A stretch of DNA of 64,000 nt from Flavobacterium beibuense F44-8. GTDB taxonomy: Bacteria > Bacteroidota > Bacteroidia > Flavobacteriales > Flavobacteriaceae. The notes beneath the pieces were generated by a model. That model was not told where the DNA came from, made no database searches, and saw only the letters and a list, made by a program, of their open reading frames with translations. The stretch is from the NCBI RefSeq assembly GCF_000769915.1, contig NZ_JRLV01000005.1, positions 1-64,000 of the forward strand. Reading direction: 5' to 3'. Position numbers and translations under genes: made by a program. Positions 1-64,000 of the stretch are shown here, piece after piece (positions within the stretch are counted from its first letter, which is position 1; every line of letters begins with the position of its first letter).

Positions 1-1060
1 TACCACCACCACTACCGGAAGTACCATCGGCAGTATTATTGCTAATTGTAGCGTTTGCAATAATAAGAGTACCACCATTAAGGTTGTAAATACCACCACC
101 ACCTTGGTCGGCATCGTTACCGCTTGCGGTGTTACCGCTAATAACGGTTCCGTCAATGTTCATTGTTCCTGTTCCGTTCCATAGTCCGCCACCTTCTGAT
201 CCTGCCATGTTTCCTGAAACTTCACCACCGCTAATAGTAATCATTCCCATACCTGTAACGTGTAGTCCGCCACCATTACCGGGTGAATTATTTGTAGTAT
301 TGTTGGTAATCATCACATTGGTTAATGTTACCGATCCCATCATACCCGAATTATCTTCAATACCACCACCTGCACGGTTTGATACATTACCTATTATTTC
401 GGCTTCGGTCACTACCAGTGTAGCTCCGGCATCATTAAGGATACCACCACCACTACCGGAAGTACCATCGGCTGTGTTATTACTAATTACCGTTTCGGCA
501 TTTACATTAAGTGTACCGCTAAGGTTATAAATACCGCCACCACCTTGGTCGGCACCGTCTCCGCTGGCAGTATTACCGCTTATCACTGTTCCTTCTATGG
601 TCATTGTGCCGCTACCGTTCCAAAGTCCGCCACCTTCGGCAGAAGCAGTATTGTTGTTTACCGTACCGCCTGTAATCATAGTGTCACCTGCACCTGTTAT
701 GTGTAGTCCGCCACCATTACCCGGGCTTGATGCAGTGGAGTTATTATTAAGGGTAACATCTGTTAGGGTTATCATTGTTCCTGCTCCCGAATTTCCTTCT
801 ATACCACCACCGGCACGTCCTGCCATGTTACCTGTAATAACACAGTCGTTAACCGTAAGGTTACTACCTGTGCCTACTAAAATAGCACCACCGCTACCGG
901 CCATACCATCGGCTTCGTTTCCGGTTAGGGAAGAGGTGTTAATGGTTACATCGCTGTCGCCCATAACGTAAATGGCACCACCGCCCATGCCTGCTGTTGC
1001 TCCGCTGGCTGTATTATTGGTAAAAGCACTGTTGTTTATAAGTACATCGGTACCCGATAC
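1..1060 (-). repeat. 441-bp tandem repeat inside the surface-protein gene
   Basis: The motif TACCACCACCACTACCGG (plus strand) occurs at 1 and 442, with a variant at 883, giving a period of exactly 441 bp or 147 codons. Flanking sequence matches along the unit; for example the CACCTTGGTCGGCA segment recurs near 100 and 541. Each unit encodes about five GGG-type beta-helix rungs. The most N-terminal copy (from 883) is the most diverged and fades out near 1060. The array probably continues past the window edge. Confidence 0.85.
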
Positions 1061-1429
1061 AAAAAGCGCCCCACCATTATCTGATGCGGCACCTCCCGTA
1101 AATGATATGTTATTGATGGTAACCTGCGTAGCGCCCGATATGTTGAATATTCTGTTGCTGTCGCCTCCGCTAATAATTGTAGCATCGTCTCCGTTACCGT
1201 TAATAATAAGTTCTTTATCAATGGTTATTTCGCTGTTAAGCGTTATTGTATTTCCATTGGTTGTAAGGGCAAATATAATAGTGCTGCCCGCAGAAGCATC
1301 TAGTACTGCCTGACGTAATGACCCCATGCCACTATCGTTTGAGTTTGTCACGGTAACCTGAGCATTGGCTGAAAAACCAAACAAGAGGCAAACCGTTAAA
1401 AACATCGTGAATGTAAAATTCTTCATCAT
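1..1429 (-). CDS. Partial cell-surface beta-helix repeat protein (N-terminal 476 residues)
   Basis: An open frame runs from ATG at 1429 down to the window edge with no stop, so the C-terminus is missing. It starts with a signal peptide (MMKNFTF, hydrophobic core, cleavage after SANAQ near residue 24). Then comes the VTNSNDSGMGSLRQAV motif typical of Bacteroidota and other secreted right-handed beta-helix proteins related to the CSLREA and Pmp-like families. The rest is rungs of about 27-32 residues beginning with GGG(I/L) and rich in NNT and SGN, grouped into longer repeats. Such proteins are normally exported and anchored by a C-terminal sorting domain, which here would lie outside the window. 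It could be an adhesin or polysaccharide-binding surface protein; the specific function cannot be read. The Pro-rich frames on the opposite strand are its shadows. Confidence 0.85.
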   Translation of the reverse strand, partial: MMKNFTFTMFLTVCLLFGFSANAQVTVTNSNDSGMGSLRQAVLDASAGSTIIFALTTNGNTITLNSEITIDKELIINGNGDDATIISGGDSNRIFNISGATQVTINNISFTGGAASDNGGALFVSGTDVLINNSAFTNNTASGATAGMGGGAIYVMGDSDVTINTSSLTGNEADGMAGSGGAILVGTGSNLTVNDCVITGNMAGRAGGGIEGNSGAGTMITLTDVTLNNNSTASSPGNGGGLHITGAGDTMITGGTVNNNTASAEGGGLWNGSGTMTIEGTVISGNTASGDGADQGGGGIYNLSGTLNVNAETVISNNTADGTSGSGGGILNDAGATLVVTEAEIIGNVSNRAGGGIEDNSGMMGSVTLTNVMITNNTTNNSPGNGGGLHVTGMGMITISGGEVSGNMAGSEGGGLWNGTGTMNIDGTVISGNTASGNDADQGGGGIYNLNGGTLIIANATISNNTADGTSGSGGG

Positions 1430-1611
1430 GTTGTAAAAAGTTTCTGGTTCGTATTACTGTTAGTTACGATGTAAATTGTTTGTTGGTTTTTTAGTGTTGT
1501 AGTTAAATAATTCTTAAATATTTATTTTGTGAATCAATATGTTGATGAAAATTTCATCTCATACATTCAAAATGTATTATTACCTTTAATGAAAATTAAA
1601 CAATACTGAAG

Positions 1612-2043
1612 ATGAAAGTAAACTTAAGAACCGGAGTAGATAAATTACTGTTTGGAATGAAACAGCAGGATGTAAAGGCTATTTACGGCGAGCCTGACAG
1701 GGAGTATAAAGACGATGAAGAGAATATTATATACGTATATAATAAAGAGAAGTTCAGGCTTACGTTTTACAGTGACGAAGATTTGAGGCTTGGGTATATC
1801 ATATCGGCAAATCCTGATTTAGAACTGTTTTCTAATAAAATAATAGGGCAGAAGTGGGGAGATGTTACTGCTGTGTTAAAAGAGAACAAGATAACCTCGT
1901 TTGAAAAAGAACCGTTTGATATAACCGATAATTATTTTAATGAAGATAACTGGGTTATTTTTCAGGTAGAGTTTGATGAGGTAGATACCCTTGAACTTGG
2001 CGCTGTTTTTAACAGTAAGGATGAGTTTGACTGGAAATTTTAA
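1612..2043 (+). CDS. Hypothetical cytoplasmic protein, 143 aa
   Basis: I do not recognise a named family. The protein starts MKVNLRTGVDKLLFGMKQQDV, has no signal peptide or membrane segment, is acidic, and has a motif near residues 13-30 (LLFGMKQQDVKAIYGEPD). This recalls the short helix followed by GxP seen in BamE/SmpA-like folds, where GM..V...GxPd is common; that is only a resemblance. A TACCTTTA sequence, one base off the TANNTTTG box, lies about 30 nt upstream of the ATG. The gene is monocistronic and ends at a strong hairpin. It is divergent from the surface-protein gene, across a 182-bp gap. Confidence 0.7.
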   Translation: MKVNLRTGVDKLLFGMKQQDVKAIYGEPDREYKDDEENIIYVYNKEKFRLTFYSDEDLRLGYIISANPDLELFSNKIIGQKWGDVTAVLKENKITSFEKEPFDITDNYFNEDNWVIFQVEFDEVDTLELGAVFNSKDEFDWKF

Positions 2044-2057
2044 TTTGCTGTACTACA

Positions 2058-2093
2058 TAAAAAAAGGACATCTGAATAAGATGTCCTTTTTTT
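2058..2093. terminator. Bidirectional intrinsic terminator
   Basis: The hairpin AAAAGGACAT / ATGTCCTTTT has a 9-nt loop and is flanked by A- and T-runs on both sides. It lies between the convergent 1612-2043 gene (plus) and the PPIase gene (minus), so it can serve both. Confidence 0.85.
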
Positions 2094-2112
2094 ATGTTTA
2101 TCCTGTTTAGGA

Positions 2113-3222
2113 TTATTTTCTTTCCGGTTTTTTGTCAAGCATTTTAATTTCGAATGCAAGATCAGTATTTGGCGGAATTAAACGACCTGCACCTTTTTCA
2201 CCATAAGCAAGGTGAGCAGGAATGTAAGCAATAAGTTTATCACCAACGTTTAACTGTTCTATAGCTTCGATAAAACCAGGAATCATACCTGTTTTCTTAC
2301 CTGCTATAAAAGGAATTGGCATATAACCACCCTGTATGTCTCTTTGCTGGATGTATGTACCGAATTTTTTAGCTGTTTCAGGGTCGCTTGTATCAAATAC
2401 AGTTCCGTTTTGGAAGAATCCGGCATACTGAATATATACTTCAGTTCCCGGTATTGGCTTGCCTGCAGAACCGCTTTCTAATATTTTGTACCTAAGTCCT
2501 GATGCTGTTTTAGTACCCGAAGTTTTTACTTCGTTAATAAGGGCAGCTTGATCTGCTTTAGCTTTTTCAAGAGCCTCAGCTTTTTCTTTCAGTTCCTTAT
2601 TAGCCTTTTCGTAGTATTCTTTGAAAACTTTTTCAGCTTTAAATTTCTTAGCGCCTTTACCTACACGGATAATTTTAACGCTAATCATTGTATCATTGTT
2701 TTCAATTTGGTTTACCACGTCCTGTCCTTCTACCACGTGTCCAAAAACAGTATGGATGCCGTCAAGGTGAGGGGTAGCTTTGTGAGTAATGAAAAACTGA
2801 CTTCCGTTTGTGTTTGGTCCGGCATTAGCCATAGATAGTATACCCGGTCCCGTGTGTTTTAAATCGGTAATCTCATCAGGGAATTTGTAACCCGGTCCGC
2901 CCGAACCGTTTCCGTTAGGATCTCCGGTTTGGATCATAAAGTTTTTTATAACACGGTGAAACTTTAAACCGTCATAAAAAGGTTTTCCTTTTCTGTCGCC
3001 TACAACCATATCGTTTTCGCCTTCGGCAAGCAATACAAAGTTAGCTACAGTTAAAGGTGTTTTTTCGTATTCCAGTTCTAACAGGATATTACCTTTGTTA
3101 GTTTCTATTTCGGCATATAGCCCGTCTTCAAGCTTAGTAACGTCATAACTTGGAGCGTCGGTGTTTTTGCATGAAAACATTAAAGCAACAATGCTTAAGA
3201 ATAAACTTGTCATTGGTCTCAT
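2113..3222 (-). CDS. Lipoprotein peptidylprolyl isomerase, cyclophilin-FKBP fusion
   Basis: The 369-residue protein starts with a lipoprotein signal (lipobox LMFSC, Cys18). A cyclophilin domain (about residues 33-180) shows the classical [15 protein letters not shown] and GSQFFIT motifs. A charged helical linker follows (about 190-240, rich in Lys, Glu and Ala). An FKBP domain closes the protein (about 245-365, with [17 protein letters not shown] and [11 protein letters not shown]). Two unrelated prolyl isomerase folds in one envelope lipoprotein suggest a periplasmic chaperone for outer-membrane or secreted proteins. It lies 13 bp downstream of gldI on the same strand, so the two isomerases and the NrnA-like gene probably form one operon, and a role in gliding or type IX secretion folding is plausible but inferred. 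Confidence 0.9.
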
Positions 3223-3235
3223 TTATTGATTTAGA

Positions 3236-3793
3236 TTAATTTTTTGATGTCTCGTCGGCTTTTATATCGTTAAGGGTAACGGTACACATAAGCGGCTTGT
3301 TTGTGCCTATTTTATTTAGGTCACCACGGTAGCCGTAGCCAAGGTTTGAAGGGAACAGAAAGGTAACTTTTTCCCCTTTATTCATTAATTTGATACCATA
3401 GCGAAGCCCTGCCATTATATCCTCTTTGTCTACATAATAAACCTGAGGTTTCAGTTCTTCTTCGGTGTAAATAACGTTACCGTTTATATCCTTAATATCA
3501 TAAGAGTAATAAGCAATGTCACCACGTTTTGGAGTAATGGTATCGGTAGTGTTTTCTATATCATAGCGGTACCAGTAGCCTTTATCGGCAGCGTGGTATT
3601 TGTGCTGAGGATTATTCTTTATAATAGAGTCTATAGCCATTTCCTCGTTGGCAATGAGCGCCTTATTGCGCTCTATGGACTGCTGCATAAAGGAACCCGA
3701 GCTGTGTGACACAGGTACTCTTGCCTGTTGTTGTGAACAACCGACTATAAGAAGTGTCATTAAGGCTACAGGCCATATAATTTTCTTCGTCAT
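3236..3793 (-). CDS. gldI: Gliding motility lipoprotein GldI, FKBP-type PPIase
   Basis: This 185-residue lipoprotein (lipobox LIVGC, Cys19) has a C-terminal FKBP-type domain (about residues 85-180, with PKRGDIAYYSYDI and FLFPSNLGYGYRG). Length, lipobox, the SFMQQSIERNKALIA stretch and the FKBP domain fit GldI of Flavobacterium johnsoniae, a lipoprotein needed for gliding motility and probably for folding of the gliding or secretion machinery in the periplasm. Its neighbours are the NrnA-like gene upstream (11-bp gap) and the fused PPIase downstream (13-bp gap), consistent with one transcript. Its presence is a strong taxonomic marker for gliding Flavobacteriia. Confidence 0.88.
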   Translation of the reverse strand: MTKKIIWPVALMTLLIVGCSQQQARVPVSHSSGSFMQQSIERNKALIANEEMAIDSIIKNNPQHKYHAADKGYWYRYDIENTTDTITPKRGDIAYYSYDIKDINGNVIYTEEELKPQVYYVDKEDIMAGLRYGIKLMNKGEKVTFLFPSNLGYGYRGDLNKIGTNKPLMCTVTLNDIKADETSKN

Positions 3794-3804
3794 TATAATC
3801 TTGT

Positions 3805-4815
3805 CTATATTTTAATGTTTGCTAATGTAGCAATAAATTTTTGTAAAGTTGCTTCCAGACCTTCGTTTGATTTTCCTCCGGCAGCATTAATATGTCCGCC
3901 ACCGTTAAAATACTCGCGTGCATACTGGTTAACATCAAATCCGTCTTTAGATCGGAAGGATATTTTTATAATGCCTTCTTCTTTGTTTTCGGTAAACATA
4001 GCTGTGAAATTAATGTCTTTCATGCTAAGCCCGTAGTTTACAATTCCTTCGGTATCACCTTTGGTATGGCCTAAGCTGTTAAGCTCATCCTGACTTAAAT
4101 AAGTGTAAGATGTTTTATACTCCGGTAACACTTTCATGTTATGCAAAGCCCTTGCCAAAATTTGTAAACGATTATTTGAATGGTTATCATACAGTAAACT
4201 GTGAATTTCGCTATTGTCTACCCCTTTATCAATAAACTCTGCTACAATGCGGTGCGTAGTGCCTGTTGTTAGCGGGAATCTAAACGAGCCCGAATCGGTC
4301 ACTATACCGGTATACAGGCAGGTAGCTATTGTTTTATCAATAAGCGAACCTTCGCCTAAAGCATTAATAAAGTGGTATACCATTTCGCAGGTAGAGCCAT
4401 AATTAGGTTCGCTAAACATGTACTTGGCATAATCACCCGGTTTTTGGTGGTGATCTATCATGATAAACGTAGTAGTAAGCTCTTTTAATGCAGCTTCCAT
4501 CATGTCTCCGGTGCGGCTCAGTACATTAAAGTCGAGTGTAAATATTATGTCACAGTTTTTAAGAATGGCTGTGCAGTCGGCATTATCTTTTTCAAATACC
4601 TTAACGGTCTCTGAAGCCGGAAGCCAGTTTAAAAAATCAGGGAATTCGTTTGGAGCTATAACCGTAACATCATGTCCTTTAAGTTTAAGGAAATAGTAAA
4701 GGCCTAAATTAGAGCCCATAGCATCTCCATCGGGGTTACGGTGTGGTATTATGGCTATTTTTTTTGGAGAAGCCAATAAACTCTTAATCTCTGCAATATC
4801 TTGGGATGTCATCAT
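3805..4815 (-). CDS. DHH/DHHA1 phosphoesterase, NrnA-like oligoribonuclease/pAp phosphatase
   Basis: The 336-residue cytoplasmic protein has the DHH-family motifs in order: HRNPDGDAMGS (about residues 25-35, motif I), an Asp in LDFN, IDHH (near 120, motif III) and the C-terminal GGGHINAAGG (about 310) that marks a DHHA1 domain. The family degrades nanoRNAs and dephosphorylates pAp, using Mn2+. Two ATGs are adjacent at the start (4815 and 4812); the first is used here. It is the first gene of the gldI transcript. Assignment to NrnA rather than another DHH-DHHA1 subgroup rests on size and motif spacing. Confidence 0.85.
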   Translation of the reverse strand: MMTSQDIAEIKSLLASPKKIAIIPHRNPDGDAMGSNLGLYYFLKLKGHDVTVIAPNEFPDFLNWLPASETVKVFEKDNADCTAILKNCDIIFTLDFNVLSRTGDMMEAALKELTTTFIMIDHHQKPGDYAKYMFSEPNYGSTCEMVYHFINALGEGSLIDKTIATCLYTGIVTDSGSFRFPLTTGTTHRIVAEFIDKGVDNSEIHSLLYDNHSNNRLQILARALHNMKVLPEYKTSYTYLSQDELNSLGHTKGDTEGIVNYGLSMKDINFTAMFTENKEEGIIKISFRSKDGFDVNQYAREYFNGGGHINAAGGKSNEGLEATLQKFIATLANIKI

Positions 4816-4870
4816 GATGCGAATTTACATTTTTTTTTTTATGGTTAGAAGGTTGTAAGCAGAGGACTTC

Positions 4871-4908
4871 AAAAAAAAACCTCACTCGGCTTAATGCCTT
4901 GTGAGGAC
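4871..4908 (-). terminator. Intrinsic terminator of the SRPBCC/DUF4919 operon
   Basis: On the minus strand, CCTCAC and GTGAGG arms around a 15-nt loop are followed by nine T residues (plus-strand A-run at 4871-4879). It lies about 45 nt beyond the stop of the 4952-5425 gene. Confidence 0.75.
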
Positions 4909-4951
4909 TACTATTTAAAGGATAAAAGAGAGTTTTTAAAAAGATTTTTGT

Positions 4952-5425
4952 TTAATGTGTGCCGTTTAGCTGTATAACATTAAGGTTTCGTATGTCATCT
5001 TCTGCAAAACGTTTAAAATCCTGCAGGTATTTAAGGGATTGTCTTTTAAACGATCCCGGCATTATAAAAGCAATAATTTTCATAAAGCCTTTAAATTCAA
5101 AATAATTCTCGGTAATGTAACGGGTTTTGTTTCCCGGTATTGATATGAATCTGTTTTTTACAATATTGTACACGCCATTGGCCTCATAGGTTCCTGTAAA
5201 TTCTTCAGGAAGTCTTTTTGCAGTAATGGTTTCCGTCATTTCAATGTTACGGTTTCCCATTCTAAATATCAGTCGCGATTTAGCGCCGGGTTGTCCCGGT
5301 ATACCGCTAATACTTTCAAAGTTTACAAGCCCGTCCATCCAGTATTTTAAATTATCCGGATTATCAAATAGCTCGATAACTTTACCTAGGGGCAAATCAA
5401 TTTCTGTTTCAACTGTGTACTTCAT
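4952..5425 (-). CDS. SRPBCC (START-like) family protein
   Basis: The 157-residue protein begins MKYTVETEIDLPLGKVIELFDN, the usual first strand and helix of the polyketide-cyclase/START-like fold, followed by W..G L.. F and a C-terminal amphipathic helix. No signal peptide is seen. Members bind hydrophobic small molecules or lipids, but the ligand cannot be predicted. It is 11 bp downstream of the DUF4919-like gene and is probably cotranscribed with it. Confidence 0.8.
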   Translation of the reverse strand: MKYTVETEIDLPLGKVIELFDNPDNLKYWMDGLVNFESISGIPGQPGAKSRLIFRMGNRNIEMTETITAKRLPEEFTGTYEANGVYNIVKNRFISIPGNKTRYITENYFEFKGFMKIIAFIMPGSFKRQSLKYLQDFKRFAEDDIRNLNVIQLNGTH

Positions 5426-5436
5426 AATTCAAATTG

Positions 5437-6111
5437 CTAGAATTTCAACGAGTTAAGGCACCTGGAAACTTCAAAGTATAGTCCGTCAATGTTATATGAG
5501 TTTTCTTTTAGCGTTAAATAGTCATAGAGTCCTTCAACAAGCTCCTGTTTGCCGCCAAATTCAAATCCCAGTATGTTTAAAAGCTCATACTCGTTCATAA
5601 CATTAATTACGTAAAAACTTGATTCTATAGATGTACCTTCTCCTGTGCTTAGTATCGCATCCAGAATCATGTTTGCCTGTATGGTCTCTTTTTCGGCTTC
5701 GTCAAACCTTTGGAGTTCCTTGTAGGCATATATTCTGTATTCTTTCATGCGTACACTAAAAGGATAAATCTTTAATATCTTTGCCGAAAGTACAAGTATA
5801 TTTTCACAATCTTCAGGGGAAACTTCCCCTTTTTGCAAAATTTCGTTTAATTCCTGTTGTGCATCAGATCGCTCATAAGGAGCATATTCGTCCTGAAAAG
5901 AATACCCAAAATACAGGTGTCTCCTTTCCTGAATGGTCATGGTGCTGTCGGCCGCAATGTATTTGGCATACAGCTTATCAAAGTGCAGGGGAGAGTTTTT
6001 ATCCTTTACATTTTTTTCAATGAGGTCAAAATCAGGTTTTTCAAGCTGAAAATCCTGCGCAAAAGAAAATTGTGCTATAAATACTATTAGCAGGGAATAG
6101 ATTAATTTCAT
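5437..6111 (-). CDS. Secreted DUF4919-type protein
   Basis: The 224-residue protein has a clear signal peptide (MKLIYSLLIVFIAQFSFAQ, cut about residue 19). The mature part has FDKLYAKYIAADSTMTIQERRHLYFGYSFQ, a pattern recalled for DUF4919 proteins of Bacteroidota, followed by helical segments resembling TPR-like repeats. It is exported, probably periplasmic. Function unknown. It is the first gene of a two-gene unit with the SRPBCC protein, separated from the upstream gene by 67 bp. Confidence 0.75.
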   Translation of the reverse strand: MKLIYSLLIVFIAQFSFAQDFQLEKPDFDLIEKNVKDKNSPLHFDKLYAKYIAADSTMTIQERRHLYFGYSFQDEYAPYERSDAQQELNEILQKGEVSPEDCENILVLSAKILKIYPFSVRMKEYRIYAYKELQRFDEAEKETIQANMILDAILSTGEGTSIESSFYVINVMNEYELLNILGFEFGGKQELVEGLYDYLTLKENSYNIDGLYFEVSRCLNSLKF

Positions 6112-6178
6112 ATGGGGTTGGTTTTGAATTGATTAAAGTTAATGAAAATTATCAAATTTTTAACATAAAATTGGAAAA

Positions 6179-6943
6179 TTAATCTCCGCCGCATCCACCA
6201 CATCCGCTACAGCCGCTGCAACCTGATCCGCATCCGCTGTCTCCGTGGGAACTGCATCCGCTGTCAAAGCTGTCGTTGTTACATGTACTACATCCGCTAC
6301 TGCTGTTGCCGTTACCGTCGCCACCTTTTTTGATTGCGCGGAATAAAGCTATTAAAAAGAGAATAACAACTATTATCCCTAAGTTGTTACCTGAAGCCTG
6401 AATGCTAATAGCTACTACTATACCAAGAAGGCACAATTTTATAAGCTTTAATGTTAGAAGAGGAGGTTTTTTTATGAGCCAGTAATTATCCATACTAACT
6501 CTACGGAAATTAATTTTTGTAAAACGGGTTTTGTTGTCCTGCCATATATCCTGTGGCGGATTATTACCAAACATCTCCTTATATATAGTATGTAGTTCAG
6601 TATAGTTGTTATTGAACTTTTTCCTTTCACTTTTTCCTCCTTTGGTAGGGTTGTGGTGTATTTCTCTTTGCAGGGTATTTTTGCAAAAATCTATCCAGTA
6701 TGATTTTGTGTAAGTTAAGTGCAGATGCCATACCTGGTCTACAGGATCTGAAGGGGTTACTGATGATTTTGATACACAGCACAGAAAGATAAACTTTCGG
6801 TATTCTTCAATAACGCTGTTGGTGTATTCTTTTGTCCAGCCGTTTTCTCTGGCAAGTCGTGCCGAAAACGTAAAGGAGGCATCAGGGTCGTCCAACCTGA
6901 AATTTGAGATTTTATCCCATAGCTCTTTTTGGGGTGCGGTCAT
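6179..6943 (-). CDS. GRDP-like membrane protein with Cys/Gly-rich tail
   Basis: The N-terminal part (about residues 1-105) has DPVDQVWHLHLTYTKSYW and REIHHNPTKGG, the D..WH.H and H-H-P-T pattern of glycine-rich domain-containing protein-like (GRDP-like) proteins. A membrane region follows at about 160-200 (one long or two short segments). The last 40 residues hold eight cysteines in Gly/Ser context, ending in repeated G-C units and a terminal GGD. The tail is coded by plus-strand repeats of CATCCGC/ACATCC. The start MTAPQKELWDK (ATG 6943) is the only good choice. Function is unknown; the tail could bind metal, form disulfides or be a modification substrate, all inference. Confidence 0.7.
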   Translation of the reverse strand: MTAPQKELWDKISNFRLDDPDASFTFSARLARENGWTKEYTNSVIEEYRKFIFLCCVSKSSVTPSDPVDQVWHLHLTYTKSYWIDFCKNTLQREIHHNPTKGGKSERKKFNNNYTELHTIYKEMFGNNPPQDIWQDNKTRFTKINFRRVSMDNYWLIKKPPLLTLKLIKLCLLGIVVAISIQASGNNLGIIVVILFLIALFRAIKKGGDGNGNSSSGCSTCNNDSFDSGCSSHGDSGCGSGCSGCSGCGGCGGD

Positions 6944-7239
6944 TTAAAAAATAAATTTCGCTAAAAATATAAAAAGGATATCAAAATACAGAATTTGATT
7001 TTTTCTTTTGTTATGAAAATGTAATCTGCCGTTTTTCAGTTCTTTTTGAATGGTTGATTTTTAAATTAGTTATGTTTTAGATAAAATAATAATGTAGAAT
7101 TACTTTTTATTTGATGATAACTAGTGCTTATTTTAGTTGTTAATAGTGCATATTTATTGATAAACCTGCTAAAAAATAATCAAATTAAAAAACATAAAAA
7201 CTCATTTTTCAGTTTCAAAATATTGAATTACTTTTGCGC
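6944..7239. other. AT-rich 296-bp intergenic region upstream of guaA
   Basis: This gap between divergent genes is very AT-rich. I see no open frame of note and no RNA gene. Its right end carries the -7 box of guaA (7229-7236); promoter elements for the minus-strand gene at 6943 are not obvious. Confidence 0.6.
7229..7236 (+). promoter_or_regulatory. -7 promoter box TACTTTTG of guaA
   Basis: It matches the Bacteroidota TANNTTTG consensus. It ends only three bases before the ATG at 7240, so a transcript from here would be leaderless or nearly so. No TTG is seen at the usual distance upstream. Confidence 0.55.
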
Positions 7240-8769
7240 ATGCAACACAATGTACTTATTCTAGATTTCGGATCGCAATACACACAGCTTATTGCGAGGA
7301 GAGTTCGCGAGTTAAATATCTTTTGCGAAATTTTCCCTTACAACAACCCACCGGGTGATTTATCGTCTTACAAAGCCGTAATACTTTCTGGTAGTCCATT
7401 CTCAGTAAGGGCAGAAGATGCACCGCATCCAGACCTTTCTGAAATTCGTGGTAAACTGCCATTATTAGCAGTTTGTTATGGTGCGCAGTATCTTGCTCAT
7501 TTCCATGGAGGAGAGGTAGCGCCAAGTAACATCCGTGAATACGGTCGTGCAAACCTTTCTTATATTAAGGAAGACGAACCATTCCTTGAAGGTGTTAGTG
7601 CAGGTAGCCAGGTATGGATGAGCCATAGTGATACCATTAAGCAGTTACCAACAAACGGTGTGAGAATTGCAAGTACTAAAGATGTGGAAAATGCTGCCTA
7701 TAAAATAGAGGGCGAAACTACTTATGCTATCCAGTATCACCCAGAGGTATATCACTCTACAGACGGTAAGCAAATGCTTGAGAATTTCCTTGTGAAAATC
7801 GCAGAGGTACCTCAAAACTTTACACCGGATACTTTTGTTGAGGATATTGTTGAAGAGCTAAAAACAAAAATCCAAAATGATAAAGTAGTACTGGGGCTTT
7901 CAGGAGGGGTAGACTCTACTGTGGCTGCGGTACTTTTAAATAAGGCTATTGGCCAAAACCTTTACTGTATATTCGTAAACAACGGATTACTGCGTAAAGA
8001 TGAATTTGAGAGTGTACTTCACCAGTACAAGGATATGGGGCTTAATGTTAAAGGTGTTGATGCTTCTGAAAGATTCCTTAGCGAGCTTGCAGGAGTTGAA
8101 GATCCTGAAACTAAGCGTAAAACCATCGGTCGTGTGTTTATCGAAGTGTTTGATGACGAGGCACACTTACTTACCGATGTGAAATGGCTTGCACAGGGTA
8201 CTATTTATCCTGATGTTATTGAGTCGGTTTCTGTAAAAGGACCTTCTGCAACAATCAAGTCACACCACAATGTAGGTGGATTACCTGATTTTATGAAACT
8301 TCAGGTTGTAGAACCGCTAAGAATGCTGTTTAAAGACGAAGTGAGAAGAGTAGGAGCTACTTTAGGTATCGATCCAGAGCTTTTAGGAAGACACCCGTTC
8401 CCGGGACCAGGTCTTTCAATCAGGATTCTTGGAGATATCACTCCCGAGAAAGTACGTATACTTCAGGAAGTAGACCATATCTTTATCCAGGGTCTTAAAG
8501 ATCACGGACTTTACAATCAGGTATGGCAGGCAGGAGCAATACTATTGCCTGTAAACAGTGTAGGTGTAATGGGGGATGAAAGAACTTATGAAAAAGTTGT
8601 TGCCCTTAGAGCTGTAGAATCTACAGATGGTATGACTGCCGACTGGGTTCACTTACCATACGATTTCCTTATGAAGGTTTCTAACGAAATTATAAATAAA
8701 GTGAAAGGTGTAAACAGGGTTGTTTATGATATTAGCTCTAAGCCACCAGCCACTATTGAATGGGAATAA
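7240..8769 (+). CDS. guaA: GMP synthase (glutamine-hydrolysing)
   Basis: It converts XMP to GMP using glutamine and ATP in the last step of guanine nucleotide synthesis. The class I amidotransferase domain comes first (catalytic Cys79 in AVCYGAQ, His-Glu in YHPEV near 167), then the ATP pyrophosphatase domain (LSGGVDST, about 216) and the C-terminal dimerisation domain ending [13 protein letters not shown] at 7234 is in frame, but it lies inside the -7 box, and family proteins start close to the LILDFGSQY strand, so ATG 7240 (MQHNVLIL, 509 aa) is chosen. It is monocistronic, ending at a strong terminator. Confidence 0.97.
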
Positions 8770-8790
8770 TATTTCTTTAATTTATATTTT

Positions 8791-8826
8791 AAATAAGCCT
8801 TTGCAACCGCAAAGGCTTATTTTTTT
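8791..8826 (+). terminator. Intrinsic terminator of guaA
   Basis: The AATAAGCCTTTG / CAAAGGCTTATT stem has a 6-nt loop and is followed by a run of T. It lies 20 nt after the guaA stop. Confidence 0.85.
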
Positions 8827-8902
8827 ATTTGTGGCAGGGTTTTGGTAAATTGTTAAATGGATTTAATAATTTGACCAAAAAAACGTTTAATTTTAGAGCG
8901 AC

Positions 8903-8910
8903 TAAATTTG
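8903..8910 (+). promoter_or_regulatory. -7 box TAAATTTG of the LysM-like gene
   Basis: It matches TANNTTTG, 18 bases before the ATG at 8929. It explains why the in-frame TTG at 8908 is promoter sequence and not a start codon. Confidence 0.6.
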
Positions 8911-8928
8911 ACTAAAAAACTACAAGCC

Positions 8929-9366
8929 ATGAAAAAACTTTTATTATTGGTGTTGTTCACTACCTTTTCTTTTACAGCTGCTATGGCACAGAATAACTAT
9001 GGTGACGACCAAAATTACGACAATGATGATGATACCTTAGAGATGACAGATGAAGATGATATGTATGAGGAGGAAGACCCAGATGCATTTTTTATTGATC
9101 ATAAAATTTTACCGGGGGAAAGAATGATTATGATATCAAGAAAGTATATGGTAGACCCTAAAGAGATTTACAAATACAATGAATGGGCTATTAGCGGATA
9201 TGATGCTAAAACAGGCGGAGGTGTATTGAAAATTCCGTTACATAAATCACAGAAAAAGGATCTTGATGCTTTTAAAGAAAAACTTGAAAAAGAACGTGGA
9301 GGACCAATACAGGTGCCTACGCCAAAAAGAAAAAAGAAACATCTTACTACCGATACCGAAGAATAA
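8929..9366 (+). CDS. Exported LysM-like protein
   Basis: The 145-residue protein has a signal peptide (MKKLLLLVLFTTFSFTAAMAQ), a very acidic stretch (about 22-50, runs of Asp and Glu) and one LysM-like segment (HKILPGERMIMISRKYMVDPKEIYKYNE..., ending LKIPLHK), followed by a Lys-rich C-terminus. The start at 8929 gives the signal peptide at the N-terminus; an in-frame TTG at 8908 lies in the promoter box. It is followed after 120 bp by the larger LysM/PBP1-like gene, suggesting a linked cell-wall role. Confidence 0.75.
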   Translation: MKKLLLLVLFTTFSFTAAMAQNNYGDDQNYDNDDDTLEMTDEDDMYEEEDPDAFFIDHKILPGERMIMISRKYMVDPKEIYKYNEWAISGYDAKTGGGVLKIPLHKSQKKDLDAFKEKLEKERGGPIQVPTPKRKKKHLTTDTEE

Positions 9367-9486
9367 AAGAAGCAGTGATTGTGCGGTTATTTTAACTGAA
9401 ATTTATAATAAAAATACTGTACAGCACTCGTTACATAAATTAAATTTGCACCAACTTAAACAATTAGTATAAACCAAAACTTGAAT

Positions 9487-11418
9487 ATGAAGCATTTTGT
9501 AATTTTATTTTTTTCACTCGTGTTGTTATCCGGTTCGGCTTTTGCGCAGGGCAAGTATAAAAAGCATCAGGTAGCTAAGGGAGAAACGGTGACCGAGATT
9601 GCAAAAAAATATAAAGTTACCCCATATGATATTTTCAGGCTAAACCCTGATTCTCAAAATGGTATTAGCGAAGGTGCGGTATTGCTTATACCTACTGCAG
9701 GTAAAGTGAAATCGGAAACTGCTGCTGTGCCTGTTACAGAAAAAGCTACCAGAATTTCTAACCCTATACATGAGGTAAAGGCTAAAGAAACTATGTATGG
9801 GCTTACAAAACAGTACAATGTTACCGAGCAGGAACTTATTGCTGCAAACCCCGAACTGGTTGATGGGTTAAAAATAGGGCAAAAAGTAATTATTCCGGTA
9901 AAAGGGAGTGGTGTTGAGGCACAGGCCGAAAGAGCAGAGAAAGTATTTGAGAAAAAAGATGCGCCAAGTTATATGTATCATACCGTTGAGGCTGGTGAAA
10001 CAAAATACTCTATAGCTAAACAGTATGGCATGACCCAGCAACTTTTGGAAGAGCTTAACCCTGAGGTTAAAGATGTGCTTCCGTTAGGTTATAAGCTTAA
10101 GCTTGATAAGGCCTCGGTACTGACTAAAGAAATAGGTCCCGGCGCACAGTTAAAGCAAGATGAGCCTCAGTTTACCATGTATACTGTTCCTGCAAAGGAA
10201 ACAATGTACAATCTTACCAAAACAACAGGATTAACTAAAGAAAAAATAGAAGAGCTAAACCCTGAACTGAAAGAAGGCGGGCTTAGAGAAGGTATGGTTT
10301 TAAAGTTTCCTGCACCTAAAACAGGAGGTTTTATTACCGGAAAAAAAGCGCCCGGAGTTGTAAGTCTTGTTGATTCGCTTGATGTGCAGGGAGAAAAGCA
10401 ACTAGCACTATTGCTGCCTTTTAATCTTATAAAAGATCAAAGTAGTGAGGAGGAAACAGAGCGTGTAAGAACAGACAGATTCCTTAATATGACTCTTGAT
10501 TTTTATGCCGGAGCTTTAATAGCTATCGATTCGGCTAAAACATTAGGACTACCTATTAAGGTTAAGATACTGGATTCACAGGAGTCTAAAACTTCATCTG
10601 CTGTAGACAGGCTTAAAGCAAACCTTGTAGGGGTGAATGCGATAATTGGTCCGTTTTTTCAAAGCAACGTAGAAAGAGCTGCACAAACATTAACAAATAT
10701 TCCGGTGGTGTCGCCACTTTCTAAAGAGGTTGGTAAACCAATTGAGAACCTATATCAGTCGGTTCCTAGTCCTGATGTGGTAAGAGTAGCAATGCTTAAT
10801 TTCATTAAAAGCAAAAACGCTAACCTTATAGCGGTTGTTGATGAGAAAAAACTGAGTTCAAAACAGTTTATTAAAAACAATTATGCAGGAGCAAAAATTA
10901 CCGACCAGATGGTAACCGAAGAGTTGCTTAAGCCGTTACTTGATCCGGCAGGGGTTAACTATATATTGCTTGATACCGAAAGTGCCGGTAAAGTGTCTAA
11001 CACGGTAAGGGTACTTATGAAGATAAAAGAGGAGTATAAAATACAACTGGCTGTTTTTGAAAGGACTGATGTGTTGGATAATGAGGAGGTTCCGTTGCAT
11101 TTATTAACGCAGTTAAAAATGCAGTATGCTTCTATAACTAATGATACCGATACTCCTGAGAAACATTTGTTTATTAAGAAGTTTAAGGAGAAAAACGGAG
11201 TTTCTCCAAATCAGTTTGCTACCAGAGGTTTTGATGTAACTTTTGATGTTATTTTACGTTTGTTCCAGCCGGAAAGTTTTGGAGAAACAGTAGTGACAAA
11301 ATCGTCTGAACAGGTAGAAAACAAATTTGCCTATAGATCTCTTAACGGAGGTAATTATAATAGCGGAGTGTATATTTTGTATTATGATGAGGATTTAAGT
11401 ATTAAACACGCAGAGTAA
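9487..11418 (+). CDS. LysM peptidoglycan-binding protein with PBP1-type receptor domain
   Basis: It is 643 residues with signal peptide (cut after SGSAFAQ). Four LysM units follow, each with the YxVxxxETxxxIAKKY..T..xLxxLNP pattern, at about 28-70, 93-137, 163-208 and 231-275. The rest (about 300-643) resembles a type 1 periplasmic-binding fold (LLLPFNL, DFYAGALIAIDSAK, VNAIIGPFFQSNVE). Annotated relatives are called PBP1 and LysM domain-containing proteins. ATG 9487 (MKHFVIL) is preferred to the in-frame TTG at 9481. The protein probably binds the wall while sensing or organising something in the periplasm; no ligand can be named. The OsmC-like gene follows after 2 bp. Confidence 0.88.
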   Translation: MKHFVILFFSLVLLSGSAFAQGKYKKHQVAKGETVTEIAKKYKVTPYDIFRLNPDSQNGISEGAVLLIPTAGKVKSETAAVPVTEKATRISNPIHEVKAKETMYGLTKQYNVTEQELIAANPELVDGLKIGQKVIIPVKGSGVEAQAERAEKVFEKKDAPSYMYHTVEAGETKYSIAKQYGMTQQLLEELNPEVKDVLPLGYKLKLDKASVLTKEIGPGAQLKQDEPQFTMYTVPAKETMYNLTKTTGLTKEKIEELNPELKEGGLREGMVLKFPAPKTGGFITGKKAPGVVSLVDSLDVQGEKQLALLLPFNLIKDQSSEEETERVRTDRFLNMTLDFYAGALIAIDSAKTLGLPIKVKILDSQESKTSSAVDRLKANLVGVNAIIGPFFQSNVERAAQTLTNIPVVSPLSKEVGKPIENLYQSVPSPDVVRVAMLNFIKSKNANLIAVVDEKKLSSKQFIKNNYAGAKITDQMVTEELLKPLLDPAGVNYILLDTESAGKVSNTVRVLMKIKEEYKIQLAVFERTDVLDNEEVPLHLLTQLKMQYASITNDTDTPEKHLFIKKFKEKNGVSPNQFATRGFDVTFDVILRLFQPESFGETVVTKSSEQVENKFAYRSLNGGNYNSGVYILYYDEDLSIKHAE

Positions 11419-11420
11419 TT

Positions 11421-11819
11421 ATGACATCTAAAGTAACTTATTTAGGAGATTTAAGAACATCATCTGTTCATTTACAATCGGGTAGTGAAATTATATCCGA
11501 TGCTCCGCTTGATAATAATGGTAAAGGAGAGGCTTTTTCACCTACCGATACTGTTGCAAATGCTTTGGCAACCTGTATGTTTACTATTATGGGTATAAAG
11601 GCCAGGGATATGGGGGTTAGTATGCAGGGGTCTGTTGCGGAAGTGGCTAAAACCATGGCTGCCGACCCGCGAAGAATCTCAAAGATTAAAGTTGTTTTTA
11701 ATCTTAAAAGCGATGCCGATGATAAGGCAAGGGTAATACTGGAAAGGGCAGCAATGCATTGCCCGGTTCATTACAGCCTGCATCCCGATATTGAAAGAGA
11801 TATAACGTTTAACTGGTAA
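11421..11819 (+). CDS. OsmC family protein
   Basis: The 132-residue protein shows the OsmC/Ohr fold pattern: TYLGDLRTSSVH, then ALATCMFTIMGIKARDMG with the first cysteine on the central helix and HCPVHYSL with the second. The family reduces organic hydroperoxides through two cysteines. It begins 2 bp after the LysM/PBP1 gene and ends at a terminator, so it is likely cotranscribed with that gene. Confidence 0.88.
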   Translation: MTSKVTYLGDLRTSSVHLQSGSEIISDAPLDNNGKGEAFSPTDTVANALATCMFTIMGIKARDMGVSMQGSVAEVAKTMAADPRRISKIKVVFNLKSDADDKARVILERAAMHCPVHYSLHPDIERDITFNW

Positions 11820-11834
11820 TTCGGTTTTAAATAT

Positions 11835-11862
11835 AAAAATACCCTTCATTGGGTATTTTTTT
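11835..11862 (+). terminator. Intrinsic terminator after the osmC-like gene
   Basis: AAAAATACCC / GGGTATTTTT stem with TTCATT loop, followed by T-run. Confidence 0.85.
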
Positions 11863-11952
11863 TGTTTTATAGCCAGGGTACATTTGATACAGGAAGTTTT
11901 TTTAGATTCCTTTGGTTTATGCAAAGTGTTTCATTCGCGTGACACTTGGTTA

Positions 11953-11985
11953 TAAAAAGCACTCTGGATAAAGAGTGCTTTTTTG
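11953..11985 (+). terminator. Second terminator-like hairpin
   Basis: AAAAGCACTCT / AGAGTGCTTTT stem with a short loop and T-run, 90 bp after the previous terminator. No gene is visible between the two hairpins. The T-run also contains the TTG of the next promoter. Confidence 0.65.
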
Positions 11986-12016
11986 TTTTAGGGATGGCTT
12001 TTGGTTACTACCTTTG
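11983..12016 (+). promoter_or_regulatory. Promoter of the DUF3820 gene (TTG-N23-TACCTTTG)
   Basis: TTG at 11983-11985 and TACCTTTG at 12009-12016 match both Bacteroidota promoter elements with a 23-bp spacer. The predicted transcript start is near 12021, about 14 nt before the ATG. Confidence 0.65.
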
Positions 12017-12034
12017 CTGTTTACAGTATTATTT

Positions 12035-12265
12035 ATGGATGAACAAAGGGAGTTGCTAATAAAATTAGCACATGCCAAAATGCCTTTTGGTAAATATGAA
12101 GGGCGTTACCTTATTGATTTGCCCGAACATTATGTGGTTTGGTATCATAATAAAGGGTTTCCTGCCGGGCATTTAGGTAAGCAGCTGCAACTGGTTTATG
12201 AGTTAAAACTTAACGGACTTGAGGGGATGATAAGAAACATCAGGAATCAATATCCAAAGCCCTGA
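12035..12265 (+). CDS. DUF3820 family protein
   Basis: A 76-residue protein, MDEQRELLIKLAHAKMPFGKYEGRYLIDLPEHYVVWY..., with the MPFGKYxGxxLxDLPExYVxWF pattern of DUF3820. The function of this small cytoplasmic family is not established. ATG 12035 lies just downstream of a consensus promoter; longer in-frame extensions would read through that promoter and are rejected. Confidence 0.85.
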   Translation: MDEQRELLIKLAHAKMPFGKYEGRYLIDLPEHYVVWYHNKGFPAGHLGKQLQLVYELKLNGLEGMIRNIRNQYPKP

Positions 12266-12391
12266 AAAATTGAAAATTTGTTAAATAAACACCCTGAATT
12301 ACTGAAAAATAAAGCTGTTTTTCAGACTTTGGGTATTGGTATTTTCAAATTTTCAAATAACCTCATTTACAGATTACATTTTATCGGATAA

Positions 12392-14059
<1,668 letters not shown>

Positions 14060-14117
14060 TTTAGATAATTATATTCCTTGTAAAAGGATACACTTTGCGG
14101 TGTAACAAACTAATTAG

Positions 14118-16022
14118 ATGGAAGAAAAAAAATTAGATTACAAATCGGCCATAGGTTTTGCCCTAATTGCTGTGCTTTTAGGCTGGATGTTATTCAACCA
14201 GGTACCTACACAGGAAGAACTTGATAAAGAGAAAGCCGAAAAGGAAAAAGTAGAGCAGGAAAAGCAGGCTAAACTCGCAGATGAAAAAACAGCTGTAATT
14301 ACAGAACAGGATTCTATAGTTACAGACTCTGTAAAACAGGCTGGCCTTAGGGATGCTCTTGGAGCATTTGCTTACAGTGCATCATTACCTTCTGCTAAAG
14401 ATGCTGTAACCGAGCTTAAAAATGATAAGCTTTTACTTGAGGTTTCTAACAAAGGTGGTTACATTTCTGTAGCTACTCCGCTTGGATTTGAGCAATTCAG
14501 TAAAGATTCCGGTGAGATGGTAAAAATCATCAAGGATAACAATGCCGATTTTAACCTACAGTTTAAAACCAAAGATAACCGTATCCTTAATACAAGGGAT
14601 ATGTATTTTGAGCCTGAGCTTACTAAAAATGGCGAGAATCAGGTTTTAACTATGCGTTTAAAGGCAGGTGCTAATGCTTTCCTTGAATATCGTTATGAAA
14701 TGACACCGGGGCAGTATATGGTAGATTTTTCTATCCGTACACAAGGATTATCTCAGGTGCTTGATACTTCTAACCCTATTGACTTAGAGTGGAAGCTTAA
14801 AACTTACAGAAACGAAAAAAGTATCTCTTACGAGAATAGATATACTCAGGTTATTTATGAGTATGAAGACGGTAAAGATGACGATCTAAGTGTAGGTAGC
14901 AACGATAGCGAAAAAGCAGATGATGTTACTTATGTAGCGTTTAAACAACACCTGTTTACCTCTATCCTTTTAACAGATAAAGCATTTAAAACTGCCGATC
15001 TTGCATCTGAAAACCTGGTTAAAGATGAAGAGGTAGATACACTTTACACAAAGCAGTTTACTGCAAAAATGCCTCTTGAGTTTGATGGTGGTGAGCTTAG
15101 CTATAACATGGACTGGTACTACGGTCCTGCAGATTATAAGATATTAAACAGTTATGACAGAAACCTTGACGAGGTAATTCCTTTAGGATGGGGTATATTC
15201 GGTTGGATTAACCGTTATATTTTTATCAAGGTATTTGCTTTCCTTTCTTTATTCCTTCCATACGGTATAGGTATTATTATATTCACTATCCTTGTAAGGT
15301 TGGTAATGTCTCCGGTAACGTACAAGTCTTACCTGTCTCAGGCTAAGATGAAAGTTATTCGTCCTGAAATACAGGAGATAAACGAGAAGTACAAGAAAGA
15401 CCCAATGAAAAAGCAACAGGAAACCATGAAGCTTTATAATAAAGCGGGTGTGAACCCAATGGCAGGCTGTTTACCGGCATTAATGCAAATACCTGTATTC
15501 TATGCCTTATTCCAGTTCTTCCCGTCTTACTTTGATTTAAGACAAAAAAGTTTCCTTTGGGCAGATGACCTTTCGTCTTATGACTCTGTTTATCACTTAC
15601 CGTTCCGTATTCCTTTATACGGTGACCACGTGAGCTTATTCCCTATACTTGCCTCTATTGCTATTTTCTTCTATATGAAAATGACTACCGGAGATCAAAG
15701 TATGTCGGCACCCCCACAGGAAGGTATGCCTGATATGAGCAAAATGATGAAGGTAATGATTTACATCTCTCCTGTAATGATGCTTATATTCTTTAACAAC
15801 TATGCATCAGGACTGAGTTTGTATTACTTCATATCAAACACCATTACCATAGGTATTATGTTTGTAATTAAGAACTACATTGTGAACGATGAGAAAATCC
15901 ATGCAAAAATTCAGGAAAACAAAACCAAGCCTAAAAAGCAGGGACGTTTCCAAAAGAAAATGCAGGAAATGATGGAACAGGCACAGGAGCAGCAAAAAAA
16001 GCAGCAACAAAATAAAAGATAA
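14118..16022 (+). CDS. yidC: Membrane protein insertase YidC
   Basis: It inserts proteins into the inner membrane, alone or with SecYEG. The 634-residue protein has an N-terminal anchor (about 12-28), a large periplasmic beta domain (about 90-345), then the conserved membrane core (about 365-580, with VRLVMSPVTYKSYLSQAKM and NPMAGCLPALMQIPVFYALF). It ends in a basic, Gln-rich cytosolic tail (QQKKQQQNKR) suited to ribosome contact. Length is usual for Bacteroidota YidC. It follows pyrG. Confidence 0.96.
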   Translation: MEEKKLDYKSAIGFALIAVLLGWMLFNQVPTQEELDKEKAEKEKVEQEKQAKLADEKTAVITEQDSIVTDSVKQAGLRDALGAFAYSASLPSAKDAVTELKNDKLLLEVSNKGGYISVATPLGFEQFSKDSGEMVKIIKDNNADFNLQFKTKDNRILNTRDMYFEPELTKNGENQVLTMRLKAGANAFLEYRYEMTPGQYMVDFSIRTQGLSQVLDTSNPIDLEWKLKTYRNEKSISYENRYTQVIYEYEDGKDDDLSVGSNDSEKADDVTYVAFKQHLFTSILLTDKAFKTADLASENLVKDEEVDTLYTKQFTAKMPLEFDGGELSYNMDWYYGPADYKILNSYDRNLDEVIPLGWGIFGWINRYIFIKVFAFLSLFLPYGIGIIIFTILVRLVMSPVTYKSYLSQAKMKVIRPEIQEINEKYKKDPMKKQQETMKLYNKAGVNPMAGCLPALMQIPVFYALFQFFPSYFDLRQKSFLWADDLSSYDSVYHLPFRIPLYGDHVSLFPILASIAIFFYMKMTTGDQSMSAPPQEGMPDMSKMMKVMIYISPVMMLIFFNNYASGLSLYYFISNTITIGIMFVIKNYIVNDEKIHAKIQENKTKPKKQGRFQKKMQEMMEQAQEQQKKQQQNKR

Positions 16023-16027
16023 ACTGT

Positions 16028-16053
16028 AAAGCACTCTTCGGAGTGCTTTTTTT
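16028..16053 (+). terminator. Intrinsic terminator of yidC
   Basis: AAAGCACTC-TTCG-GAGTGCTTT hairpin with the stable UUCG loop, followed by T-run. Confidence 0.9.
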
Positions 16054-16126
16054 AATAAATTGGCTCACAGTTTGCAATACTAAAAACAGTACAATTTAAG
16101 TTTAGATATAAAACGTAAATATTATT

Positions 16127-16825
16127 ATGAGATACTTCGCAGTACTTATTACTCTTTTTATAACCTTGGGGCTTACCGCTCAAAACAAGGATAATATCAA
16201 TAAGTTTGACAGTAACGGTAAACGCCACGGTGTTTGGAAAGGCACTTATGATGCTACCGGAAGACCGCGCTATGAAGGTACTTTTAATCATGGTAAGGAA
16301 ACCGGAGTGTTTAAGTTTTTTGACGATACCCAAAAAGGTTCGGTTATAGCAACAAGAGATTTTACCGAGGGTAACGGTGTTAGCTTTACTACGTTTGTTG
16401 ATCAAAAAGGAAATAAAGTAAGCGAAGGTAAAGAAGTAAACAGGCAGCGTGAAGGCGAATGGAAAACATATCATCCTGACGGAAAAACTGTAATGCTGTT
16501 GGAACATTATTCTAAAGGTAAGTTAAACGGTATGGTGAAAGTATTTTTTGCCAAAGGTGAGCTTGCTGAAGAAAAAGAATACAAGGATGGGGTACTTAAC
16601 GGTATCTATAAAAAATATAATGAAAAAGGTACTGTACTGGAGGACTCCCACTACAAAAACGGGAAGCTTAACGGGCAGGCAGTATTTTACGATAAGTTTG
16701 GAAATGTATCGTCTAAAGGCGAATTTGTAAAAGGGTACAAGTATGGTTACTGGGAGTATTATGAAAATAAGAAACTGTTAAAAAAGGAGTTCATGTTAAT
16801 GCCTAAAGAGGTAACAAGGGACTAA
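16127..16825 (+). CDS. Exported MORN-repeat (YwqK-like) protein
   Basis: The 232-residue protein has a signal peptide (MRYFAVLITLFITLGLTAQ) and then repeated units of the MORN_2 type: GKRHGVWKGTYDATGRPRYEG, GKLNGMVKVFF, DGVLNGIYKKYNEKG, GKLNGQAVFYDKFG, KGYKYGYWEYY. Such proteins are common in Flavobacteriia and often carry the name YwqK antitoxin by similarity, but no toxin gene is adjacent and no toxin-antitoxin role should be assumed. mnmA follows after 51 bp with its own promoter. Confidence 0.82.
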   Translation: MRYFAVLITLFITLGLTAQNKDNINKFDSNGKRHGVWKGTYDATGRPRYEGTFNHGKETGVFKFFDDTQKGSVIATRDFTEGNGVSFTTFVDQKGNKVSEGKEVNRQREGEWKTYHPDGKTVMLLEHYSKGKLNGMVKVFFAKGELAEEKEYKDGVLNGIYKKYNEKGTVLEDSHYKNGKLNGQAVFYDKFGNVSSKGEFVKGYKYGYWEYYENKKLLKKEFMLMPKEVTRD

Positions 16826-16839
16826 TAAATATTTTGTAG

Positions 16840-16847
16840 TACTTTTG
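16840..16847 (+). promoter_or_regulatory. -7 box TACTTTTG of mnmA
   Basis: Matches TANNTTTG, 29 nt before the mnmA ATG. Confidence 0.6.
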
Positions 16848-16876
16848 CAGAAATTTTTTCAGGAAAGGAATTAAAA

Positions 16877-18064
16877 ATGAAACGAGTAGTAGTTGGACTT
16901 TCGGGCGGAGTGGATTCGAGTGTTGCGGCATACCTGTTGCAGGAGCAGGGGTATGAGGTAATAGGGCTGTTTATGAAAAACTGGCATGATGATTCGGTTA
17001 CCATCTCTAACGAATGTCCGTGGCTGGAAGATAGCAATGATGCTTTGCTTGTAGCCGAAAAGCTAGGTATACCTTTTCAAACGGTAGACCTTAGCGAACA
17101 ATATAAAGAACGTATAGTAGACTATATGTTCAATGAATATGAGCAGGGAAGAACTCCAAACCCTGACGTGTTATGTAACCGTGAGATTAAGTTTGACGTG
17201 TTCATGAAAATTGCCCTAAGTCTGGGAGCAGACTATGTGGCAACAGGACACTATTGCCGTAAAGGTACCATTGAGAAAGACGGTAACGAAGTATATCAGC
17301 TTTTAGCAGGTGTAGACGGTAATAAGGACCAGTCTTACTTTTTATGTCAGCTTTCGCAGGAACAATTGGGTAAAGCTTTATTCCCTATAGGTGAATTAAC
17401 CAAGCCTCAGGTGCGTGAAATCGCAGCTAAGATGGATTTGGTCACTGCAGAGAAAAAAGACTCTCAGGGGCTTTGTTTTATAGGTAAGGTTCGCCTGCCG
17501 GAGTTTCTTCAGCAGCAGCTTCAGCCTAAAGAAGGACTTATTTATGAGATTGATGCCGCTCAGGATACTTATAACCTAGATAAACCGGTATTTGACAGTG
17601 TAAAAGAGCAACTGGCTTTTGAGGCTAAAAACATTGACTACAAGCCAGAAATGGGTAAAGTGGTAGGAAAGCATCAGGGAGCGCATTACTACACCATAGG
17701 GCAGCGTAAAGGGCTTAATGTGGGTGGTACAAAAGAGCCTTTGTTTATCATAGCTACTGATGTAGCGAGTAATGCTATTTACACCGGGCAGGGGCATACC
17801 CATCCGGGACTGTTCAGGAAAGCATTATTCATACAGGGTAACGAGGTACATTGGGTACGTGAAGACCTTACTTTAAAAGATGGTGAAACCATGGAAGTAA
17901 TGGTTAGAATACGTTACCGCCAGCCGTTACAAAAAGCAACCCTGCATATGTTTGATAACGGAATGTACATTGCTTTTGAAGAACCACAGTCGGCGATTAC
18001 CGAAGGGCAGTTTGCAGCTTGGTATATTGACGACGAACTTATTGGTTCGGGCGTTATTTCGTAA
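16877..18064 (+). CDS. mnmA: tRNA-specific 2-thiouridylase MnmA
   Basis: It thiolates U34 of tRNA Lys, Glu and Gln. The 395-residue protein has the PP-loop GLSGGVDSS (7-15), the catalytic Cys100 ([12 protein letters not shown]), GHY (125-127) and the second Cys200 (GLCFIGKV), followed by the C-terminal beta-barrel ([14 protein letters not shown]). It is full length. Its functional partner for the same wobble base, mnmD, lies 14 kb away at 31664. Confidence 0.97.
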
Positions 18065-18090
18065 TAAAGAATATCATATTTATATATAAA

Positions 18091-18119
18091 CCCAATGCTG
18101 ATAAGTGTTGGGTTTTTTG
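18091..18119 (+). terminator. Intrinsic terminator of mnmA
   Basis: CCCAATGCT / AGTGTTGGG stem (two G-T pairs), short loop, followed by six T. Confidence 0.7.
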
Positions 18120-18132
18120 TTTGGGTAAAATG

Positions 18133-18140
18133 TATATTTG
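18133..18140 (+). promoter_or_regulatory. -7 box TATATTTG of the 18146 lipoprotein gene
   Basis: Matches TANNTTTG and ends 5 nt before the ATG at 18146, which again implies a very short or absent leader. Confidence 0.5.
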
Positions 18141-18145
18141 TTAAT

Positions 18146-18838
18146 ATGAAAAGAATACTATTATTTTTAAGTATAGTGTCATTTTTTGCTTCCTGTAAAA
18201 AATCGGAGCAGATACCTGCTGTCACCACAGTTCAGGAATCAGTGACAGATTCTTTACCAAATGTCGTTCAGGATAATCAAAAAGATACATTAGTTAATCA
18301 AAATCATTCAGGAGTTTTAGTTCTTAACGAGGTCGCGACTTTTGTTGGTAAGATGGAACAGCAGGGATGGATATCTGATACTGTAAGGCTAAAAAAGCTA
18401 CATCAGTATAAATATCTTAATACCGACTCAATTCATTATATTAATAATTATCCATTTTATAAGATAGTTTTAGATGACGCCAGAATTAATGATGGTATAA
18501 ACGATGAGGGGTATGCCTTTATGCGAAAAGCTAAAAGTATTGTTGATTATTTTTATTATAACAAAGTCAAAGGCAATTTTATCGCTGATGGTATAATTGA
18601 ACAATGGGAGTTTAAAGATAATGAAGAGGCAAAGCAGGCTTTAGATATTATTAGGGATAATGGTAATAATATTTATTTCAACACTAACCATTTTGCATGT
18701 CGTATTAAAAACTATGTGATTATTTTTCATACCCGTGCTATGTCTTTTAGTTATGATCAAAAAAATATTTTCAGACAATTTACTGAGGATAATAAAATTA
18801 AAGAAGCAGACTTATATAATGGTCCATATAGGATGTAA
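18146..18838 (+). CDS. Hypothetical lipoprotein
   Basis: It is 230 residues with a lipoprotein signal (MKRILLFLSIVSFFASC, lipobox FFASC, Cys17). The mature part is hydrophilic, with aromatic- and Asp-rich segments and no domain I recognise. ATG 18146 is preferred because it puts the signal at the N-terminus; the in-frame upstream ATG at 18095 lies within the preceding terminator hairpin. Base composition is somewhat more AT-rich than its neighbours. Probably outer-membrane or inner-membrane anchored; function unknown. Confidence 0.72.
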   Translation: MKRILLFLSIVSFFASCKKSEQIPAVTTVQESVTDSLPNVVQDNQKDTLVNQNHSGVLVLNEVATFVGKMEQQGWISDTVRLKKLHQYKYLNTDSIHYINNYPFYKIVLDDARINDGINDEGYAFMRKAKSIVDYFYYNKVKGNFIADGIIEQWEFKDNEEAKQALDIIRDNGNNIYFNTNHFACRIKNYVIIFHTRAMSFSYDQKNIFRQFTEDNKIKEADLYNGPYRM

Positions 18839-18906
18839 CTATGATTTAGTAAATTTGGCTCGAAGGCTATCATTAAAGAAATAATTGAACACGAACCTGA
18901 ATTTTA

Positions 18907-19551
18907 ATGCTTTATAATTTACATACTCATAACTACACGGCTAATAGCGACATATTTGAAGTGGTAAACCGCTACCCTTATGAGGAAATAGATGTACCTT
19001 ATTTATCTACCGGTATACATCCCTGGTATATAGATATTGATAAACTGGAGGAGCATTTAGCTATAATTGACCAAAGGTTGGGAATGAATAATTGCCTTGC
19101 CCTTGGTGAGTGCGGACTGGATAAACGTATTGAAATACCCTTAAATGTACAACAGGAAGTGTTTGAAAAACAGCTTCTGTTAGCAAAAAAACATCAAAAA
19201 CCCGTAATTTTGCACTGCGTTGCCACTTATCAGGAAGCAATAGCTATTAAAAAGCAGTTAAAAATGGAGGAGCCCATGATAATACACGGGTTTTCTAAAA
19301 ATGCTCAGGTAGCAAAGCAATTGCTGGATAACGGTTTTTATATTTCGTTTGGTAAGTATCTGTTGCGTAACCCCGAGCTTTCGGCTGTATTTGCTACAGT
19401 GCCTAATGACAGGTTTTTTATGGAGACCGATACTATTGAAGAAGGATTGGAACTGGTATATGAAAAGGCTGCAACGGCAAAAAATATAGAAATAGAAGAA
19501 TTAAAGAATATAGTAAGCAATAATTTTAAAACCGTTTTTAAGAATGGCTGA
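18907..19551 (+). CDS. TatD family metal-dependent hydrolase
   Basis: The 214-residue protein starts with the metal site LHTHNYT (H-x-H), and also has GIHPW, GECGLD, ILHCV, IHGFS and METD, the ordered TatD-family motifs. Length is shorter than E. coli TatD (260), as usual for this Bacteroidota subgroup. Substrate unknown; TatD proteins have DNase-like activity. Its last 8 bp overlap the tcdA start, so the two are translationally linked. Confidence 0.88.
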   Translation: MLYNLHTHNYTANSDIFEVVNRYPYEEIDVPYLSTGIHPWYIDIDKLEEHLAIIDQRLGMNNCLALGECGLDKRIEIPLNVQQEVFEKQLLLAKKHQKPVILHCVATYQEAIAIKKQLKMEEPMIIHGFSKNAQVAKQLLDNGFYISFGKYLLRNPELSAVFATVPNDRFFMETDTIEEGLELVYEKAATAKNIEIEELKNIVSNNFKTVFKNG

Positions 19552-20260
19552 ATGGACCGAGAGAGCAGAGCTCTTATTTAAAAAAGAAGGGCTTGATAGA
19601 TTAAAAAACGCAAAGGTAATGGTTGTGGGACTTGGTGGAGTAGGATCGTTTGCAGCCGAGTTTCTTGCCAGGGCAGGAGTAGGTAACATGACAATTGTTG
19701 ATGGTGATACTGTAGATATTACAAATATTAACCGTCAGCTGCCGGCATTGCACTCTACCGTAGGAAAGCCAAAAGTACAAATAGTAGGTGACAGGCTTAT
19801 GGATATTAACCCCGAGCTTAACCTTACAAGGATAGAGGAATTCCTTTCTCCCGAAAGAGCTTTTGAGCTTGTAACGCCAGAGTTTGATTATGTATTGGAT
19901 TGTATAGACAGTGTTACACCAAAGCTTAACCTTATTATTGCAGCAAAAAGGAAGAAGGTAAAAATTATTAGCAATATGGGAGCAGGAGGGAAATATCTTG
20001 CTTCTAAAGTAAAAGTGGCCGACATCAGTAAAACCGAATATTGTCCGCTTGCTAAAAATATAAGAAAGCGTTTAAAGAAAGAAGGTATCACAAAAGGCGT
20101 AAAGGCGGTTTTCTCTACCGAAGAACCGGATCAGACAAGCCTTAAAATGACCGACGGTAAAAACTTTAAGAAATCATTCTTTGGGACTAATAGCTGGATG
20201 CCCGCCCTGTTTGGGCTTCATGCAGCCGAGACCGTTGTAAAGTATATACTAAAACATTAA
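19544..20260 (+). CDS. tcdA: tRNA threonylcarbamoyladenosine dehydratase TcdA
   Basis: The 238-residue E1-like ThiF-fold enzyme has the nucleotide motif VMVVGLGGVGSFAAEFLARAG (about 25-45) and DGDTVDITNINRQL. It has the conserved MGAGGK, and a region near 150-200 (GVKAVFSTEEP) typical of TcdA/CsdL. It uses ATP to cyclise t6A37 of ANN-decoding tRNAs to ct6A. It starts inside the end of the TatD gene and ends at a terminator. Confidence 0.9.
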   Translation: MAEWTERAELLFKKEGLDRLKNAKVMVVGLGGVGSFAAEFLARAGVGNMTIVDGDTVDITNINRQLPALHSTVGKPKVQIVGDRLMDINPELNLTRIEEFLSPERAFELVTPEFDYVLDCIDSVTPKLNLIIAAKRKKVKIISNMGAGGKYLASKVKVADISKTEYCPLAKNIRKRLKKEGITKGVKAVFSTEEPDQTSLKMTDGKNFKKSFFGTNSWMPALFGLHAAETVVKYILKH

Positions 20261-20286
20261 AAAATCCCCGTAAGGGGATTTTTTGT
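20260..20286 (+). terminator. Intrinsic terminator of tcdA
   Basis: AAAAATCCCC-GTAA-GGGGATTTTT with GNRA-type loop and T-run, overlapping the tcdA stop codon. Confidence 0.88.
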
Positions 20287-20335
20287 TTGTAATGTTAGTT
20301 AAGATAGGGTTAGTACCCTTTTTATAAAAGGGTAT

Positions 20336-21565
20336 TTATTTTAATCCCGACTGGTTTGTGGTATCCTGTACGGGTTTCTTTTTAGATGTTGTGTCCTTTT
20401 TAGGTAAGGCTATGGTAGGCTGTACACTAACAGGTTGTGTGCTTATAGGCGTAACCGTTGGAGTTTTCTTTCTCACAGTACGTGGTCTTGCAACTGCAGG
20501 TGCTTCTGTAATCACTTCTGTGCTGTCGTTAACCTGTGTAGGTTCTTCTTCCTCAGGTAATATTGAGCCAATAGGGATATAAATATCGGTAATCCATTCG
20601 GCAGTATCTTTTGTATCGGCAGGGCCTTTAGTGTATACCTCAAGGTACGGAAGCTCAAAATTCTCTTCCAGTTTTTTTTTCTTTATGTTTTTAAAGGCAG
20701 CATCCCAAGCTTTTTTAAGATGCCTGTAATCGCCTTTTAAAGTTGTTTTAAGCGCATTAAAACGCTTTATCTGTCCTGCTTTGAATTCGCTTCCTTCAGA
20801 CATCAGTATTTCATCCTCAAGCGGAATACAAGTCATAAACACTGTACTGTCTTTAGCTTCGTCAAAAATATAATAGTATGTAAAAGGTTTGCCGTTTGTA
20901 GCAATGTTATTCTCGGTAACAAACTTATTAACCTTAGCAAACATACCCGGCATTTTTTGTTGCATTTCAGATATTTTACAACTGGTAGAGTCGGCTATAT
21001 AATAAGTTCCTTCCTTTACCATAACGCCATCTACCTTTATCTCAAAAAAGTTGACACGGTTTACAAGCATGTAGTTAACCCTTTTAAGGCTATGATTAAT
21101 TAGGTTGGATACCTTTTTATCGGTTCCGCCTTTAAGTATAGCATAAGCCTTTTCCGTAAAGCTAAGTTGTCCTTTCATTCTAAGGCTAACTGTAGTAGCT
21201 TCGGTTAAGGTATCTTTAAATGTCCAGTGTACTTCTATTTCTCTGTCGTTTAACACAGAGGTTTGTGTTATGGAGTCATTAGGGGAAGTGGCAAGGTTTT
21301 TTACACTGCCTGTAGTCCAGTTGGCGTAGGCACCTTCGCCCGTGGTTGTGTCAGAGAAAGTATAGACAGCAGTAGTATCTTTTGTAAGAATTCCTGAGTT
21401 TTCCCAGTTTTTTAAATTTCCTACAAAGTTGTAAACAAGGTCTTTTGGGGCTTTTATGGTTAGTTGTTCAGTAACATCATATTTACCGTTTTGGGTAGCT
21501 ATAAATACAGTTCCTGCTATTGATGCCAGCAACAAGAGAAGGAAGAGGTACTTAACAATTTTCAT
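20336..21565 (-). CDS. SRPBCC plus GyrI-like domain protein with Pro/Thr-rich tail
   Basis: The 409-residue protein has an N-terminal signal anchor (about 5-25). A START-like SRPBCC domain follows (about 30-170, YDVTEQLTIKAPKDLVYNFVGNLKNWENSG), then a domain resembling the GyrI-like effector-binding fold (about 195-325, FTYYYIFDEAKDSTVFMTCIPL and LPYLEVYTKGPADT). The low-complexity tail (about 340-409) is rich in Pro, Thr and Lys. The anchor puts the domains in the periplasm or, less likely, the cytosol. The two domains bind small molecules in other proteins; the ligand here is unknown. A hairpin (20314-20334) lies just beyond its stop. Confidence 0.75.
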   Translation of the reverse strand: MKIVKYLFLLLLLASIAGTVFIATQNGKYDVTEQLTIKAPKDLVYNFVGNLKNWENSGILTKDTTAVYTFSDTTTGEGAYANWTTGSVKNLATSPNDSITQTSVLNDREIEVHWTFKDTLTEATTVSLRMKGQLSFTEKAYAILKGGTDKKVSNLINHSLKRVNYMLVNRVNFFEIKVDGVMVKEGTYYIADSTSCKISEMQQKMPGMFAKVNKFVTENNIATNGKPFTYYYIFDEAKDSTVFMTCIPLEDEILMSEGSEFKAGQIKRFNALKTTLKGDYRHLKKAWDAAFKNIKKKKLEENFELPYLEVYTKGPADTKDTAEWITDIYIPIGSILPEEEEPTQVNDSTEVITEAPAVARPRTVRKKTPTVTPISTQPVSVQPTIALPKKDTTSKKKPVQDTTNQSGLK

Positions 21566-21650
21566 ATAGGCGGTGACTTTCTTATTTTACGTAAATGTAT
21601 AAATTTCCTGTAAGAAAGCAAATAACTGTTACGTTTAAGTACTAAAAAGC

Positions 21651-21678
21651 AAAAAACTCCGTTTAACGGAGTTTTTTG
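21651..21678. terminator. Terminator between 21694 and 20336 genes
   Basis: AAAAAACTCCG / CGGAGTTTTTT hairpin, with T-runs for both strands; on the minus strand it ends the 21694-24928 group. Confidence 0.8.
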
Positions 21679-21693
21679 TAATTTTAAAATGCC

Positions 21694-22071
21694 TTATTCA
21701 CATTCTATAAAGTTTTCGGGATAAGGAGTCATACTCACCTTGTCTACAAGAATGTAAATATCCTCCAGGTCAGTAAACAAATCAGCTTCATCACTTTGTT
21801 TTCCACCTTTAAGTGTTTTTCTGTGAGTGGTTAATGTATACTGCTGTACCTTATCTGTCACTGTATAGTTAAATGATATAAGGTTGTTGTAATTGTTTTT
21901 AAACTGCACTTTCCAGTGGTGCTGCTCTCCGTTTTTTCCGTCATATTTTAAGCGGAACTCAATTTTTGAGTAACAGCTTGTTTTTTGCCACTCTCCCCAT
22001 CCGTTATCTGTTTGGGCAAAAGCAGTGTTTAAGGCAAAAAAGAAAAATGCGAGTAGTATAAACTTTTTCAT
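21694..22071 (-). CDS. Small exported protein, unknown function
   Basis: About 125 residues with a signal peptide (MKKFILLAFFFFALNTAFAQ). The mature part has W.EW.K..CY, several aromatic residues and a C-terminal Cys (ENFIECE), with two cysteines that could pair. An ATG two codons upstream (22077) is also possible. It lies 6-12 bp after the COG3014-like gene, so it is probably the last gene of the LpoB-like operon. Confidence 0.7.
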   Translation of the reverse strand: MKKFILLAFFFFALNTAFAQTDNGWGEWQKTSCYSKIEFRLKYDGKNGEQHHWKVQFKNNYNNLISFNYTVTDKVQQYTLTTHRKTLKGGKQSDEADLFTDLEDIYILVDKVSMTPYPENFIECE

Positions 22072-22083
22072 GAGCATTGTTTT

Positions 22084-24300
22084 TTATTGGAAATCTGTTG
22101 CGTTTACTCCTTCGTTAACCTTTATCTCAGCCGTTATCACCTCAGTTTGACCTGTAGGTGTTACGGTTTTGGTTTTAAAAGGGAAAGCAAGACCGTTTAC
22201 TTTTCTGTAATCAGTAAAATATGAGGTGCTGCTTGTTGTTTCTATCGTTGCCGAGCTTGCTACAAGAAGACCCGATTCGACATCATAATAGTTTAGCATG
22301 TCGGCATTGGTTTTAGCATCTTTGTAACTAATAACATAGGCTTCCTTTTTATCTACAAAACCTATACCTTCCAGCCTTGCATTTGGATCTTTTAACGGAA
22401 CAGAGTAATTATCTCGAAGTGTATTTCCGTTTTTAATAGATTCATACAGAGTTTTGTCCAGTTCGGTAGGCTCTAAGTCAGGCATTTTCATATACCCCCC
22501 GTTATCATTCACTACAAGGGTATAAGTTAGTTTGCCATTTGTATAGCTTTGAATAAGCATATCGTTTTGATCTGTTATTTTAGAAACCACTTCAATTTTT
22601 GTGGTAGTGCCATTGTACTCGCTTAGCGTATTTGTTCTCGACATAAGGGTTTTCATATTCCTTATCTTGTCTTCACCACCGGAAGCCGCAATGTAATTAT
22701 CAATAACCGACTTTACCGTTACATAGCTTGGTGCCGGATTGAATGCCCTTTTCTCTGCCGGTATGGCAATTGCTTTTTTAACCTTTAAGTCAGACGTGTT
22801 TTGTGCCGTAAGTCCCGATGACATAGCTGGAGAAACCTCTTTTTTAGGAGTCGCTGCCACTGCAGGGGTATTAACAGGTTGGATAAGTTCTGTCCGTCCA
22901 AAATCAAAATAGTTAACTATTTGAAGTCCTTTTTTATACTGAATGTAAATAGTATCAGTATCAATACCCTGAGGCCCCTGTTTTTTGATTAGGAACTTGT
23001 TTTCGCCTTCATGCAACGGTACCCGAATGTAGCTAATGGTAGCCGGCAGGGTTTGCCAGTTACGGGTATCGGCTTTTTCGGTAGCTGCTCCGGCAACATC
23101 GCCTCCCAGTTTAATAAGGTCTCCGGCGGTATCGCCAAAAAGCTCTTTACCTAAGGCGCCTAAACCTGCACTTGCTGCTTTTTTTGTAGCAAAACGGGCT
23201 ACAAGATCTATCGTTTCACGAAGCATCCTGTCTTTAAGGCACTGCTTGGCAATAGGATAAATGTCTTCGGCTAAGTTAAAAGGAACATCCTGATTGTTTA
23301 CCACTACGGCAGCATTACTGTAATAAGTACCTCTTTCCCTATATTTAGGGATGGCTATGGCATTTACACTACCTATATCAAAACCTACAGGTATAGGGAT
23401 GAATATCTCTTCCTGTGTGGCTCCGTCATAATAGGTACCGTAAAAGAAACCGTCGGTACCGCTGGCAGTAATCACAATTTGATCTTTAGCCGGGCCAAAC
23501 CCGTTTTCCCAAAATACTATGGCTTCTCCTGTTGCTTTAGTAGCAATATCATCTGTAAGCTTGAACTTATTGCTGTACTTCTCATAATCGTCCCTAAAGC
23601 CCATTAGCTTAGAAGTCCTTAGCAGGTCTTTTTTAAGCTGTAGGGGAGTAGGTACATCAAAGTACATGTCGCCGTTTTTAGCATAAATCTCTTCGGCATT
23701 CCTGTAAGCAATATAGGCATTGTTTATATCGCCGGTACTTTCGTAAAGTATGCCCTGAAGGATTTGAGAGAAGGCATCTTCACTATACCTGTTTTTGTTT
23801 TCCTTATACTTTTCATTCAGTTCATATAACTTAATGTTAATCCTTTTTGCCTCCACAAGAGCTTCGGCAGGTTGACCTAAATGAAAATAGTTAAGGGCTT
23901 TGTAATAGTGAATAATTACCTTTTCAAAATCCTCACCTTTGTAGGGCTCGGCCATAGGATTGGTGAATTTCGCAGCTATGGCCTGTCCTGCATTGGTTTT
24001 GGTCATCTTGTCTTCAATCATAATGTAAGCCTCTTCAAAAAGAGTGTTACTTGCCTCATAATTTCCGCTAAGATGCTCTACTTTTCCTTTTTCCAGCAGG
24101 TATAAAAGCCTGTTTCTGTTTTTATTAAGGAACTTGTTTTTATCGATGCCTGTTATGGCTTTATTAAAATCACCATTAAATAAATCGCTTTCAATATCTG
24201 CGGTTTTGGTGTTATAGGTACTACAGGATTGAAAGGCAATCAATAACAGCAGTAATGCCAGTTTTGCAGGCATTTTAAGTATGTTTTTGGTTGCTTTCAT
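22084..24300 (-). CDS. COG3014-like lipoprotein with LolA-like C-terminal domain
   Basis: The 738-residue protein has a lipobox (FQSC, Cys26). Residues about 30-230 form helical TPR-like repeats (SDLFNGDFNKAITGID..., YNKALNYFHLGQPAEALVEAKRI), as in COG3014 proteins. A beta-rich segment with a DUF-like region follows to about 440. The last about 200 residues (VIDNYIAASGGEDKIRNMKTL... ending KVNEGVNATDFQ) resemble the LolA/outer-membrane lipoprotein-sorting fold used by many Bacteroidota proteins. The gene lies directly downstream of the LpoB-like gene. In gamma-proteobacteria, COG3014 genes also accompany lpoB, which supports a joint cell-envelope role. Confidence 0.75.
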   Translation of the reverse strand: MKATKNILKMPAKLALLLLLIAFQSCSTYNTKTADIESDLFNGDFNKAITGIDKNKFLNKNRNRLLYLLEKGKVEHLSGNYEASNTLFEEAYIMIEDKMTKTNAGQAIAAKFTNPMAEPYKGEDFEKVIIHYYKALNYFHLGQPAEALVEAKRINIKLYELNEKYKENKNRYSEDAFSQILQGILYESTGDINNAYIAYRNAEEIYAKNGDMYFDVPTPLQLKKDLLRTSKLMGFRDDYEKYSNKFKLTDDIATKATGEAIVFWENGFGPAKDQIVITASGTDGFFYGTYYDGATQEEIFIPIPVGFDIGSVNAIAIPKYRERGTYYSNAAVVVNNQDVPFNLAEDIYPIAKQCLKDRMLRETIDLVARFATKKAASAGLGALGKELFGDTAGDLIKLGGDVAGAATEKADTRNWQTLPATISYIRVPLHEGENKFLIKKQGPQGIDTDTIYIQYKKGLQIVNYFDFGRTELIQPVNTPAVAATPKKEVSPAMSSGLTAQNTSDLKVKKAIAIPAEKRAFNPAPSYVTVKSVIDNYIAASGGEDKIRNMKTLMSRTNTLSEYNGTTTKIEVVSKITDQNDMLIQSYTNGKLTYTLVVNDNGGYMKMPDLEPTELDKTLYESIKNGNTLRDNYSVPLKDPNARLEGIGFVDKKEAYVISYKDAKTNADMLNYYDVESGLLVASSATIETTSSTSYFTDYRKVNGLAFPFKTKTVTPTGQTEVITAEIKVNEGVNATDFQ

Positions 24301-24331
24301 GTTGGTTGTTTATTTGGTATTGAAGCAAAAA

Positions 24332-24928
24332 TTACATGTTTTTCTTACCAACGTATTTTTTGATCTTTTTGTCACCAATCCATACTTTATCATTAGTTTG
24401 GATATTAGTAAGCTCAAGGTCAATTTGGTAATAAACAGTTTTTTCTTTAGATTTTTGATCTACAATAGAGTTTATTGTTCCCTGAAGCATGAAATCGGCA
24501 CCGTTTTCAAGTCCGAATTTTTTCATGGTAGACTGAGAAGAATAGTTTTGCTGATCGGCTCTTTCGGCTCTGATCTCTTCTCTCATTGGGCCACCCTGAA
24601 CAAGTTTCATTCTTCCGGAGTTGATAATCTCTTTTTCAATGTCTTTAGAGAAAGTTTCGGTAGCAATATGCTCGTGTGATTTATTAGTAATCATACCAAC
24701 AATAATAACCGGTTTTTTACCTCCGTTTTCGGCAGCATAAGTGCTATACCATGAGTGCGACATAAGTTCGGCAGTGATTTCCTCTGCAGTTAGTCTGGAA
24801 TCGGTATCGTTCCATCTTCCGCTTAGGTCTATAACACTGTCTTCGTTTACACGCTGAACTTTAGAAGCACAACTGGTTAGGGCTAATCCTAAAACAAAAG
24901 CTAAAATAAATTTGTAAGAAGTTTTCAT
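24332..24928 (-). CDS. lpoB: LpoB-like penicillin-binding-protein activator lipoprotein
   Basis: The 198-residue lipoprotein (lipobox LALTSC, Cys20) has DLSGRWNDTDSRLTAEEI, KKPVIIVGMITNKSHEHI, FSKDIEKEIINSGR and the C-terminal VYYQIDLELTNIQTNDKVWIGDKKIKK, the ordered motifs of LpoB (YcfM). LpoB in E. coli crosses the periplasm to activate PBP1b. This protein has a short N-terminal linker, so it may need a partner to reach a synthase. It is the promoter-proximal gene of the group with the COG3014-like protein (31-bp gap). Confidence 0.85.
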   Translation of the reverse strand: MKTSYKFILAFVLGLALTSCASKVQRVNEDSVIDLSGRWNDTDSRLTAEEITAELMSHSWYSTYAAENGGKKPVIIVGMITNKSHEHIATETFSKDIEKEIINSGRMKLVQGGPMREEIRAERADQQNYSSQSTMKKFGLENGADFMLQGTINSIVDQKSKEKTVYYQIDLELTNIQTNDKVWIGDKKIKKYVGKKNM

Positions 24929-25025
24929 AATTATTCGGTTTGATTAATAATTCAAAAATAGTTAAAAAAGGTTATTGTTAAAATAATACTAAAACCTCTT
25001 TGCAACATTGATGCCATTTTTTTGG

Positions 25026-25055
25026 AAGCTAAATACCCAAGAGGGTATTTAGCTT
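25026..25055. repeat. Perfect 13-bp-arm inverted repeat
   Basis: AAGCTAAATACCC and GGGTATTTAGCTT arms surround an AAGA loop. Neither side has the expected T-run, so it may be a terminator lacking a clean tail, or an operator in the 174-bp gap between the lpoB-like and 25103 genes. Confidence 0.55.
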
Positions 25056-25102
25056 ATATTAATCCAGTTAATTGTTTGTTTTTCAGGTGATTATTTTTTT
25101 GA

Positions 25103-25426
25103 TTAATCGTTGAAAATACTACAGTCGTAATCAATCCAAAACTGAGCCTGTTCCTGATACAGGTAACCGTAACCACAGTCTTCGGCAGCATTGATAAGGT
25201 TTAGTGCAGCAGTCCTAACAGCACTACAGGTAGAAGGAGTTGCATTGTTACTGAAAACAAGCGTTTTTTCATACAGAATATCTGCCAGTATTTCCAGTTG
25301 ATCCAGGCAGGCATCATTACCGCTTACCTCTGTAGTTTCTTCTTCTTCACAAGATACAAATGCCACTGGTACAGTAAGTAGCATACACAAAATCATAATT
25401 GTTTTGATAGTTTTGATTGTCTTCAT
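25103..25426 (-). CDS. Small acidic lipoprotein
   Basis: The 107-residue protein has an N-terminus of repeated KTIKTI, a hydrophobic stretch and lipobox FVSC (Cys26), followed by an acidic run EEEETTE typical of Bacteroidota lipoprotein export signals. Four more cysteines lie in the mature part (CLDQ, CSAV, CGYG, CSIF) and could form two disulfides. No family recognised. Confidence 0.72.
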   Translation of the reverse strand: MKTIKTIKTIMILCMLLTVPVAFVSCEEEETTEVSGNDACLDQLEILADILYEKTLVFSNNATPSTCSAVRTAALNLINAAEDCGYGYLYQEQAQFWIDYDCSIFND

Positions 25427-25492
25427 AATAAATTGATTTTAAGGTTAGTACTTTAAATTATTTATTACAAAGTTCCGTTTTAGGGTAAAGCA

Positions 25493-25520
25493 AAAAAATA
25501 CCCATTGCTGGGTATTTTTA
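25493..25520 (-). terminator. Terminator of the two-component operon
   Basis: AAAAATACCC / GGGTATTTTT stem around ATTGCT, T-run on the minus strand. It lies 40 nt past the response-regulator stop. Confidence 0.82.
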
Positions 25521-25560
25521 CTACAAAAAAAATCAAAATGATTTGTTAATTCTACCAAAA

Positions 25561-26175
25561 CTAAAAATCATATTTCCGTTCCATGGAATAGCGAAGGAGT
25601 TCGCTTTTACCATGCAGGCTCAATTTTTTAAGTATGTTCTTTCTATGTGTGTCTACTGTTGTTTTTCCTATAAAAAGGAGATCGGCAATTTCCTGAGATG
25701 TTTTTCCCTGTCCTACAAGGTTAACAATTTCTTTTTCGCGTTTACTTAAAGGTACATCGCCTTCATCTTTTTTTGGAGTTGCAGCCTTGATGGAATCGTC
25801 AAAGAAAGTTTCCCCTTTCATAACCGCTCTAATGGCTGCTAAAACTACTTTTAGGGAAGAGTTTTTCATAATATAACCGTCTACACCTGCCTGAGTCATC
25901 TGGCTAACGGCCTCTTCCTGCTCAAACATACTAAAGGCAATAACCTTACAGTTTGGGAATTCTTTTTTTATTTCTTTTGTGGCTGCAATGCCGTCGGTTT
26001 TTGGCATGCGTATATCGGTAAGTACAATATCGGGTTTTTTGGAACGTACAATTTCCAACAGCCTTTCGCCGTCGTTAGCTTCGCCTACAACTTTTATGTC
26101 GTCTTCGTATTCAAGAAAAATCTTAATACCGTCTATAAGCGACTGATGATCTTCTGCAATAGCTAATCGTATCAT
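25561..26175 (-). CDS. NarL/LuxR-type response regulator
   Basis: The 204-residue protein has a receiver domain (acidic pocket ED at 8-9, phosphoacceptor Asp54 in LTDIRMP, Lys near 105) and a C-terminal LuxR-type HTH (LSKREKEIVNLVGQGKTSQEIADLLFIGKTTVDTHRKNI, split here for brevity of motif: LSKREKEIV and TSQEIAD..LF). It acts as a DNA-binding transcription factor controlled by the adjacent kinase. Its ATG overlaps the kinase stop by 4 bp. Confidence 0.93.
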   Translation of the reverse strand: MIRLAIAEDHQSLIDGIKIFLEYEDDIKVVGEANDGERLLEIVRSKKPDIVLTDIRMPKTDGIAATKEIKKEFPNCKVIAFSMFEQEEAVSQMTQAGVDGYIMKNSSLKVVLAAIRAVMKGETFFDDSIKAATPKKDEGDVPLSKREKEIVNLVGQGKTSQEIADLLFIGKTTVDTHRKNILKKLSLHGKSELLRYSMERKYDF

Positions 26176-27965
26176 ATTGGTAAGTCTATTATTATGGTAG
26201 TGCCCTTACCGGGAGTGGAATCTATAGTAAAGGTGCCGCCAAGTTGTTCAACTTTTTTAGTAATGGTATTTAATCCCATTCCGTCTGAAGATGGTGCTGT
26301 GGTATTTTTAAACCCCACACCATTATCTTCTATTATGATATTGATATTGTCGTCGTGGTTAGTAAGCTGAATGGAAGCCTCTGTTGCTTTAGAATGCTTT
26401 ATAATGTTGGTACTCAGCTCCTGAACCATCCGAAAGATAGCAATTTCAATTTTATTTTCCAATCTTTTATCGAATCCAACTGCAAGAACCTCAATGGTTA
26501 ACTTTCCGGGAATCGATATTTTTCCCGCCATTTTCCTTATAGCAGGTATAAGACCTTCGTTAGCAAATACACCGGCATTTTTAGCATGGGCAATGGTTCT
26601 TACCTTTTGGTAGGCATCTTCTATAAGCTGATCAGTGCGGTCATATAGTTTGTTTTCTTCTTCACGTATTTCATTTTTACGCAGGCGAAGGTGTTCAAAG
26701 TTCATTTTTAGTGTAGCCAGCATACTACCAAGATTGTCATGAAGATCGTTTGCAATACGCTCGCGTTCTTTTTCCTGCCCTTCAAGCATAAGGTCAATGC
26801 TGTTAAGTTCAAACTCCTTTAAGGCCTTTTCCAGTTTTTGCTGCTCTATAAGTTTTTCCTGTTTGGAAATATACACGCGCCTGCGGGCATTTTTTATAAT
26901 AAGGAAACCTATAACAAGACTGGCTATAAGCAGGCCTATAAATATATATACCAAAATTTTACCAGTCTTTACTTCGGCAGTTAATACTTCATTTTTTAGT
27001 TCTGTTTCGCGTGTTTGGTACTTAGTTTCCATTTCAGAGATGGTAAGGCTCTGTTCCTGAGCGCTTATACTATCTTCAAAACTTTTATATTCAATATAAG
27101 TCTCATAAGCTTTTTTGTAGTCGTTTTTTTCGACATAGTTGAGGGATAAAATTTTATTTATCACGCTTTTAATACCAATAGGGTATTCGTTTATTGGTAT
27201 GCTGTCGGCTGATTTTAAGAGTTGTATGGAGGTATTAAAGTCTCCTAAATAATAATATGAAGCTGCCTGATTTATATAATTTGTACAGATGTCATAATTG
27301 TTATTAGGTTTGCTTTTTAGATAAATAAGGTCTTTTTTTAGGTAGAATAGTGCCGAATCGTGCTCGTTTAAAAAATCGTTGTATAAGGCAGCCAGATTGT
27401 TGTTTATTTGCGACTCAAGCTCTTTATTTCCCAGCCTTTTATTTATTTGCTTTGCCTTTTGAAAGTACTCATAACTTTCTTCACTCTCTTCATATGATAT
27501 TTTTGTTGAGGCTATTTCTATGTATGCCTTGGCTAATTTTAATGAGTCGTTACTTTTCCTAGCATAGTCCAGGTATTCGTTAAGGTATTTTTCGGGATTT
27601 AGTTTGTCGCTGTTTTTTTGCGACTTTATAAGGTAAGCAATATTAAGGTTTATTTGTATTGCCTTGTCTATAAGTCCAGCTTTGTTGTACAGGTCGCGGG
27701 CCGACATGTAGTTTTGCAATGCTAAGGAGTCAATGTATTTGTAATCATAAATTTTAGCTTTTAGTAAATGATACCATGCTCTGTTTTCTAAACTCGCGGT
27801 ATCTTTTTCCAGTAGCTTTAGTTTTTTTGTAGCCAGCTCCAGCTTATTTTCATTAATATCGTTTTCTACCTCTTTAAATCCCGGCTGTTGGGCATAGGTC
27901 ATGCCCATGACCGCTAGAGCCATGAGCATGAATATAAGTTTTAAATTTTGTATACGTATTTTCAA
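26172..27965 (-). CDS. TPR-containing sensor histidine kinase
   Basis: The 597-residue protein has a signal sequence (1-25), a periplasmic TPR region (about 35-300) and a membrane segment (about 336-358). Coiled coil (360-400), a HisKA_3 dimerisation helix with phosphoacceptor His409 (ERIANDLHDNLG) and an HATPase domain (IIIEDNGVGF, GMGLNTI, GKGTTIII) follow. This domain order is common in Bacteroidota and suggests TPR-mediated sensing of a periplasmic ligand or protein. It is translationally coupled to the response regulator. Signal unknown. Confidence 0.92.
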   Translation of the reverse strand: MKIRIQNLKLIFMLMALAVMGMTYAQQPGFKEVENDINENKLELATKKLKLLEKDTASLENRAWYHLLKAKIYDYKYIDSLALQNYMSARDLYNKAGLIDKAIQINLNIAYLIKSQKNSDKLNPEKYLNEYLDYARKSNDSLKLAKAYIEIASTKISYEESEESYEYFQKAKQINKRLGNKELESQINNNLAALYNDFLNEHDSALFYLKKDLIYLKSKPNNNYDICTNYINQAASYYYLGDFNTSIQLLKSADSIPINEYPIGIKSVINKILSLNYVEKNDYKKAYETYIEYKSFEDSISAQEQSLTISEMETKYQTRETELKNEVLTAEVKTGKILVYIFIGLLIASLVIGFLIIKNARRRVYISKQEKLIEQQKLEKALKEFELNSIDLMLEGQEKERERIANDLHDNLGSMLATLKMNFEHLRLRKNEIREEENKLYDRTDQLIEDAYQKVRTIAHAKNAGVFANEGLIPAIRKMAGKISIPGKLTIEVLAVGFDKRLENKIEIAIFRMVQELSTNIIKHSKATEASIQLTNHDDNINIIIEDNGVGFKNTTAPSSDGMGLNTITKKVEQLGGTFTIDSTPGKGTTIIIDLPI

Positions 27966-27967
27966 TG

Positions 27968-28543
27968 TTAAGGTGTAAAGCTTCTTTTAATTATAGTTAA
28001 ACCTGCAGTTCGTGGTCTAATGAACGGAAAACCGTCATCATCAGGATTTTCATCATTCAGGTTAGGAATGTTTGATTTAGGTATAAATAAAGGGGTTAAA
28101 TCAGGAGCCTGATGGCGTTTATAAGTTAAACCGTTTTTTTTCATATCATTATAAAGCATGTTTGCTTTTCCATAAAAATATCCCGGATATGATGAGTTAA
28201 AGGTATTATCGTGGAATAGGAGAATTAAAGCATCTTCAGCATCATAATCAAAGGTTTCTGAACTGTAAGGAACTAAATCACTATTGTTAACCAATAAGTT
28301 ATGGTCAGCCAGGTTTGTTAGTAATGTTCCTCCGTTATCAGTTTTCTTTTTCATAAAAATCAAAACGGCGCTTAAATACTTTTGGTCACCGTTCTCATCA
28401 GTTATGGTTTGTGAGATATCAAACTTCTGATAAAATTCATACTTATTTAAAGGGTCTTCTTTTGTAATGTGTAAATCCAGGTTTAAACTCCTTGATGCAG
28501 AGGTATAAGTTCCTGATGTTTCATAGGGATTTGTTGCACTCAT
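27968..28543 (-). CDS. Hypothetical protein upstream of the kinase
   Basis: About 191 residues, acidic, with no signal peptide or membrane segment and no recognised domain; it has RSLNLDLHITKEDPLNKYEFYQKF. The in-frame ATG at 28585 would add 14 residues, but ATG 28543 (MSATNPYETS) follows an A-rich stretch usual for Bacteroidota starts and is preferred. It ends 3 bp before the kinase start, so it probably heads the same transcript and may be a partner or co-regulated protein. Confidence 0.62.
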   Translation of the reverse strand: MSATNPYETSGTYTSASRSLNLDLHITKEDPLNKYEFYQKFDISQTITDENGDQKYLSAVLIFMKKKTDNGGTLLTNLADHNLLVNNSDLVPYSSETFDYDAEDALILLFHDNTFNSSYPGYFYGKANMLYNDMKKNGLTYKRHQAPDLTPLFIPKSNIPNLNDENPDDDGFPFIRPRTAGLTIIKRSFTP

Positions 28544-28594
28544 AATTTTTGTTTTAAAAGGTTGGTTTACAAAATTGTAACACAAAAGGTAAAA

Positions 28595-28622
28595 AAAAAA
28601 TCCCCATTAGCGGGGATTTTTA
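28595..28622 (-). terminator. Terminator of the small membrane protein gene
   Basis: AAAATCCCC / GGGGATTTT hairpin with a T-run on the minus strand. Confidence 0.8.
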
Positions 28623-28650
28623 CTTTATTTTTTTAACAATTTTAGTAGGA

Positions 28651-28839
28651 TTATTCTTTTACAAAGTATTTAATGCAAAACAAAATTGCTATAAATGCAA
28701 GGAAAGCTATTAGTATCCAGTAACTTCCTTTATAATATTTTTTATGGAGTTTAAGGTCTTTCCTGTAAACGTATATCATGGCTGCTACAAACACTACAAC
28801 GAAAAATGCAGCAAAATACAATTGGCCTGTACTAAACAT
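28651..28839 (-). CDS. Small two-TM membrane protein
   Basis: The 62-residue protein has two hydrophobic segments (about 5-25 and 42-60) separated by a basic loop (YRKDLKLHKKYYKG), implying a hairpin with the loop in the cytoplasm. It begins MFSTGQLYFAAFF. I know the type from Flavobacteriia but no function. Confidence 0.7.
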   Translation of the reverse strand: MFSTGQLYFAAFFVVVFVAAMIYVYRKDLKLHKKYYKGSYWILIAFLAFIAILFCIKYFVKE

Positions 28840-28914
28840 GTTGAAATCTTTTTTGCAAAGCTACAATAAGCCTGTTTAATTTTCTATACTTTTAAAACTT
28901 AAAATACGATTATC

Positions 28915-29298
28915 ATGAAAAAACAATTAGATGCCGTAAAGGAGTTTCACAGTGCTTTTGGATTAGGAATTAGCGAACAGCCTAAAGCCGATTTAGGAGA
29001 TGCTGTAAATATGCTAAGGTTTAACCTGATGAAAGAGGAGAACGAAGAATACCTTGAGGCTGTACAAAATAATGATCTTACCGAAATTGCCGATGCTCTT
29101 GGCGATATGCTTTATATTTTATGCGGAACTATTATTGAACACGGACTGCAACATAAAATTGAAGAGGTTTTTGATGAGATTCAGCGTAGTAATATGAGTA
29201 AGCTGGGTGAAGACGGCAAGCCCATTTACCGCGAAGACGGTAAGGTAATGAAGGGGCCTAACTATTTTAAACCTAACTTTGAAGAGATACTTAAATAG
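28915..29298 (+). CDS. MazG/PRA-PH-type nucleotide pyrophosphohydrolase
   Basis: The 127-residue all-alpha protein has KEENEEYLEA (EExxE-type metal site) and EIADALGDMLYILCG (ExxD), as in the phosphoribosyl-ATP pyrophosphatase/MazG superfamily. It hydrolyses a nucleoside triphosphate-like substrate to the monophosphate and pyrophosphate, possibly for house-cleaning. It is solitary, 76 bp from the divergent small membrane protein gene, and ends at a terminator. Confidence 0.87.
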   Translation: MKKQLDAVKEFHSAFGLGISEQPKADLGDAVNMLRFNLMKEENEEYLEAVQNNDLTEIADALGDMLYILCGTIIEHGLQHKIEEVFDEIQRSNMSKLGEDGKPIYREDGKVMKGPNYFKPNFEEILK

Positions 29299-29315
29299 TA
29301 ATTTATCATATAAAT

Positions 29316-29346
29316 AAAAAGCCTCAGCATTTGCTGAGGCTTTTTA
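29316..29346. terminator. Bidirectional terminator
   Basis: AAAAGCCTCAGCA / TGCTGAGGCTTTT hairpin with T-runs both ways, between the converging pyrophosphohydrolase and ilvE genes. Confidence 0.88.
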
Positions 29347-29365
29347 TGTACCTAAAAATGGGTAA

Positions 29366-30424
29366 TTATATTTTTACAGTCCAGCCAAAAGTATCTTCGG
29401 CAAGTTTGTACTGTATGTTGTTTAATTTCTCTTTAAGGAATAATGCTACAGAGTTTTCCTGTTTTGGCAACTCATAGTATTTCTCTTTGTAGCTAAAGCC
29501 TACAATAGGGTTTACTACAGCGGCTGTACCTGCACCAAATACTTCCTGTAGGGTGCCGTTTTCGGTAGCTTCCACTAGTTCACTAACTAATACCGGGCGA
29601 ACCTCTACATTAATACCTTCTCTTTTAGCAACGTCAATAAGGCTCTTTCTGGTAACTCCGTCAAGAATCCTTTCGCTGGTTGGAGCGGTGTAAAGTGTAT
29701 CGTTTATCCTGAAAAATACATTCATTGTACCGGCTTCTTCCAGCTTGGTATGTGTAGCATCATCAGTCCATATTATCTGCTGGTATCCCTGCTCGTTAGC
29801 TAACTTAGTAGGGTAAAACTGTGCCGAATAGTTACCTGCCGCTTTTGCAGCACCAATACCACCGTTTGCAGCACGGCTAAAATGTTCGGCTATAAGTACT
29901 TTTACCTCTCCTGAGTAGTATGACTTGGCAGGAGAAAGTATAATCATGAATCGGTAAAAAAGAGCAGGAGCAGCTAAAACACCTGGTCCTGTTGCTATCA
30001 TAAACGGACGGATATAAAGCGAATTACCTTTACCTTTTTTTACCCAAGCTTTCTCTATTTCAACAAGTTTTTTAAGTCCGCCCATAAATACATTTTCAGG
30101 TACTTCAGGCATAGCAAGCCTTGTGGCCGACTTATTAAAACGCTCATAATTTTGATCAGGGCGGAATAACCATACATCGTCATTCTCATCTTTATAGGCT
30201 TTCATACCTTCAAAAATGGCCTGACCGTAATGGAATACTTTTGCAGACGGATCTATTAAAAAAGGTTCATAAGGTTTGATAACAGGCTTCTCCCACACAC
30301 CGTTTTTGTAATCACAAATAAGCATGTGGTCGGTAAACACGTTGCCGAAAGTAAGATTCTCAAAATCAACTGAATCAATTTTAGAACCCGGGGCAAGGTT
30401 TACTGTAATGTCGTTTTCGTTCAT
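29366..30424 (-). CDS. ilvE: Branched-chain amino acid aminotransferase
   Basis: The 352-residue PLP fold-type IV enzyme has FHYGQAIFEGMKAY, YIRPFM, the PLP-lysine region GNYSAQFYPTKLANEQGYQQIIWTD, EEAGTMNVFF, and GTAAVVNPI. It interconverts Leu, Ile and Val with their keto acids using 2-oxoglutarate. Length fits the longer BCAT class of Bacteroidota. A -7 box lies 33 nt upstream. Confidence 0.95.
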   Translation of the reverse strand: MNENDITVNLAPGSKIDSVDFENLTFGNVFTDHMLICDYKNGVWEKPVIKPYEPFLIDPSAKVFHYGQAIFEGMKAYKDENDDVWLFRPDQNYERFNKSATRLAMPEVPENVFMGGLKKLVEIEKAWVKKGKGNSLYIRPFMIATGPGVLAAPALFYRFMIILSPAKSYYSGEVKVLIAEHFSRAANGGIGAAKAAGNYSAQFYPTKLANEQGYQQIIWTDDATHTKLEEAGTMNVFFRINDTLYTAPTSERILDGVTRKSLIDVAKREGINVEVRPVLVSELVEATENGTLQEVFGAGTAAVVNPIVGFSYKEKYYELPKQENSVALFLKEKLNNIQYKLAEDTFGWTVKI

Positions 30425-30456
30425 TTATTAGATTAGTTATAATAGTAGTGTTGTTG

Positions 30457-30464
30457 CAAATTTA
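30457..30464 (-). promoter_or_regulatory. -7 box TAAATTTG of ilvE
   Basis: Plus-strand CAAATTTA, matching TANNTTTG on the minus strand. It lies 32 nt before the ilvE ATG. Confidence 0.6.
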
Positions 30465-30560
30465 CTAAAAAAAAGTCCAAAAAGCAGAATCTGTTAAAAA
30501 ATACGCAGTGAAACAGCTGTAAATTATTGGAAGTTAGAAAAATAAATAATATCTAGCTTT

Positions 30561-30592
30561 TTGCAGCCTTTATAATTTTCTGTATAAATTTG
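30561..30592 (+). promoter_or_regulatory. Promoter of the DUF4920 operon (TTG-N21-TAAATTTG)
   Basis: TTG at 30561-30563 and TAAATTTG at 30585-30592, 21-bp spacing. ATG follows after 28 nt. Confidence 0.7.
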
Positions 30593-30620
30593 CATACACT
30601 AAACATAATTCGCTAAAAAA

Positions 30621-31202
30621 ATGAAAAAATCATTATTTGCAGTGTCATTACTGCTGGCACTTACAGCCTGTAAAAACAATACAAATGTGGAATCAGAAGA
30701 TACAGTTGTTGAAACTGAAAACGGAGCAATAAACATTAATACCGATTCTATTAACGAAGATGAAGAGGCGTTACATGTTGATGCCACAGCAAACGATGGT
30801 TTATATGCATCTTTTGGCGATGAGATTGATGCTAATGAGGCATTAACAAACAAAGAAATGTTTGCCAAGTACAAAAGCCTTAAGCCGGGCGATACGGTTA
30901 ATGTAAAATTCCGCGCCCATATTAACGATGTTTGCCAAAAGAAAGGCTGCTGGATGTCGTTAGGACTTGAGGGAGAAAATGAGTCTTTTGTGAAGTTTAA
31001 AGACTATGCATTCTTTGTGCCGTTAAACGCTGCTGGTCAGGATGCTGTTGTAAGCGGTAAAGCTTTTGTTAGTGAAATATCAGTAAATGAGTTAAGGCAT
31101 TATGCTAAAGACGGAGGTAAATCAGAGGCTGAGATTGCTAAAATTACTGAACCTGAAATAACATACGGCTTTATGGCCGATGGTGTTTTAATCACTAAAT
31201 AA
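30621..31202 (+). CDS. DUF4920 domain lipoprotein
   Basis: The 193-residue lipoprotein (lipobox LTAC, Cys17) has an acidic linker then a DUF4920 domain (about 65-190) with VNVKFRAHINDVCQKKGCWMSL, two cysteines spaced CxxxxC, and a region (ELRHYAKDGGKSEAEIA) often found in this family. Periplasmic, possibly redox or metal related because of the Cys pair and the cytochrome-like gene that follows with 1-bp overlap. Confidence 0.85.
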   Translation: MKKSLFAVSLLLALTACKNNTNVESEDTVVETENGAININTDSINEDEEALHVDATANDGLYASFGDEIDANEALTNKEMFAKYKSLKPGDTVNVKFRAHINDVCQKKGCWMSLGLEGENESFVKFKDYAFFVPLNAAGQDAVVSGKAFVSEISVNELRHYAKDGGKSEAEIAKITEPEITYGFMADGVLITK

Positions 31203-31663
31203 TGGGAAGGAAGTTATTACCTGTACTGTCGGCCTTTATAATGCTGGCATCATGTAACGATAAAACTGTCAAAGAAGCTGCTCCGGAGGCTGAAACTCCT
31301 GTAAAGGAAGCCAAAGCCGAAAAGAAATTTGAGATGTATGAAATGTCTCCAATGGCGGCTTTAATGGAACAGATGTATGTTGATAACATGAGGCTAAGGG
31401 AACGTATTATAAAAGGGGATACCATAGGGGCTTTTCCAAAACATTTTTTAAGGATACATACTACTTTGATGACTGATGAGTCAGATCGTGACTTGTTTTT
31501 TGAAGAGCATGCCAAACAGTATATTGAGGCACAAAAGCGTATTTATATTGATACGGTTAATGTTAAGGAACGCTTTAACGAAGGGGTGACTTCATGCCTT
31601 AGCTGTCATGAATCTAAATGTGGCGGACCCATACCAAGGATTAAAAAGTTATACATTAGGTAA
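31202..31663 (+). CDS. Cytochrome c-like lipoprotein with single CxxCH
   Basis: The 153-residue lipoprotein (lipobox LASC, Cys18) has a helical middle region and near its C-terminus a haem c site CLSCH (Cys132, Cys135, His136) followed by another Cys140 (ESKCGG). No clear distal Met is visible, so coordination is uncertain. Its ATG overlaps the DUF4920 stop (TAATG). It may carry electrons to or from the DUF4920 protein, an inference from position. Confidence 0.72.
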   Translation: MGRKLLPVLSAFIMLASCNDKTVKEAAPEAETPVKEAKAEKKFEMYEMSPMAALMEQMYVDNMRLRERIIKGDTIGAFPKHFLRIHTTLMTDESDRDLFFEEHAKQYIEAQKRIYIDTVNVKERFNEGVTSCLSCHESKCGGPIPRIKKLYIR

Positions 31664-32326
31664 TTGAAAAGAGAAATTATACAAACGCTGGACGGATCGG
31701 TAACGATACATCTTCCTGAAATGAAGGAAAGTTACCACTCTAAATTTGGGGCTATCCAAGAGGCGTATCATGTTTTTATACAAAACGGGCTGACCTTACT
31801 ACAGGATCGGCCTGTTTCTGTTTTGGAAATTGGCTTCGGTACAGGGCTTAATGCTTTTATTACTTTTTTGGAGTCGGTTAAAACAGGGCAACAAATTAAT
31901 TACACTGGGGTAGAAGCCTATCCGGTAGAGGCAGAGGAGGTAAAACTGCTTAACTATGTAGAGCAGCTTGATGCGCAGCAACACAGTAACGTTTTTGAGG
32001 CTATGCACGGTGCCGAATGGGGAAAACGGGTTGAAATAAATGATAAGTTTACTTTACTAAAAAGAAAACAGTTTTTTAGTGAGATAGAAGATGTCGAATT
32101 ATATGATATTGTTTATTTTGATGCTTTTGGGTTTCATGCCCAACCCGAATTGTGGACTGCCGAAATTTTTTCTAAAATGTATAAGGCTTTAAAAACCAAT
32201 AGTGTACTGGTAACCTATGCATGCAGAACAAGTATTAAGAAAGCCATGCAGGAAGCGGGTTTTACCACAGAAAAACTTCCCGGCCCTCCCGGAAAAAGGG
32301 AAATGCTGCGCGCATTTAAACATTAA
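31664..32326 (+). CDS. mnmD: tRNA mnm5s2U34 methyltransferase (MnmD, MnmC1-like)
   Basis: The 220-residue protein has the SAM-binding VLEIGFGTGLNAF (about 49-61), YDIVYFDAFGFHAQPELWT (catalytic D-FxPxxxPxLW), and the N-terminal REIIQTLDGSVTIHLPE..YHSKFGAIQEA, as in MnmD/MnmC1. It methylates nm5s2U34 in tRNAs. The start is a TTG (31664) directly after the stop codon of the previous gene: the next ATG (31721) would cut the conserved N-terminal motif. Its thiolation partner mnmA is at 16877. Confidence 0.9.
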   Translation: MKREIIQTLDGSVTIHLPEMKESYHSKFGAIQEAYHVFIQNGLTLLQDRPVSVLEIGFGTGLNAFITFLESVKTGQQINYTGVEAYPVEAEEVKLLNYVEQLDAQQHSNVFEAMHGAEWGKRVEINDKFTLLKRKQFFSEIEDVELYDIVYFDAFGFHAQPELWTAEIFSKMYKALKTNSVLVTYACRTSIKKAMQEAGFTTEKLPGPPGKREMLRAFKH

Positions 32327-32366
32327 TATTATGTTAAAACTTTGAGTTAATTAGAATTTTAACGCA

Positions 32367-32393
32367 ATCGATATAGTTGATTTTCATCGATAT
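32367..32393 (+). promoter_or_regulatory. Direct repeat ATCGATAT (19-bp spacing)
   Basis: ATCGATAT occurs at 32367-32374 and 32386-32393 in the leader of the 32469 gene. Each half contains the palindrome ATCGAT, which also occurs in the oxyR-dps gap (33712). It may be a regulator binding site; inference only. Confidence 0.35.
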
Positions 32394-32468
32394 GTTATTT
32401 TTATTATTATCTTTACATGCATTCTAACAGAAGCACTAACCATTTAACACAATATTATTTTTTTAATT

Positions 32469-32666
32469 ATGCCCAGAAGTATGTTTGCTTACACAAAAAC
32501 GATTTTGGAAAGCGTAAGTTTTGACCCAAAGTTGTTTTGTAAGGAAGTAGAAAAAGCAATTAAGCTGTTATTACCCTATGAGGTGGAACAGCTTGTAGAC
32601 TGGCTTAATAATTTTACGACTGAAAAGCCTGAATTAAAAGCTTGTCTTATATATGTAGAACAATAA
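32469..32666 (+). CDS. Small conserved-looking protein, 65 aa
   Basis: MPRSMFAYTKTILESVSF... is helical with KEVEKAIKLLLPYEVEQLVDWLNNF and no signal peptide. I believe small proteins like this occur in Flavobacteriia; no function known. It has a 142-bp leader region with ATCGATAT repeats, ends at a terminator, and lies upstream of convergent oxyR. Confidence 0.7.
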   Translation: MPRSMFAYTKTILESVSFDPKLFCKEVEKAIKLLLPYEVEQLVDWLNNFTTEKPELKACLIYVEQ

Positions 32667-32671
32667 AAATT

Positions 32672-32700
32672 AAAGGAGCCCATAAGGCTCCTTTTTTATT
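32672..32700. terminator. Terminator between 32469 gene and oxyR
   Basis: AAAGGAGCC-CATAA-GGCTCCTTT hairpin with T-run. Confidence 0.85.
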
Positions 32701-32718
32701 TTTATGACCGCTTTATAA

Positions 32719-33663
32719 TTACTTATGAAGCGGAGAGGTAATCTCTACATTGTGGAAAGCGATAGCCCCTCTAACAACTCCTGTTATAGTGGTGCGTAAT
32801 GCGTCTATAAGGTGCAGTTTAAGTTCTTTTTTGGAGTATATTAAACTCACTTCTCTCGATGGTCTCGGTTCGGTAAAATGACGTAGTTTTGATTTTGCCT
32901 TTTCACTCATGTCTAATGTATGCAGGTAAGGCAATAGTGTCATACCTAAACCTTCATCGGCAAGTTTAACCATTGTCTCAAAGCTTCCGCTCTCCAGGTG
33001 GAAACGATTATGCTGTGGCAGTGATGCCGCTTTACAAATATTAAGTACATTGTTACGGAAACAATGTCCGTCCTGTAACAGCAGTATATTATTTAAGTTG
33101 TCTTCAAGGTCTTTTACACTAAACTCTTTTTTGCCAAAAGCAGGGTTGTTTTCCGGTATGTAAGCCACAAACGGTTCGTAGTACAACACCACTTCCTTAA
33201 TACTTTCCTCGCTAAGCGGGGTAGCTGCTATTGCTGCATCAAGCTGACCGCTTTTCAGCATTTTTATAATCTCCTCGGTAGTACGTTCTTCAATAATAAG
33301 GTTAACCTTAGGGTACTTATTGGTAAAGTTGGTAATAAACATAGGGAGCAGGGTAGGCATAACGGTTGGTATAATACCTATTTTAAAGTCTCCGCCTATA
33401 TAGCCTTTTTGTTGGTCTACTATATCTTTAATACGGTTAGACTCGTTAACAATACTCCTTGCCTGTGTTACAATTTGCTGACCTACGTCGGTAAGCTGAA
33501 TAGGCTTTTTACCCCTGTCAAAAATTTGTACATCCAGTTCTTCCTCCAGTTTTTGTATTTGCATACTCAGGGTGGGCTGGGTTACAAAGCATTTTTCGGC
33601 AGCGAGTGTAAAGTTTTTGTATTCGGCTACAGCCAGTACATAGTGCAATTGGGTTATGGTCAT
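32719..33663 (-). CDS. oxyR: OxyR-type LysR regulator
   Basis: The 314-residue LysR regulator has an N-terminal HTH (MTITQLHYVLAVAEYKNFTLAAEKCFVTQPTLSMQ, in part) and effector domain. It has cysteines at 201 and 210 in GHCFRNNVLNIC, matching by spacing and context the redox Cys199 and Cys208 of E. coli OxyR (GHC-N8-C). It senses peroxide by disulfide formation and activates antioxidant genes. It is divergent from dps, a classic OxyR target, across a 132-bp gap. Confidence 0.93.
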   Translation of the reverse strand: MTITQLHYVLAVAEYKNFTLAAEKCFVTQPTLSMQIQKLEEELDVQIFDRGKKPIQLTDVGQQIVTQARSIVNESNRIKDIVDQQKGYIGGDFKIGIIPTVMPTLLPMFITNFTNKYPKVNLIIEERTTEEIIKMLKSGQLDAAIAATPLSEESIKEVVLYYEPFVAYIPENNPAFGKKEFSVKDLEDNLNNILLLQDGHCFRNNVLNICKAASLPQHNRFHLESGSFETMVKLADEGLGMTLLPYLHTLDMSEKAKSKLRHFTEPRPSREVSLIYSKKELKLHLIDALRTTITGVVRGAIAFHNVEITSPLHK

Positions 33664-33684
33664 TACTAAAAAGTATTAAGTATA

Positions 33685-33711
33685 GATTTTTATGATAAAA
33701 TTATAAAAATC
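33685..33711. promoter_or_regulatory. Candidate OxyR operator in the oxyR-dps gap
   Basis: GATTTTTAT (33685-33693) and ATAAAAATC (33703-33711) are perfect 9-bp arms spaced by 9 bp. TATA and ATCGATA flank it. Its place in the divergent gap and LysR-like spacing support an OxyR site; no experiment is known to me. Confidence 0.5.
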
Positions 33712-33749
33712 ATCGATAACGCTTATATTTTTTTTAAGGTTATTTTCTG

Positions 33750-33757
33750 TAACTTTG
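33750..33757 (+). promoter_or_regulatory. -7 box TAACTTTG of dps
   Basis: Matches TANNTTTG, 38 nt before the ATG. The OxyR-like inverted repeat lies 39 bp upstream, suiting activator binding. Confidence 0.6.
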
Positions 33758-33795
33758 AGAGTATAGATAACCTAAAATAATAAAACAAGTAAAAC

Positions 33796-34299
33796 ATGAA
33801 AACGAAAAAAGAGAAAGAACAAGCCACGAACATATTAGGTTTACCGGTAAAAGAAACCGAAGTTATTGCAGCAGAGCTGAATATACTTTTATCTAACTTC
33901 CAGGTGTATTATCAAAACCTGAGAGGAATACACTGGAATATTCGTGGTAAACGTTTTTTTGACCTGCACGTAAAATTTGAAGAACTTTATAATGATGCCC
34001 AGCTAAAAATAGATATGATAGCAGAAAGGGTACTGACACTGGGAGGATCACCTTTACATACTTTTGAAGATTATATTAAAAATAACAGACTACAGGTAGG
34101 TAAAAACGTCTCTAAAGATGTAGATGCTGTTCAGCTTATTATGAGCTCTTTAAGCGATTTATTAAAGATAGAAAGGGTAATACTTGACGAAAGTGATAAA
34201 ATTAATGACGAGGGTACTAACTCTATGATGAGTGATTTTATTACCGAGCAGGAAAAAACCATCTGGATGATGAAGGCTTGGAGCGAAGAGGAAATTTAA
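33796..34299 (+). CDS. dps: Dps-type DNA-protecting ferritin
   Basis: The 167-residue protein has the Dps ferroxidase pattern: NLRGIHWNIRG (His46), FFDLHVKFEELYNDAQLKIDMIAERVLTLGG (His58, Glu62/63, Asp73, Glu77). Dps forms 12-mers that bind DNA and oxidise iron with H2O2, reducing Fenton damage. A Lys-rich N-terminus (MKTKKEKEQ) could bind DNA. Divergent from oxyR, so likely peroxide-induced. Confidence 0.95.
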   Translation: MKTKKEKEQATNILGLPVKETEVIAAELNILLSNFQVYYQNLRGIHWNIRGKRFFDLHVKFEELYNDAQLKIDMIAERVLTLGGSPLHTFEDYIKNNRLQVGKNVSKDVDAVQLIMSSLSDLLKIERVILDESDKINDEGTNSMMSDFITEQEKTIWMMKAWSEEEI

Positions 34300-34357
34300 C
34301 ATACGGAATTCAAAACTTATTTAGAACCGTTTAAAATATATTCGCTACTTTAGCAAT

Positions 34358-34642
34358 GTGAAATTTCTTGTAAAAATAGTAATATTCCTTTTCCTGTCTT
34401 TCCTGGCAACCCCTACGGTTATAAGCCTGTTGGAAGATGATACGGATATTTCTATGGTGTATAGTCTTAACGAAGAAGAAATTCACAAAGAAATAAAAGA
34501 GATAAAAGCCGGACCCGAAACGGAGTTCGAGATGCCTTTTATTATAGTTGAAAAAAAATCTAAAGTTATAAACTCAAAATATCTCCTTAGGCTTGATAAT
34601 GCCTTTGGAGATATTTTTTCTCCACCTCCCGAGACGGTATAA
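34358..34642 (+). CDS. Small exported protein with GTG start
   Basis: The 94-residue protein begins at GTG 34358 (MKFLVKIVIFLFLSFLATPTVISLLEDD), with an N-terminal hydrophobic segment, a central Glu/Lys-rich region, and SPPPETV at the C-terminus. An ATG two bases upstream is out of frame. Related short proteins, as I recall, occur upstream of SulP transporters in Flavobacteriia. It lies 100 bp before sulP and may act with it. No clear domain. Confidence 0.7.
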   Translation: MKFLVKIVIFLFLSFLATPTVISLLEDDTDISMVYSLNEEEIHKEIKEIKAGPETEFEMPFIIVEKKSKVINSKYLLRLDNAFGDIFSPPPETV

Positions 34643-34742
34643 TTCAATTACTGCCGCTATTTTTATATAGCTGGTTTTGAGTGAAATGTCTGCTTGTTGC
34701 AGATGTTTAATACTGTATTAATTGTATTATATCTTATCGGTT

Positions 34743-36350
34743 ATGACAAAAAAGAATAATCTTTTTGCCAATTTTAAGTCTGATTTTCCTTCAGGTCTCG
34801 TTGTTTTTTTAGTGGCTTTACCGCTATGTCTTGGTATAGCTCTGGCTTCAGGTGCGCCACCATTATCGGGTGTTATTGCTGGTGTGGTAGGTGGTATTGT
34901 TATAGGTTCTCTTAGTAACTCACACATAAGTGTATCCGGTCCTGCTGCGGGACTTATTGCCATAGTGTTAACAGCCATTGCTACCCTTGGCTCATTTGAG
35001 GCATTTTTGCTTGCTGTATTCCTTTCGGGAGTAATTCAGTTGGCACTAGGCTTTTTAAGAGCGGGTAGTATCTCCAATTATATCCCTGCTAATGTGATTG
35101 AAGGGATGCTTGCGGGTATTGGGGTTATTATCATTATCAAACAGATGGAACACGCTGTGGGGTATGATAAAAGCTATGACGGTAACGAATCGCTTTTCAG
35201 GCTGGATGGTGGTAATCCTTTTTCGGATATCCCCGATATCCTTCAGCGTTTTGAAGGCGGAGCAGTAATTATTACTATTATATCCCTGCTTATACTAATT
35301 GTATGGGAGAGAGTCCCTGCGCTAAAAAAACTGAAACTGTTACCGGGTGCCCTTGTGGCGGTAATCGTCGGTATATTACTTAACGAGATATTTACAAGAA
35401 CGGGAAGTCATTTTGCTTTAGGCACTGAGCACCTGGTTACATTACCGGTACCTGAGTCTTTTAGTGATATAGCCGGTTTTATAATCACTCCTGATTTTTC
35501 TGTTATTGCTAATCCTGATGTTTGGATATCGGCAGCTACCATAGCCGTAGTAGCATCGGTAGAGACATTGCTTTGTATTGAGGCTTCCGACAGGATGGAC
35601 GTACAAAAACGTTATACCGATACTAACAGGGAGCTTAAAGCTCAGGGTATAGGTAATATGGTAAGCGGATTCATTGGCGGACTGCCTATTACATCGGTAG
35701 TGGTACGTTCTTCTGCTAATGCCAGCTCGGGCGCAAAAACCAAGATGTCGGCAGTAATTCACGGATTTTTATTACTGATATGTGTACTTGCCATTCCATT
35801 TGTGCTAAACAAAATTCCGTTTGCTACCCTTGCAGCTGTACTCTTACTTATAGGTTACAAACTTGCAAACCCTGCTAAGCTTAAACTGTTTTGGAAAAAA
35901 GGTAAATACCAGCTTGTACCATTTGTGGCTACACTTATTGCCGTTGTGGCGATAGATCTTTTAAAAGGTGTGGCAATAGGTATGGCAATAAGTATAATAT
36001 TTATCCTGAAAGGTAACCTGAAAAGGGCATATCATTTTAGGAAAGAACAGTATGAAGAAGGCGATATAATACACATAGACCTTGCACAGGAAGTGTCTTT
36101 TCTTAACAAGGCGGCAATAAAATCTACCTTAAACGATATTCCTCAAAACTCAAAAGTGGTTATAAACGCATCTGAAACAGAATATATAGCCCACGATGTG
36201 CAGGATTTAATCAAAGAATTTAAAAATATACGCGCTAAAGAGAATAACATAAAAGTACAGCTTGTGGGCTTTAAAGATGCTTATGAACTGGATGATACTA
36301 CAGAACATGTTTTCTTTGAACACGCAAAAAGGAACAATAAAAACAACTAA
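34743..36350 (+). CDS. SulP family inorganic anion (bicarbonate/sulfate) transporter
   Basis: The 535-residue membrane protein has about 10-12 hydrophobic segments. The N-terminal LPLCLGIALASGAPPLSGVIAG and SGPAAG, and the C-terminal STAS domain region (about 440-535, KVVINASETEYIAHDVQDLI) match SulP/SLC26. ATG 34743 (MTKKNNLF) is chosen over the upstream ATG 34722. With the carbonic anhydrase after it (32-bp gap), it likely imports bicarbonate, as in other SulP/CA pairs, including marine flavobacteria. Confidence 0.88.
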   Translation: MTKKNNLFANFKSDFPSGLVVFLVALPLCLGIALASGAPPLSGVIAGVVGGIVIGSLSNSHISVSGPAAGLIAIVLTAIATLGSFEAFLLAVFLSGVIQLALGFLRAGSISNYIPANVIEGMLAGIGVIIIIKQMEHAVGYDKSYDGNESLFRLDGGNPFSDIPDILQRFEGGAVIITIISLLILIVWERVPALKKLKLLPGALVAVIVGILLNEIFTRTGSHFALGTEHLVTLPVPESFSDIAGFIITPDFSVIANPDVWISAATIAVVASVETLLCIEASDRMDVQKRYTDTNRELKAQGIGNMVSGFIGGLPITSVVVRSSANASSGAKTKMSAVIHGFLLLICVLAIPFVLNKIPFATLAAVLLLIGYKLANPAKLKLFWKKGKYQLVPFVATLIAVVAIDLLKGVAIGMAISIIFILKGNLKRAYHFRKEQYEEGDIIHIDLAQEVSFLNKAAIKSTLNDIPQNSKVVINASETEYIAHDVQDLIKEFKNIRAKENNIKVQLVGFKDAYELDDTTEHVFFEHAKRNNKNN

Positions 36351-36382
36351 GTTTACAAAGAATATAATTTACTAGAATAAAT

Positions 36383-37018
36383 ATGAGCGAGTTTTATAAA
36401 CAGTTATTAGAGAACAACAAGAAATGGGTTGAGAGCAAAATTGACAATGACCCTGAATATTTTACAAGACTTGCCGAGGGGCAGTCGCCACCGTTGTTAT
36501 GGATAGGATGCAGTGACAGCCGTGTACCTGCAAATGAGATTGTAGGGGCACAACCGGGAGAGGTGTTTGTACACCGTAACATTGCCAATATGGTTGTTCA
36601 CTCTGATATGAACATGCTTAGCGTACTGGATTATGCTGTTAACGTACTTAAAGTAAAGCACGTTATTGTATGCGGACATTATGGTTGTGGTGGTGTTAAG
36701 GCTGCTATGGGTAATGCTTCGATAGGATTAATTGATAACTGGATTAGACATATTAAAGATGTGTACCGTCATCATAAAACATACCTTGATTCAATTGTGA
36801 ATGAGGACGAGCGTTTTAACACCTTTGTAGAGATAAACGTAAAAGAGCAGGTGTATGATCTTGCCAAAACATCTATCGTACAGGGTGCATGGAAAAACGG
36901 ACAGTCGCTTCATCTTCACGGATGGGTATACGGGGTAGGCTCGGGGATTGTAAAAGACCTTGGGGTTAACGTAAGTGATAACAACGATCTGGATAAGGTA
37001 TACCGCCTTAGCCTGTAA
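36383..37018 (+). CDS. can: Beta-class carbonic anhydrase
   Basis: The 211-residue protein has the zinc ligands and active site of beta-CAs: Cys43, Asp45, Arg47 (CSDSR) and His99, Cys102 (GHYGCGG). It interconverts CO2 and bicarbonate in the cytosol. It follows the SulP gene in one operon, making a bicarbonate supply pair, and ends at a terminator. Confidence 0.95.
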   Translation: MSEFYKQLLENNKKWVESKIDNDPEYFTRLAEGQSPPLLWIGCSDSRVPANEIVGAQPGEVFVHRNIANMVVHSDMNMLSVLDYAVNVLKVKHVIVCGHYGCGGVKAAMGNASIGLIDNWIRHIKDVYRHHKTYLDSIVNEDERFNTFVEINVKEQVYDLAKTSIVQGAWKNGQSLHLHGWVYGVGSGIVKDLGVNVSDNNDLDKVYRLSL

Positions 37019-37023
37019 CAATA

Positions 37024-37055
37024 AAAAAAGGGACGCTGTTAAGCGTCCCTTTTCA
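37024..37055. terminator. Bidirectional terminator
   Basis: AAAAGGGACGCT / AGCGTCCCTTTT hairpin between converging can and clpB. Confidence 0.88.
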
Positions 37056-37070
37056 TTTTTATATCTATTA

Positions 37071-39680
37071 TTATTCACTATCCTTTTCAGGCGTTTGGTT
37101 CCTGAAAACCAGGTTACCGTCAAAACTATCCAGTAGTATAATACTATCGGTGGTAACCTTACCGCTAAGAATTTCTTTAGACAGTTCGTTCATCACCTCT
37201 TTTTGTATTACACGTTTTACAGGACGTGCTCCAAAATCAGGGTCATAACCTCGTTTGGCAAGGTAATCAATAGCTTCCGGAGTAGCATCGAGCGTAATAT
37301 TTTGCTTAGACAACAGTCTGGTAACCGATTTAAGCTGAAGGCTTACAATCTCCCTGATGTTATCCTGTGTAAGCGGAGTGAACATTACAATGTCGTCAAT
37401 ACGGTTAATAAACTCCGGCCTTACAGTTTGTTTTAGCAATCCAAGTACTTCGGTTTTAGCCGCCTCAGTAGCTGCTTCAATACTGCCTTTAAGGTTTTCA
37501 AATTTCTCCTGTATAATACCGCTACCCATGTTTGAGGTCATTATGATAATGGTATTCCTAAAGTCGGCTAAGCGGCCTTTATTGTCCGTTAAACGACCTT
37601 CATCAAGCACCTGTAACAGGATGTTAAAGGTATCAGGGTGGGCTTTCTCAATTTCATCAAGTAGTACCACGCTGTATGGTTTTCTCCTTACGGCCTCGGT
37701 AAGCTGTCCGCCCTCATCATACCCCACATATCCCGGAGGCGCACCTACAAGCCTGCTCACACTGTGACGCTCCTGATATTCGCTCATGTCAATACGGGTC
37801 ATTGCATTTTCATCATCAAACAGGTAGGAGGCAAGGGCTTTGGCAAGTTCGGTTTTACCCACACCGGTTGTACCAAGAAACAGAAACGAACCTATAGGTT
37901 TCTTTTGGTCCTGTAAACCTGCACGGCTACGCCTTACGGCATCACTCACGGCCTGTATAGCCTCTTCCTGACCCACAACACGTTTGTGCAGTTCTTCTTC
38001 CAGATGAAGTAGTTTTTCGCGCTCACTCTGTAGCATTTTAGTTACCGGTATACCGGTCCATTTAGCAACAACTTCGGCAATATCCTCATTGGTAACTTCC
38101 TCTTTAATAAGGCTGTTTCCTTTTTGGCTTTCCTGAAGCTGTTTCTCCATTTCGTCCAGTTTCTCCTGAGCCTCTTTGATTTTACCATAACGAAGCTCGG
38201 CTACTTTACCATAGTCACCTTCACGTTCGGCACGTTCGGCTTCCAGTTTAAAGTTCTCCACCTCTGTTTTTGTAGCCTGTATGTTGTCTACAATATCTTT
38301 TTCGCTTTTCCAGCGGGCATATATCTCGTTGCGCTCTTCCTTAAGGTTGGCCAGTTCCAGTCCTAACGATTTCAGTTTTGTCTCGTCGTTTTCACGTTTA
38401 ATGGCCTCAATCTCAATTTCAAGCTGCATTATTTTACGATCCAGCACATCCAGCTCTTCCGGTTTGGAATTGATTTCCATACGCAGTTTGGATGCCGCTT
38501 CATCCATAAGGTCGATAGCCTTATCGGGCAGGAAACGGTTGGTAATATAACGTTGCGAGAGCTCCACCGCAGCTATAATAGCATCGTCTTTAATACGTAC
38601 CTGATGGTGGGTTTCATATTTCTCTTTAATACCACGAAGTATGGAAATGGCACTTTCGGTATCCGGTTCGTCTACCAATACCTTTTGGAAACGACGTTCC
38701 AGTGCTTTGTCTTTCTCAAAGTATTTTTGGTACTCATCAAGCGTAGTGGCACCTATGGCTCTTAATTCACCACGGGCAAGGGCAGGTTTCAGGATGTTTG
38801 CGGCATCCATAGCACCTTCACCACCACCTGCTCCTACAAGAGTATGGATCTCGTCTATAAACAGTACGATATCACCTTCGGCAGAAGTTACTTCCTTCAC
38901 CACCGATTTAAGCCTTTCTTCAAACTCACCTTTGTATTTTGCACCTGCAATAAGGGCACCCATATCCAGTGAGTAAACAATTTTGTTTTTAAGATTTTCG
39001 GGCACATCACCCTGAATGATACGGTGTGCTAAGCCTTCTGCAATAGCGGTTTTACCCACACCCGGCTCACCCACAAGCATTGGGTTGTTTTTGGTTCGCC
39101 TTGAAAGGATTTGCAGCACACGGCGTATTTCCTCGTCACGACCAATTACCGGATCCAGTTTACCATCGTTAGCCAACTGGTTAAGGTTTTTGGCATATTT
39201 GTTTAGTGAGTTGTAGGTTTCTTCGGCACTTGCCGATGTTACCCTTTCTCCTTTGCGAAGATCGTCAATAGCCGCTTTAAGCCCTTTTTCGGTAACGCCC
39301 TGATCTTTTAAAATTTGGGCTACTTTACTTTTAGAATTGAAAATAGCCAGTAACAGGTGCTCTATGGAAACGAACTCGTCATTCATTTTACGGGCAATGT
39401 TTGATGCCTCTGTCAATGCGGTTGCCGCATCGCGGGATAACGACATTTCACCTCCCGAGACTTTAGGGAAACTTTGTAGGGTACTGTCCAGTATTTGCTG
39501 AAACAGTTGTACATTTACATTAAGTTTTTTAAGTAAGAACGGAGTTACATTTTCGTCTACTTCAAGAATAGCCTTTATAATGTGCTCGTTTTCAATTTGC
39601 TGATGGCCATAACCCTGAGCAATTTGCTGTGCTCTTTGTATGGCTTCCTGAGATTTTATTGTATAATTATTAAAGTTCAT
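37071..39680 (-). CDS. clpB: Chaperone disaggregase ClpB
   Basis: The 869-residue AAA+ chaperone has a Clp_N domain (1-145), NBD1 with Walker A GEPGVGKT (204-211), a middle coiled-coil domain (about 405-530, [13 protein letters not shown]...), and NBD2 with GTTGVGKT (about 605) and the sensor MTSNMGS. It rescues aggregated proteins with DnaK. Full length. The promoter region holds two matching palindromes, likely a stress operator. Confidence 0.97.
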
Positions 39681-39737
39681 ATTCGAATTGTTTAAATTTG
39701 ATATGCTTTATTCAATTTATATTCCAATAAGTAAAAT

Positions 39738-39794
39738 CTGACGAAATGTCGGTTTTTGCCGGAAAAATTAACTTTTAAACAGACAAAGTGTCTG
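39738..39794. promoter_or_regulatory. Paired 15-bp palindromes in the clpB-ytxJ gap
   Basis: CTGACGAAATGTCGG at 39738-39752 and CAGACAAAGTGTCTG at 39780-39794 fit one pattern CNGACNNANTGTCNG. Their centres lie 42 bp apart (four helical turns). The second is a perfect 6-bp-arm palindrome. They sit between divergent clpB and ytxJ and likely bind a stress regulator. Confidence 0.6.
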
Positions 39795-39808
39795 AAAACA
39801 TGACGATT

Positions 39809-40207
39809 ATGAGTTTTTTTGATAAGATATTCGGTGATTCTAACAGTAAAGTTAGCGGTTCTGGGGCAGAAATGTGGAACGATTTAACAGAAATAAAACA
39901 GTTAGACGAGATAGTGGAGGAGTCACAGCAAATTCCTGTTATTATTTTTAAACACAGTACCCGCTGCGCCGTTAGCCGAATGGCTTTAAAGCAGTTTGAA
40001 CAGGAGTATGCCATTGATGCCGATAAGGTTAAACCGTATTTTTTAGACCTGTTGGCTCACAGGGATATATCTAACGAAATTGCCGACCGATTTGATGTGA
40101 TGCATCAGTCACCACAAATTATATTGATTAAAGAAGGAAAGGCAATATATGATACTTCTCACAGTGCTATTGATGCCGGTGTGGTACAGAGGATAGTGTA
40201 TAGTTAA
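39809..40207 (+). CDS. ytxJ: Bacillithiol system redox-active protein YtxJ
   Basis: A 132-residue thioredoxin-fold protein with VIIFKHSTRCAVSRMAL; the Cys is in the TRC motif (Cys53) of the YtxJ family, linked to bacillithiol, with the cis-Pro in HQSPQIILI. Possible starts are ATG 39809 (MSFFDKIFG), ATG 39800 or GTG 39788. GTG 39788 lies inside the palindromic operator, and family proteins start near the SFF.KIFG segment, so 39809 is used. Confidence 0.85.
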   Translation: MSFFDKIFGDSNSKVSGSGAEMWNDLTEIKQLDEIVEESQQIPVIIFKHSTRCAVSRMALKQFEQEYAIDADKVKPYFLDLLAHRDISNEIADRFDVMHQSPQIILIKEGKAIYDTSHSAIDAGVVQRIVYS

Positions 40208-40234
40208 TATTCTCAAAATTTTATGGAGTAGATA

Positions 40235-40696
40235 TTATTGGGGTTCACGAAAGATGTATTTTTCATTATAGTCAATGTCAAATTTTTTTAGAAATTCAAG
40301 GTATTCTTCCCTGAAAGATTGTTTTTTATGATGCTCTTCCTGTTTATGTATATAGTTAATGACATTTTCTACATGTGATTTACTGTATGAAAAAGCTCCA
40401 TAGCCTTCCTGCCATTCAAACTTTCCCGTAATAAATCCTTTTTGGTTAATCCATAATGATGAGTTACGTTTAATATCTTGTAATAAGTCAGAAACTGACT
40501 GTGTAGGTCTCATTCCTATAAAAATGTGTATATGATCGGGCATGCCGTTAATGGCTAAAAGTTTGTGTCCGTTATTTTCTACAATGCCCGAAATATAAAG
40601 GTATAGTTCTTTTTTCCAAATAGGAGAGATTAGAGAATTTCTGTGTTTAACTGCAAAAACAAATTGTAAATGTATTTGGGTATAGGTATTTGCCAT
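40235..40696 (-). CDS. Solitary IS200-like (RAYT-type) Y1 transposase
   Basis: The 153-residue protein has the HUH motif MPDHIHIFIG (His-U-His) and the catalytic Tyr region GAFSYSKSHVENVINYIHKQEEHHKK, as in the IS200/IS605 TnpA family, with no accompanying tnpB. Beside its start lies an array of REP-like palindromes (40730-40998), so it resembles REP-associated tyrosine transposases, which are usually chromosomal and non-mobile. It is minus strand, facing ytxJ at its end. Confidence 0.88.
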   Translation of the reverse strand: MANTYTQIHLQFVFAVKHRNSLISPIWKKELYLYISGIVENNGHKLLAINGMPDHIHIFIGMRPTQSVSDLLQDIKRNSSLWINQKGFITGKFEWQEGYGAFSYSKSHVENVINYIHKQEEHHKKQSFREEYLEFLKKFDIDYNEKYIFREPQ

Positions 40697-40729
40697 GAGG
40701 TAAGATGTTTACTACAAACATAACAAATC

Positions 40730-40998
40730 TATTTATTCCCTACGGGGAAATAAATATCATGATGTAAATTTCTACCAATATAAAATCCCTAATGGGATAA
40801 GCAATTTATGTATAAATATTATCTGGATTTATAGAATAATAGTTATAGAGTTTTCTATCTTTAATTATTTCTTTATTCAGGATTATAGTGTTTTCCGAAA
40901 AGAAATTATTACAAGCTAATTTCTAAATCCCGTTAGGGATTTTATATCGGTAGAGAATAGGATGTTATAACGTATTGTTTCCGTTAGGGAATAAATAA
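40730..40998. repeat. 270-bp REP-like inverted array next to the RAYT gene
   Basis: Left arm: ATTTATTCCC-TACG-GGGAAATAAAT (about 40731-40755) and TCTACCAATATAAAATCCC (40771-40789). Right arm: AAATCCC-GTTA-GGGATTT (40925-40942) followed by TATCGGTAGAGAAT, then TTTCCGTTAGGGAATAAAT (40978-40996). Right is the approximate reverse complement of left, so the whole is an imperfect inverted repeat with about 125 bp between. The array lies between the transposase start and the argH stop. Confidence 0.75.
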
Positions 40999-42279
40999 TT
41001 AAATTATATTTTCCATTTTTTGTGTAATCTCGTTTAAGCACAAATTGTTTATACTGCCTTCATGAGAATGTTTTGTAGCTTTAGGAGAGACAAACGTACC
41101 GTTCTCTACCTGTTCGCCTACAATTTTATAAGCATCTCTAAAAGGTATACCCTGAGCTACCAGTTCGTTAAGCGCATCTACCGTAAACAGATAGTCGTAT
41201 TTTTTATCGTCCAGTATATTATCATTAACCTTAATCTCCTTAATGGAATAATGTGCCATTTCAAGGCAGGATTTCAATGTTTGTAAAGCAGGGAAAAGCC
41301 CTTCTTTAAGCAACTGGAATTCCCTGTGGTAACCACTTGGTAAATTATTGGTTATAAGAGTAAGCTCATAAGGCAATGCCTGTATTTTATTACACTTACC
41401 ACGAATAAGCTCAAAAATATCCGGGTTCTTTTTATGTGGCATAATGCTCGACCCTGTGGTTAAGTGCTGTGGCAGACTTATGAAATTAAAATTCTGACTC
41501 AGGTACAAACAAATGTCCATAGCCAGTTTTGATAATGTCCCCGCTACCGATGCTAATGCAAAAGCAGTAGTCTTTTCGGTTTTACCACGGCTCATTTGTG
41601 CGGCTACCGAATTGTATTTCAAAGTAGCAAAACCCAGTTCATTTGTGGTAAAAGTCCTGTCTATAGGGAAAGAGCTTCCGTACCCTGCTGCCGAACCTAA
41701 CGGATTCTGGTCGGTTACTGTTAGAGCTGCATTCAGCATAACAACATCGTCAATAAGACTTTCGGCATAGGCAGAAAACCACATCCCGAATGATGACGGC
41801 ATTGCAACCTGAAGGTGTGTATACCCCGGTAACAGTACATTTTGATTTTCACTTGCCATAGCCATAAGCAGGTCGAAAAAATCTTTAACCTGTTGTTTTA
41901 TGGTGGTGAGCTCCGCTTTTAGGTATAAGTGAACATCGGTAAGAACCTGATCGTTACGGGAACGTGCTGTGTGTATTTTTTTTCCGGCATCGCCCACCTT
42001 TTCAGTAAGCAGGTATTCTACTTTGCTGTGTACATCTTCAAAGCTATCCTCAATCAAAAAGTTTCCGGCTTTAATGTCTGCCAGTATCTCTTCCAGTCCG
42101 GTAACCAGTTCGCTTACTTCTTTATCGTTTAATAGTCCTGTTTTTCCAAGCATTTTGGCATGTGCCATAGACCCTATAACATCATATTCTGCCAGTACAA
42201 GATCCAGTTCGCGGTCATTGCCTACGGTGAATATATCGGTTTTCTTATCTGTTGGTATGCCTTTATCCCAAAGTTTCAT
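40999..42279 (-). CDS. argH: Argininosuccinate lyase
   Basis: The 426-residue fumarase/aspartase-superfamily enzyme has the signature GSSIMPHKKNPD and HSRNDQ-like ARSRNDQ and TAHSR-type motif. It splits argininosuccinate into arginine and fumarate, the last step of the pathway. Its ATG overlaps the argE stop by 1 bp, and it is the last gene of the arg operon. Its stop abuts the REP-like array, which may affect transcript 3' ends. Confidence 0.95.
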   Translation of the reverse strand: MKLWDKGIPTDKKTDIFTVGNDRELDLVLAEYDVIGSMAHAKMLGKTGLLNDKEVSELVTGLEEILADIKAGNFLIEDSFEDVHSKVEYLLTEKVGDAGKKIHTARSRNDQVLTDVHLYLKAELTTIKQQVKDFFDLLMAMASENQNVLLPGYTHLQVAMPSSFGMWFSAYAESLIDDVVMLNAALTVTDQNPLGSAAGYGSSFPIDRTFTTNELGFATLKYNSVAAQMSRGKTEKTTAFALASVAGTLSKLAMDICLYLSQNFNFISLPQHLTTGSSIMPHKKNPDIFELIRGKCNKIQALPYELTLITNNLPSGYHREFQLLKEGLFPALQTLKSCLEMAHYSIKEIKVNDNILDDKKYDYLFTVDALNELVAQGIPFRDAYKIVGEQVENGTFVSPKATKHSHEGSINNLCLNEITQKMENII

Positions 42280-43403
42280 TACTGTTGTTTTAATGTGGCC
42301 TCACTGGCCGTTTTGGTAGTATAATTAAGGAATTGGGAAAGTATCTTTATATACAGTTCAACTCCTTCTTTAATTTCATTGATATAAATAAACTCATCTG
42401 CCGAGTGTGAACGCAGTGATAATCCCGGCCCCAGTTTTAACGACTGGCAGCTTAGTACCGACTGGTCTGAAAGGGTAGGGGAACCATAGGTGGTTCTGCC
42501 CAATGCTATTCCTGCCTGTACAAGAGCATGCTCTTTTGCGATAGATGATGAGTTAAGGTGCAGTGACCTTGGTTTTACTGTTACCTTACCATTCTCAATA
42601 CCTGATTTTATGGTTTCCAGTACTTCAAGGTTGGTATAACAGTCGTTTACCCTTACATCCACAACAAGGTTGCATTCTGCCGGAACCACGTTGTGCTGTT
42701 TTCCTGCATTGATTTGGGTAACCGTCATTTTAACCGGACCTAATACGTCAGATACTTTTTCGAAACTATAGTCCCTAAACCATTCAATAACCTTTAAGGT
42801 GTTGTAAATGGCCATATCATCGTTAGGATGTGCAGCATGCCCAGGTGTCCCGGTTACGGTTACATCCAGTACCAGTAACCCTTTTTCGGCTATGGCAAGC
42901 TGCATTTCGGTAGGTTCGCCCACTATGGCACAATCAGGTTCGGGTAAATGCTTCAGTACACTGTTCAGTCCGTTAGGGCCGCTACTTTCTTCCTCTGCTG
43001 AGGCAACCATTACAATGTTATAAGGCAGGTTTTCAGCTTCATAAAAAAAGGTAAAGGTAGCGATTAGTGATACCAGGCATCCGCCGGCATCGTTACTGCC
43101 CAGCCCAAACAGTTTACCGTCCTGCTCAATAGCCTCAAATGGATCTAAAGTATAAGCCTGATTGGGCTTTACGGTATCATGGTGTGAGTTAAGTAGCAGG
43201 GTGGGCTTACCTTCAGCAAAATGCTTATTGAAGGCCCATATATTATTGTTTTCCCGTTTAAAAGAAATACTGTTATTATTAAACCATGCCTCAATCAGTT
43301 TTGCCGTATTCTCTTCTTCCGATGAAAAAGACGGAGTGGCAATAAGTGATTTAAGCAGGAGTATTGCTTCTTCGGTTAGGGTATGTATCGTTTTTAAACT
43401 CAT
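42279..43403 (-). CDS. argE: M20 family deacylase (ArgE-like, N-acylcitrulline deacylase)
   Basis: The 374-residue M20 peptidase-family protein has HHDTV (first metal His-Asp region), GSNDAGGCL, ASAEEESSGPNG and VGEPTEM. In Bacteroidota, whose OTCase analogue uses an N-acylated substrate, the same deacylase frees citrulline. Placement between argH and argB supports this. Translationally coupled to argH. Confidence 0.88.
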   Translation of the reverse strand: MSLKTIHTLTEEAILLLKSLIATPSFSSEEENTAKLIEAWFNNNSISFKRENNNIWAFNKHFAEGKPTLLLNSHHDTVKPNQAYTLDPFEAIEQDGKLFGLGSNDAGGCLVSLIATFTFFYEAENLPYNIVMVASAEEESSGPNGLNSVLKHLPEPDCAIVGEPTEMQLAIAEKGLLVLDVTVTGTPGHAAHPNDDMAIYNTLKVIEWFRDYSFEKVSDVLGPVKMTVTQINAGKQHNVVPAECNLVVDVRVNDCYTNLEVLETIKSGIENGKVTVKPRSLHLNSSSIAKEHALVQAGIALGRTTYGSPTLSDQSVLSCQSLKLGPGLSLRSHSADEFIYINEIKEGVELYIKILSQFLNYTTKTASEATLKQQ

Positions 43404-43414
43404 AGGTTTTGTTT

Positions 43415-44200
43415 TTAGAGCGACACCTGTGTGCAGGTTATTTCGTTCTGTTTTATCATTTCGGGACTGCCTATGTATACTGCTGATACGCCTTTGTTAA
43501 GGGCATCATAGCAGTTTTCCAGCTTTGGCAACATTCCCGAATGGATTATTTTTTCTTCTCGTAACTGACTGTATTTATCAAAAGTAAGTTTTTTTATAAC
43601 CGAATCGTCATCATCAGCATTGCTAAGCACCCCTTTTTTCTCAAAGCAATACAGTAGGTTTACGTTAAAGTCGTTACTGCAGGCTACGGCTAGTGCGCTG
43701 GCAATGGTGTCGGCATTTGTGTTAAGCAATTGCCCGTTACCATTGTGTGTAATGGCACAAAATACAGGGACTACATTTTGCTGTAATAACACTTTTACCA
43801 ATTTATGGTTTACCGAAACAATATCACCTACCCAACCAAAATCTATGGCAGCATTATTCCTTTTTTCAGAAAGGATCATGTTACCGTCGGCTCCTGTAAA
43901 GCCCAATGCGTTATTTTGTAATGCCTGTAGCTGTGCTGTTATATCTTTATTGATAAGTCCTGCATAGGTCATAACCGCCACATCCAACATAGGCTTATCG
44001 GTAATTCTCCTTCCTTCATGAAAAACGGGAGTAATACCTAAACCTTCGGCTGTTTTGGTTGCTATTTTGCCTCCGCCGTGTACCAGTATTTTGTAACCGC
44101 TTAATGCTGCAAAATCCTTAAGGAATGCCTTTAGGGTAGGTGTACTGTCAATTACATTACCGCCTATTTTTACAACGGTAAGTTTTGGCTTATTCTCCAT
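43415..44200 (-). CDS. argB: Acetylglutamate kinase
   Basis: The 261-residue kinase has VVKIGGNVID (N-terminal Lys-Gly-Gly), LVHGGGKIAT, and GVSAVYIGSPEM. It phosphorylates N-acylglutamate. It lies between argF' and argE and overlaps argF' by 11 bp. Length is on the short side, as in other Bacteroidota ArgB. Confidence 0.93.
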   Translation of the reverse strand: MENKPKLTVVKIGGNVIDSTPTLKAFLKDFAALSGYKILVHGGGKIATKTAEGLGITPVFHEGRRITDKPMLDVAVMTYAGLINKDITAQLQALQNNALGFTGADGNMILSEKRNNAAIDFGWVGDIVSVNHKLVKVLLQQNVVPVFCAITHNGNGQLLNTNADTIASALAVACSNDFNVNLLYCFEKKGVLSNADDDDSVIKKLTFDKYSQLREEKIIHSGMLPKLENCYDALNKGVSAVYIGSPEMIKQNEITCTQVSL

Positions 44201-45140
44201 GCTCCAATATTTTGGTTAGTATCGCCTGTGCGGCATACGTCCTGTTATTGGCTTGAGCTATAACGATAGATGTTTCACTGTCCAGTACCTCATCAGTAAC
44301 AATCATATTTCTCCTTACCGGAAGGCAATGCATAAACTTAGCATTGTTGGTAAGTTTCATCTTGTTGGCTGTTACAGTCCACGACGGATCTTTACAGGTT
44401 ATTTGTCCGTAATCCATATAGTTGCTCCAGTTCTTGGCATAAATAAAGTCGGCACCGGCAAAAGCCTCATCCTGATTGTGCGTAATGGTAACCCCTTTGG
44501 TAAACTCAGGGTTAAGCTCATACCCTTCAGGATGCGTGATAACAAAATCAACATCGGCCTTTTTCATAACCTTAACGAAAGAATTAGGTACGGCATGCGG
44601 CAGCGCTTTAGGATGCGGTGCCCATGTAAGTACGACTTTAGGCCTTTTTACGGTTTTATATTCCTCTATGGTTAAGGCATCGGCTACAGCCTGTAAAGGG
44701 TGTTCGGTAGCGCCTTCAAGGCTTATTACCGGAACAGATGCATATTTTTTAAAGGCAGAAATTACCTGCTCTTCCTCATCTTTCTGCTTATCGGTAAGAG
44801 TAGGGAAGCTTCTTACGGCAATAATGTCGCAGTATTGCGAAACAACCTGTGCGGCTTCTTTAATGTGTTCGGCCTTGTTGCCGTCCATTACTACACCGTC
44901 TTCAAACTCCAGTGCCCAGCCTTCGGTATTAAGGTTCATCACAATGGCATCCATCCCAAGGTTAAGGGCAGCCTTTTGTGTGCTGAGCCTGGTACGTAGG
45001 CTCGGGTTAAAAAACAATAGTCCCAGGGTTTTGTTTTCTCCTTTTTTTTTGTTGGCAAATGGTGCCTGCTTTATGTTTTTAGCTAACGCAATCAGTTCGT
45101 TAATATCCTGAATGTCGTCTACCGAAGTGAAGTGTTTCAT
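44190..45140 (-). CDS. argF': N-acylornithine carbamoyltransferase (AOTCase/SOTCase type)
   Basis: The 316-residue protein has the carbamoyl-phosphate motif FFNPSLRTRLS (43-53), the HCLPVRR motif, and helices typical of N-acyl-ornithine transcarbamylases rather than ArgF. Residue 90 is Ala (GNKAEH). In published work as I recall it, this position is Pro90 in Bacteroides fragilis SOTCase and Glu92 in Xanthomonas AOTCase, so the acyl group here is unclear. The argB overlap and argE neighbour fit the acylated pathway. Confidence 0.9.
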   Translation of the reverse strand: MKHFTSVDDIQDINELIALAKNIKQAPFANKKKGENKTLGLLFFNPSLRTRLSTQKAALNLGMDAIVMNLNTEGWALEFEDGVVMDGNKAEHIKEAAQVVSQYCDIIAVRSFPTLTDKQKDEEEQVISAFKKYASVPVISLEGATEHPLQAVADALTIEEYKTVKRPKVVLTWAPHPKALPHAVPNSFVKVMKKADVDFVITHPEGYELNPEFTKGVTITHNQDEAFAGADFIYAKNWSNYMDYGQITCKDPSWTVTANKMKLTNNAKFMHCLPVRRNMIVTDEVLDSETSIVIAQANNRTYAAQAILTKILEHGE

Positions 45141-45163
45141 TTTGTAATTAATTGAAAAATAAC

Positions 45164-46300
45164 TTATAAATCCTTTAATGCATTTTTAAGACCGATAAAA
45201 AAGCGGTCTATGTCCTCCTTGTTTATAGACAGTGGCGGTAGTATGCGCAGCAGGTTTTTTTGTGATGCACTACCGGTGAATATAAACTCGTTATAAATCA
45301 GTTTTTTCCGTAATTCGTTTATCTCAAAATCAAACTCAAGCCCTAGCATGAGTCCGCGTCCTTTGATCTTTTTAACCTGTGGTATAATAGCAGCCTGTTC
45401 CTTAAAATAGGCACTCATGGAGTTAACATTGTCCATAAGGTTTTCCTGCTCTATAACATCAAGCACCGCAGTTGCGGCTGCACAGGCAAGATGATTACCG
45501 CCAAAAGTAGTTCCCAGTAAACCGAATGATGCCTTAAACTTAGGTGAGATAAGGATGCCGCCAATAGGAAAGCCATTACCCATACCTTTTGCCATAGTGA
45601 TGATGTCCGGCTTTATATTGTGGTATTGGTGTGCAAAGAATTTACCCGAACGACCATAGCCACTCTGTATTTCATCCAGTATAAGTACTACATCATTATC
45701 GTTACAGGCTTTTTCTATAGCCTTAAAGAAAAGAGTAGTACCCTCGTCCAGTCCGCCTACACCCTGAATCCCTTCTATAATAACACAGCAAACATCACCT
45801 TTAGCCAGTTCTGCTTTTAAAGCTTCCTCATCGTTAAGCGGAAGAAAAACCACTTCGTGCCCTGCATTGATTGGTGCAACTATCGATGGGTTATCTGTAG
45901 CGGCTACTGCAGCAGAGGTACGTCCGTGGAAGGCCTTATTAAAAGCAACAACTTTCTTTTTACCGTTATGGAACGATGCCAGTTTAAGGGCATTCTCGTT
46001 AGCCTCAGCACCCGAGTTACACAGGAAAAGGCTATAATCAGGATAACCCGAAAAGCTAACCAGTTTTTTGCCCAGTTCTTCCTGTAACGGATTTTCGATT
46101 GAGTTGGAATAAAAACCCAGTTTCGCTACCTGTTCACTAACAGCCTTTACGTATACCGGATGTGAATGTCCGGCAGAGATAACTCCGTGACCTCCATAAA
46201 AATCAAGGTACTCCTGTCCTTTATCGTTCCAAACTTTTGCCCCCAGTGCCTTTACCGGAGTTATATTATATATAGGGTATACATTGAATAAATTACTCAT
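45164..46300 (-). CDS. argD: Acetylornithine/N-succinylornithine aminotransferase
   Basis: The 378-residue PLP aminotransferase has the lysine in MAKGMGNGFPIGG (Lys238), the LDEIQSGYGRSG motif and NSGAEANENA. It transfers the amino group to N-acylglutamate semialdehyde. It precedes argF' (23-bp gap) and is separated from argC by 95 bp holding REP-like palindromes. Confidence 0.94.
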   Translation of the reverse strand: MSNLFNVYPIYNITPVKALGAKVWNDKGQEYLDFYGGHGVISAGHSHPVYVKAVSEQVAKLGFYSNSIENPLQEELGKKLVSFSGYPDYSLFLCNSGAEANENALKLASFHNGKKKVVAFNKAFHGRTSAAVAATDNPSIVAPINAGHEVVFLPLNDEEALKAELAKGDVCCVIIEGIQGVGGLDEGTTLFFKAIEKACNDNDVVLILDEIQSGYGRSGKFFAHQYHNIKPDIITMAKGMGNGFPIGGILISPKFKASFGLLGTTFGGNHLACAAATAVLDVIEQENLMDNVNSMSAYFKEQAAIIPQVKKIKGRGLMLGLEFDFEINELRKKLIYNEFIFTGSASQKNLLRILPPLSINKEDIDRFFIGLKNALKDL

Positions 46301-46315
46301 TTTACTTTTTATTTA

Positions 46316-46390
46316 ACCTGCAAGGTATTTGTCCTTGTAGGTTTAGTTTTTTATTTAGCATACCTACAAGGTTTTTAAAACCTTGCAGGA
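46316..46390. repeat. Two REP-like palindromes in the argD-argC gap
   Basis: ACCTGCAAGG-TATTTGT-CCTTGTAGGT at 46316-46342, then ACCTACAAGG-TTTTTAAAA-CCTTGCAGGA at 46362-46390. Each is an inverted repeat with 10-bp arms, spaced by 19 bp, and the outer arms are complementary, so a large cruciform or RNA hairpin is possible inside the operon. No CRISPR-like structure. Confidence 0.8.
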
Positions 46391-46395
46391 AATTA

Positions 46396-47373
46396 TTAAA
46401 AACCGGTAGCCTTAAGCTGTAGTCCGGTGGTTTCGTCCAGCCCGAACATAAGGTTCATGTTTTGTATTGCCTGTCCCGAAGCGCCTTTTACAAGGTTGTC
46501 TATTACCGATGTGATTAAAAGGTAATCGCCTTTTTGCTCCAGGCTTATAAAACACTTGTTGGTTTGTACTGCCAGTTTCAGGTGGATACTATCGGTAGTT
46601 ACCCTAACAAAAGGTTGATTACTGTAATAGTCTTTATACATAGCTGTAACCTCATCAAAGCTTTTGCTTACTTTGGTATAAAGAGTTGCAAATATCCCGC
46701 GGGTAAAATCACCACGGTTTGGAATAAATAATACCTCCTGATTAAAACCGTTTTGCAACTGCCCAAGACTTTGTATGATTTCGCCCATGTGCTGATGCTC
46801 AAAAGCCTTATAGTGAGACATATTACCTATACGCCAAGGATGGTGTGAAGTAGCCGATGGCTGAACTCCTGCACCTGTACTACCTGTAGTAGCATTAATG
46901 TGTACCGCATTGTTTAGCAGTCCGTTTGCTGCCAGTGGTAATAAGCCCAACTGTATTGCTGTGGCAAAACACCCCGGATTAGCAATGTACTGTGCCTGTT
47001 TAATCTGGTTCTTATTCAGTTCAGGAAGCCCGTAAACAAAGTTTTTACCATTAAAAACAGTATCTTTCTCTAAACGGAAATCGTTCCCTAAATCTATTAT
47101 CCTTGTGTTTTCTAAAAACGCATTGGCTTCCAGAAAAGCGATTGACTTACCATGTCCCAGGCATAGGAAAACCACATCAACATCAGGGTTAACCGTATTG
47201 GTAAAGTTAAGTTCAAGATCGCCATACAGGTCCTGGTGCACACTTGCTACCGGACTGCCCGCGTTTGTAGTGCTGTAAACAAAATCAATATTTGCCTGCG
47301 GATGGTTTGCTAGCAGTCGTAACAATTCGCCTGCTGTGTAGCCTGATCCGCCTATAATACCAATGTTAATCAT
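46396..47373 (-). CDS. argC: N-acetyl-gamma-glutamyl-phosphate reductase
   Basis: The 325-residue enzyme has the GIIGGSGYTAGELLRLL NADPH motif, and the catalytic Cys135 in ANPGCFAT. It reduces N-acylglutamyl phosphate to the semialdehyde. Start overlaps the argG stop by 8 bp. The 95-bp gap to argD is the only sizeable break in the operon. Confidence 0.95.
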   Translation of the reverse strand: MINIGIIGGSGYTAGELLRLLANHPQANIDFVYSTTNAGSPVASVHQDLYGDLELNFTNTVNPDVDVVFLCLGHGKSIAFLEANAFLENTRIIDLGNDFRLEKDTVFNGKNFVYGLPELNKNQIKQAQYIANPGCFATAIQLGLLPLAANGLLNNAVHINATTGSTGAGVQPSATSHHPWRIGNMSHYKAFEHQHMGEIIQSLGQLQNGFNQEVLFIPNRGDFTRGIFATLYTKVSKSFDEVTAMYKDYYSNQPFVRVTTDSIHLKLAVQTNKCFISLEQKGDYLLITSVIDNLVKGASGQAIQNMNLMFGLDETTGLQLKATGF

Positions 47374-48559
47374 AGCTTTCTCCGTTTACCTGTGCATAAA
47401 TATTTTGTGCGTTGCCTAATATCTTAATAAAGCCTTTGGCATCGTTAGATGTCCAGGCATTGTTCACCTCACCATACTGCCCAAACTTGGTATTCATCAA
47501 ATCGTGAGCCGACTCAATTCCGTCCAGCGTAAAGTGATAAGGTTTAAGGCTTACCCTTACAGTACCTGTTACCGTTTTTTGAGTGTCCTCTAAAAACACT
47601 TCCACATTTCTCATCACCGGGTCTAGGTATTGCCCTTCATGGAAAAGCATTCCGTACCAGTTGCCCAGTTGCTCTTTCCAGTATAGTTGCCATTTGCCCA
47701 GTACATGTTTCTCTAAAAGGTGGTGTGCTTTAATGATGATAAGCGGAGCAGCCGCTTCAAAGCCCACACGTCCTTTAATACCTATAATGGTGTCGCCCAC
47801 ATGTATATCCCTGCCTATGGCAAAGGCAGATGCCAGTGCTTCAAGCTTCTGGATATTAACCGAAGGCTTATCAAACTCGTTATTGATACCTGTAAGTTCG
47901 CCTTTTTCAAAGTGAAGTACAACTTTTTCAGGTTGCGTTTTTGTTAATGGAGAAGGGTAGGCTTCTTCCGGTAACGGTTGTGATGAGGTTAGGGTTTCCT
48001 TACCGCCTACGCTGGTGCCCCATATCCCTTTGTTAATGGAGTACTGTGCTTTTTCCCAGCTGTATTCCACACCGTTTTCCTGCAGGTAAGCCACTTCTTC
48101 CTGACGTGTAAGTTTAAGGTCACGTATAGGGGTAATGATAGTCATTTCCGGAGCTATGGTTTGGAATACCATATCAAAACGGATCTGGTCGTTACCAGCA
48201 CCCGTACTGCCGTGAGCAATGGCTTCGGCACCTACGCTTTTTGCATATTTAACCGTTTCCAGTGCCTGAAAAACCCTTTCGGCACTTACAGAAAGCGGAT
48301 AGGTGTTGTTTTTAAGTACGTTACCAAATACAAGGTACTTAATTGCTTTTTCATAATATTTATCAATAATGTCTAGGTTTACGTGATGGGAACTCCCCAG
48401 TTCGTATGCCCTTGTTTCTATACCGTTTAATTCTTCAGGAGTAAAACCGCCTGTGTTTATAAGTATGGTATGCACTTCATACCCCAGTTCGTTTTTTAGG
48501 TACTTAAGGCAGTAAGAGGTGTCAAGACCGCCGCTGTAAGCTAAAACTACTTTTTTCAT
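47366..48559 (-). CDS. argG: Argininosuccinate synthase
   Basis: The 397-residue enzyme has the ATP motif LAYSGGLDTS (7-14), the AHGSTGAGNDQIRF motif and WGTSVGG. It joins citrulline and aspartate. It overlaps both neighbours: 1 bp with the GNAT gene upstream (TAATG) and 8 bp with argC. Confidence 0.96.
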   Translation of the reverse strand: MKKVVLAYSGGLDTSYCLKYLKNELGYEVHTILINTGGFTPEELNGIETRAYELGSSHHVNLDIIDKYYEKAIKYLVFGNVLKNNTYPLSVSAERVFQALETVKYAKSVGAEAIAHGSTGAGNDQIRFDMVFQTIAPEMTIITPIRDLKLTRQEEVAYLQENGVEYSWEKAQYSINKGIWGTSVGGKETLTSSQPLPEEAYPSPLTKTQPEKVVLHFEKGELTGINNEFDKPSVNIQKLEALASAFAIGRDIHVGDTIIGIKGRVGFEAAAPLIIIKAHHLLEKHVLGKWQLYWKEQLGNWYGMLFHEGQYLDPVMRNVEVFLEDTQKTVTGTVRVSLKPYHFTLDGIESAHDLMNTKFGQYGEVNNAWTSNDAKGFIKILGNAQNIYAQVNGESYD

Positions 48560-49182
48560 TATACTTTTTCTTTTTTAAGGAAAAGTGCCAGCTTTATATT
48601 TTTAAGCCTTAGCAGCACTTTTTTGTTAAACGTGTATTTTTCTTCTGTTTTCTTTTTGGCAGGGTCATACAGCATACCGGTACAAAGGCACATTTTGTAC
48701 TCTTTGCGCTCCAGTATATCGAAGTTTGAACAGCCACGGCATCCGTTCCAAAAGCTTGGATCGTCTGTAAGTTCGCTAAAAGGCACCGGCTTGTAGCCTA
48801 AATCAGAATTGATTTTCATAACGGCCAGCCCTGTGGTGATACCAAATATTTTTGCTCCCGGATATTTTTCCTGAGAGTATTTAAATACTTTTTCCTTTAT
48901 TTTTTTTGCAAGCCCCAGTGCCCTATAATCAGGATGCACTATAAGACCTGAGTTTGCCACAAACTTGCCGTGAGACCAGCTCTCTATATAGCAAAAGCCT
49001 GCAAACTTTCCGTTTACGGTTGCTACCACTGCATCGCGGTTCTCCATTTTCTTCATAACATACTCAGGGGTTCTTCGGGCAATACCCGTACCTCTTTGTA
49101 CGGCAGAAGCGTTGATGGTCTCACAAATTTCTTCTGCAAATTTGTAGTGCTCTTCGTGAGCTATTACAATAGATACATTCAT
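48559..49182 (-). CDS. GNAT acyltransferase, probable N-acetylglutamate synthase
   Basis: The 207-residue GNAT protein has motif A VHPDYRALGLAKKI (82-95). The C-terminal extension has a Cys cluster (C148xxC151 and C165xC167) in a region between the GNAT fold and a basic tail. It is the first gene of the arg operon and no other argA or argJ is visible, so it likely supplies N-acetylglutamate (or its acyl equivalent). The Cys cluster could bind zinc. The specific acyl donor is unknown. Confidence 0.75.
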   Translation of the reverse strand: MNVSIVIAHEEHYKFAEEICETINASAVQRGTGIARRTPEYVMKKMENRDAVVATVNGKFAGFCYIESWSHGKFVANSGLIVHPDYRALGLAKKIKEKVFKYSQEKYPGAKIFGITTGLAVMKINSDLGYKPVPFSELTDDPSFWNGCRGCSNFDILERKEYKMCLCTGMLYDPAKKKTEEKYTFNKKVLLRLKNIKLALFLKKEKV

Positions 49183-49517
49183 TTCAGTACTAATAGAAAT
49201 AAATTAATATATGATCAATAAAATAAACAGGGTAAAACGGTGCCGGACGGATCGGACCATAGTGATATTGTAGACCTTACGGTCTGAATCGTCGTCGATT
49301 CTCTAAAGAATTAGGATTAGATATAAAAGAATGGCCTTTTACTACAGACCTTAAAAAAACAGATAGTGTTTTCAATTCCGTTAAAATAAAATTAATACTA
49401 AATAAAGTACACCCAGTATGTGGCAGGTATAATTATACCAACCGCACAACCCGGTAGTTAACCCGGATAGCTGTTTGATTTTTAGGGAGTTTAGTATTAA
49501 ATCTATTTTTATTCATC
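49183..49517 (-). promoter_or_regulatory. Structured 5' leader of the arg operon (candidate attenuator)
   Basis: About 330 nt separates the predicted transcript start from the GNAT ATG. It holds, on the minus strand in order: a leader peptide (49516-49433); a palindrome GGTATAATTATACC (49439-49426) over its stop; a GGTCTG segment (49350-49345) able to pair with CAGACC (49286-49281); two tight adjacent hairpins GAATCG-ACGA-CGATTC (49301-49286) and AGACC-GTAA-GGTCT (49285-49272); and a GC-rich hairpin (49258-49239) followed by GTTTT. The CAGACC segment can join only one of two helices, so mutually exclusive folds are possible. Confidence 0.6.
49433..49516 (-). CDS. Arginine-rich leader peptide (27 aa), candidate argL
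   Basis: ATG at 49516-49514, TAA at 49435-49433. The peptide begins MNKNRFNTKLPKNQTA and its last third reads IRVNYRVVRLV. Arg codons are AGA at position 5 and CGG at positions 18, 22 and 25. CGG seems uncommon for Arg in this genome, where AGA, CGT and AGG are seen far more often. A cluster of rare Arg codons just before the stop, followed by alternative hairpins upstream of arginine genes, is the classic signature of ribosome-mediated attenuation. No direct evidence of translation. Confidence 0.6.
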   Translation of the reverse strand: MNKNRFNTKLPKNQTAIRVNYRVVRLV

Positions 49518-49548
49518 GTTGCAAATTTATAATTTAAATTAAACGATG
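49514..49548. promoter_or_regulatory. arg promoter: TAAATTTG flanked by CATCGTT/AACGATG
   Basis: The minus-strand -7 box TAAATTTG is at 49529-49522, 5 bases before the leader ATG. Around it lie arms CATCGTT (plus 49514-49520) and AACGATG (49542-49548), a 7-bp inverted repeat with 21-bp spacing. A regulator bound there would cover the promoter. The AAACGAT half-site recurs in the fahA-glyA promoter (51071). Confidence 0.6.
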
Positions 49549-49686
49549 CCTGTTAAATTTTATGTAAGTCTGTATTTTTAACTAAAAAAAGGCAAAATTG
49601 GATTTTGATTTAATATTTTAAATTTTTTTGAGGTTAAAATTTTTAAATATTAATTTTTTTAAGTCAAAAAAGTAGGGGAGTAGTAT
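49549..49686. other. AT-rich stretch with nothing recognised
   Basis: Between the arg promoter and the fahA terminator the sequence is about 80 percent AT, with runs of T and A. I see no gene, hairpin or RNA. Confidence 0.5.
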
Positions 49687-49712
49687 AAAAAAGCCCCTCA
49701 TTTGAGGGGCTT
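49687..49712 (-). terminator. Terminator of fahA
   Basis: AAGCCCCTCA / TGAGGGGCTT hairpin with an A-run on the plus strand, that is T-run on the minus strand, just after the fahA stop. Confidence 0.85.
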
Positions 49713-49718
49713 AAAGTA

Positions 49719-51005
49719 TTATTTTTTGCTGAAAGGCGGCAATAATTTGCTGCTTACCTCACCAAAACCGATTCTAACCTCATCGTTTTGACAGTAACCT
49801 CGCATAATTACGGTATCTCCGTCTTCAATAAATTTACGTTCTTCTCCGTTGTTTAATTTAAGCGGATTTTGTCCGCCCCATGTAAGCTCCAGCATAGAAC
49901 CGAAACTGTCTGGTGTTGGTCCGGAAATAGTACCACTACCCATTAAGTCGCCCGAGTTAACACGACAACCGTTTACAGTATGGTGAGCCAGTTGCTGAGA
50001 CATACTCCAGTACATGTACTTAAAGTTAGAGTTACATATAATGGTTTCCTCTCCGTTTTCAGGAGCTAACCCTACCTGTAACTTAATATCAAACGCGTGC
50101 TCTCCTGTTTGCTGAAGGTACTCTAATGGCTTAGGATCATTTTGCTCCGGTCCTGCCGTACGGAATGGCTCCAGCGCATCCAGTGTTACAATCCATGGAG
50201 ACATAGATGATGCAAAGTTTTTAGCAAGGAACGGGCCTAGTGGCACATATTCCCATTTTTGAATATCACGTGCGCTCCAGTCGTTAAACAGTACCATACC
50301 AAATATATGGTCTTCTGTTTCGTTTACAGGGATTGGTTCACCCATTATGTTGGCATCGGTAGTGATAAAAGCCATTTCAAGCTCAAAGTCAACTCTTTTT
50401 GAAGGACCGAATACCGGCTGGGTTTCTCCCGGAGGAAGTGTTTGCCCTTTAGGACGGTGTACTGGTATGCCCGATGGTACAATGGTAGAACTTCTGCCGT
50501 GGTAACCTACCGGAATGTGAAGCCAGTTTGGTAAAAGGGCGTTATCCGGGTCACGGAACATTTTACCTACGTTTGTAGCATGCTCGCGACTAGAGTAAAA
50601 ATCAGTGTAATCACCAATAAGTACCGGAAGCTGCATTTCCACATCCTTGATGTCAAATATTACGATCTCTTTTTGTTTTTCGTTGTCCCTTAGTTTAGGG
50701 TTGTTAATGTCGAAAATATCCGCAATACGGTTTCTTACCAAACGCCATGTTTTTTTACCGTCTGATATGAAGTCGTTAAGAGTATCCTGCATGAACATAT
50801 CATCTGTAAGCTCAATGCCTTCAAAATAGTTTAACTGTTGCAGTGCACCTAAGTCTATTGCGTAGTCTCCTATTCTAGTTCCTATGGTAATCACGTCGTC
50901 TTTAGTGATAAAAACGCCAAAAGGAATATTCTGTATAGGGAAATCGCTGTTTTCGGGTACATTAAGCCACGATTTTCTGGAAGGGTCGTTTGCTGTTAAT
51001 GTCAT
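49719..51005 (-). CDS. fahA: Fumarylacetoacetase
   Basis: The 428-residue enzyme has the fumarylacetoacetate hydrolase fold: catalytic and metal residues in DYTDFYSSREHATNVG, GYHGRSSTIVPSG, FELEMAFI and NDWSARDIQKWEYVPLGPF. It cleaves fumarylacetoacetate to fumarate and acetoacetate at the end of tyrosine and phenylalanine catabolism. ATG 51005 (MTLTANDPSRKSW) matches the usual N-terminus; the in-frame ATG at 51038 lies at the predicted transcript start. Confidence 0.93.
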   Translation of the reverse strand: MTLTANDPSRKSWLNVPENSDFPIQNIPFGVFITKDDVITIGTRIGDYAIDLGALQQLNYFEGIELTDDMFMQDTLNDFISDGKKTWRLVRNRIADIFDINNPKLRDNEKQKEIVIFDIKDVEMQLPVLIGDYTDFYSSREHATNVGKMFRDPDNALLPNWLHIPVGYHGRSSTIVPSGIPVHRPKGQTLPPGETQPVFGPSKRVDFELEMAFITTDANIMGEPIPVNETEDHIFGMVLFNDWSARDIQKWEYVPLGPFLAKNFASSMSPWIVTLDALEPFRTAGPEQNDPKPLEYLQQTGEHAFDIKLQVGLAPENGEETIICNSNFKYMYWSMSQQLAHHTVNGCRVNSGDLMGSGTISGPTPDSFGSMLELTWGGQNPLKLNNGEERKFIEDGDTVIMRGYCQNDEVRIGFGEVSSKLLPPFSKK

Positions 51006-51042
51006 ATTACTTTGTTTGTGTATGATTTTGTTATTCAATTAT

Positions 51043-51072
51043 CAAATATACTTTGCTATATCGTTTTGACAA
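51043..51072 (-). promoter_or_regulatory. Promoter of fahA (TTG-N19-TATATTTG)
   Basis: TATATTTG on the minus strand (plus CAAATATA 51043-51050) and TTG at plus 51070-51072, with 19-bp spacing, a full consensus. Transcript start about 51037, 32 nt before the ATG. Confidence 0.75.
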
Positions 51073-51077
51073 ACGAT
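51060..51077. promoter_or_regulatory. Palindrome in the fahA-glyA divergent promoter
   Basis: ATCGTTT (51060-51066), TGAC, AAACGAT (51071-51077): perfect 7-bp arms. It overlaps the -33 region of fahA and lies just upstream of the glyA -7 box, so one regulator could affect both. Confidence 0.6.
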
Positions 51078-51083
51078 TTTTTG

Positions 51084-51091
51084 TATTTTTG
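51084..51091 (+). promoter_or_regulatory. -7 box TATTTTTG of glyA
   Basis: Matches TANNTTTG, 26 nt before the ATG. A TTG at 51066-51068 has only a 15-bp spacer. Confidence 0.6.
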
Positions 51092-51117
51092 ACGGCAAAT
51101 TAACGAAAAAATATAAA

Positions 51118-52392
51118 ATGCTACGCGACGAACAAATTTTCGACCTGATCCTTGAAGAACAAGACAGGCAGATTAACGGACTGGAACTTATTGCATCAGA
51201 AAACTTTGTGAGCGACCAGGTAATGGAAGCAGCGGGTTCTGTACTTACTAATAAATATGCCGAAGGTTATCCGGGAAGGAGATATTATGGCGGATGTGAG
51301 GTAGTAGATGTTATCGAGCAAATTGCCATAGACAGGGCGAAAACCTTGTTTGGTGCTGAGTATGCAAACGTACAGCCACACTCGGGATCTCAGGCTAATG
51401 CTTCTGTATTCCACGCTTGCCTTAAACCGGGTGATAAAATATTAGGTTTTGACCTTTCGCACGGTGGTCACCTAACTCACGGTTCTCCTGTAAACTTTTC
51501 GGGTAGGTTATACCAACCTGTATTTTATGGTGTAGAGAAAGAAACCGGAAGACTTAACTACGACAAAATACAAGAGATAGCTACACAGGAACAGCCTAAA
51601 ATGATTATTGCAGGTGCTTCTGCCTACTCTCGTGATATGGATTTTAAACGCTTTAGGGAAATTGCCGATAGCGTAGGTGCTTTACTTCTTGCCGATATTT
51701 CTCACCCTGCAGGACTTATTGCCAAAGGTTTGTTAAGTGACCCAATACCTCACTGTCATGTTGTTACTACAACAACTCATAAAACTCTTAGAGGACCAAG
51801 AGGTGGTATGATATTAATGGGTAAAGATTTTGAAAACCCATGGGGTATTAAAACTCCTAAAGGAGAAGTAAGAATGATGTCTTCTTTACTTGATGCTGCT
51901 GTATTCCCTGGTAACCAAGGTGGACCGTTAGAGCATATTATCGCTGCTAAAGCTGTTGCTTTTGGTGAGGCTTTAAGTGATGAGTTCTTCCGTTATACAC
52001 TACAGGTACAGAAAAATGCTCAGGCTATGGCCGAAGCTTTTGTTAAGAGAGGATACGACATTATCTCCGGAGGTACAGATAACCACATGATGCTTATTGA
52101 CCTTAGAAACAAAAATATTACAGGTAAAGAAGCAGAGAATGCTTTAGTTAAAGCTGAAATCACTGTTAACAAGAACATGGTTCCGTTTGACGATAAGTCT
52201 CCGTTTGTAACATCAGGTATCCGTGTGGGTACAGCTGCAATCACTACACGTGGTTTAGTTGAAGCGGATATGGAAACTGTTGTTGCTCTTATTGATAAGG
52301 TTATCACTAACTTTACTAATGAAGAAGTTATTGAAGAAGTTGCTGATGAGGTAAACGGTATGATGGGTGAAAGACCTATTTTTGTTTACTAG
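51118..52392 (+). CDS. glyA: Serine hydroxymethyltransferase
   Basis: The 424-residue PLP enzyme has the motif [11 protein letters not shown] with Lys222, the N-terminal [11 protein letters not shown], and the [13 protein letters not shown] stretch. It interconverts serine and glycine with tetrahydrofolate, feeding one-carbon metabolism. Divergent from fahA. Ends at a terminator. Confidence 0.97.
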
Positions 52393-52416
52393 TCAACACA
52401 CTATACAGTATATATA

Positions 52417-52448
52417 AAAATCCCTCCTAATCAGGAGGGATTTTGTTT
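52417..52448 (+). terminator. Terminator of glyA
   Basis: AAAATCCCTCCT / AGGAGGGATTTT hairpin with T-run. Confidence 0.88.
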
Positions 52449-52588
52449 TTTATATAAATGCACTTTATCGATAAATTTCAAATTTTACATTGGGCTTACC
52501 TAAATAAAATGTTTTGCAATACTTTCCTGTATAAAAACTTCTTAAGTTTATAATGGAAAAACTTAATATTCATCAAAACCAGTAAGTT

Positions 52589-53023
52589 ATGAGGAAATAT
52601 TACACACTTTTATTACTACTCTTTACAATAGCTGCTGCCAGTGCCCAGAGTTTTGGCAGGTCTGAACTAAAGATAGACGGTACTTATGATATTAACATGC
52701 TTATTTATGATGTTTGGTTACGGCAGGGAACCACAGCAAATATTACAATGCGCTTTAACCAGACACCCGAAGGGATAGCCAAAGCATTAGAGATGGTGAA
52801 CAAAATGCTCAACGAAAACGGGCACTTTGTTGAAAACCCAGATATTTTTAACAGTTTTGAAGGAAAGGATCTTGACCGTAAGAATCCGGATAAAATACAC
52901 TATTCGGTACAGGCGGGAAATTCCCGTATCAATGAGGGTTGGGTACTTGACGACGGATCGGTACTGCAGCTTTTACTTGGTGCCTGCAATTATGAGGTTA
53001 ATGTTTTGAATGCCTATAAATAA
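52589..53023 (+). CDS. Exported protein, paralogue of 53835-54275
   Basis: The 144-residue protein has a signal peptide (MRKYYTLLLLLFTIAAASAQ). The mature part shares with the later gene the pattern (S/T)FG.S.L...G.Y, WLR.G, T..F.QT..G...A...V..ML.EN, and the C-terminal YEVNV(L/M)NAYK. Function unknown, probably periplasmic or outer-membrane associated. Confidence 0.8.
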   Translation: MRKYYTLLLLLFTIAAASAQSFGRSELKIDGTYDINMLIYDVWLRQGTTANITMRFNQTPEGIAKALEMVNKMLNENGHFVENPDIFNSFEGKDLDRKNPDKIHYSVQAGNSRINEGWVLDDGSVLQLLLGACNYEVNVLNAYK

Positions 53024-53057
53024 AAAAGACCCGTGGGTGGAAGCCCCTGGGTCTTTA
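53024..53057 (-). terminator. Terminator-like hairpin
   Basis: AAAAGACCC / GGGTCTTT stem with T-run on the minus strand; it may serve the pentapeptide gene. Confidence 0.6.
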
Positions 53058-53140
53058 AATTGTTGGCCCATAACATGACCAGCAATGAGCGGCAAATGTA
53101 TTGCTAAAATTTGATTAACACTACAAAAAACTGCTTTATT

Positions 53141-53713
53141 TTATCTAATTATTATTTCGTGTTTGGTAAGTAGTCCCTTAAGTCCTGACTCTGAAAATAT
53201 TGCCTTTTTAAGTTTATTCTTTTCGGGGTCTATAGTGTAGTTGTAACTGGTAGAAAAATCTACTTTATTGGCAATAGTATCTAAAAAAACGCTCTTATGG
53301 AGGTTACAATTATCAAATATTACGTCGGTAATATCGGCATTCATAAAGTCGGCTGCTATAATCTGGCATCCTGTAAATACAGTCCCCCTCATTTTTAGCG
53401 TATAAAATTTGGTATAGTCCAGTATACATTCTTTAAACTCAAATTTAAACAGGAGGCTGTCTACCATGGCAAAATTCACTCCTGTAAAGTTACAGCCGGT
53501 AAACATCACATCCCTAAACGATACATAGTTGATTTTTGCTTCGGTAAAGTTACAGTTTACAAATTCGCAGTCGGTAAATGCTACCCCAAGGTAATTGCAT
53601 TGTGAGAAATCGCAGTTGGTAAAAATACAACGTTCGTAATCCTTGTACATAATATCGTCAGGGCCGAATACTGTATTATTTATTTGTGTGTCGAGTATAT
53701 AGTTTGCAGACAT
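53141..53713 (-). CDS. Pentapeptide-repeat protein
   Basis: The 190-residue protein is built of pentapeptide repeats A(D/N)LXX-like, here seen as CDFSQCNYLGVAF, CEFVNCNF, CNFTGVNF, CQIIAADFMNADI, CNLHKSVF. These form a right-handed quadrilateral beta-helix like MfpA/Qnr, which mimics DNA in some family members. It lies between two paralogous secreted-protein genes, on the opposite strand. No DNA-gyrase role is implied. Confidence 0.88.
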   Translation of the reverse strand: MSANYILDTQINNTVFGPDDIMYKDYERCIFTNCDFSQCNYLGVAFTDCEFVNCNFTEAKINYVSFRDVMFTGCNFTGVNFAMVDSLLFKFEFKECILDYTKFYTLKMRGTVFTGCQIIAADFMNADITDVIFDNCNLHKSVFLDTIANKVDFSTSYNYTIDPEKNKLKKAIFSESGLKGLLTKHEIIIR

Positions 53714-53834
53714 GTTTTTGTATTAGAGGTGCAAGTTAACCATTAGCGTGCCTTATTTTGTGATTTTATTAAAACAAAATGATTTATAGAATGGCTAACT
53801 TAGTGGAAACTAATAAATAACTAAAACAAAAAAC

Positions 53835-54275
53835 ATGAAAAAGATTGTAGTAACATTCGTTTTTTTATTAGGAGCATTAACTATGCAGGCTCAAACCTTT
53901 GGTGCCAGTGGGCTTAGTGTAAAAGGAAATTATTCATCTGCTAAAGCAGATTATAATCAATGGTTGAGGATAGGGAATACCTTTGATGCGACCATGAAAT
54001 TTGAACAAACCGAACAGGGACTTGACCAGGCAATAGGTTTAGTACAGCGTATGCTTATTGAGAACAACCTTGAGATTGGCAGACCGGATATTTACAAAAG
54101 TGTAGGGGCAGAAGGAACAGCAAATAAGAGTTCTAATGACTTAAATGAACTGATAATGAAAGGGAAAACGAGAGTTAACCTGGCGTGGTTCTCTCCCGAT
54201 GGTTCTACACTGCAATTGTTTTTAGATAAGAACAGTTATGAGGTTAATGTAATGAATGCTTACAAAGTAAGATAA
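53835..54275 (+). CDS. Exported protein, paralogue of 52589-53023
   Basis: The 146-residue protein has signal peptide MKKIVVTFVFLLGALTMQAQ and a mature part homologous to 52589-53023 over its full length (shared WLR.G, ML.EN, P DI(F/Y), YEVNV.NAYK). Tandem duplication is probable, split by the pentapeptide gene. Function unknown. The Crp/Fnr gene follows after 30 bp. Confidence 0.8.
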   Translation: MKKIVVTFVFLLGALTMQAQTFGASGLSVKGNYSSAKADYNQWLRIGNTFDATMKFEQTEQGLDQAIGLVQRMLIENNLEIGRPDIYKSVGAEGTANKSSNDLNELIMKGKTRVNLAWFSPDGSTLQLFLDKNSYEVNVMNAYKVR

Positions 54276-54305
54276 ATTGTATCTTAGTTTCCCTAACCGG
54301 GAAAT

Positions 54306-54887
54306 ATGGATTCACTTAAAAAAATACAGCAAACCGTTTTTAGTCTGCATCGTTTACCGGATGCCGAATGGGATATGTTTGTACAAATATTGACCTACAA
54401 AACTTTTCGAAAGGGTGATGCCTTAATAAAGGAAGGCGAGTACGAACACTATATTTACTTTTTAGAAAGCGGGGCAACCCGAAACTACTTTTTAAAAGAA
54501 GGGAAGGAGTTTACCGTGGCTTTTCATTTTTCGGGTGAATTTGTTACGGCTTTTTATTCGCTTATAACAGGCACACCAAGTGTGGTTACTATTGAGTTTT
54601 TAGAAGACGCCAAAGTAATAGCTATACCTTACAGAGATTTAGAGGTGTTTTACCAAAATTCTTACCACGGCGCTACAGTGGGAAGGAAAATGGCAGAAAT
54701 GCAGTATGCTCACAGGCTGAAAAAGGAAATGGAGTTACTTTCCCTTACTGCCGAAGAGCGCTATGTAAGACTATTGGAAAGAAATCCTGAATTAGTAGCA
54801 GCAATCTCCGTAAAGCACCTTTCTTCCTACCTGGGAATACAACCCGAAAGCCTAAGCCGGATAAGAAAGCAATACGCACGAAACTAA
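54306..54887 (+). CDS. Crp/Fnr-family transcriptional regulator
   Basis: The 193-residue protein has a cNMP-binding-like N-terminal domain (FRKGDALIKEGEYEHYIYFLESG) and a C-terminal winged helix (ISVKHLSSYLGIQPESLSRIRKQ). No Cys cluster, so not an Fe-S FNR. The DoxX-like gene follows after 65 bp and is a plausible target. Confidence 0.9.
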   Translation: MDSLKKIQQTVFSLHRLPDAEWDMFVQILTYKTFRKGDALIKEGEYEHYIYFLESGATRNYFLKEGKEFTVAFHFSGEFVTAFYSLITGTPSVVTIEFLEDAKVIAIPYRDLEVFYQNSYHGATVGRKMAEMQYAHRLKKEMELLSLTAEERYVRLLERNPELVAAISVKHLSSYLGIQPESLSRIRKQYARN

Positions 54888-54952
54888 CATACATCATTTT
54901 TTATCATCTCTAACAGTCCCAATTTTGTATTAATCAAAAAACGGACAGTTAT

Positions 54953-55429
54953 ATGGATGTGTTAATAGTACTTTTTACGGTTTTTATTGTAGGTATAGTG
55001 ATAAGTAAGCTTACCCAGAAAGATTTTAAATGGCGTTTTAACGGTAATCTTGCCATGTGTTGTATGCTATGCTTTACCGGTGTAGGGCATTTTTTGTTTA
55101 CAGAAGGGATGGCAATGATGTTGCCCGGTGTTATACCCTATAGAGAGGCTTTGGTATACATAACAGGCATAGCAGAGATTATATTTGGTATACTTTTGTT
55201 GTTCCCTGTTTATAGAAAAACTACAGGAGTTATTATAATACTGTTTTTCGTTCTCGTACTTCCGGCTAATATTTATGCGGCTTTGCATAATGTGAACCTT
55301 ATGCAGGCAAATTATACAGGTAAAGGGGTAGGCTATTTGTGGTTTAGGATTCCGTTACAGGTGTTTTTAATTGTGTGGATCTATATATCTTCTGTAAGAG
55401 AGGAAAAAAATAATAAGCTATTGTTTTAA
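54953..55429 (+). CDS. DoxX-like membrane protein
   Basis: The 158-residue protein has four hydrophobic segments (about 3-20, 33-55, 68-88, 95-112 and a terminal one near 130-150) and FTGVGHFLF, GIAEIIFGILLLF, LPANIYAALHNVN, as in DoxX/DoxD-like proteins of Bacteroidota. Function uncertain, possibly thiosulfate or redox related in some relatives. It follows the Crp/Fnr gene, so co-regulation is likely. Confidence 0.82.
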   Translation: MDVLIVLFTVFIVGIVISKLTQKDFKWRFNGNLAMCCMLCFTGVGHFLFTEGMAMMLPGVIPYREALVYITGIAEIIFGILLLFPVYRKTTGVIIILFFVLVLPANIYAALHNVNLMQANYTGKGVGYLWFRIPLQVFLIVWIYISSVREEKNNKLLF

Positions 55430-55613
55430 AAATCAGTTTTTTCCTAAAAAGTCAGTCTAATTTTTTGTTAAAAGTAGTCCTTTATGTGTTAAATGAAGGA
55501 TTATTTTCTATATTTAAGAATAAGAAATCAGGTCCCCACTTATTTCTGAAAATTAAATGCTAAAGCTATTATGTAGAGAATAAATTAATTTTTGTCCCAC
55601 ATAATTTAAGCTG

Positions 55614-56681
55614 ATGACCCACACAAAAAATTGGCTTAGCAATTTAACCCCACGTTTTCATACAACCCTTTTTTGGGTAGTATGCTTATGCTGTTGTTTT
55701 AATGCTCGCGCCCAGAAAAACGATACCATTATCCTTAAGAATAAGGATAGGCTTATCGGAGAGATTAAAGAGATGGACAAAGGCGTCCTGATTATTGAAA
55801 CAGACTACAGTGACAGTGATTTTAATGTCAAATGGCTTGATATTAAAAAACTAAGCAGTGAACAAACTTTCCTTATAACCCTTAGGAACGGAGACAGGTT
55901 AAACAGTATGCTGCAAACCGATTCCATAAACGGAGGCAGGGTAGTATTATATGATGTAACCGAAAAGAAATACATTTATACATCAGTGCACGATATTGTG
56001 TATGTAAAATCTATCAAGCAGGGGTTTATCTCCAGGCTTGATGCCTCGTTATCTTTGGGTGTAAACCTAACACAGCGTGACAATTTTAAGCAGTTTACTA
56101 TGAGGAGTACCTTAGGGTATACTGCAAACTACTGGAGCTTGCAGGGAAGTTATAACGCCATTAAAACAAAGCAGGATAATAGTAATGACATTAGCCGTAC
56201 CGATGCCAGCCTTGGGCTGAGGGTGTTTTTAAAACACGACTATTTTCTAAACCTATCAGGAGAACTGCTTCAAAATGATGAGCAGCAGCTGGACATGAGG
56301 GTAACTACTAAGCTTGGTTTTGGTAAGTATTTTGTACATACCAATAAACTGTACTTTGGTGGGGTAATAGGCGGAGCATGGAATAATGAAAGATATGAAC
56401 CAATACTGAATGCTGACAGGAACAGTGCCGAGGCATTTGGAGGTATTGAACTTAATATGTTTGATATTAAAGATTTCAGCCTGTTAACCAACGCAGTGGT
56501 TTATCCCAGCTTAACAGAAAAACACAGGGTTAGGAGCGATATAAAACTCGACCTTAAATACGATTTGCCTCTTGAGTTTTTTATTAAATTCGGGTTTACA
56601 TATAATTACGACAGAAGGCCACCGGAAGGTGCCAGTAAAGAAGATTATGTTCTCCAGGCTACATTTGGCTGGGAACTATAA
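55614..56681 (+). CDS. DUF481 outer-membrane protein
   Basis: The 355-residue protein has a signal peptide with an unusual basic-hydrophobic start (MTHTKNWLSNLTPRFHTTLFWVVCLCCCFNARAQ). It then has a beta-rich N-terminal domain and a C-terminal DUF481 beta-barrel (about 135-355, with LDASLSLGVNLTQRDNFKQF and final aromatic pattern LQATFGWEL), typical of outer-membrane proteins. Unknown function; possibly porin-like. Ends at a terminator. The 184 bp before it show no other feature. Confidence 0.86.
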   Translation: MTHTKNWLSNLTPRFHTTLFWVVCLCCCFNARAQKNDTIILKNKDRLIGEIKEMDKGVLIIETDYSDSDFNVKWLDIKKLSSEQTFLITLRNGDRLNSMLQTDSINGGRVVLYDVTEKKYIYTSVHDIVYVKSIKQGFISRLDASLSLGVNLTQRDNFKQFTMRSTLGYTANYWSLQGSYNAIKTKQDNSNDISRTDASLGLRVFLKHDYFLNLSGELLQNDEQQLDMRVTTKLGFGKYFVHTNKLYFGGVIGGAWNNERYEPILNADRNSAEAFGGIELNMFDIKDFSLLTNAVVYPSLTEKHRVRSDIKLDLKYDLPLEFFIKFGFTYNYDRRPPEGASKEDYVLQATFGWEL

Positions 56682-56698
56682 CTAAGTTAGTTTTTTAA

Positions 56699-56733
56699 AA
56701 ATCCCCTGCCTATAAGCAGGGGATTGTTTTTTT
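56699..56733 (+). terminator. Terminator of the DUF481 gene
   Basis: AATCCCCTGC / GCAGGGGATT hairpin with TTTTTTT after G. Confidence 0.88.
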
Positions 56734-56795
56734 GTAACCTGTTTTAAAACAAACTGTAAGAGAGCTTAACGACATTAGTGTAAGGGGGTAATTTT

Positions 56796-56811
56796 TTTAG
56801 GCGAGCCTAAA
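56796..56811 (+). promoter_or_regulatory. Palindromic box TTTAGGC-GA-GCCTAAA (DtxR/MntR-like)
   Basis: Perfect 7-bp arms with a 2-bp centre, just 4 bp before a -7 box. It resembles the TTAGG...CCTAA operators of DtxR/IdeR/MntR-type metal regulators. No regulator gene lies nearby, so this is inference from sequence. Confidence 0.6.
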
Positions 56812-56815
56812 TTAT

Positions 56816-56823
56816 TATATTTG
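56816..56823 (+). promoter_or_regulatory. -7 box TATATTTG for the symporter gene
   Basis: Matches TANNTTTG and lies immediately downstream of the palindrome, so a bound repressor would block the promoter. ATG is 194 nt downstream, a long leader. Confidence 0.6.
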
Positions 56824-56827
56824 CTGA

Positions 56828-57017
56828 TATTCAATCGCTTTTTAGAATTGCATATCGCATTCTTCATGCCTTTCAGCCCTTATCTGTATTACCAAATTTT
56901 AGTATCTGTATGGTAATTGGGGCTTATTACAAAAAAGGCTATTAGCATAAATAATTAAAATTAATAATGGGATATGTGTATATCCCATGTATAAATACGC
57001 TAAAACTTTTTTAAATA
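56828..57017 (+). promoter_or_regulatory. Folded 190-nt leader of the symporter mRNA
   Basis: In order: nested helices AGCCC (56875-56879) with GGGCT (56920-56924) and ATTACCA (56888-56894) with TGGTAAT (56911-56917); then a perfect 9-bp-arm hairpin ATGGGATAT-GTGT-ATATCCCAT (56967-56988) 29 nt before the ATG. The last could be a translation-control hairpin or terminator-like element without T-run. No known riboswitch consensus recognised. Confidence 0.5.
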
Positions 57018-58460
57018 ATGGAAATACATATTGTTGATTTAATAATATTTATAGTTTACCTGATAGTAATGCTGGGTGTTGGCTTCTATTTTATGGGACG
57101 TAATAAATCTAAAGATGATTATTATGTAGGGGGCAGAAACATGTCGGCTGGGCATATAGGCCTTTCGGTAGTAGCGACTGATGTAGGCGGAGGCTTCTCC
57201 ATAGGTTTGGGTGGTCTTGGTTTCATGATGGGACTATCGGGTAGCTGGATGCTTTTTACAGGACTTTTGGGAGCATGGTTAAGCGCAGTATTGTTAATTC
57301 CTAAAATATATCCGGTAGCAAGGGAAAACAAATTTCTTACATTTCCTCAGTCACTGGCACATCATTATAATGGTAAAGTAGCTCTTATAGCCGGGTTTAT
57401 TTCACTTATAGGTTATGTGGGCTTTACCAGTTCGCAAATACTGGCTGGTGCTAAATTAGTTGAAGCCACATTCCCTTCGGTATCTATTAATATGGCAGTG
57501 CTTATAATGGGAGTAATTGCTGTGGTTTACACGGCAATAGGAGGTATTAAGGCTGTAATTTATACCGATACCATACAATGGATAATATTGATGGGCGGAC
57601 TCATATTTATTGGTATTCCGGTAGGGTATGCTTATATAGGCGGATGGGAAGCTATTAGTAAAACCGTTCCAGCAGAGTTTATGTCGTTGTCCAACCTTTC
57701 ATTTGTTCAGTTTTTTAACTGGCTTATTACCATAGTACCTATATGGTTTGTAGGGATGACATTGTACCAGCGTATTTTTGCCTGTAGGGATGTAAAAACA
57801 GCTAAAAAAGCATGGTTTATTGCCGGATTGTTTGAATGGCCTATAATGGCGTTTATGGGAATAGCCTTAGGTTTGTTTGCAAGAGTAGGTTATGAACAGG
57901 GAATGTTTGCCGCTATAGGCTATGCGCCCGGTACACAACTGGATGCCGAACTGGGACTACCACTGTTTTTAAGAACAATACTACCGGTAGGATTAATGGG
58001 GCTTATGCTTTCGGCTTACTTCTCGGCTATTATGTCTACAGCCGACAGTTGTTTGATGGCAGCTTCGGGTAATTTCACTACCGATATTTTAGAATACTTT
58101 AAAGGTACCAGAAAGTTCGGACATATAAAATACTCACAAATTATCACTTTAATAATAGGGGCATTAGCCATTATACTGGCAACTAATATGCAAAACGTAC
58201 TGGAACTAATGCTGTACTCGTATGCATTTATGGTATCAGGATTATTAGTGCCTGTTTTGGGTACGCTAATACTCAAAAAGCCTTCGGCAAGGGCGGCTGT
58301 TGTGGCTATGGTTGTAGGCGGACTTACAACGCTTATTCTTATTATTACTCAGGTAAAACTGCCATTGGGGCTTGATGCCAACTTTTTTGGTATCGCCGCT
58401 TCATTCATATCATTTGTACTGATACAGTATACCGACAAACCAAAAGGTGTTGTAGCATAG
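57018..58460 (+). CDS. Sodium:solute symporter family transporter
   Basis: The 480-residue protein has about 13 membrane segments and the SSS-family patterns DYYVGGRNMSAGHIGLSVVATDVGGG and YTAIGGIKAVIYTDTIQW, with SAIMSTADSCLM near residue 345. It couples Na+ to uptake of a solute, which cannot be named from sequence. Its promoter has a metal-regulator-like palindrome and a long leader, unusual for a generic solute carrier. Confidence 0.9.
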   Translation: MEIHIVDLIIFIVYLIVMLGVGFYFMGRNKSKDDYYVGGRNMSAGHIGLSVVATDVGGGFSIGLGGLGFMMGLSGSWMLFTGLLGAWLSAVLLIPKIYPVARENKFLTFPQSLAHHYNGKVALIAGFISLIGYVGFTSSQILAGAKLVEATFPSVSINMAVLIMGVIAVVYTAIGGIKAVIYTDTIQWIILMGGLIFIGIPVGYAYIGGWEAISKTVPAEFMSLSNLSFVQFFNWLITIVPIWFVGMTLYQRIFACRDVKTAKKAWFIAGLFEWPIMAFMGIALGLFARVGYEQGMFAAIGYAPGTQLDAELGLPLFLRTILPVGLMGLMLSAYFSAIMSTADSCLMAASGNFTTDILEYFKGTRKFGHIKYSQIITLIIGALAIILATNMQNVLELMLYSYAFMVSGLLVPVLGTLILKKPSARAAVVAMVVGGLTTLILIITQVKLPLGLDANFFGIAASFISFVLIQYTDKPKGVVA

Positions 58461-58483
58461 TATAAATAGAATTTAAATTGATT

Positions 58484-58515
58484 AAAAGCTCCTGATTTTT
58501 CAGGAGCTTTTTTAT
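58484..58515 (+). terminator. Terminator of the symporter gene
   Basis: AAAAGCTCCTG-ATTTTT-CAGGAGCTTTT hairpin with T-run. Confidence 0.88.
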
Positions 58516-58590
58516 TAAATGCCTACAACAAAAACTCTTTGTTCAGCGTTAGTTTAAGCGACAACCAATTAATAACCACACTTAATCAAA

Positions 58591-60105
58591 ATGATAAAAA
58601 ATGTATTGTCTGTCCTGTTATTTCTAATAGGATTTCAGGTTACTGTAGCCCAAAGTGTTTCGGGCAGGATTATAGACTCAGAAACAGGAGCGCCACTTTC
58701 TTTTGCCGATGTACAGATAAACGATTCCGGTAACATAATGAGTAATACCGAGGGAGCGTTTACCATCCCCGAAAAAAGTGCTGACGATGCTACTATGCTT
58801 ACTGTTTCTTTTTTAGGGTATTATACGCAGTATTTAACCGTAAGGGATTTAAAAAATAGTGATGGTACTGTGCGGTTAAAACCCGGAGCATTTGAGTTGG
58901 AAACGGTTTATATCTCTAACGCCAGTATGAATGCCGACAGTATTATGGCATCAGTAAAAAGCAATCTAAAAAACAATTACAGGTTTTACGGCAGTAATAA
59001 TAAAACAACATTTTTTTACAGAAGTTCGGCAGCTATAAATCCTGTAAAGGCCGAAGCTAAAATAAGCCAGTCTACCAAATACAGTAAAGAAGAGATTAAA
59101 GAGGCTAATAAAGAACTCGAGGCATTTATATCAGTAGCTAAAGCAAATCCGCCCAAAGAATTTGCCGATGTGCTTATTGACCATTATATGGCAAAAAAAA
59201 CGCTAAAGGGTAAACAGGGTTTTCTTACTAGAGATCAGGTTACAAAAGCAGTAAAACTAAAAGATAACAGTAGTCCTATATCGCTAAACGATATGCTTGA
59301 AACCGGAGCAAAAATTTTATTTACTCATCTTGACCCTGAAAAGTATTACAGAATAAAAAGCGGATGGTTTGGTACCCGTGATACGGTTGTTTCTCATAAT
59401 AGCTTTGATACAGATGAGGTTAAAACAGAGAAACGTAACCTTAGGGAGGTAACTTCAGAAATTAGTCTTTTCAAGTCGGGAAACAACTTGCTGTACAGCA
59501 GTAATCTTGATTTTGTAAAGAATAATGAGATTTATGACTACACTTTTGCCGGAGTGACAGAAGACGGTGATAACGGACGGGTATTTATAATAAAATTCAG
59601 ACCGGGAAAACACCGTGCAAAATACAACGGAACCCTGTATATAGCCGAAAAGGATTATGCTGTTGTAAGGGCTGATTATGAACTTGCTGAAGGAAGAAAA
59701 GTTAGCGGCATAAACCTGAGGTTTATTTTGGGGATTAAACAACTGGAAAATGTAAGCAGGGGTACCCTTGTATTTAAAGAAAGGGAAGAAGGAGGTTATT
59801 ACCTAAAATATGCTTCAAAAGAATCGGGGGAGTATGTTTACATTAACAGGGCTTTAAAGTTTATAGAGATAACTAACGGAGGCAAGGAAAAAATTGAATT
59901 TGAGATAAAGGTTGAAATGAATATTTTAAACAGGCAGGAGTTTTGTTTTGTGTCAAAATCGGCTATAACCGAAGCTGAATTTGACGCTGTTAAAGAAATG
60001 GATTTTGAATATGAAACAGTAAATGGTTATAGTCCGGATATATGGAAGGAGTATACAACTATAGAACCTCTTGAAGAAATGAAGCAGTTTAAATCGGTTG
60101 AATAA
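58591..60105 (+). CDS. Carboxypeptidase-like regulatory-domain protein
   Basis: The 504-residue protein has a signal peptide and an N-terminal carboxypeptidase-like regulatory (CarboxypepD_reg) domain (about 22-105, SVSGRIIDSETGAPLSFADVQINDS..., GYYTQYLTV). A long mixed alpha/beta region follows with FKF-type and aromatic strands. Such proteins occur with outer-membrane barrels and TonB systems of Bacteroidota. No TonB box or barrel end is evident. Ends at a terminator. Confidence 0.82.
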   Translation: MIKNVLSVLLFLIGFQVTVAQSVSGRIIDSETGAPLSFADVQINDSGNIMSNTEGAFTIPEKSADDATMLTVSFLGYYTQYLTVRDLKNSDGTVRLKPGAFELETVYISNASMNADSIMASVKSNLKNNYRFYGSNNKTTFFYRSSAAINPVKAEAKISQSTKYSKEEIKEANKELEAFISVAKANPPKEFADVLIDHYMAKKTLKGKQGFLTRDQVTKAVKLKDNSSPISLNDMLETGAKILFTHLDPEKYYRIKSGWFGTRDTVVSHNSFDTDEVKTEKRNLREVTSEISLFKSGNNLLYSSNLDFVKNNEIYDYTFAGVTEDGDNGRVFIIKFRPGKHRAKYNGTLYIAEKDYAVVRADYELAEGRKVSGINLRFILGIKQLENVSRGTLVFKEREEGGYYLKYASKESGEYVYINRALKFIEITNGGKEKIEFEIKVEMNILNRQEFCFVSKSAITEAEFDAVKEMDFEYETVNGYSPDIWKEYTTIEPLEEMKQFKSVE

Positions 60106-60114
60106 AGGAAAGCA

Positions 60115-60142
60115 AAAACCCATACATTGTATGGGTTTTATT
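60115..60142. terminator. Bidirectional terminator
   Basis: AAAACCCATACA / TGTATGGGTTTT hairpin between converging genes. Confidence 0.85.
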
Positions 60143-60165
60143 TTTAATTGGATAACAGACGGTTA

Positions 60166-60909
60166 TTACTTTAGCATATAAGTAATAGCACCACCGTCAA
60201 CAGTAATTTCAGTACCGCTTATAAAACTGGCATCATCAGAAGATAAGAATACTACAGTTTTTGCAATTTCGTCGGCATTACCTAAGCGTTGCAGTGCCGT
60301 AGATCCTGCCAGGTTTTCTTTAGCTTCGGCATTTGCTACACTATCAAGCCCCGGGGTTTGTATTGGACCCGGACTAACAAGGTTTACACGTATTTTTCTT
60401 TCAGCCAGTTCGTTTGCTGCAATTTGTGCAATTTTATTAATAGCTCCTTTTGTGGCAGAATATACACTGGTACCTATACCGGCTGCTGTTGCCACTATTG
60501 ATGAGGTAAATATAACAGATGAACCATTTGCTAAGTGTGGTATTAATTGCTGTAATGTAAAGTAGTGTCCTTTTACATTGGTGTTAAACTGTGCATCAAA
60601 ATCGGCTTCAGTTGTTTCTGCAATTGGTCCGAAGCTGGCGATTGCAGCATTTAAAAAAAGTACATCCAGTTTCTTACCGCTTTCTGCAACAAACTTTTCT
60701 AAAACCGAGATGCCTTCAAGGTTTGAGGTATCGGATACTAAAGTCTGTAAATTAGGGTTATTAATTTCGTCCGAAGCCTTTTGTAAGTTGTCAGCACTTC
60801 TGCTTGTTATTACTACGTTTGCTCCTGCCTTAATAAATGCTTTTGCAGTTGCTAAACCTATTCCGGTACTTCCGCCGGTTATTACTACGTTTTTGTTTAC
60901 TAAACTCAT
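60166..60909 (-). CDS. SDR family oxidoreductase
   Basis: The 247-residue classical SDR has TGGSTGIGLA (NAD(P) binding, 11-20), NAAI (about 90), catalytic Ser in IFTSSIVA, YSATK (Tyr-x-x-x-Lys, about 150) and PGPIQTPG. Substrate unknown. It is divergent from the HxlR regulator and probably its target. Confidence 0.92.
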   Translation of the reverse strand: MSLVNKNVVITGGSTGIGLATAKAFIKAGANVVITSRSADNLQKASDEINNPNLQTLVSDTSNLEGISVLEKFVAESGKKLDVLFLNAAIASFGPIAETTEADFDAQFNTNVKGHYFTLQQLIPHLANGSSVIFTSSIVATAAGIGTSVYSATKGAINKIAQIAANELAERKIRVNLVSPGPIQTPGLDSVANAEAKENLAGSTALQRLGNADEIAKTVVFLSSDDASFISGTEITVDGGAITYMLK

Positions 60910-60935
60910 TTTTTGATTTTTAATTATTAACAGTA

Positions 60936-60943
60936 CAAAGGTA
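60936..60943 (-). promoter_or_regulatory. -7 box TACCTTTG of the SDR gene
   Basis: Minus-strand TACCTTTG (plus CAAAGGTA), 26 nt before the SDR ATG. Confidence 0.6.
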
Positions 60944-60963
60944 AATTGGATTAATTTATTATT

Positions 60964-61011
60964 GTAACTTTGTAACTAAAAGTAACAGTAACTTTAGAGT
61001 AACCAGGTAAC
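60964..61011. promoter_or_regulatory. Six GTAAC motifs in the SDR-HxlR gap
   Basis: GTAAC begins at 60964, 60972, 60982, 60988, 60999 and 61007, spaced 6-11 bp. It overlaps the TAACTTTG box (60965-60972) of the HxlR gene. Iterated sites suggest cooperative binding of the HxlR protein to its own promoter region. Confidence 0.6.
60965..60972 (+). promoter_or_regulatory. -7 box TAACTTTG of the HxlR gene
   Basis: Matches TANNTTTG; 41 nt before the ATG and embedded in the GTAAC array, so the regulator would repress itself. Confidence 0.5.
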
Positions 61012-61013
61012 TT

Positions 61014-61367
61014 ATGACAGAGAACGTATGCCACAAAAAAGAAATCATGGCCATACACGACACTATGGACGTGTTAGGAGGGAAATGGAAAATATCCATT
61101 ATATCAACCATGTGTTATTACAACAAAAGGCGCTTTTCAGATATACTGAATGATCTTAACGGTATATCTAACAAACAACTAAGTAAGGAGTTAAAGGAGT
61201 TGGAACTAAATAAGCTTGTTAAGCGTACCGTTTTAGATACTCAGCCAATATCAGTACAATACAACCTTACAGAATATGGATGTTCCCTTCAAAGTCTTAT
61301 TCATGACCTTGCTGCATGGGGCGCAAAGCACAGGGAGATAATAATAGCAGAAAGTAATATTGGTTAG
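61014..61367 (+). CDS. HxlR-type winged-helix regulator
   Basis: The 117-residue protein has the HxlR pattern: MDVLGGKWKISIISTM, RFSDIL..LNGISNKQLSKELKELE, and YNLTEYG. It also has a cysteine near the N-terminus (VCHKKE, Cys5) of the kind used for redox or electrophile sensing in relatives such as YodB and HypR. The divergent SDR is the likely target, and the flavin-dependent oxidoreductase downstream may be another. Confidence 0.9.
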   Translation: MTENVCHKKEIMAIHDTMDVLGGKWKISIISTMCYYNKRRFSDILNDLNGISNKQLSKELKELELNKLVKRTVLDTQPISVQYNLTEYGCSLQSLIHDLAAWGAKHREIIIAESNIG

Positions 61368-61436
61368 CAAAGTTTACAACAATAAGCTGAGTAAATTGAT
61401 ATTAATAAGAGTAGTTGCAGCGATGCACAATAAATT

Positions 61437-62453
61437 ATGGAAACAATTAATAAAAAAATAGCCTATTCGATACTTGAACTAGCCATTGTATCGGATGGGG
61501 TTACTATAGAAGAAACATTTAAAAACAGTGTTGCTTTGGCACAAAAAGCCGAAGAAATGGGGTACAAAAGGTTATGGCTGGCAGAACACCACAATATGGT
61601 ACATGTTGCCAGTGTTGCCACTTCAATACTTATAGGACATATAGCAGGAAACACAAAAACAATACGTGTAGGCTCTGGCGGTATTATGCTGCCTAACCAT
61701 TCGCCACTTATTGTAGCAGAACAGTTTGGTACACTAGGCAGATTGTACCCTAACCGTATAGACTTAGGTTTAGGAAGGGCACCGGGAACCGATCAGGTAA
61801 CGGCACATGCTATTAGGAGTGACAGGATGCAGTCGGTTAACAGTTTCCCAAAGGAAATAGAGAAGATACAACAGTATTTCTCAACAGAGAGTGAGTGGGA
61901 GCAGGTGCGTGCTGTTGTAGCCGAAGGGGTTAATGTACCGTTGTATATTCTAGGTTCGAGTTTAGATAGTGCGCATCTTGCCGCAAAAATGGGGCTGCCC
62001 TATGCTTTTGCCAGTCATTTTGCAACCGGACTACTGGAAGAGGCACTGCATATTTACAGGAAAGAGTTCCAGCCATCTGAATACCTCGATAAACCTTACA
62101 CTATTGCCGGAGTTAATGTAATTGCAGCCGATACCGATGATGAAGCCGAAAGAAACTTTACATCCCTAATAAGGATGTTTTTAGGAATACTTACAGGGAA
62201 AAGGGAACCGTTACAGCCACCAATGGAAATGACCGATGAGCTGATGATGATTCAGTATAACCCAGCGGTTCGTGAAATGCTTAAATACTCATTTGTAGGA
62301 AGGAAAGAAGCCGTTGCAAAACAGGTAGATAAATTCCTTAATGAAATGGGGGTAGATGAACTTATGGTTGTATCTAACTTTTATGACTATAATGACAGGG
62401 TTAAATCTTATGAAATATTGTCTGAAATAATTGATGAACGAAATAATAAATAA
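61437..62453 (+). CDS. LLM-class flavin-dependent oxidoreductase
   Basis: The 338-residue luciferase-like monooxygenase has SILELAIVSDGVTIEETF..., YKRLWLAEHHNM, the IRVGSGGIMLPNHSPLIVAEQFGTLG stretch and RIDLGLGRAPGTD. It is likely an FMN-dependent oxidoreductase of unknown substrate. It lies 69 bp after the HxlR gene and may be part of the same response. Confidence 0.92.
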   Translation: METINKKIAYSILELAIVSDGVTIEETFKNSVALAQKAEEMGYKRLWLAEHHNMVHVASVATSILIGHIAGNTKTIRVGSGGIMLPNHSPLIVAEQFGTLGRLYPNRIDLGLGRAPGTDQVTAHAIRSDRMQSVNSFPKEIEKIQQYFSTESEWEQVRAVVAEGVNVPLYILGSSLDSAHLAAKMGLPYAFASHFATGLLEEALHIYRKEFQPSEYLDKPYTIAGVNVIAADTDDEAERNFTSLIRMFLGILTGKREPLQPPMEMTDELMMIQYNPAVREMLKYSFVGRKEAVAKQVDKFLNEMGVDELMVVSNFYDYNDRVKSYEILSEIIDERNNK

Positions 62454-62509
62454 GATAAAAAGCTCCCGGCTAGTTGTTGTAAATATTCAAAAAAGTAAAA
62501 TACAAATAA

Positions 62510-63096
62510 ATGAAATCTTTAAGCTTATTTAGTATGATAGTACTGATATTGTGTTCTGTTCAATGTGCAGGGCAGCAGGTAACTCCTCAAAAACCGAATG
62601 GGCTAAAGAAATTTAATAAGGCTAAGTATAGTGAGTTAAATGAGAAAAATAGCCTGAAGTACACAGAGAATGATACAATTTATGAGATTAAAGAGGAAAG
62701 TAGTTATTTTTTGGAGTTAAAGCGAAGTATAGGGAATAGATTCATAAGTATTATTCTTACCACAAGTCAAACCTATCGCTACGAGAGGAAGGACAATCTT
62801 TTTCAGAGATGCCGATTGGTATTAGAAAAGTTTATGACGAGAAAGGAACTATGATTAAGGAAATTAATTATGATGAAGACTATTCTTTCAGTGTAACAGA
62901 TCTCATTTCTAAATTAAAGAAAGAGAAACAGATAGACCTGAATGAAGAAAAATATATAGTATTACGTCATCTTGAAAAAGATAAGCCTTACTATTTTATA
63001 AGGTATCCCTTTAATGAAATTTCATTTAAGTATATAAAGATAGACGGAAGCTCCGGAGAGATAATATTAGATAAATTTTTATATCACACGGAATGA
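62510..63096 (+). pseudogene. Frameshifted exported-protein gene
   Basis: Two frames join: 62510 onward (signal peptide MKSLSLFSMIVLILCSVQCAGQ, then KFNKAKYSELNEKNSLKYTEND) and 62809-63096 (MPIGIRKVYDEKGTMIKEINYDED...). The break is at a T5 run (62799-62803): adding one T gives CTT TTT TCA GAG ATG, i.e. ...DNLFSEMPIGIRKVYDEKG, a smooth protein of about 195 residues. So one base is missing, by mutation or sequencing error; polymerase slippage on the run is a further possibility. The predicted protein is exported and of unknown function. Confidence 0.75.
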
Positions 63097-63103
63097 TATA
63101 AAA

Positions 63104-63138
63104 TAAAAAAAGCCCATACATCGTATGGGCTTTTTTTA
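63104..63138 (+). terminator. Terminator of the frameshifted gene
   Basis: AAAAGCCCATAC-AT-CGTATGGGCTTTT hairpin with T-run. Confidence 0.85.
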
Positions 63139-63201
63139 TTTTTAGATTTGGCTCTATGAAGTCAAGAAGCAGATGTAGTATTTATAAAAAGAAAAGTCCC
63201 T

Positions 63202-64000
63202 CTATAAAATATAGATGATGAAAATGAATAATATTAACAAAACAATGAAGCATCCAGGTGAGTTTTTATTATTAAAGGTTTGCTTAAATTGTAGTTTATT
63301 TATTTCTCTTTTGAAATCTTTTTCCCAGTTAGTTGGGAGTTCAAATATTATCTCTTTTTCAATAACTTTAGGGTTAATATCATTTCTTTGATATGAATCA
63401 TTAAGAGAAATGATTTCATCTAAATCAGAAGGAATAGAAGCTAGTTTATTGATTTGTGAACCTATCAGGTTCTTTAATAATTCAATGATTTTTTGGTATT
63501 CTTCAGAAACAATTACAAAATGAATTCTTTCTTCAAATGCTAATACGTGTTCTAGATAATTCTTAATTAGTTTTGTTACATGATGAATTTCTGAAGTGTT
63601 GCCAGGTTCTCCTGGTATACCCCAACTTTTAGTAAGTCGGTTCATCAACTCTACAGCTGGATTAGTCATTACTGTTAGCTCGGAAAACCTCTCCTTAATC
63701 CAGTTAAGAGTATCAGTAGAGTTTATGATTTCGGGATGTTTTAAATATAGTCCTCCTTTTAAGTCCTCAAGTTTTTTAAAAATGGGGTCATTCATAAATC
63801 TCATTAATTCAGCTGTTAATCTGTATTCCCATCCATCAGGTTTGTCAATAACAATTCTTTTAATTAAAGGGGGATAATTGTCAAATTCATGAATAAGAAC
63901 AGATTGTTCCTCATACCATATTTGTTCTGTTTTATTTCCTAATGACAGAACTATATATTCTTCATGTTTTTCCCTCCATTTAAATAATATGTTTGGTGAA
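63202..64000 (-). CDS. Partial hypothetical protein with C-terminal membrane segment
   Basis: The frame is open from the stop at 63202 to the window edge, so the 5' end is missing; 266 residues are visible. An internal ATG at 63804 is not needed as start: upstream codons are open and read plausibly (FKWREKHEEY, YRLTAELMRFM). The last 18 residues form a hydrophobic tail (CFIVLLILFIFIIYIL). I recognise no domain. More AT-rich than its neighbours. Confidence 0.65.
   Translation of the reverse strand, partial: SPNILFKWREKHEEYIVLSLGNKTEQIWYEEQSVLIHEFDNYPPLIKRIVIDKPDGWEYRLTAELMRFMNDPIFKKLEDLKGGLYLKHPEIINSTDTLNWIKERFSELTVMTNPAVELMNRLTKSWGIPGEPGNTSEIHHVTKLIKNYLEHVLAFEERIHFVIVSEEYQKIIELLKNLIGSQINKLASIPSDLDEIISLNDSYQRNDINPKVIEKEIIFELPTNWEKDFKREINKLQFKQTFNNKNSPGCFIVLLILFIFIIYIL

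Follow-up and report, generated by a model that had tools for sequence, protein, structure and literature searches.

A candidate tandem leader-ORF control of the arginine operon in Flavobacterium beibuense and related Flavobacteriaceae

Control of the arginine operon of Flavobacterium beibuense F44-8 by leader peptides that respond to Arg-tRNA supply is very likely, judged from the comparison of related leader sequences. The window, a stretch of 64,000 nucleotides of contig NZ_JRLV01000005.1, carries on the minus strand an arginine-making operon in the order GNAT-argG-argC-argD-acetylornithine carbamoyltransferase-argB-argE-argH. Its leader extends over about 334 nt up to the GNAT start codon at 49182, in agreement with the about 330 nt of the original prediction, and holds two short open reading frames, uORF1 and uORF2, and a conserved hairpin pair, P1 and P2. 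The arginine-rich short ORFs and the hairpin pair together probably let the cell turn the arg genes on at low arginine. A tandem relay of both ORFs that senses Arg-tRNA supply and controls the operon is our proposal for the mechanism, to which we give slightly less than an even chance. Comparison established both ORFs, the placement of their starts and stops, a helix H0 in two of three groups of relatives, P1 and P2. The features are:

49522..49529, minus strand: promoter -7 box TAAATTTG, the sole TAHHTTTG within 378 nt upstream of GNAT
49433..49516, minus strand: uORF1, 27 codons, MNKNRFNTKLPKNQTAIRVNYRVVRLV and stop, with three rare CGG arginine codons near the end; kept in relatives
49490..49509, minus strand: 5' strand of H0, within uORF1 (minimum-energy fold; own-versus-other pairing test)
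49420..49447, minus strand: hairpin over the last CGG codon (49444-49442) and the uORF1 stop (fold)
49383..49402, minus strand: 3' strand of H0, located in the U-rich spacer with 7 nt left to the uORF2 start (fold and pairing test)
49277..49375, minus strand: uORF2, TTG start, 32 codons, LKTLSVFLRSVVKGHSFISNPNSLENRRRFRP, ending NRRRFRP and stop; RP-stop ORF and fixed start in relatives
49289..49297, minus strand: uORF2 arginine run CGA CGA CGA; synonymous changes in close relatives
49272..49285, minus strand: P1 hairpin AGACC-GUAA-GGUCU, the loop holding the uORF2 stop UAA; paired and covarying in relatives
49239..49258, minus strand: P2 hairpin with pentaloop UCCGU (49251-49247), the terminator of the original prediction; covariation and model match
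48559..49182, minus strand: GNAT acetyltransferase gene, the first of the operon (Pfam PF00583)
40999..48559, minus strand: argG, argC, argD, N-acetylornithine carbamoyltransferase, argB, argE/dapE-like and argH genes (NCBIfam)

The NCBIfam scores of argG, argD and the argE/dapE-like gene were below the curated cut-offs, and the GNAT protein had no NCBIfam match. A search for the GNAT gene found it in 130 of the 199 genomes from the family and in 37 of the 61 from the genus. F. rakeshii (L281) was the nearest named relative found, with a GNAT protein of 100 % identity and a leader differing in places. A DNA search with the leader in 398 genus genomes gave matches in 114, full-length only in two besides the own genome; one partial match was used (G437, 80 % over 55 nt), the remaining short matches were set aside unread as AT-rich chance. 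Downstream of argH lies an ORF (40235-40696, minus strand) which by its sequence appears to be an IS200/REP-type transposase. The transcript-start box TAAATTTG of the original prediction is present at 49529-49522, and 5 nt separate its end from the uORF1 ATG. A TAnnTTTG box was located 4-6 nt 5' of the uORF1 ATG in 27 of 34 genus loci. Many boxes of F. johnsoniae are placed 4-5 nt upstream of the transcription start, according to passages of PMC6847099; with this spacing the uORF1 mRNA, its 5' end being predicted from the promoter box, is probably leaderless or nearly so. Eleven of 43 genus loci had a TAHHTTTG box within the last 250 nt of the leader, thus internal promoters are possible in those loci.

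The first ORF was correctly described in the original prediction as a 27-codon frame (49516-49433) with the arginine codons AGA, CGG, CGG and CGG; the CGG codons are codons 18, 22 and 25. Among the window's 56 intergenic ATG ORFs of 15-40 aa, intergenic being defined as outside the 60 window ORFs of at least 120 aa, uORF1 was the only one with at least three arginines in the last 10 residues. Conservation of the short frame, on which the prediction hinged, was confirmed: 147 of 162 leaders of relatives contained an Arg-ending short ORF, i.e., a short ATG ORF with at least two arginines among the last 12 residues (last 16 within the genus), where Markov shuffles gave an expectation of 26.2. When at least three of the last 8 residues had to be arginine, 99 of the 128 loci from outside the genus were positive versus 1.2 expected. 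Shuffle counts, here and below, overstate independence because the leader sequences are AT-rich and related. In L289 the scan for terminal arginines detected no uORF1, and in L288 and L291 it settled on different frames. Fourteen loci, L160-L173 (six distant GNAT copies and eight second paralogs), were kept outside the counts of Arg-ending ORFs and terminators. In four of them, the genus members L160, L162, L163 and L164 with a more distant GNAT (55-59 % identity), the leader ORFs end in CGG-rich runs, e.g., SRSSRSRA, and have little similarity to the uORF1 of other loci. Upstream of the second, more distant GNAT copy of eight genus genomes (L166-L173), no leader ORF ending in an arginine run stood out. 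Neither the uORF1 nor the uORF2 peptide matched Pfam at E values up to 10, in a search whose filters may miss weak matches of short peptides. In the genus main group a hairpin covaries at the place matching the last CGG codon and the uORF1 stop; the consensus structure of this group consists of three small local hairpins only, of which two are located around this codon and the stop.

Codon usage agrees with a sensing function of the CGG codons. A comparison of CGG usage, suggested with the original prediction and run on the window genes, revealed CGG as the rarest arginine codon, with 13 of 582 in ORFs of at least 120 aa and 7 of 388 in ORFs of at least 250 aa (1.8-2.2 %). In uORF1, 99 of 110 arginine codons over 43 genus loci are CGG, and the last arginine codon is CGG in 43 of 43. 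These loci are two chosen groups (27 and 16), without L210, L288-L291 and L160-L165; the conservation of the predicted CGG run holds for them, but it is no genus-wide rule, as L210 and L290, outside the 43, use CGA and AGA/AGG. A tRNA-Arg(CCG) was not found in the own draft genome; tRNA-Arg with the anticodons UCU, CCU, UCG and ACG were seen among 36 hits, one of which was partial and not confirmed as tRNA. The arginine regulator ArgR (PF02863) was detected in 0 of 40 relatives, own genome included, by a search that was positive in 8 of 14 control genomes, one of them a Bacteroides.

The second arginine-rich ORF, uORF2, was missed by the original prediction. Its 3' end in the window, AAT CGA CGA CGA TTC AGA CCG TAA, stands directly before P1, with the stop inside this hairpin, and lies 94 nt upstream of GNAT. 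Close relatives showed synonymous changes in the arginine run (CGT/CGC, AGG/CGA); the run was not kept throughout the window's lineage. An RP-stop ORF with a start codon was present in 14 of 16 Flavobacterium loci fetched later, the other two ending RS-stop (L283) and NP-stop (L287); two of the 16 are not new, since the leader of L282 equals that of L209 where printed and L293 likewise repeats L031. Translation initiation in the Bacteroidetes phylum proceeds mostly without Shine-Dalgarno sites. A start codon at codon 28-29 upstream of P1 was found in 42 of 45 family loci (22 TTG, 13 GTG, 7 ATG), and other offsets had a mean of 0.53 start codons per offset. The frame was open in 48 of 49 family loci, with 12.2 expected and counts of 3 and 1 in the other frames. 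The set of 49 includes a few loci with weak uORF1 calls, the set of 45 is the stricter choice of family loci with both uORFs. In 25 of 27 loci of the genus main group, an ORF from the matching TTG stays open as far as the GNAT start (0.49 expected, 0 in the other frames), and its stop coincides with the GNAT start in 22 of 27, one base 5' of the ATG in 16 and in an ATGA overlap in 6. This group comprises L002, L032, L033 and L035-L058, the TTG-started ORF beginning about 190 nt upstream of GNAT; in L038 the frame seems to continue into GNAT without a stop. Thus uORF2 occurs in two states: with an Arg-codon end and the stop inside P1 in the window and many distant relatives, and open to the GNAT start in the main group. 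Purifying selection on the uORF2 peptide was considered and dropped: pN/pS among nine close relatives was 0.86 in frame versus 0.45 and 0.94 in the other frames, which gives no clear sign. The openness of uORF2 is kept by selection, its peptide not clearly so.

The two hairpins at and beyond the end of uORF2 are homologous to an element of the family, a relation that the original prediction had not recognized. The string GGTGNGTCC occurred in the upstream regions of 111 out of 173 loci, none of them in the window's genus, at a distance from GNAT of mostly 50-65 nt. In the family form it lies within P2, and P1 (CGCCC-GUAA-GGGUG) is located 5' of it. Alignment A1 was built from 78 of the 111 motif loci, A2 and the covariance model R1 from 40 of those 78; because the loci were picked by that string, invariance of the loop in A1 and A2 is by construction, that of the stems not. 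R1 contained 28 double-change cells versus 10 in shuffles. Each of the 18 family genomes chosen for the search gave one strong match, in every case at the arg operon (E at most 6e-8, next best 0.09). Of these genomes 8 had contributed sequence to the model and 10 had not; two of the latter, G096 and G174, were matched though they lack the string. Over 247 phylum genomes R1 matched 13, 12 of them in the family. The lone match outside the family (L246:1501-1547, E 0.0027) is beside another gene and was taken as chance; it adjoins the start of an opposite-strand ORF which presumably resembles rimP. A structured element upstream of rimP in flavobacteria appears in passages of PMC9723704.

P1/P2 of the window has diverged too far to be recognized by R1 (3.2 bits), and further copies were not found in the own genome with this model (best E 0.72), which also misses the window's own copy. 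The lineage model R2, built from 18 loci without the window and L281, matched the window with 42.9 bits (E 5.7e-11, next best 0.026). R2 includes L282 (F. beibuense); L209 is not independent of it because the L282 leader equals the L209 leader where printed. Among 56 loci, R2 also matched the distant R1 sites of L069 (7e-6), L062 (4e-5) and L065 (1e-4), and was weaker or absent elsewhere. P1 and P2 were paired in 84.5 % of cells, a value reached by 4 of 500 shuffles, and their covariation was reached by 3 of 500. In the relatives P2 had changes on both sides at 7 of 7 pairs, and 0 of 500 shuffles reached the covariation score of the whole structure. By eye, the P2 loop reads U-N-N-G-Y in 18 of 18 lineage sequences and is closed by GG:CC in 12; the family loop is U-G-N-G-U closed by GG:CC, and in the window an A replaces one G. 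Complementarity of the P2 loop to the 16S 3' end, noticed by eye, was dropped because the loop becomes UCCGY in the window's lineage. Pairing of the loop with CGCC of P1 was dropped as well, covariation not being seen by eye in A2. Rfam 15 gave no match at the gathering score for the window and 12 relatives; two matches were far below their gathering scores. P1/P2 was not found in the genus main group, where uORF1 persists.

An element of this distribution could itself be the main sensor, a ligand- or protein-binding RNA to which the ORFs are secondary. The recurrence of GGTGNGTCC, the single match per genome at the arg operon and the covarying stems fit such a role; however, uORF1 outlasts the hairpins in the main group, P1/P2 offers 12-13 pairs only and arginine codons recur 5' of it, so that we regard this as very improbable. 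Alternatively, the R(R)P-stop end of uORF2 may arrest the ribosome as a nascent peptide sensing free arginine, in the way described for TnaC and tryptophan. The (R)RP-stop indeed recurs at the uORF2 end of loci with P1, but it can follow from the P1 RNA (CCG UAA), 19 of the 111 motif loci have no such end and neither has the window's uORF1. This explanation is scarcely probable.

The original prediction assigned the hairpins to ribosome-mediated attenuation. In the classical form, a stall in uORF1 picks an antiterminator over an intrinsic terminator at 49258-49239. The features expected for such an attenuator, a leader peptide rich in cognate codons and an operon making the same amino acid, are present here, and passages of PMC9723704 propose this control for amino-acid operons of F. 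psychrophilum. The GC-rich hairpin at 49258-49239 followed by GTTTT is in the sequence as predicted, but a scan for terminators (hairpin energy at most -7, then at least 4 T) did not call P2 and called instead a weak 5-bp site with a U-rich tail at 49350-49333, which by eye is also in L208 and L209. The positive control of the scan was found, a strong intrinsic terminator of 9 pairs and a T run (49712-49691, minus strand) downstream of the fumarylacetoacetase-like gene located ahead of the arg leader. None of the 34 genus leaders, the window among them, contained a terminator-like site; such sites were detected in 9 of 113 leaders from elsewhere in the family and, among the 16 genus leaders fetched later, in one (L291). 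Only 14 of 111 family loci had T4 within 12 nt after P2. The segments of the proposed competing helix, GGTCTG (49350-49345) and CAGACC (49286-49281), are present as predicted, but the pairing was not conserved: over seven relatives, window included, GGUCUG:CAGACC was 62 % paired, which 78 of 500 shuffles reached, and 135 of 500 reached its covariation. P1 and P2 are compatible and not mutually exclusive. The helix of the original prediction was thus rejected as a conserved antiterminator, and so was the intrinsic terminator as general mechanism. Of the attenuation hypothesis, control at arginine codons is well supported, and the intrinsic-terminator form is not; the classical mechanism is quite improbable.

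The minimum-energy fold of the whole leader was better than 100 of 100 shuffles (z -4.3). It contains the helix H0 between the 5' end of uORF1 and the spacer before uORF2. Pairing of the own uORF1 5' end with the own spacer was tested against the spacers of other loci by 5000 permutations, without five loci of the genus main group, in which the script chose an upstream ATG, and without L209 of the window's lineage. Own pairing was better among the 15 loci of the window's lineage and among the 36 of the family group with two uORFs, with p 0.0002 each, the floor of the test; H0 was not supported in the genus main group (22 loci, p 0.94), therefore the relay there must differ. The negative control, the 5' end against the GNAT start, gave p values of 0.30, 0.80 and 0.99. 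An earlier shuffle test had yielded mean z values of -0.47 for the main group, -1.49 for the window's lineage and -1.75 for the two-uORF family group. Folds with a ribosome placed on the leader were compared by the unpaired fraction of the region before uORF2. In the window it was 0.14 for the free leader, 0.14 with a ribosome at the last arginine codon and 0.46 with the 5' end covered. The corresponding values were 34 %, 34 % and 57 % for 36 family loci, 34 of which rise, and 44 %, 46 % and 55 % for 22 main-group loci. In 16 loci of the window's lineage (47 %, 45 % and 58 %) the gain was small with 10 rising, and in L283 the value drops from 0.59 to 0.40 when the 5' end is covered. H0 thus hides the start region of uORF2, covaries in two of three groups and opens in the folds only with the 5' end covered. 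A single ribosome stalled at the last arginine codon is not enough to open the uORF2 region in these folds, so queueing of ribosomes has to be assumed.

For the proposed tandem relay we infer stalling, queueing, the direction of the effect and an output by Rho protection, coupling or both. With ample arginine, ribosomes would clear uORF1, H0 would close and uORF2 would be little translated. The naked, long and U-rich leader would then cause the operon to be cut short, with Rho as the likely agent, or GNAT to be poorly translated. When charged tRNA-Arg is scarce, ribosomes would stall at the CGG codons of uORF1 and queue back over the 5' end; the covered 5' end would block H0, uORF2 would be translated and the operon expressed by shielding, by coupling to GNAT or by both. 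Where uORF2 ends in arginine codons, a ribosome stalled there may provide a second check by preventing P1 from closing. A factor is probably bound by P2. An arginine run at the uORF2 end would also stall ribosomes in starvation, so the effect could have either sign.

A simpler explanation is Rho-dependent attenuation alone, in which translation of the uORFs only shields a G-poor leader from Rho, without H0 or coupling. The stretch from uORF1 to GNAT is indeed U-rich and G-poor in genus leaders (U 44 %, C 16 %, G 10 %), an open uORF2 without clear selection on the peptide fits mere shielding and Salmonella orf34 works partly so according to passages of PMC6386406. It leaves unexplained, however, the covarying H0, the main-group stop at the GNAT start and P2, and a literature search on Rho in these species gave nothing useful. 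We consider Rho alone unlikely.

Extended to the Flavobacteriaceae without ArgR, the tandem relay would control arginine synthesis in all of them: ribosomes queueing on a first ORF that is nearly leaderless would open a second ORF with a non-ATG start, which became either a second arginine sensor, with its stop in the loop of a P1/P2 element present once per genome at the arg operon, or was stretched to couple the first gene. This generalization is tentative. It would explain in concrete terms how arginine is sensed by flavobacteria in which ArgR is not detectable. The control region would then take several forms across relatives, with one ORF, with two sensor ORFs, or with a sensor and a coupled ORF. 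The conserved hairpin pair, outside Rfam 15, is a target for finding an RNA-binding partner.

Known systems share parts of this arrangement. An arginine leader peptide in Bacteroidetes was not found in searches of open-licence PMC papers, consistent with the original prediction, which knew of no described arg case in Flavobacteriia. A search for tandem leader peptides returned ermBL/ermBL2 but no arginine case among the matches listed. Within the reach of these searches, no description was met of the tandem arrangement, of the coupled variant or of the P1/P2 element. In attenuators of the trp/his type, a biosynthetic operon is preceded by a leader peptide rich in codons of the amino acid concerned, and a hairpin lies at the control codons. 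The leaders studied here share both properties with them and with the F. psychrophilum attenuators, which passages of PMC9723704 propose for amino-acid operons, with elements upstream of pheA and hisG among others and not arg. They differ from both in that no terminator or competing antiterminator was found and a second ORF intervenes. The ermBL/ermBL2 leader of ermB likewise has two leader peptides in one regulatory region, but in the passages of PMC8274638 it is induced by erythromycin and not by tRNA charging. Passages of PMC13009471 on rbfL-rbf of S. aureus describe a mini-ORF with GUG start and rare arginine codons, by which arginine supply sets the translation of the next gene; unlike in the relay proposed here, the stall represses by covering the ribosome-binding site, the single ORF has 8 residues and the gene is a biofilm regulator. 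The nearest tested precedent, in the passages of PMC6386406, is Salmonella orf34 (speFL) upstream of speF-potE. It is a single ORF at +32 and not leaderless, its gene is an ornithine decarboxylase and not one of arginine synthesis, its peptide belongs to the family DUF2618, whereas the window's two peptides have no Pfam match, and those passages mention neither P1/P2 nor an ORF that ends at the first gene. As proposed here, its arginine codons (rare AGG CGG) change the folding of the mRNA by arginine supply and act via folding, Rho and translation; Rho and downstream translation were both involved, and its authors saw no rho-independent terminator.
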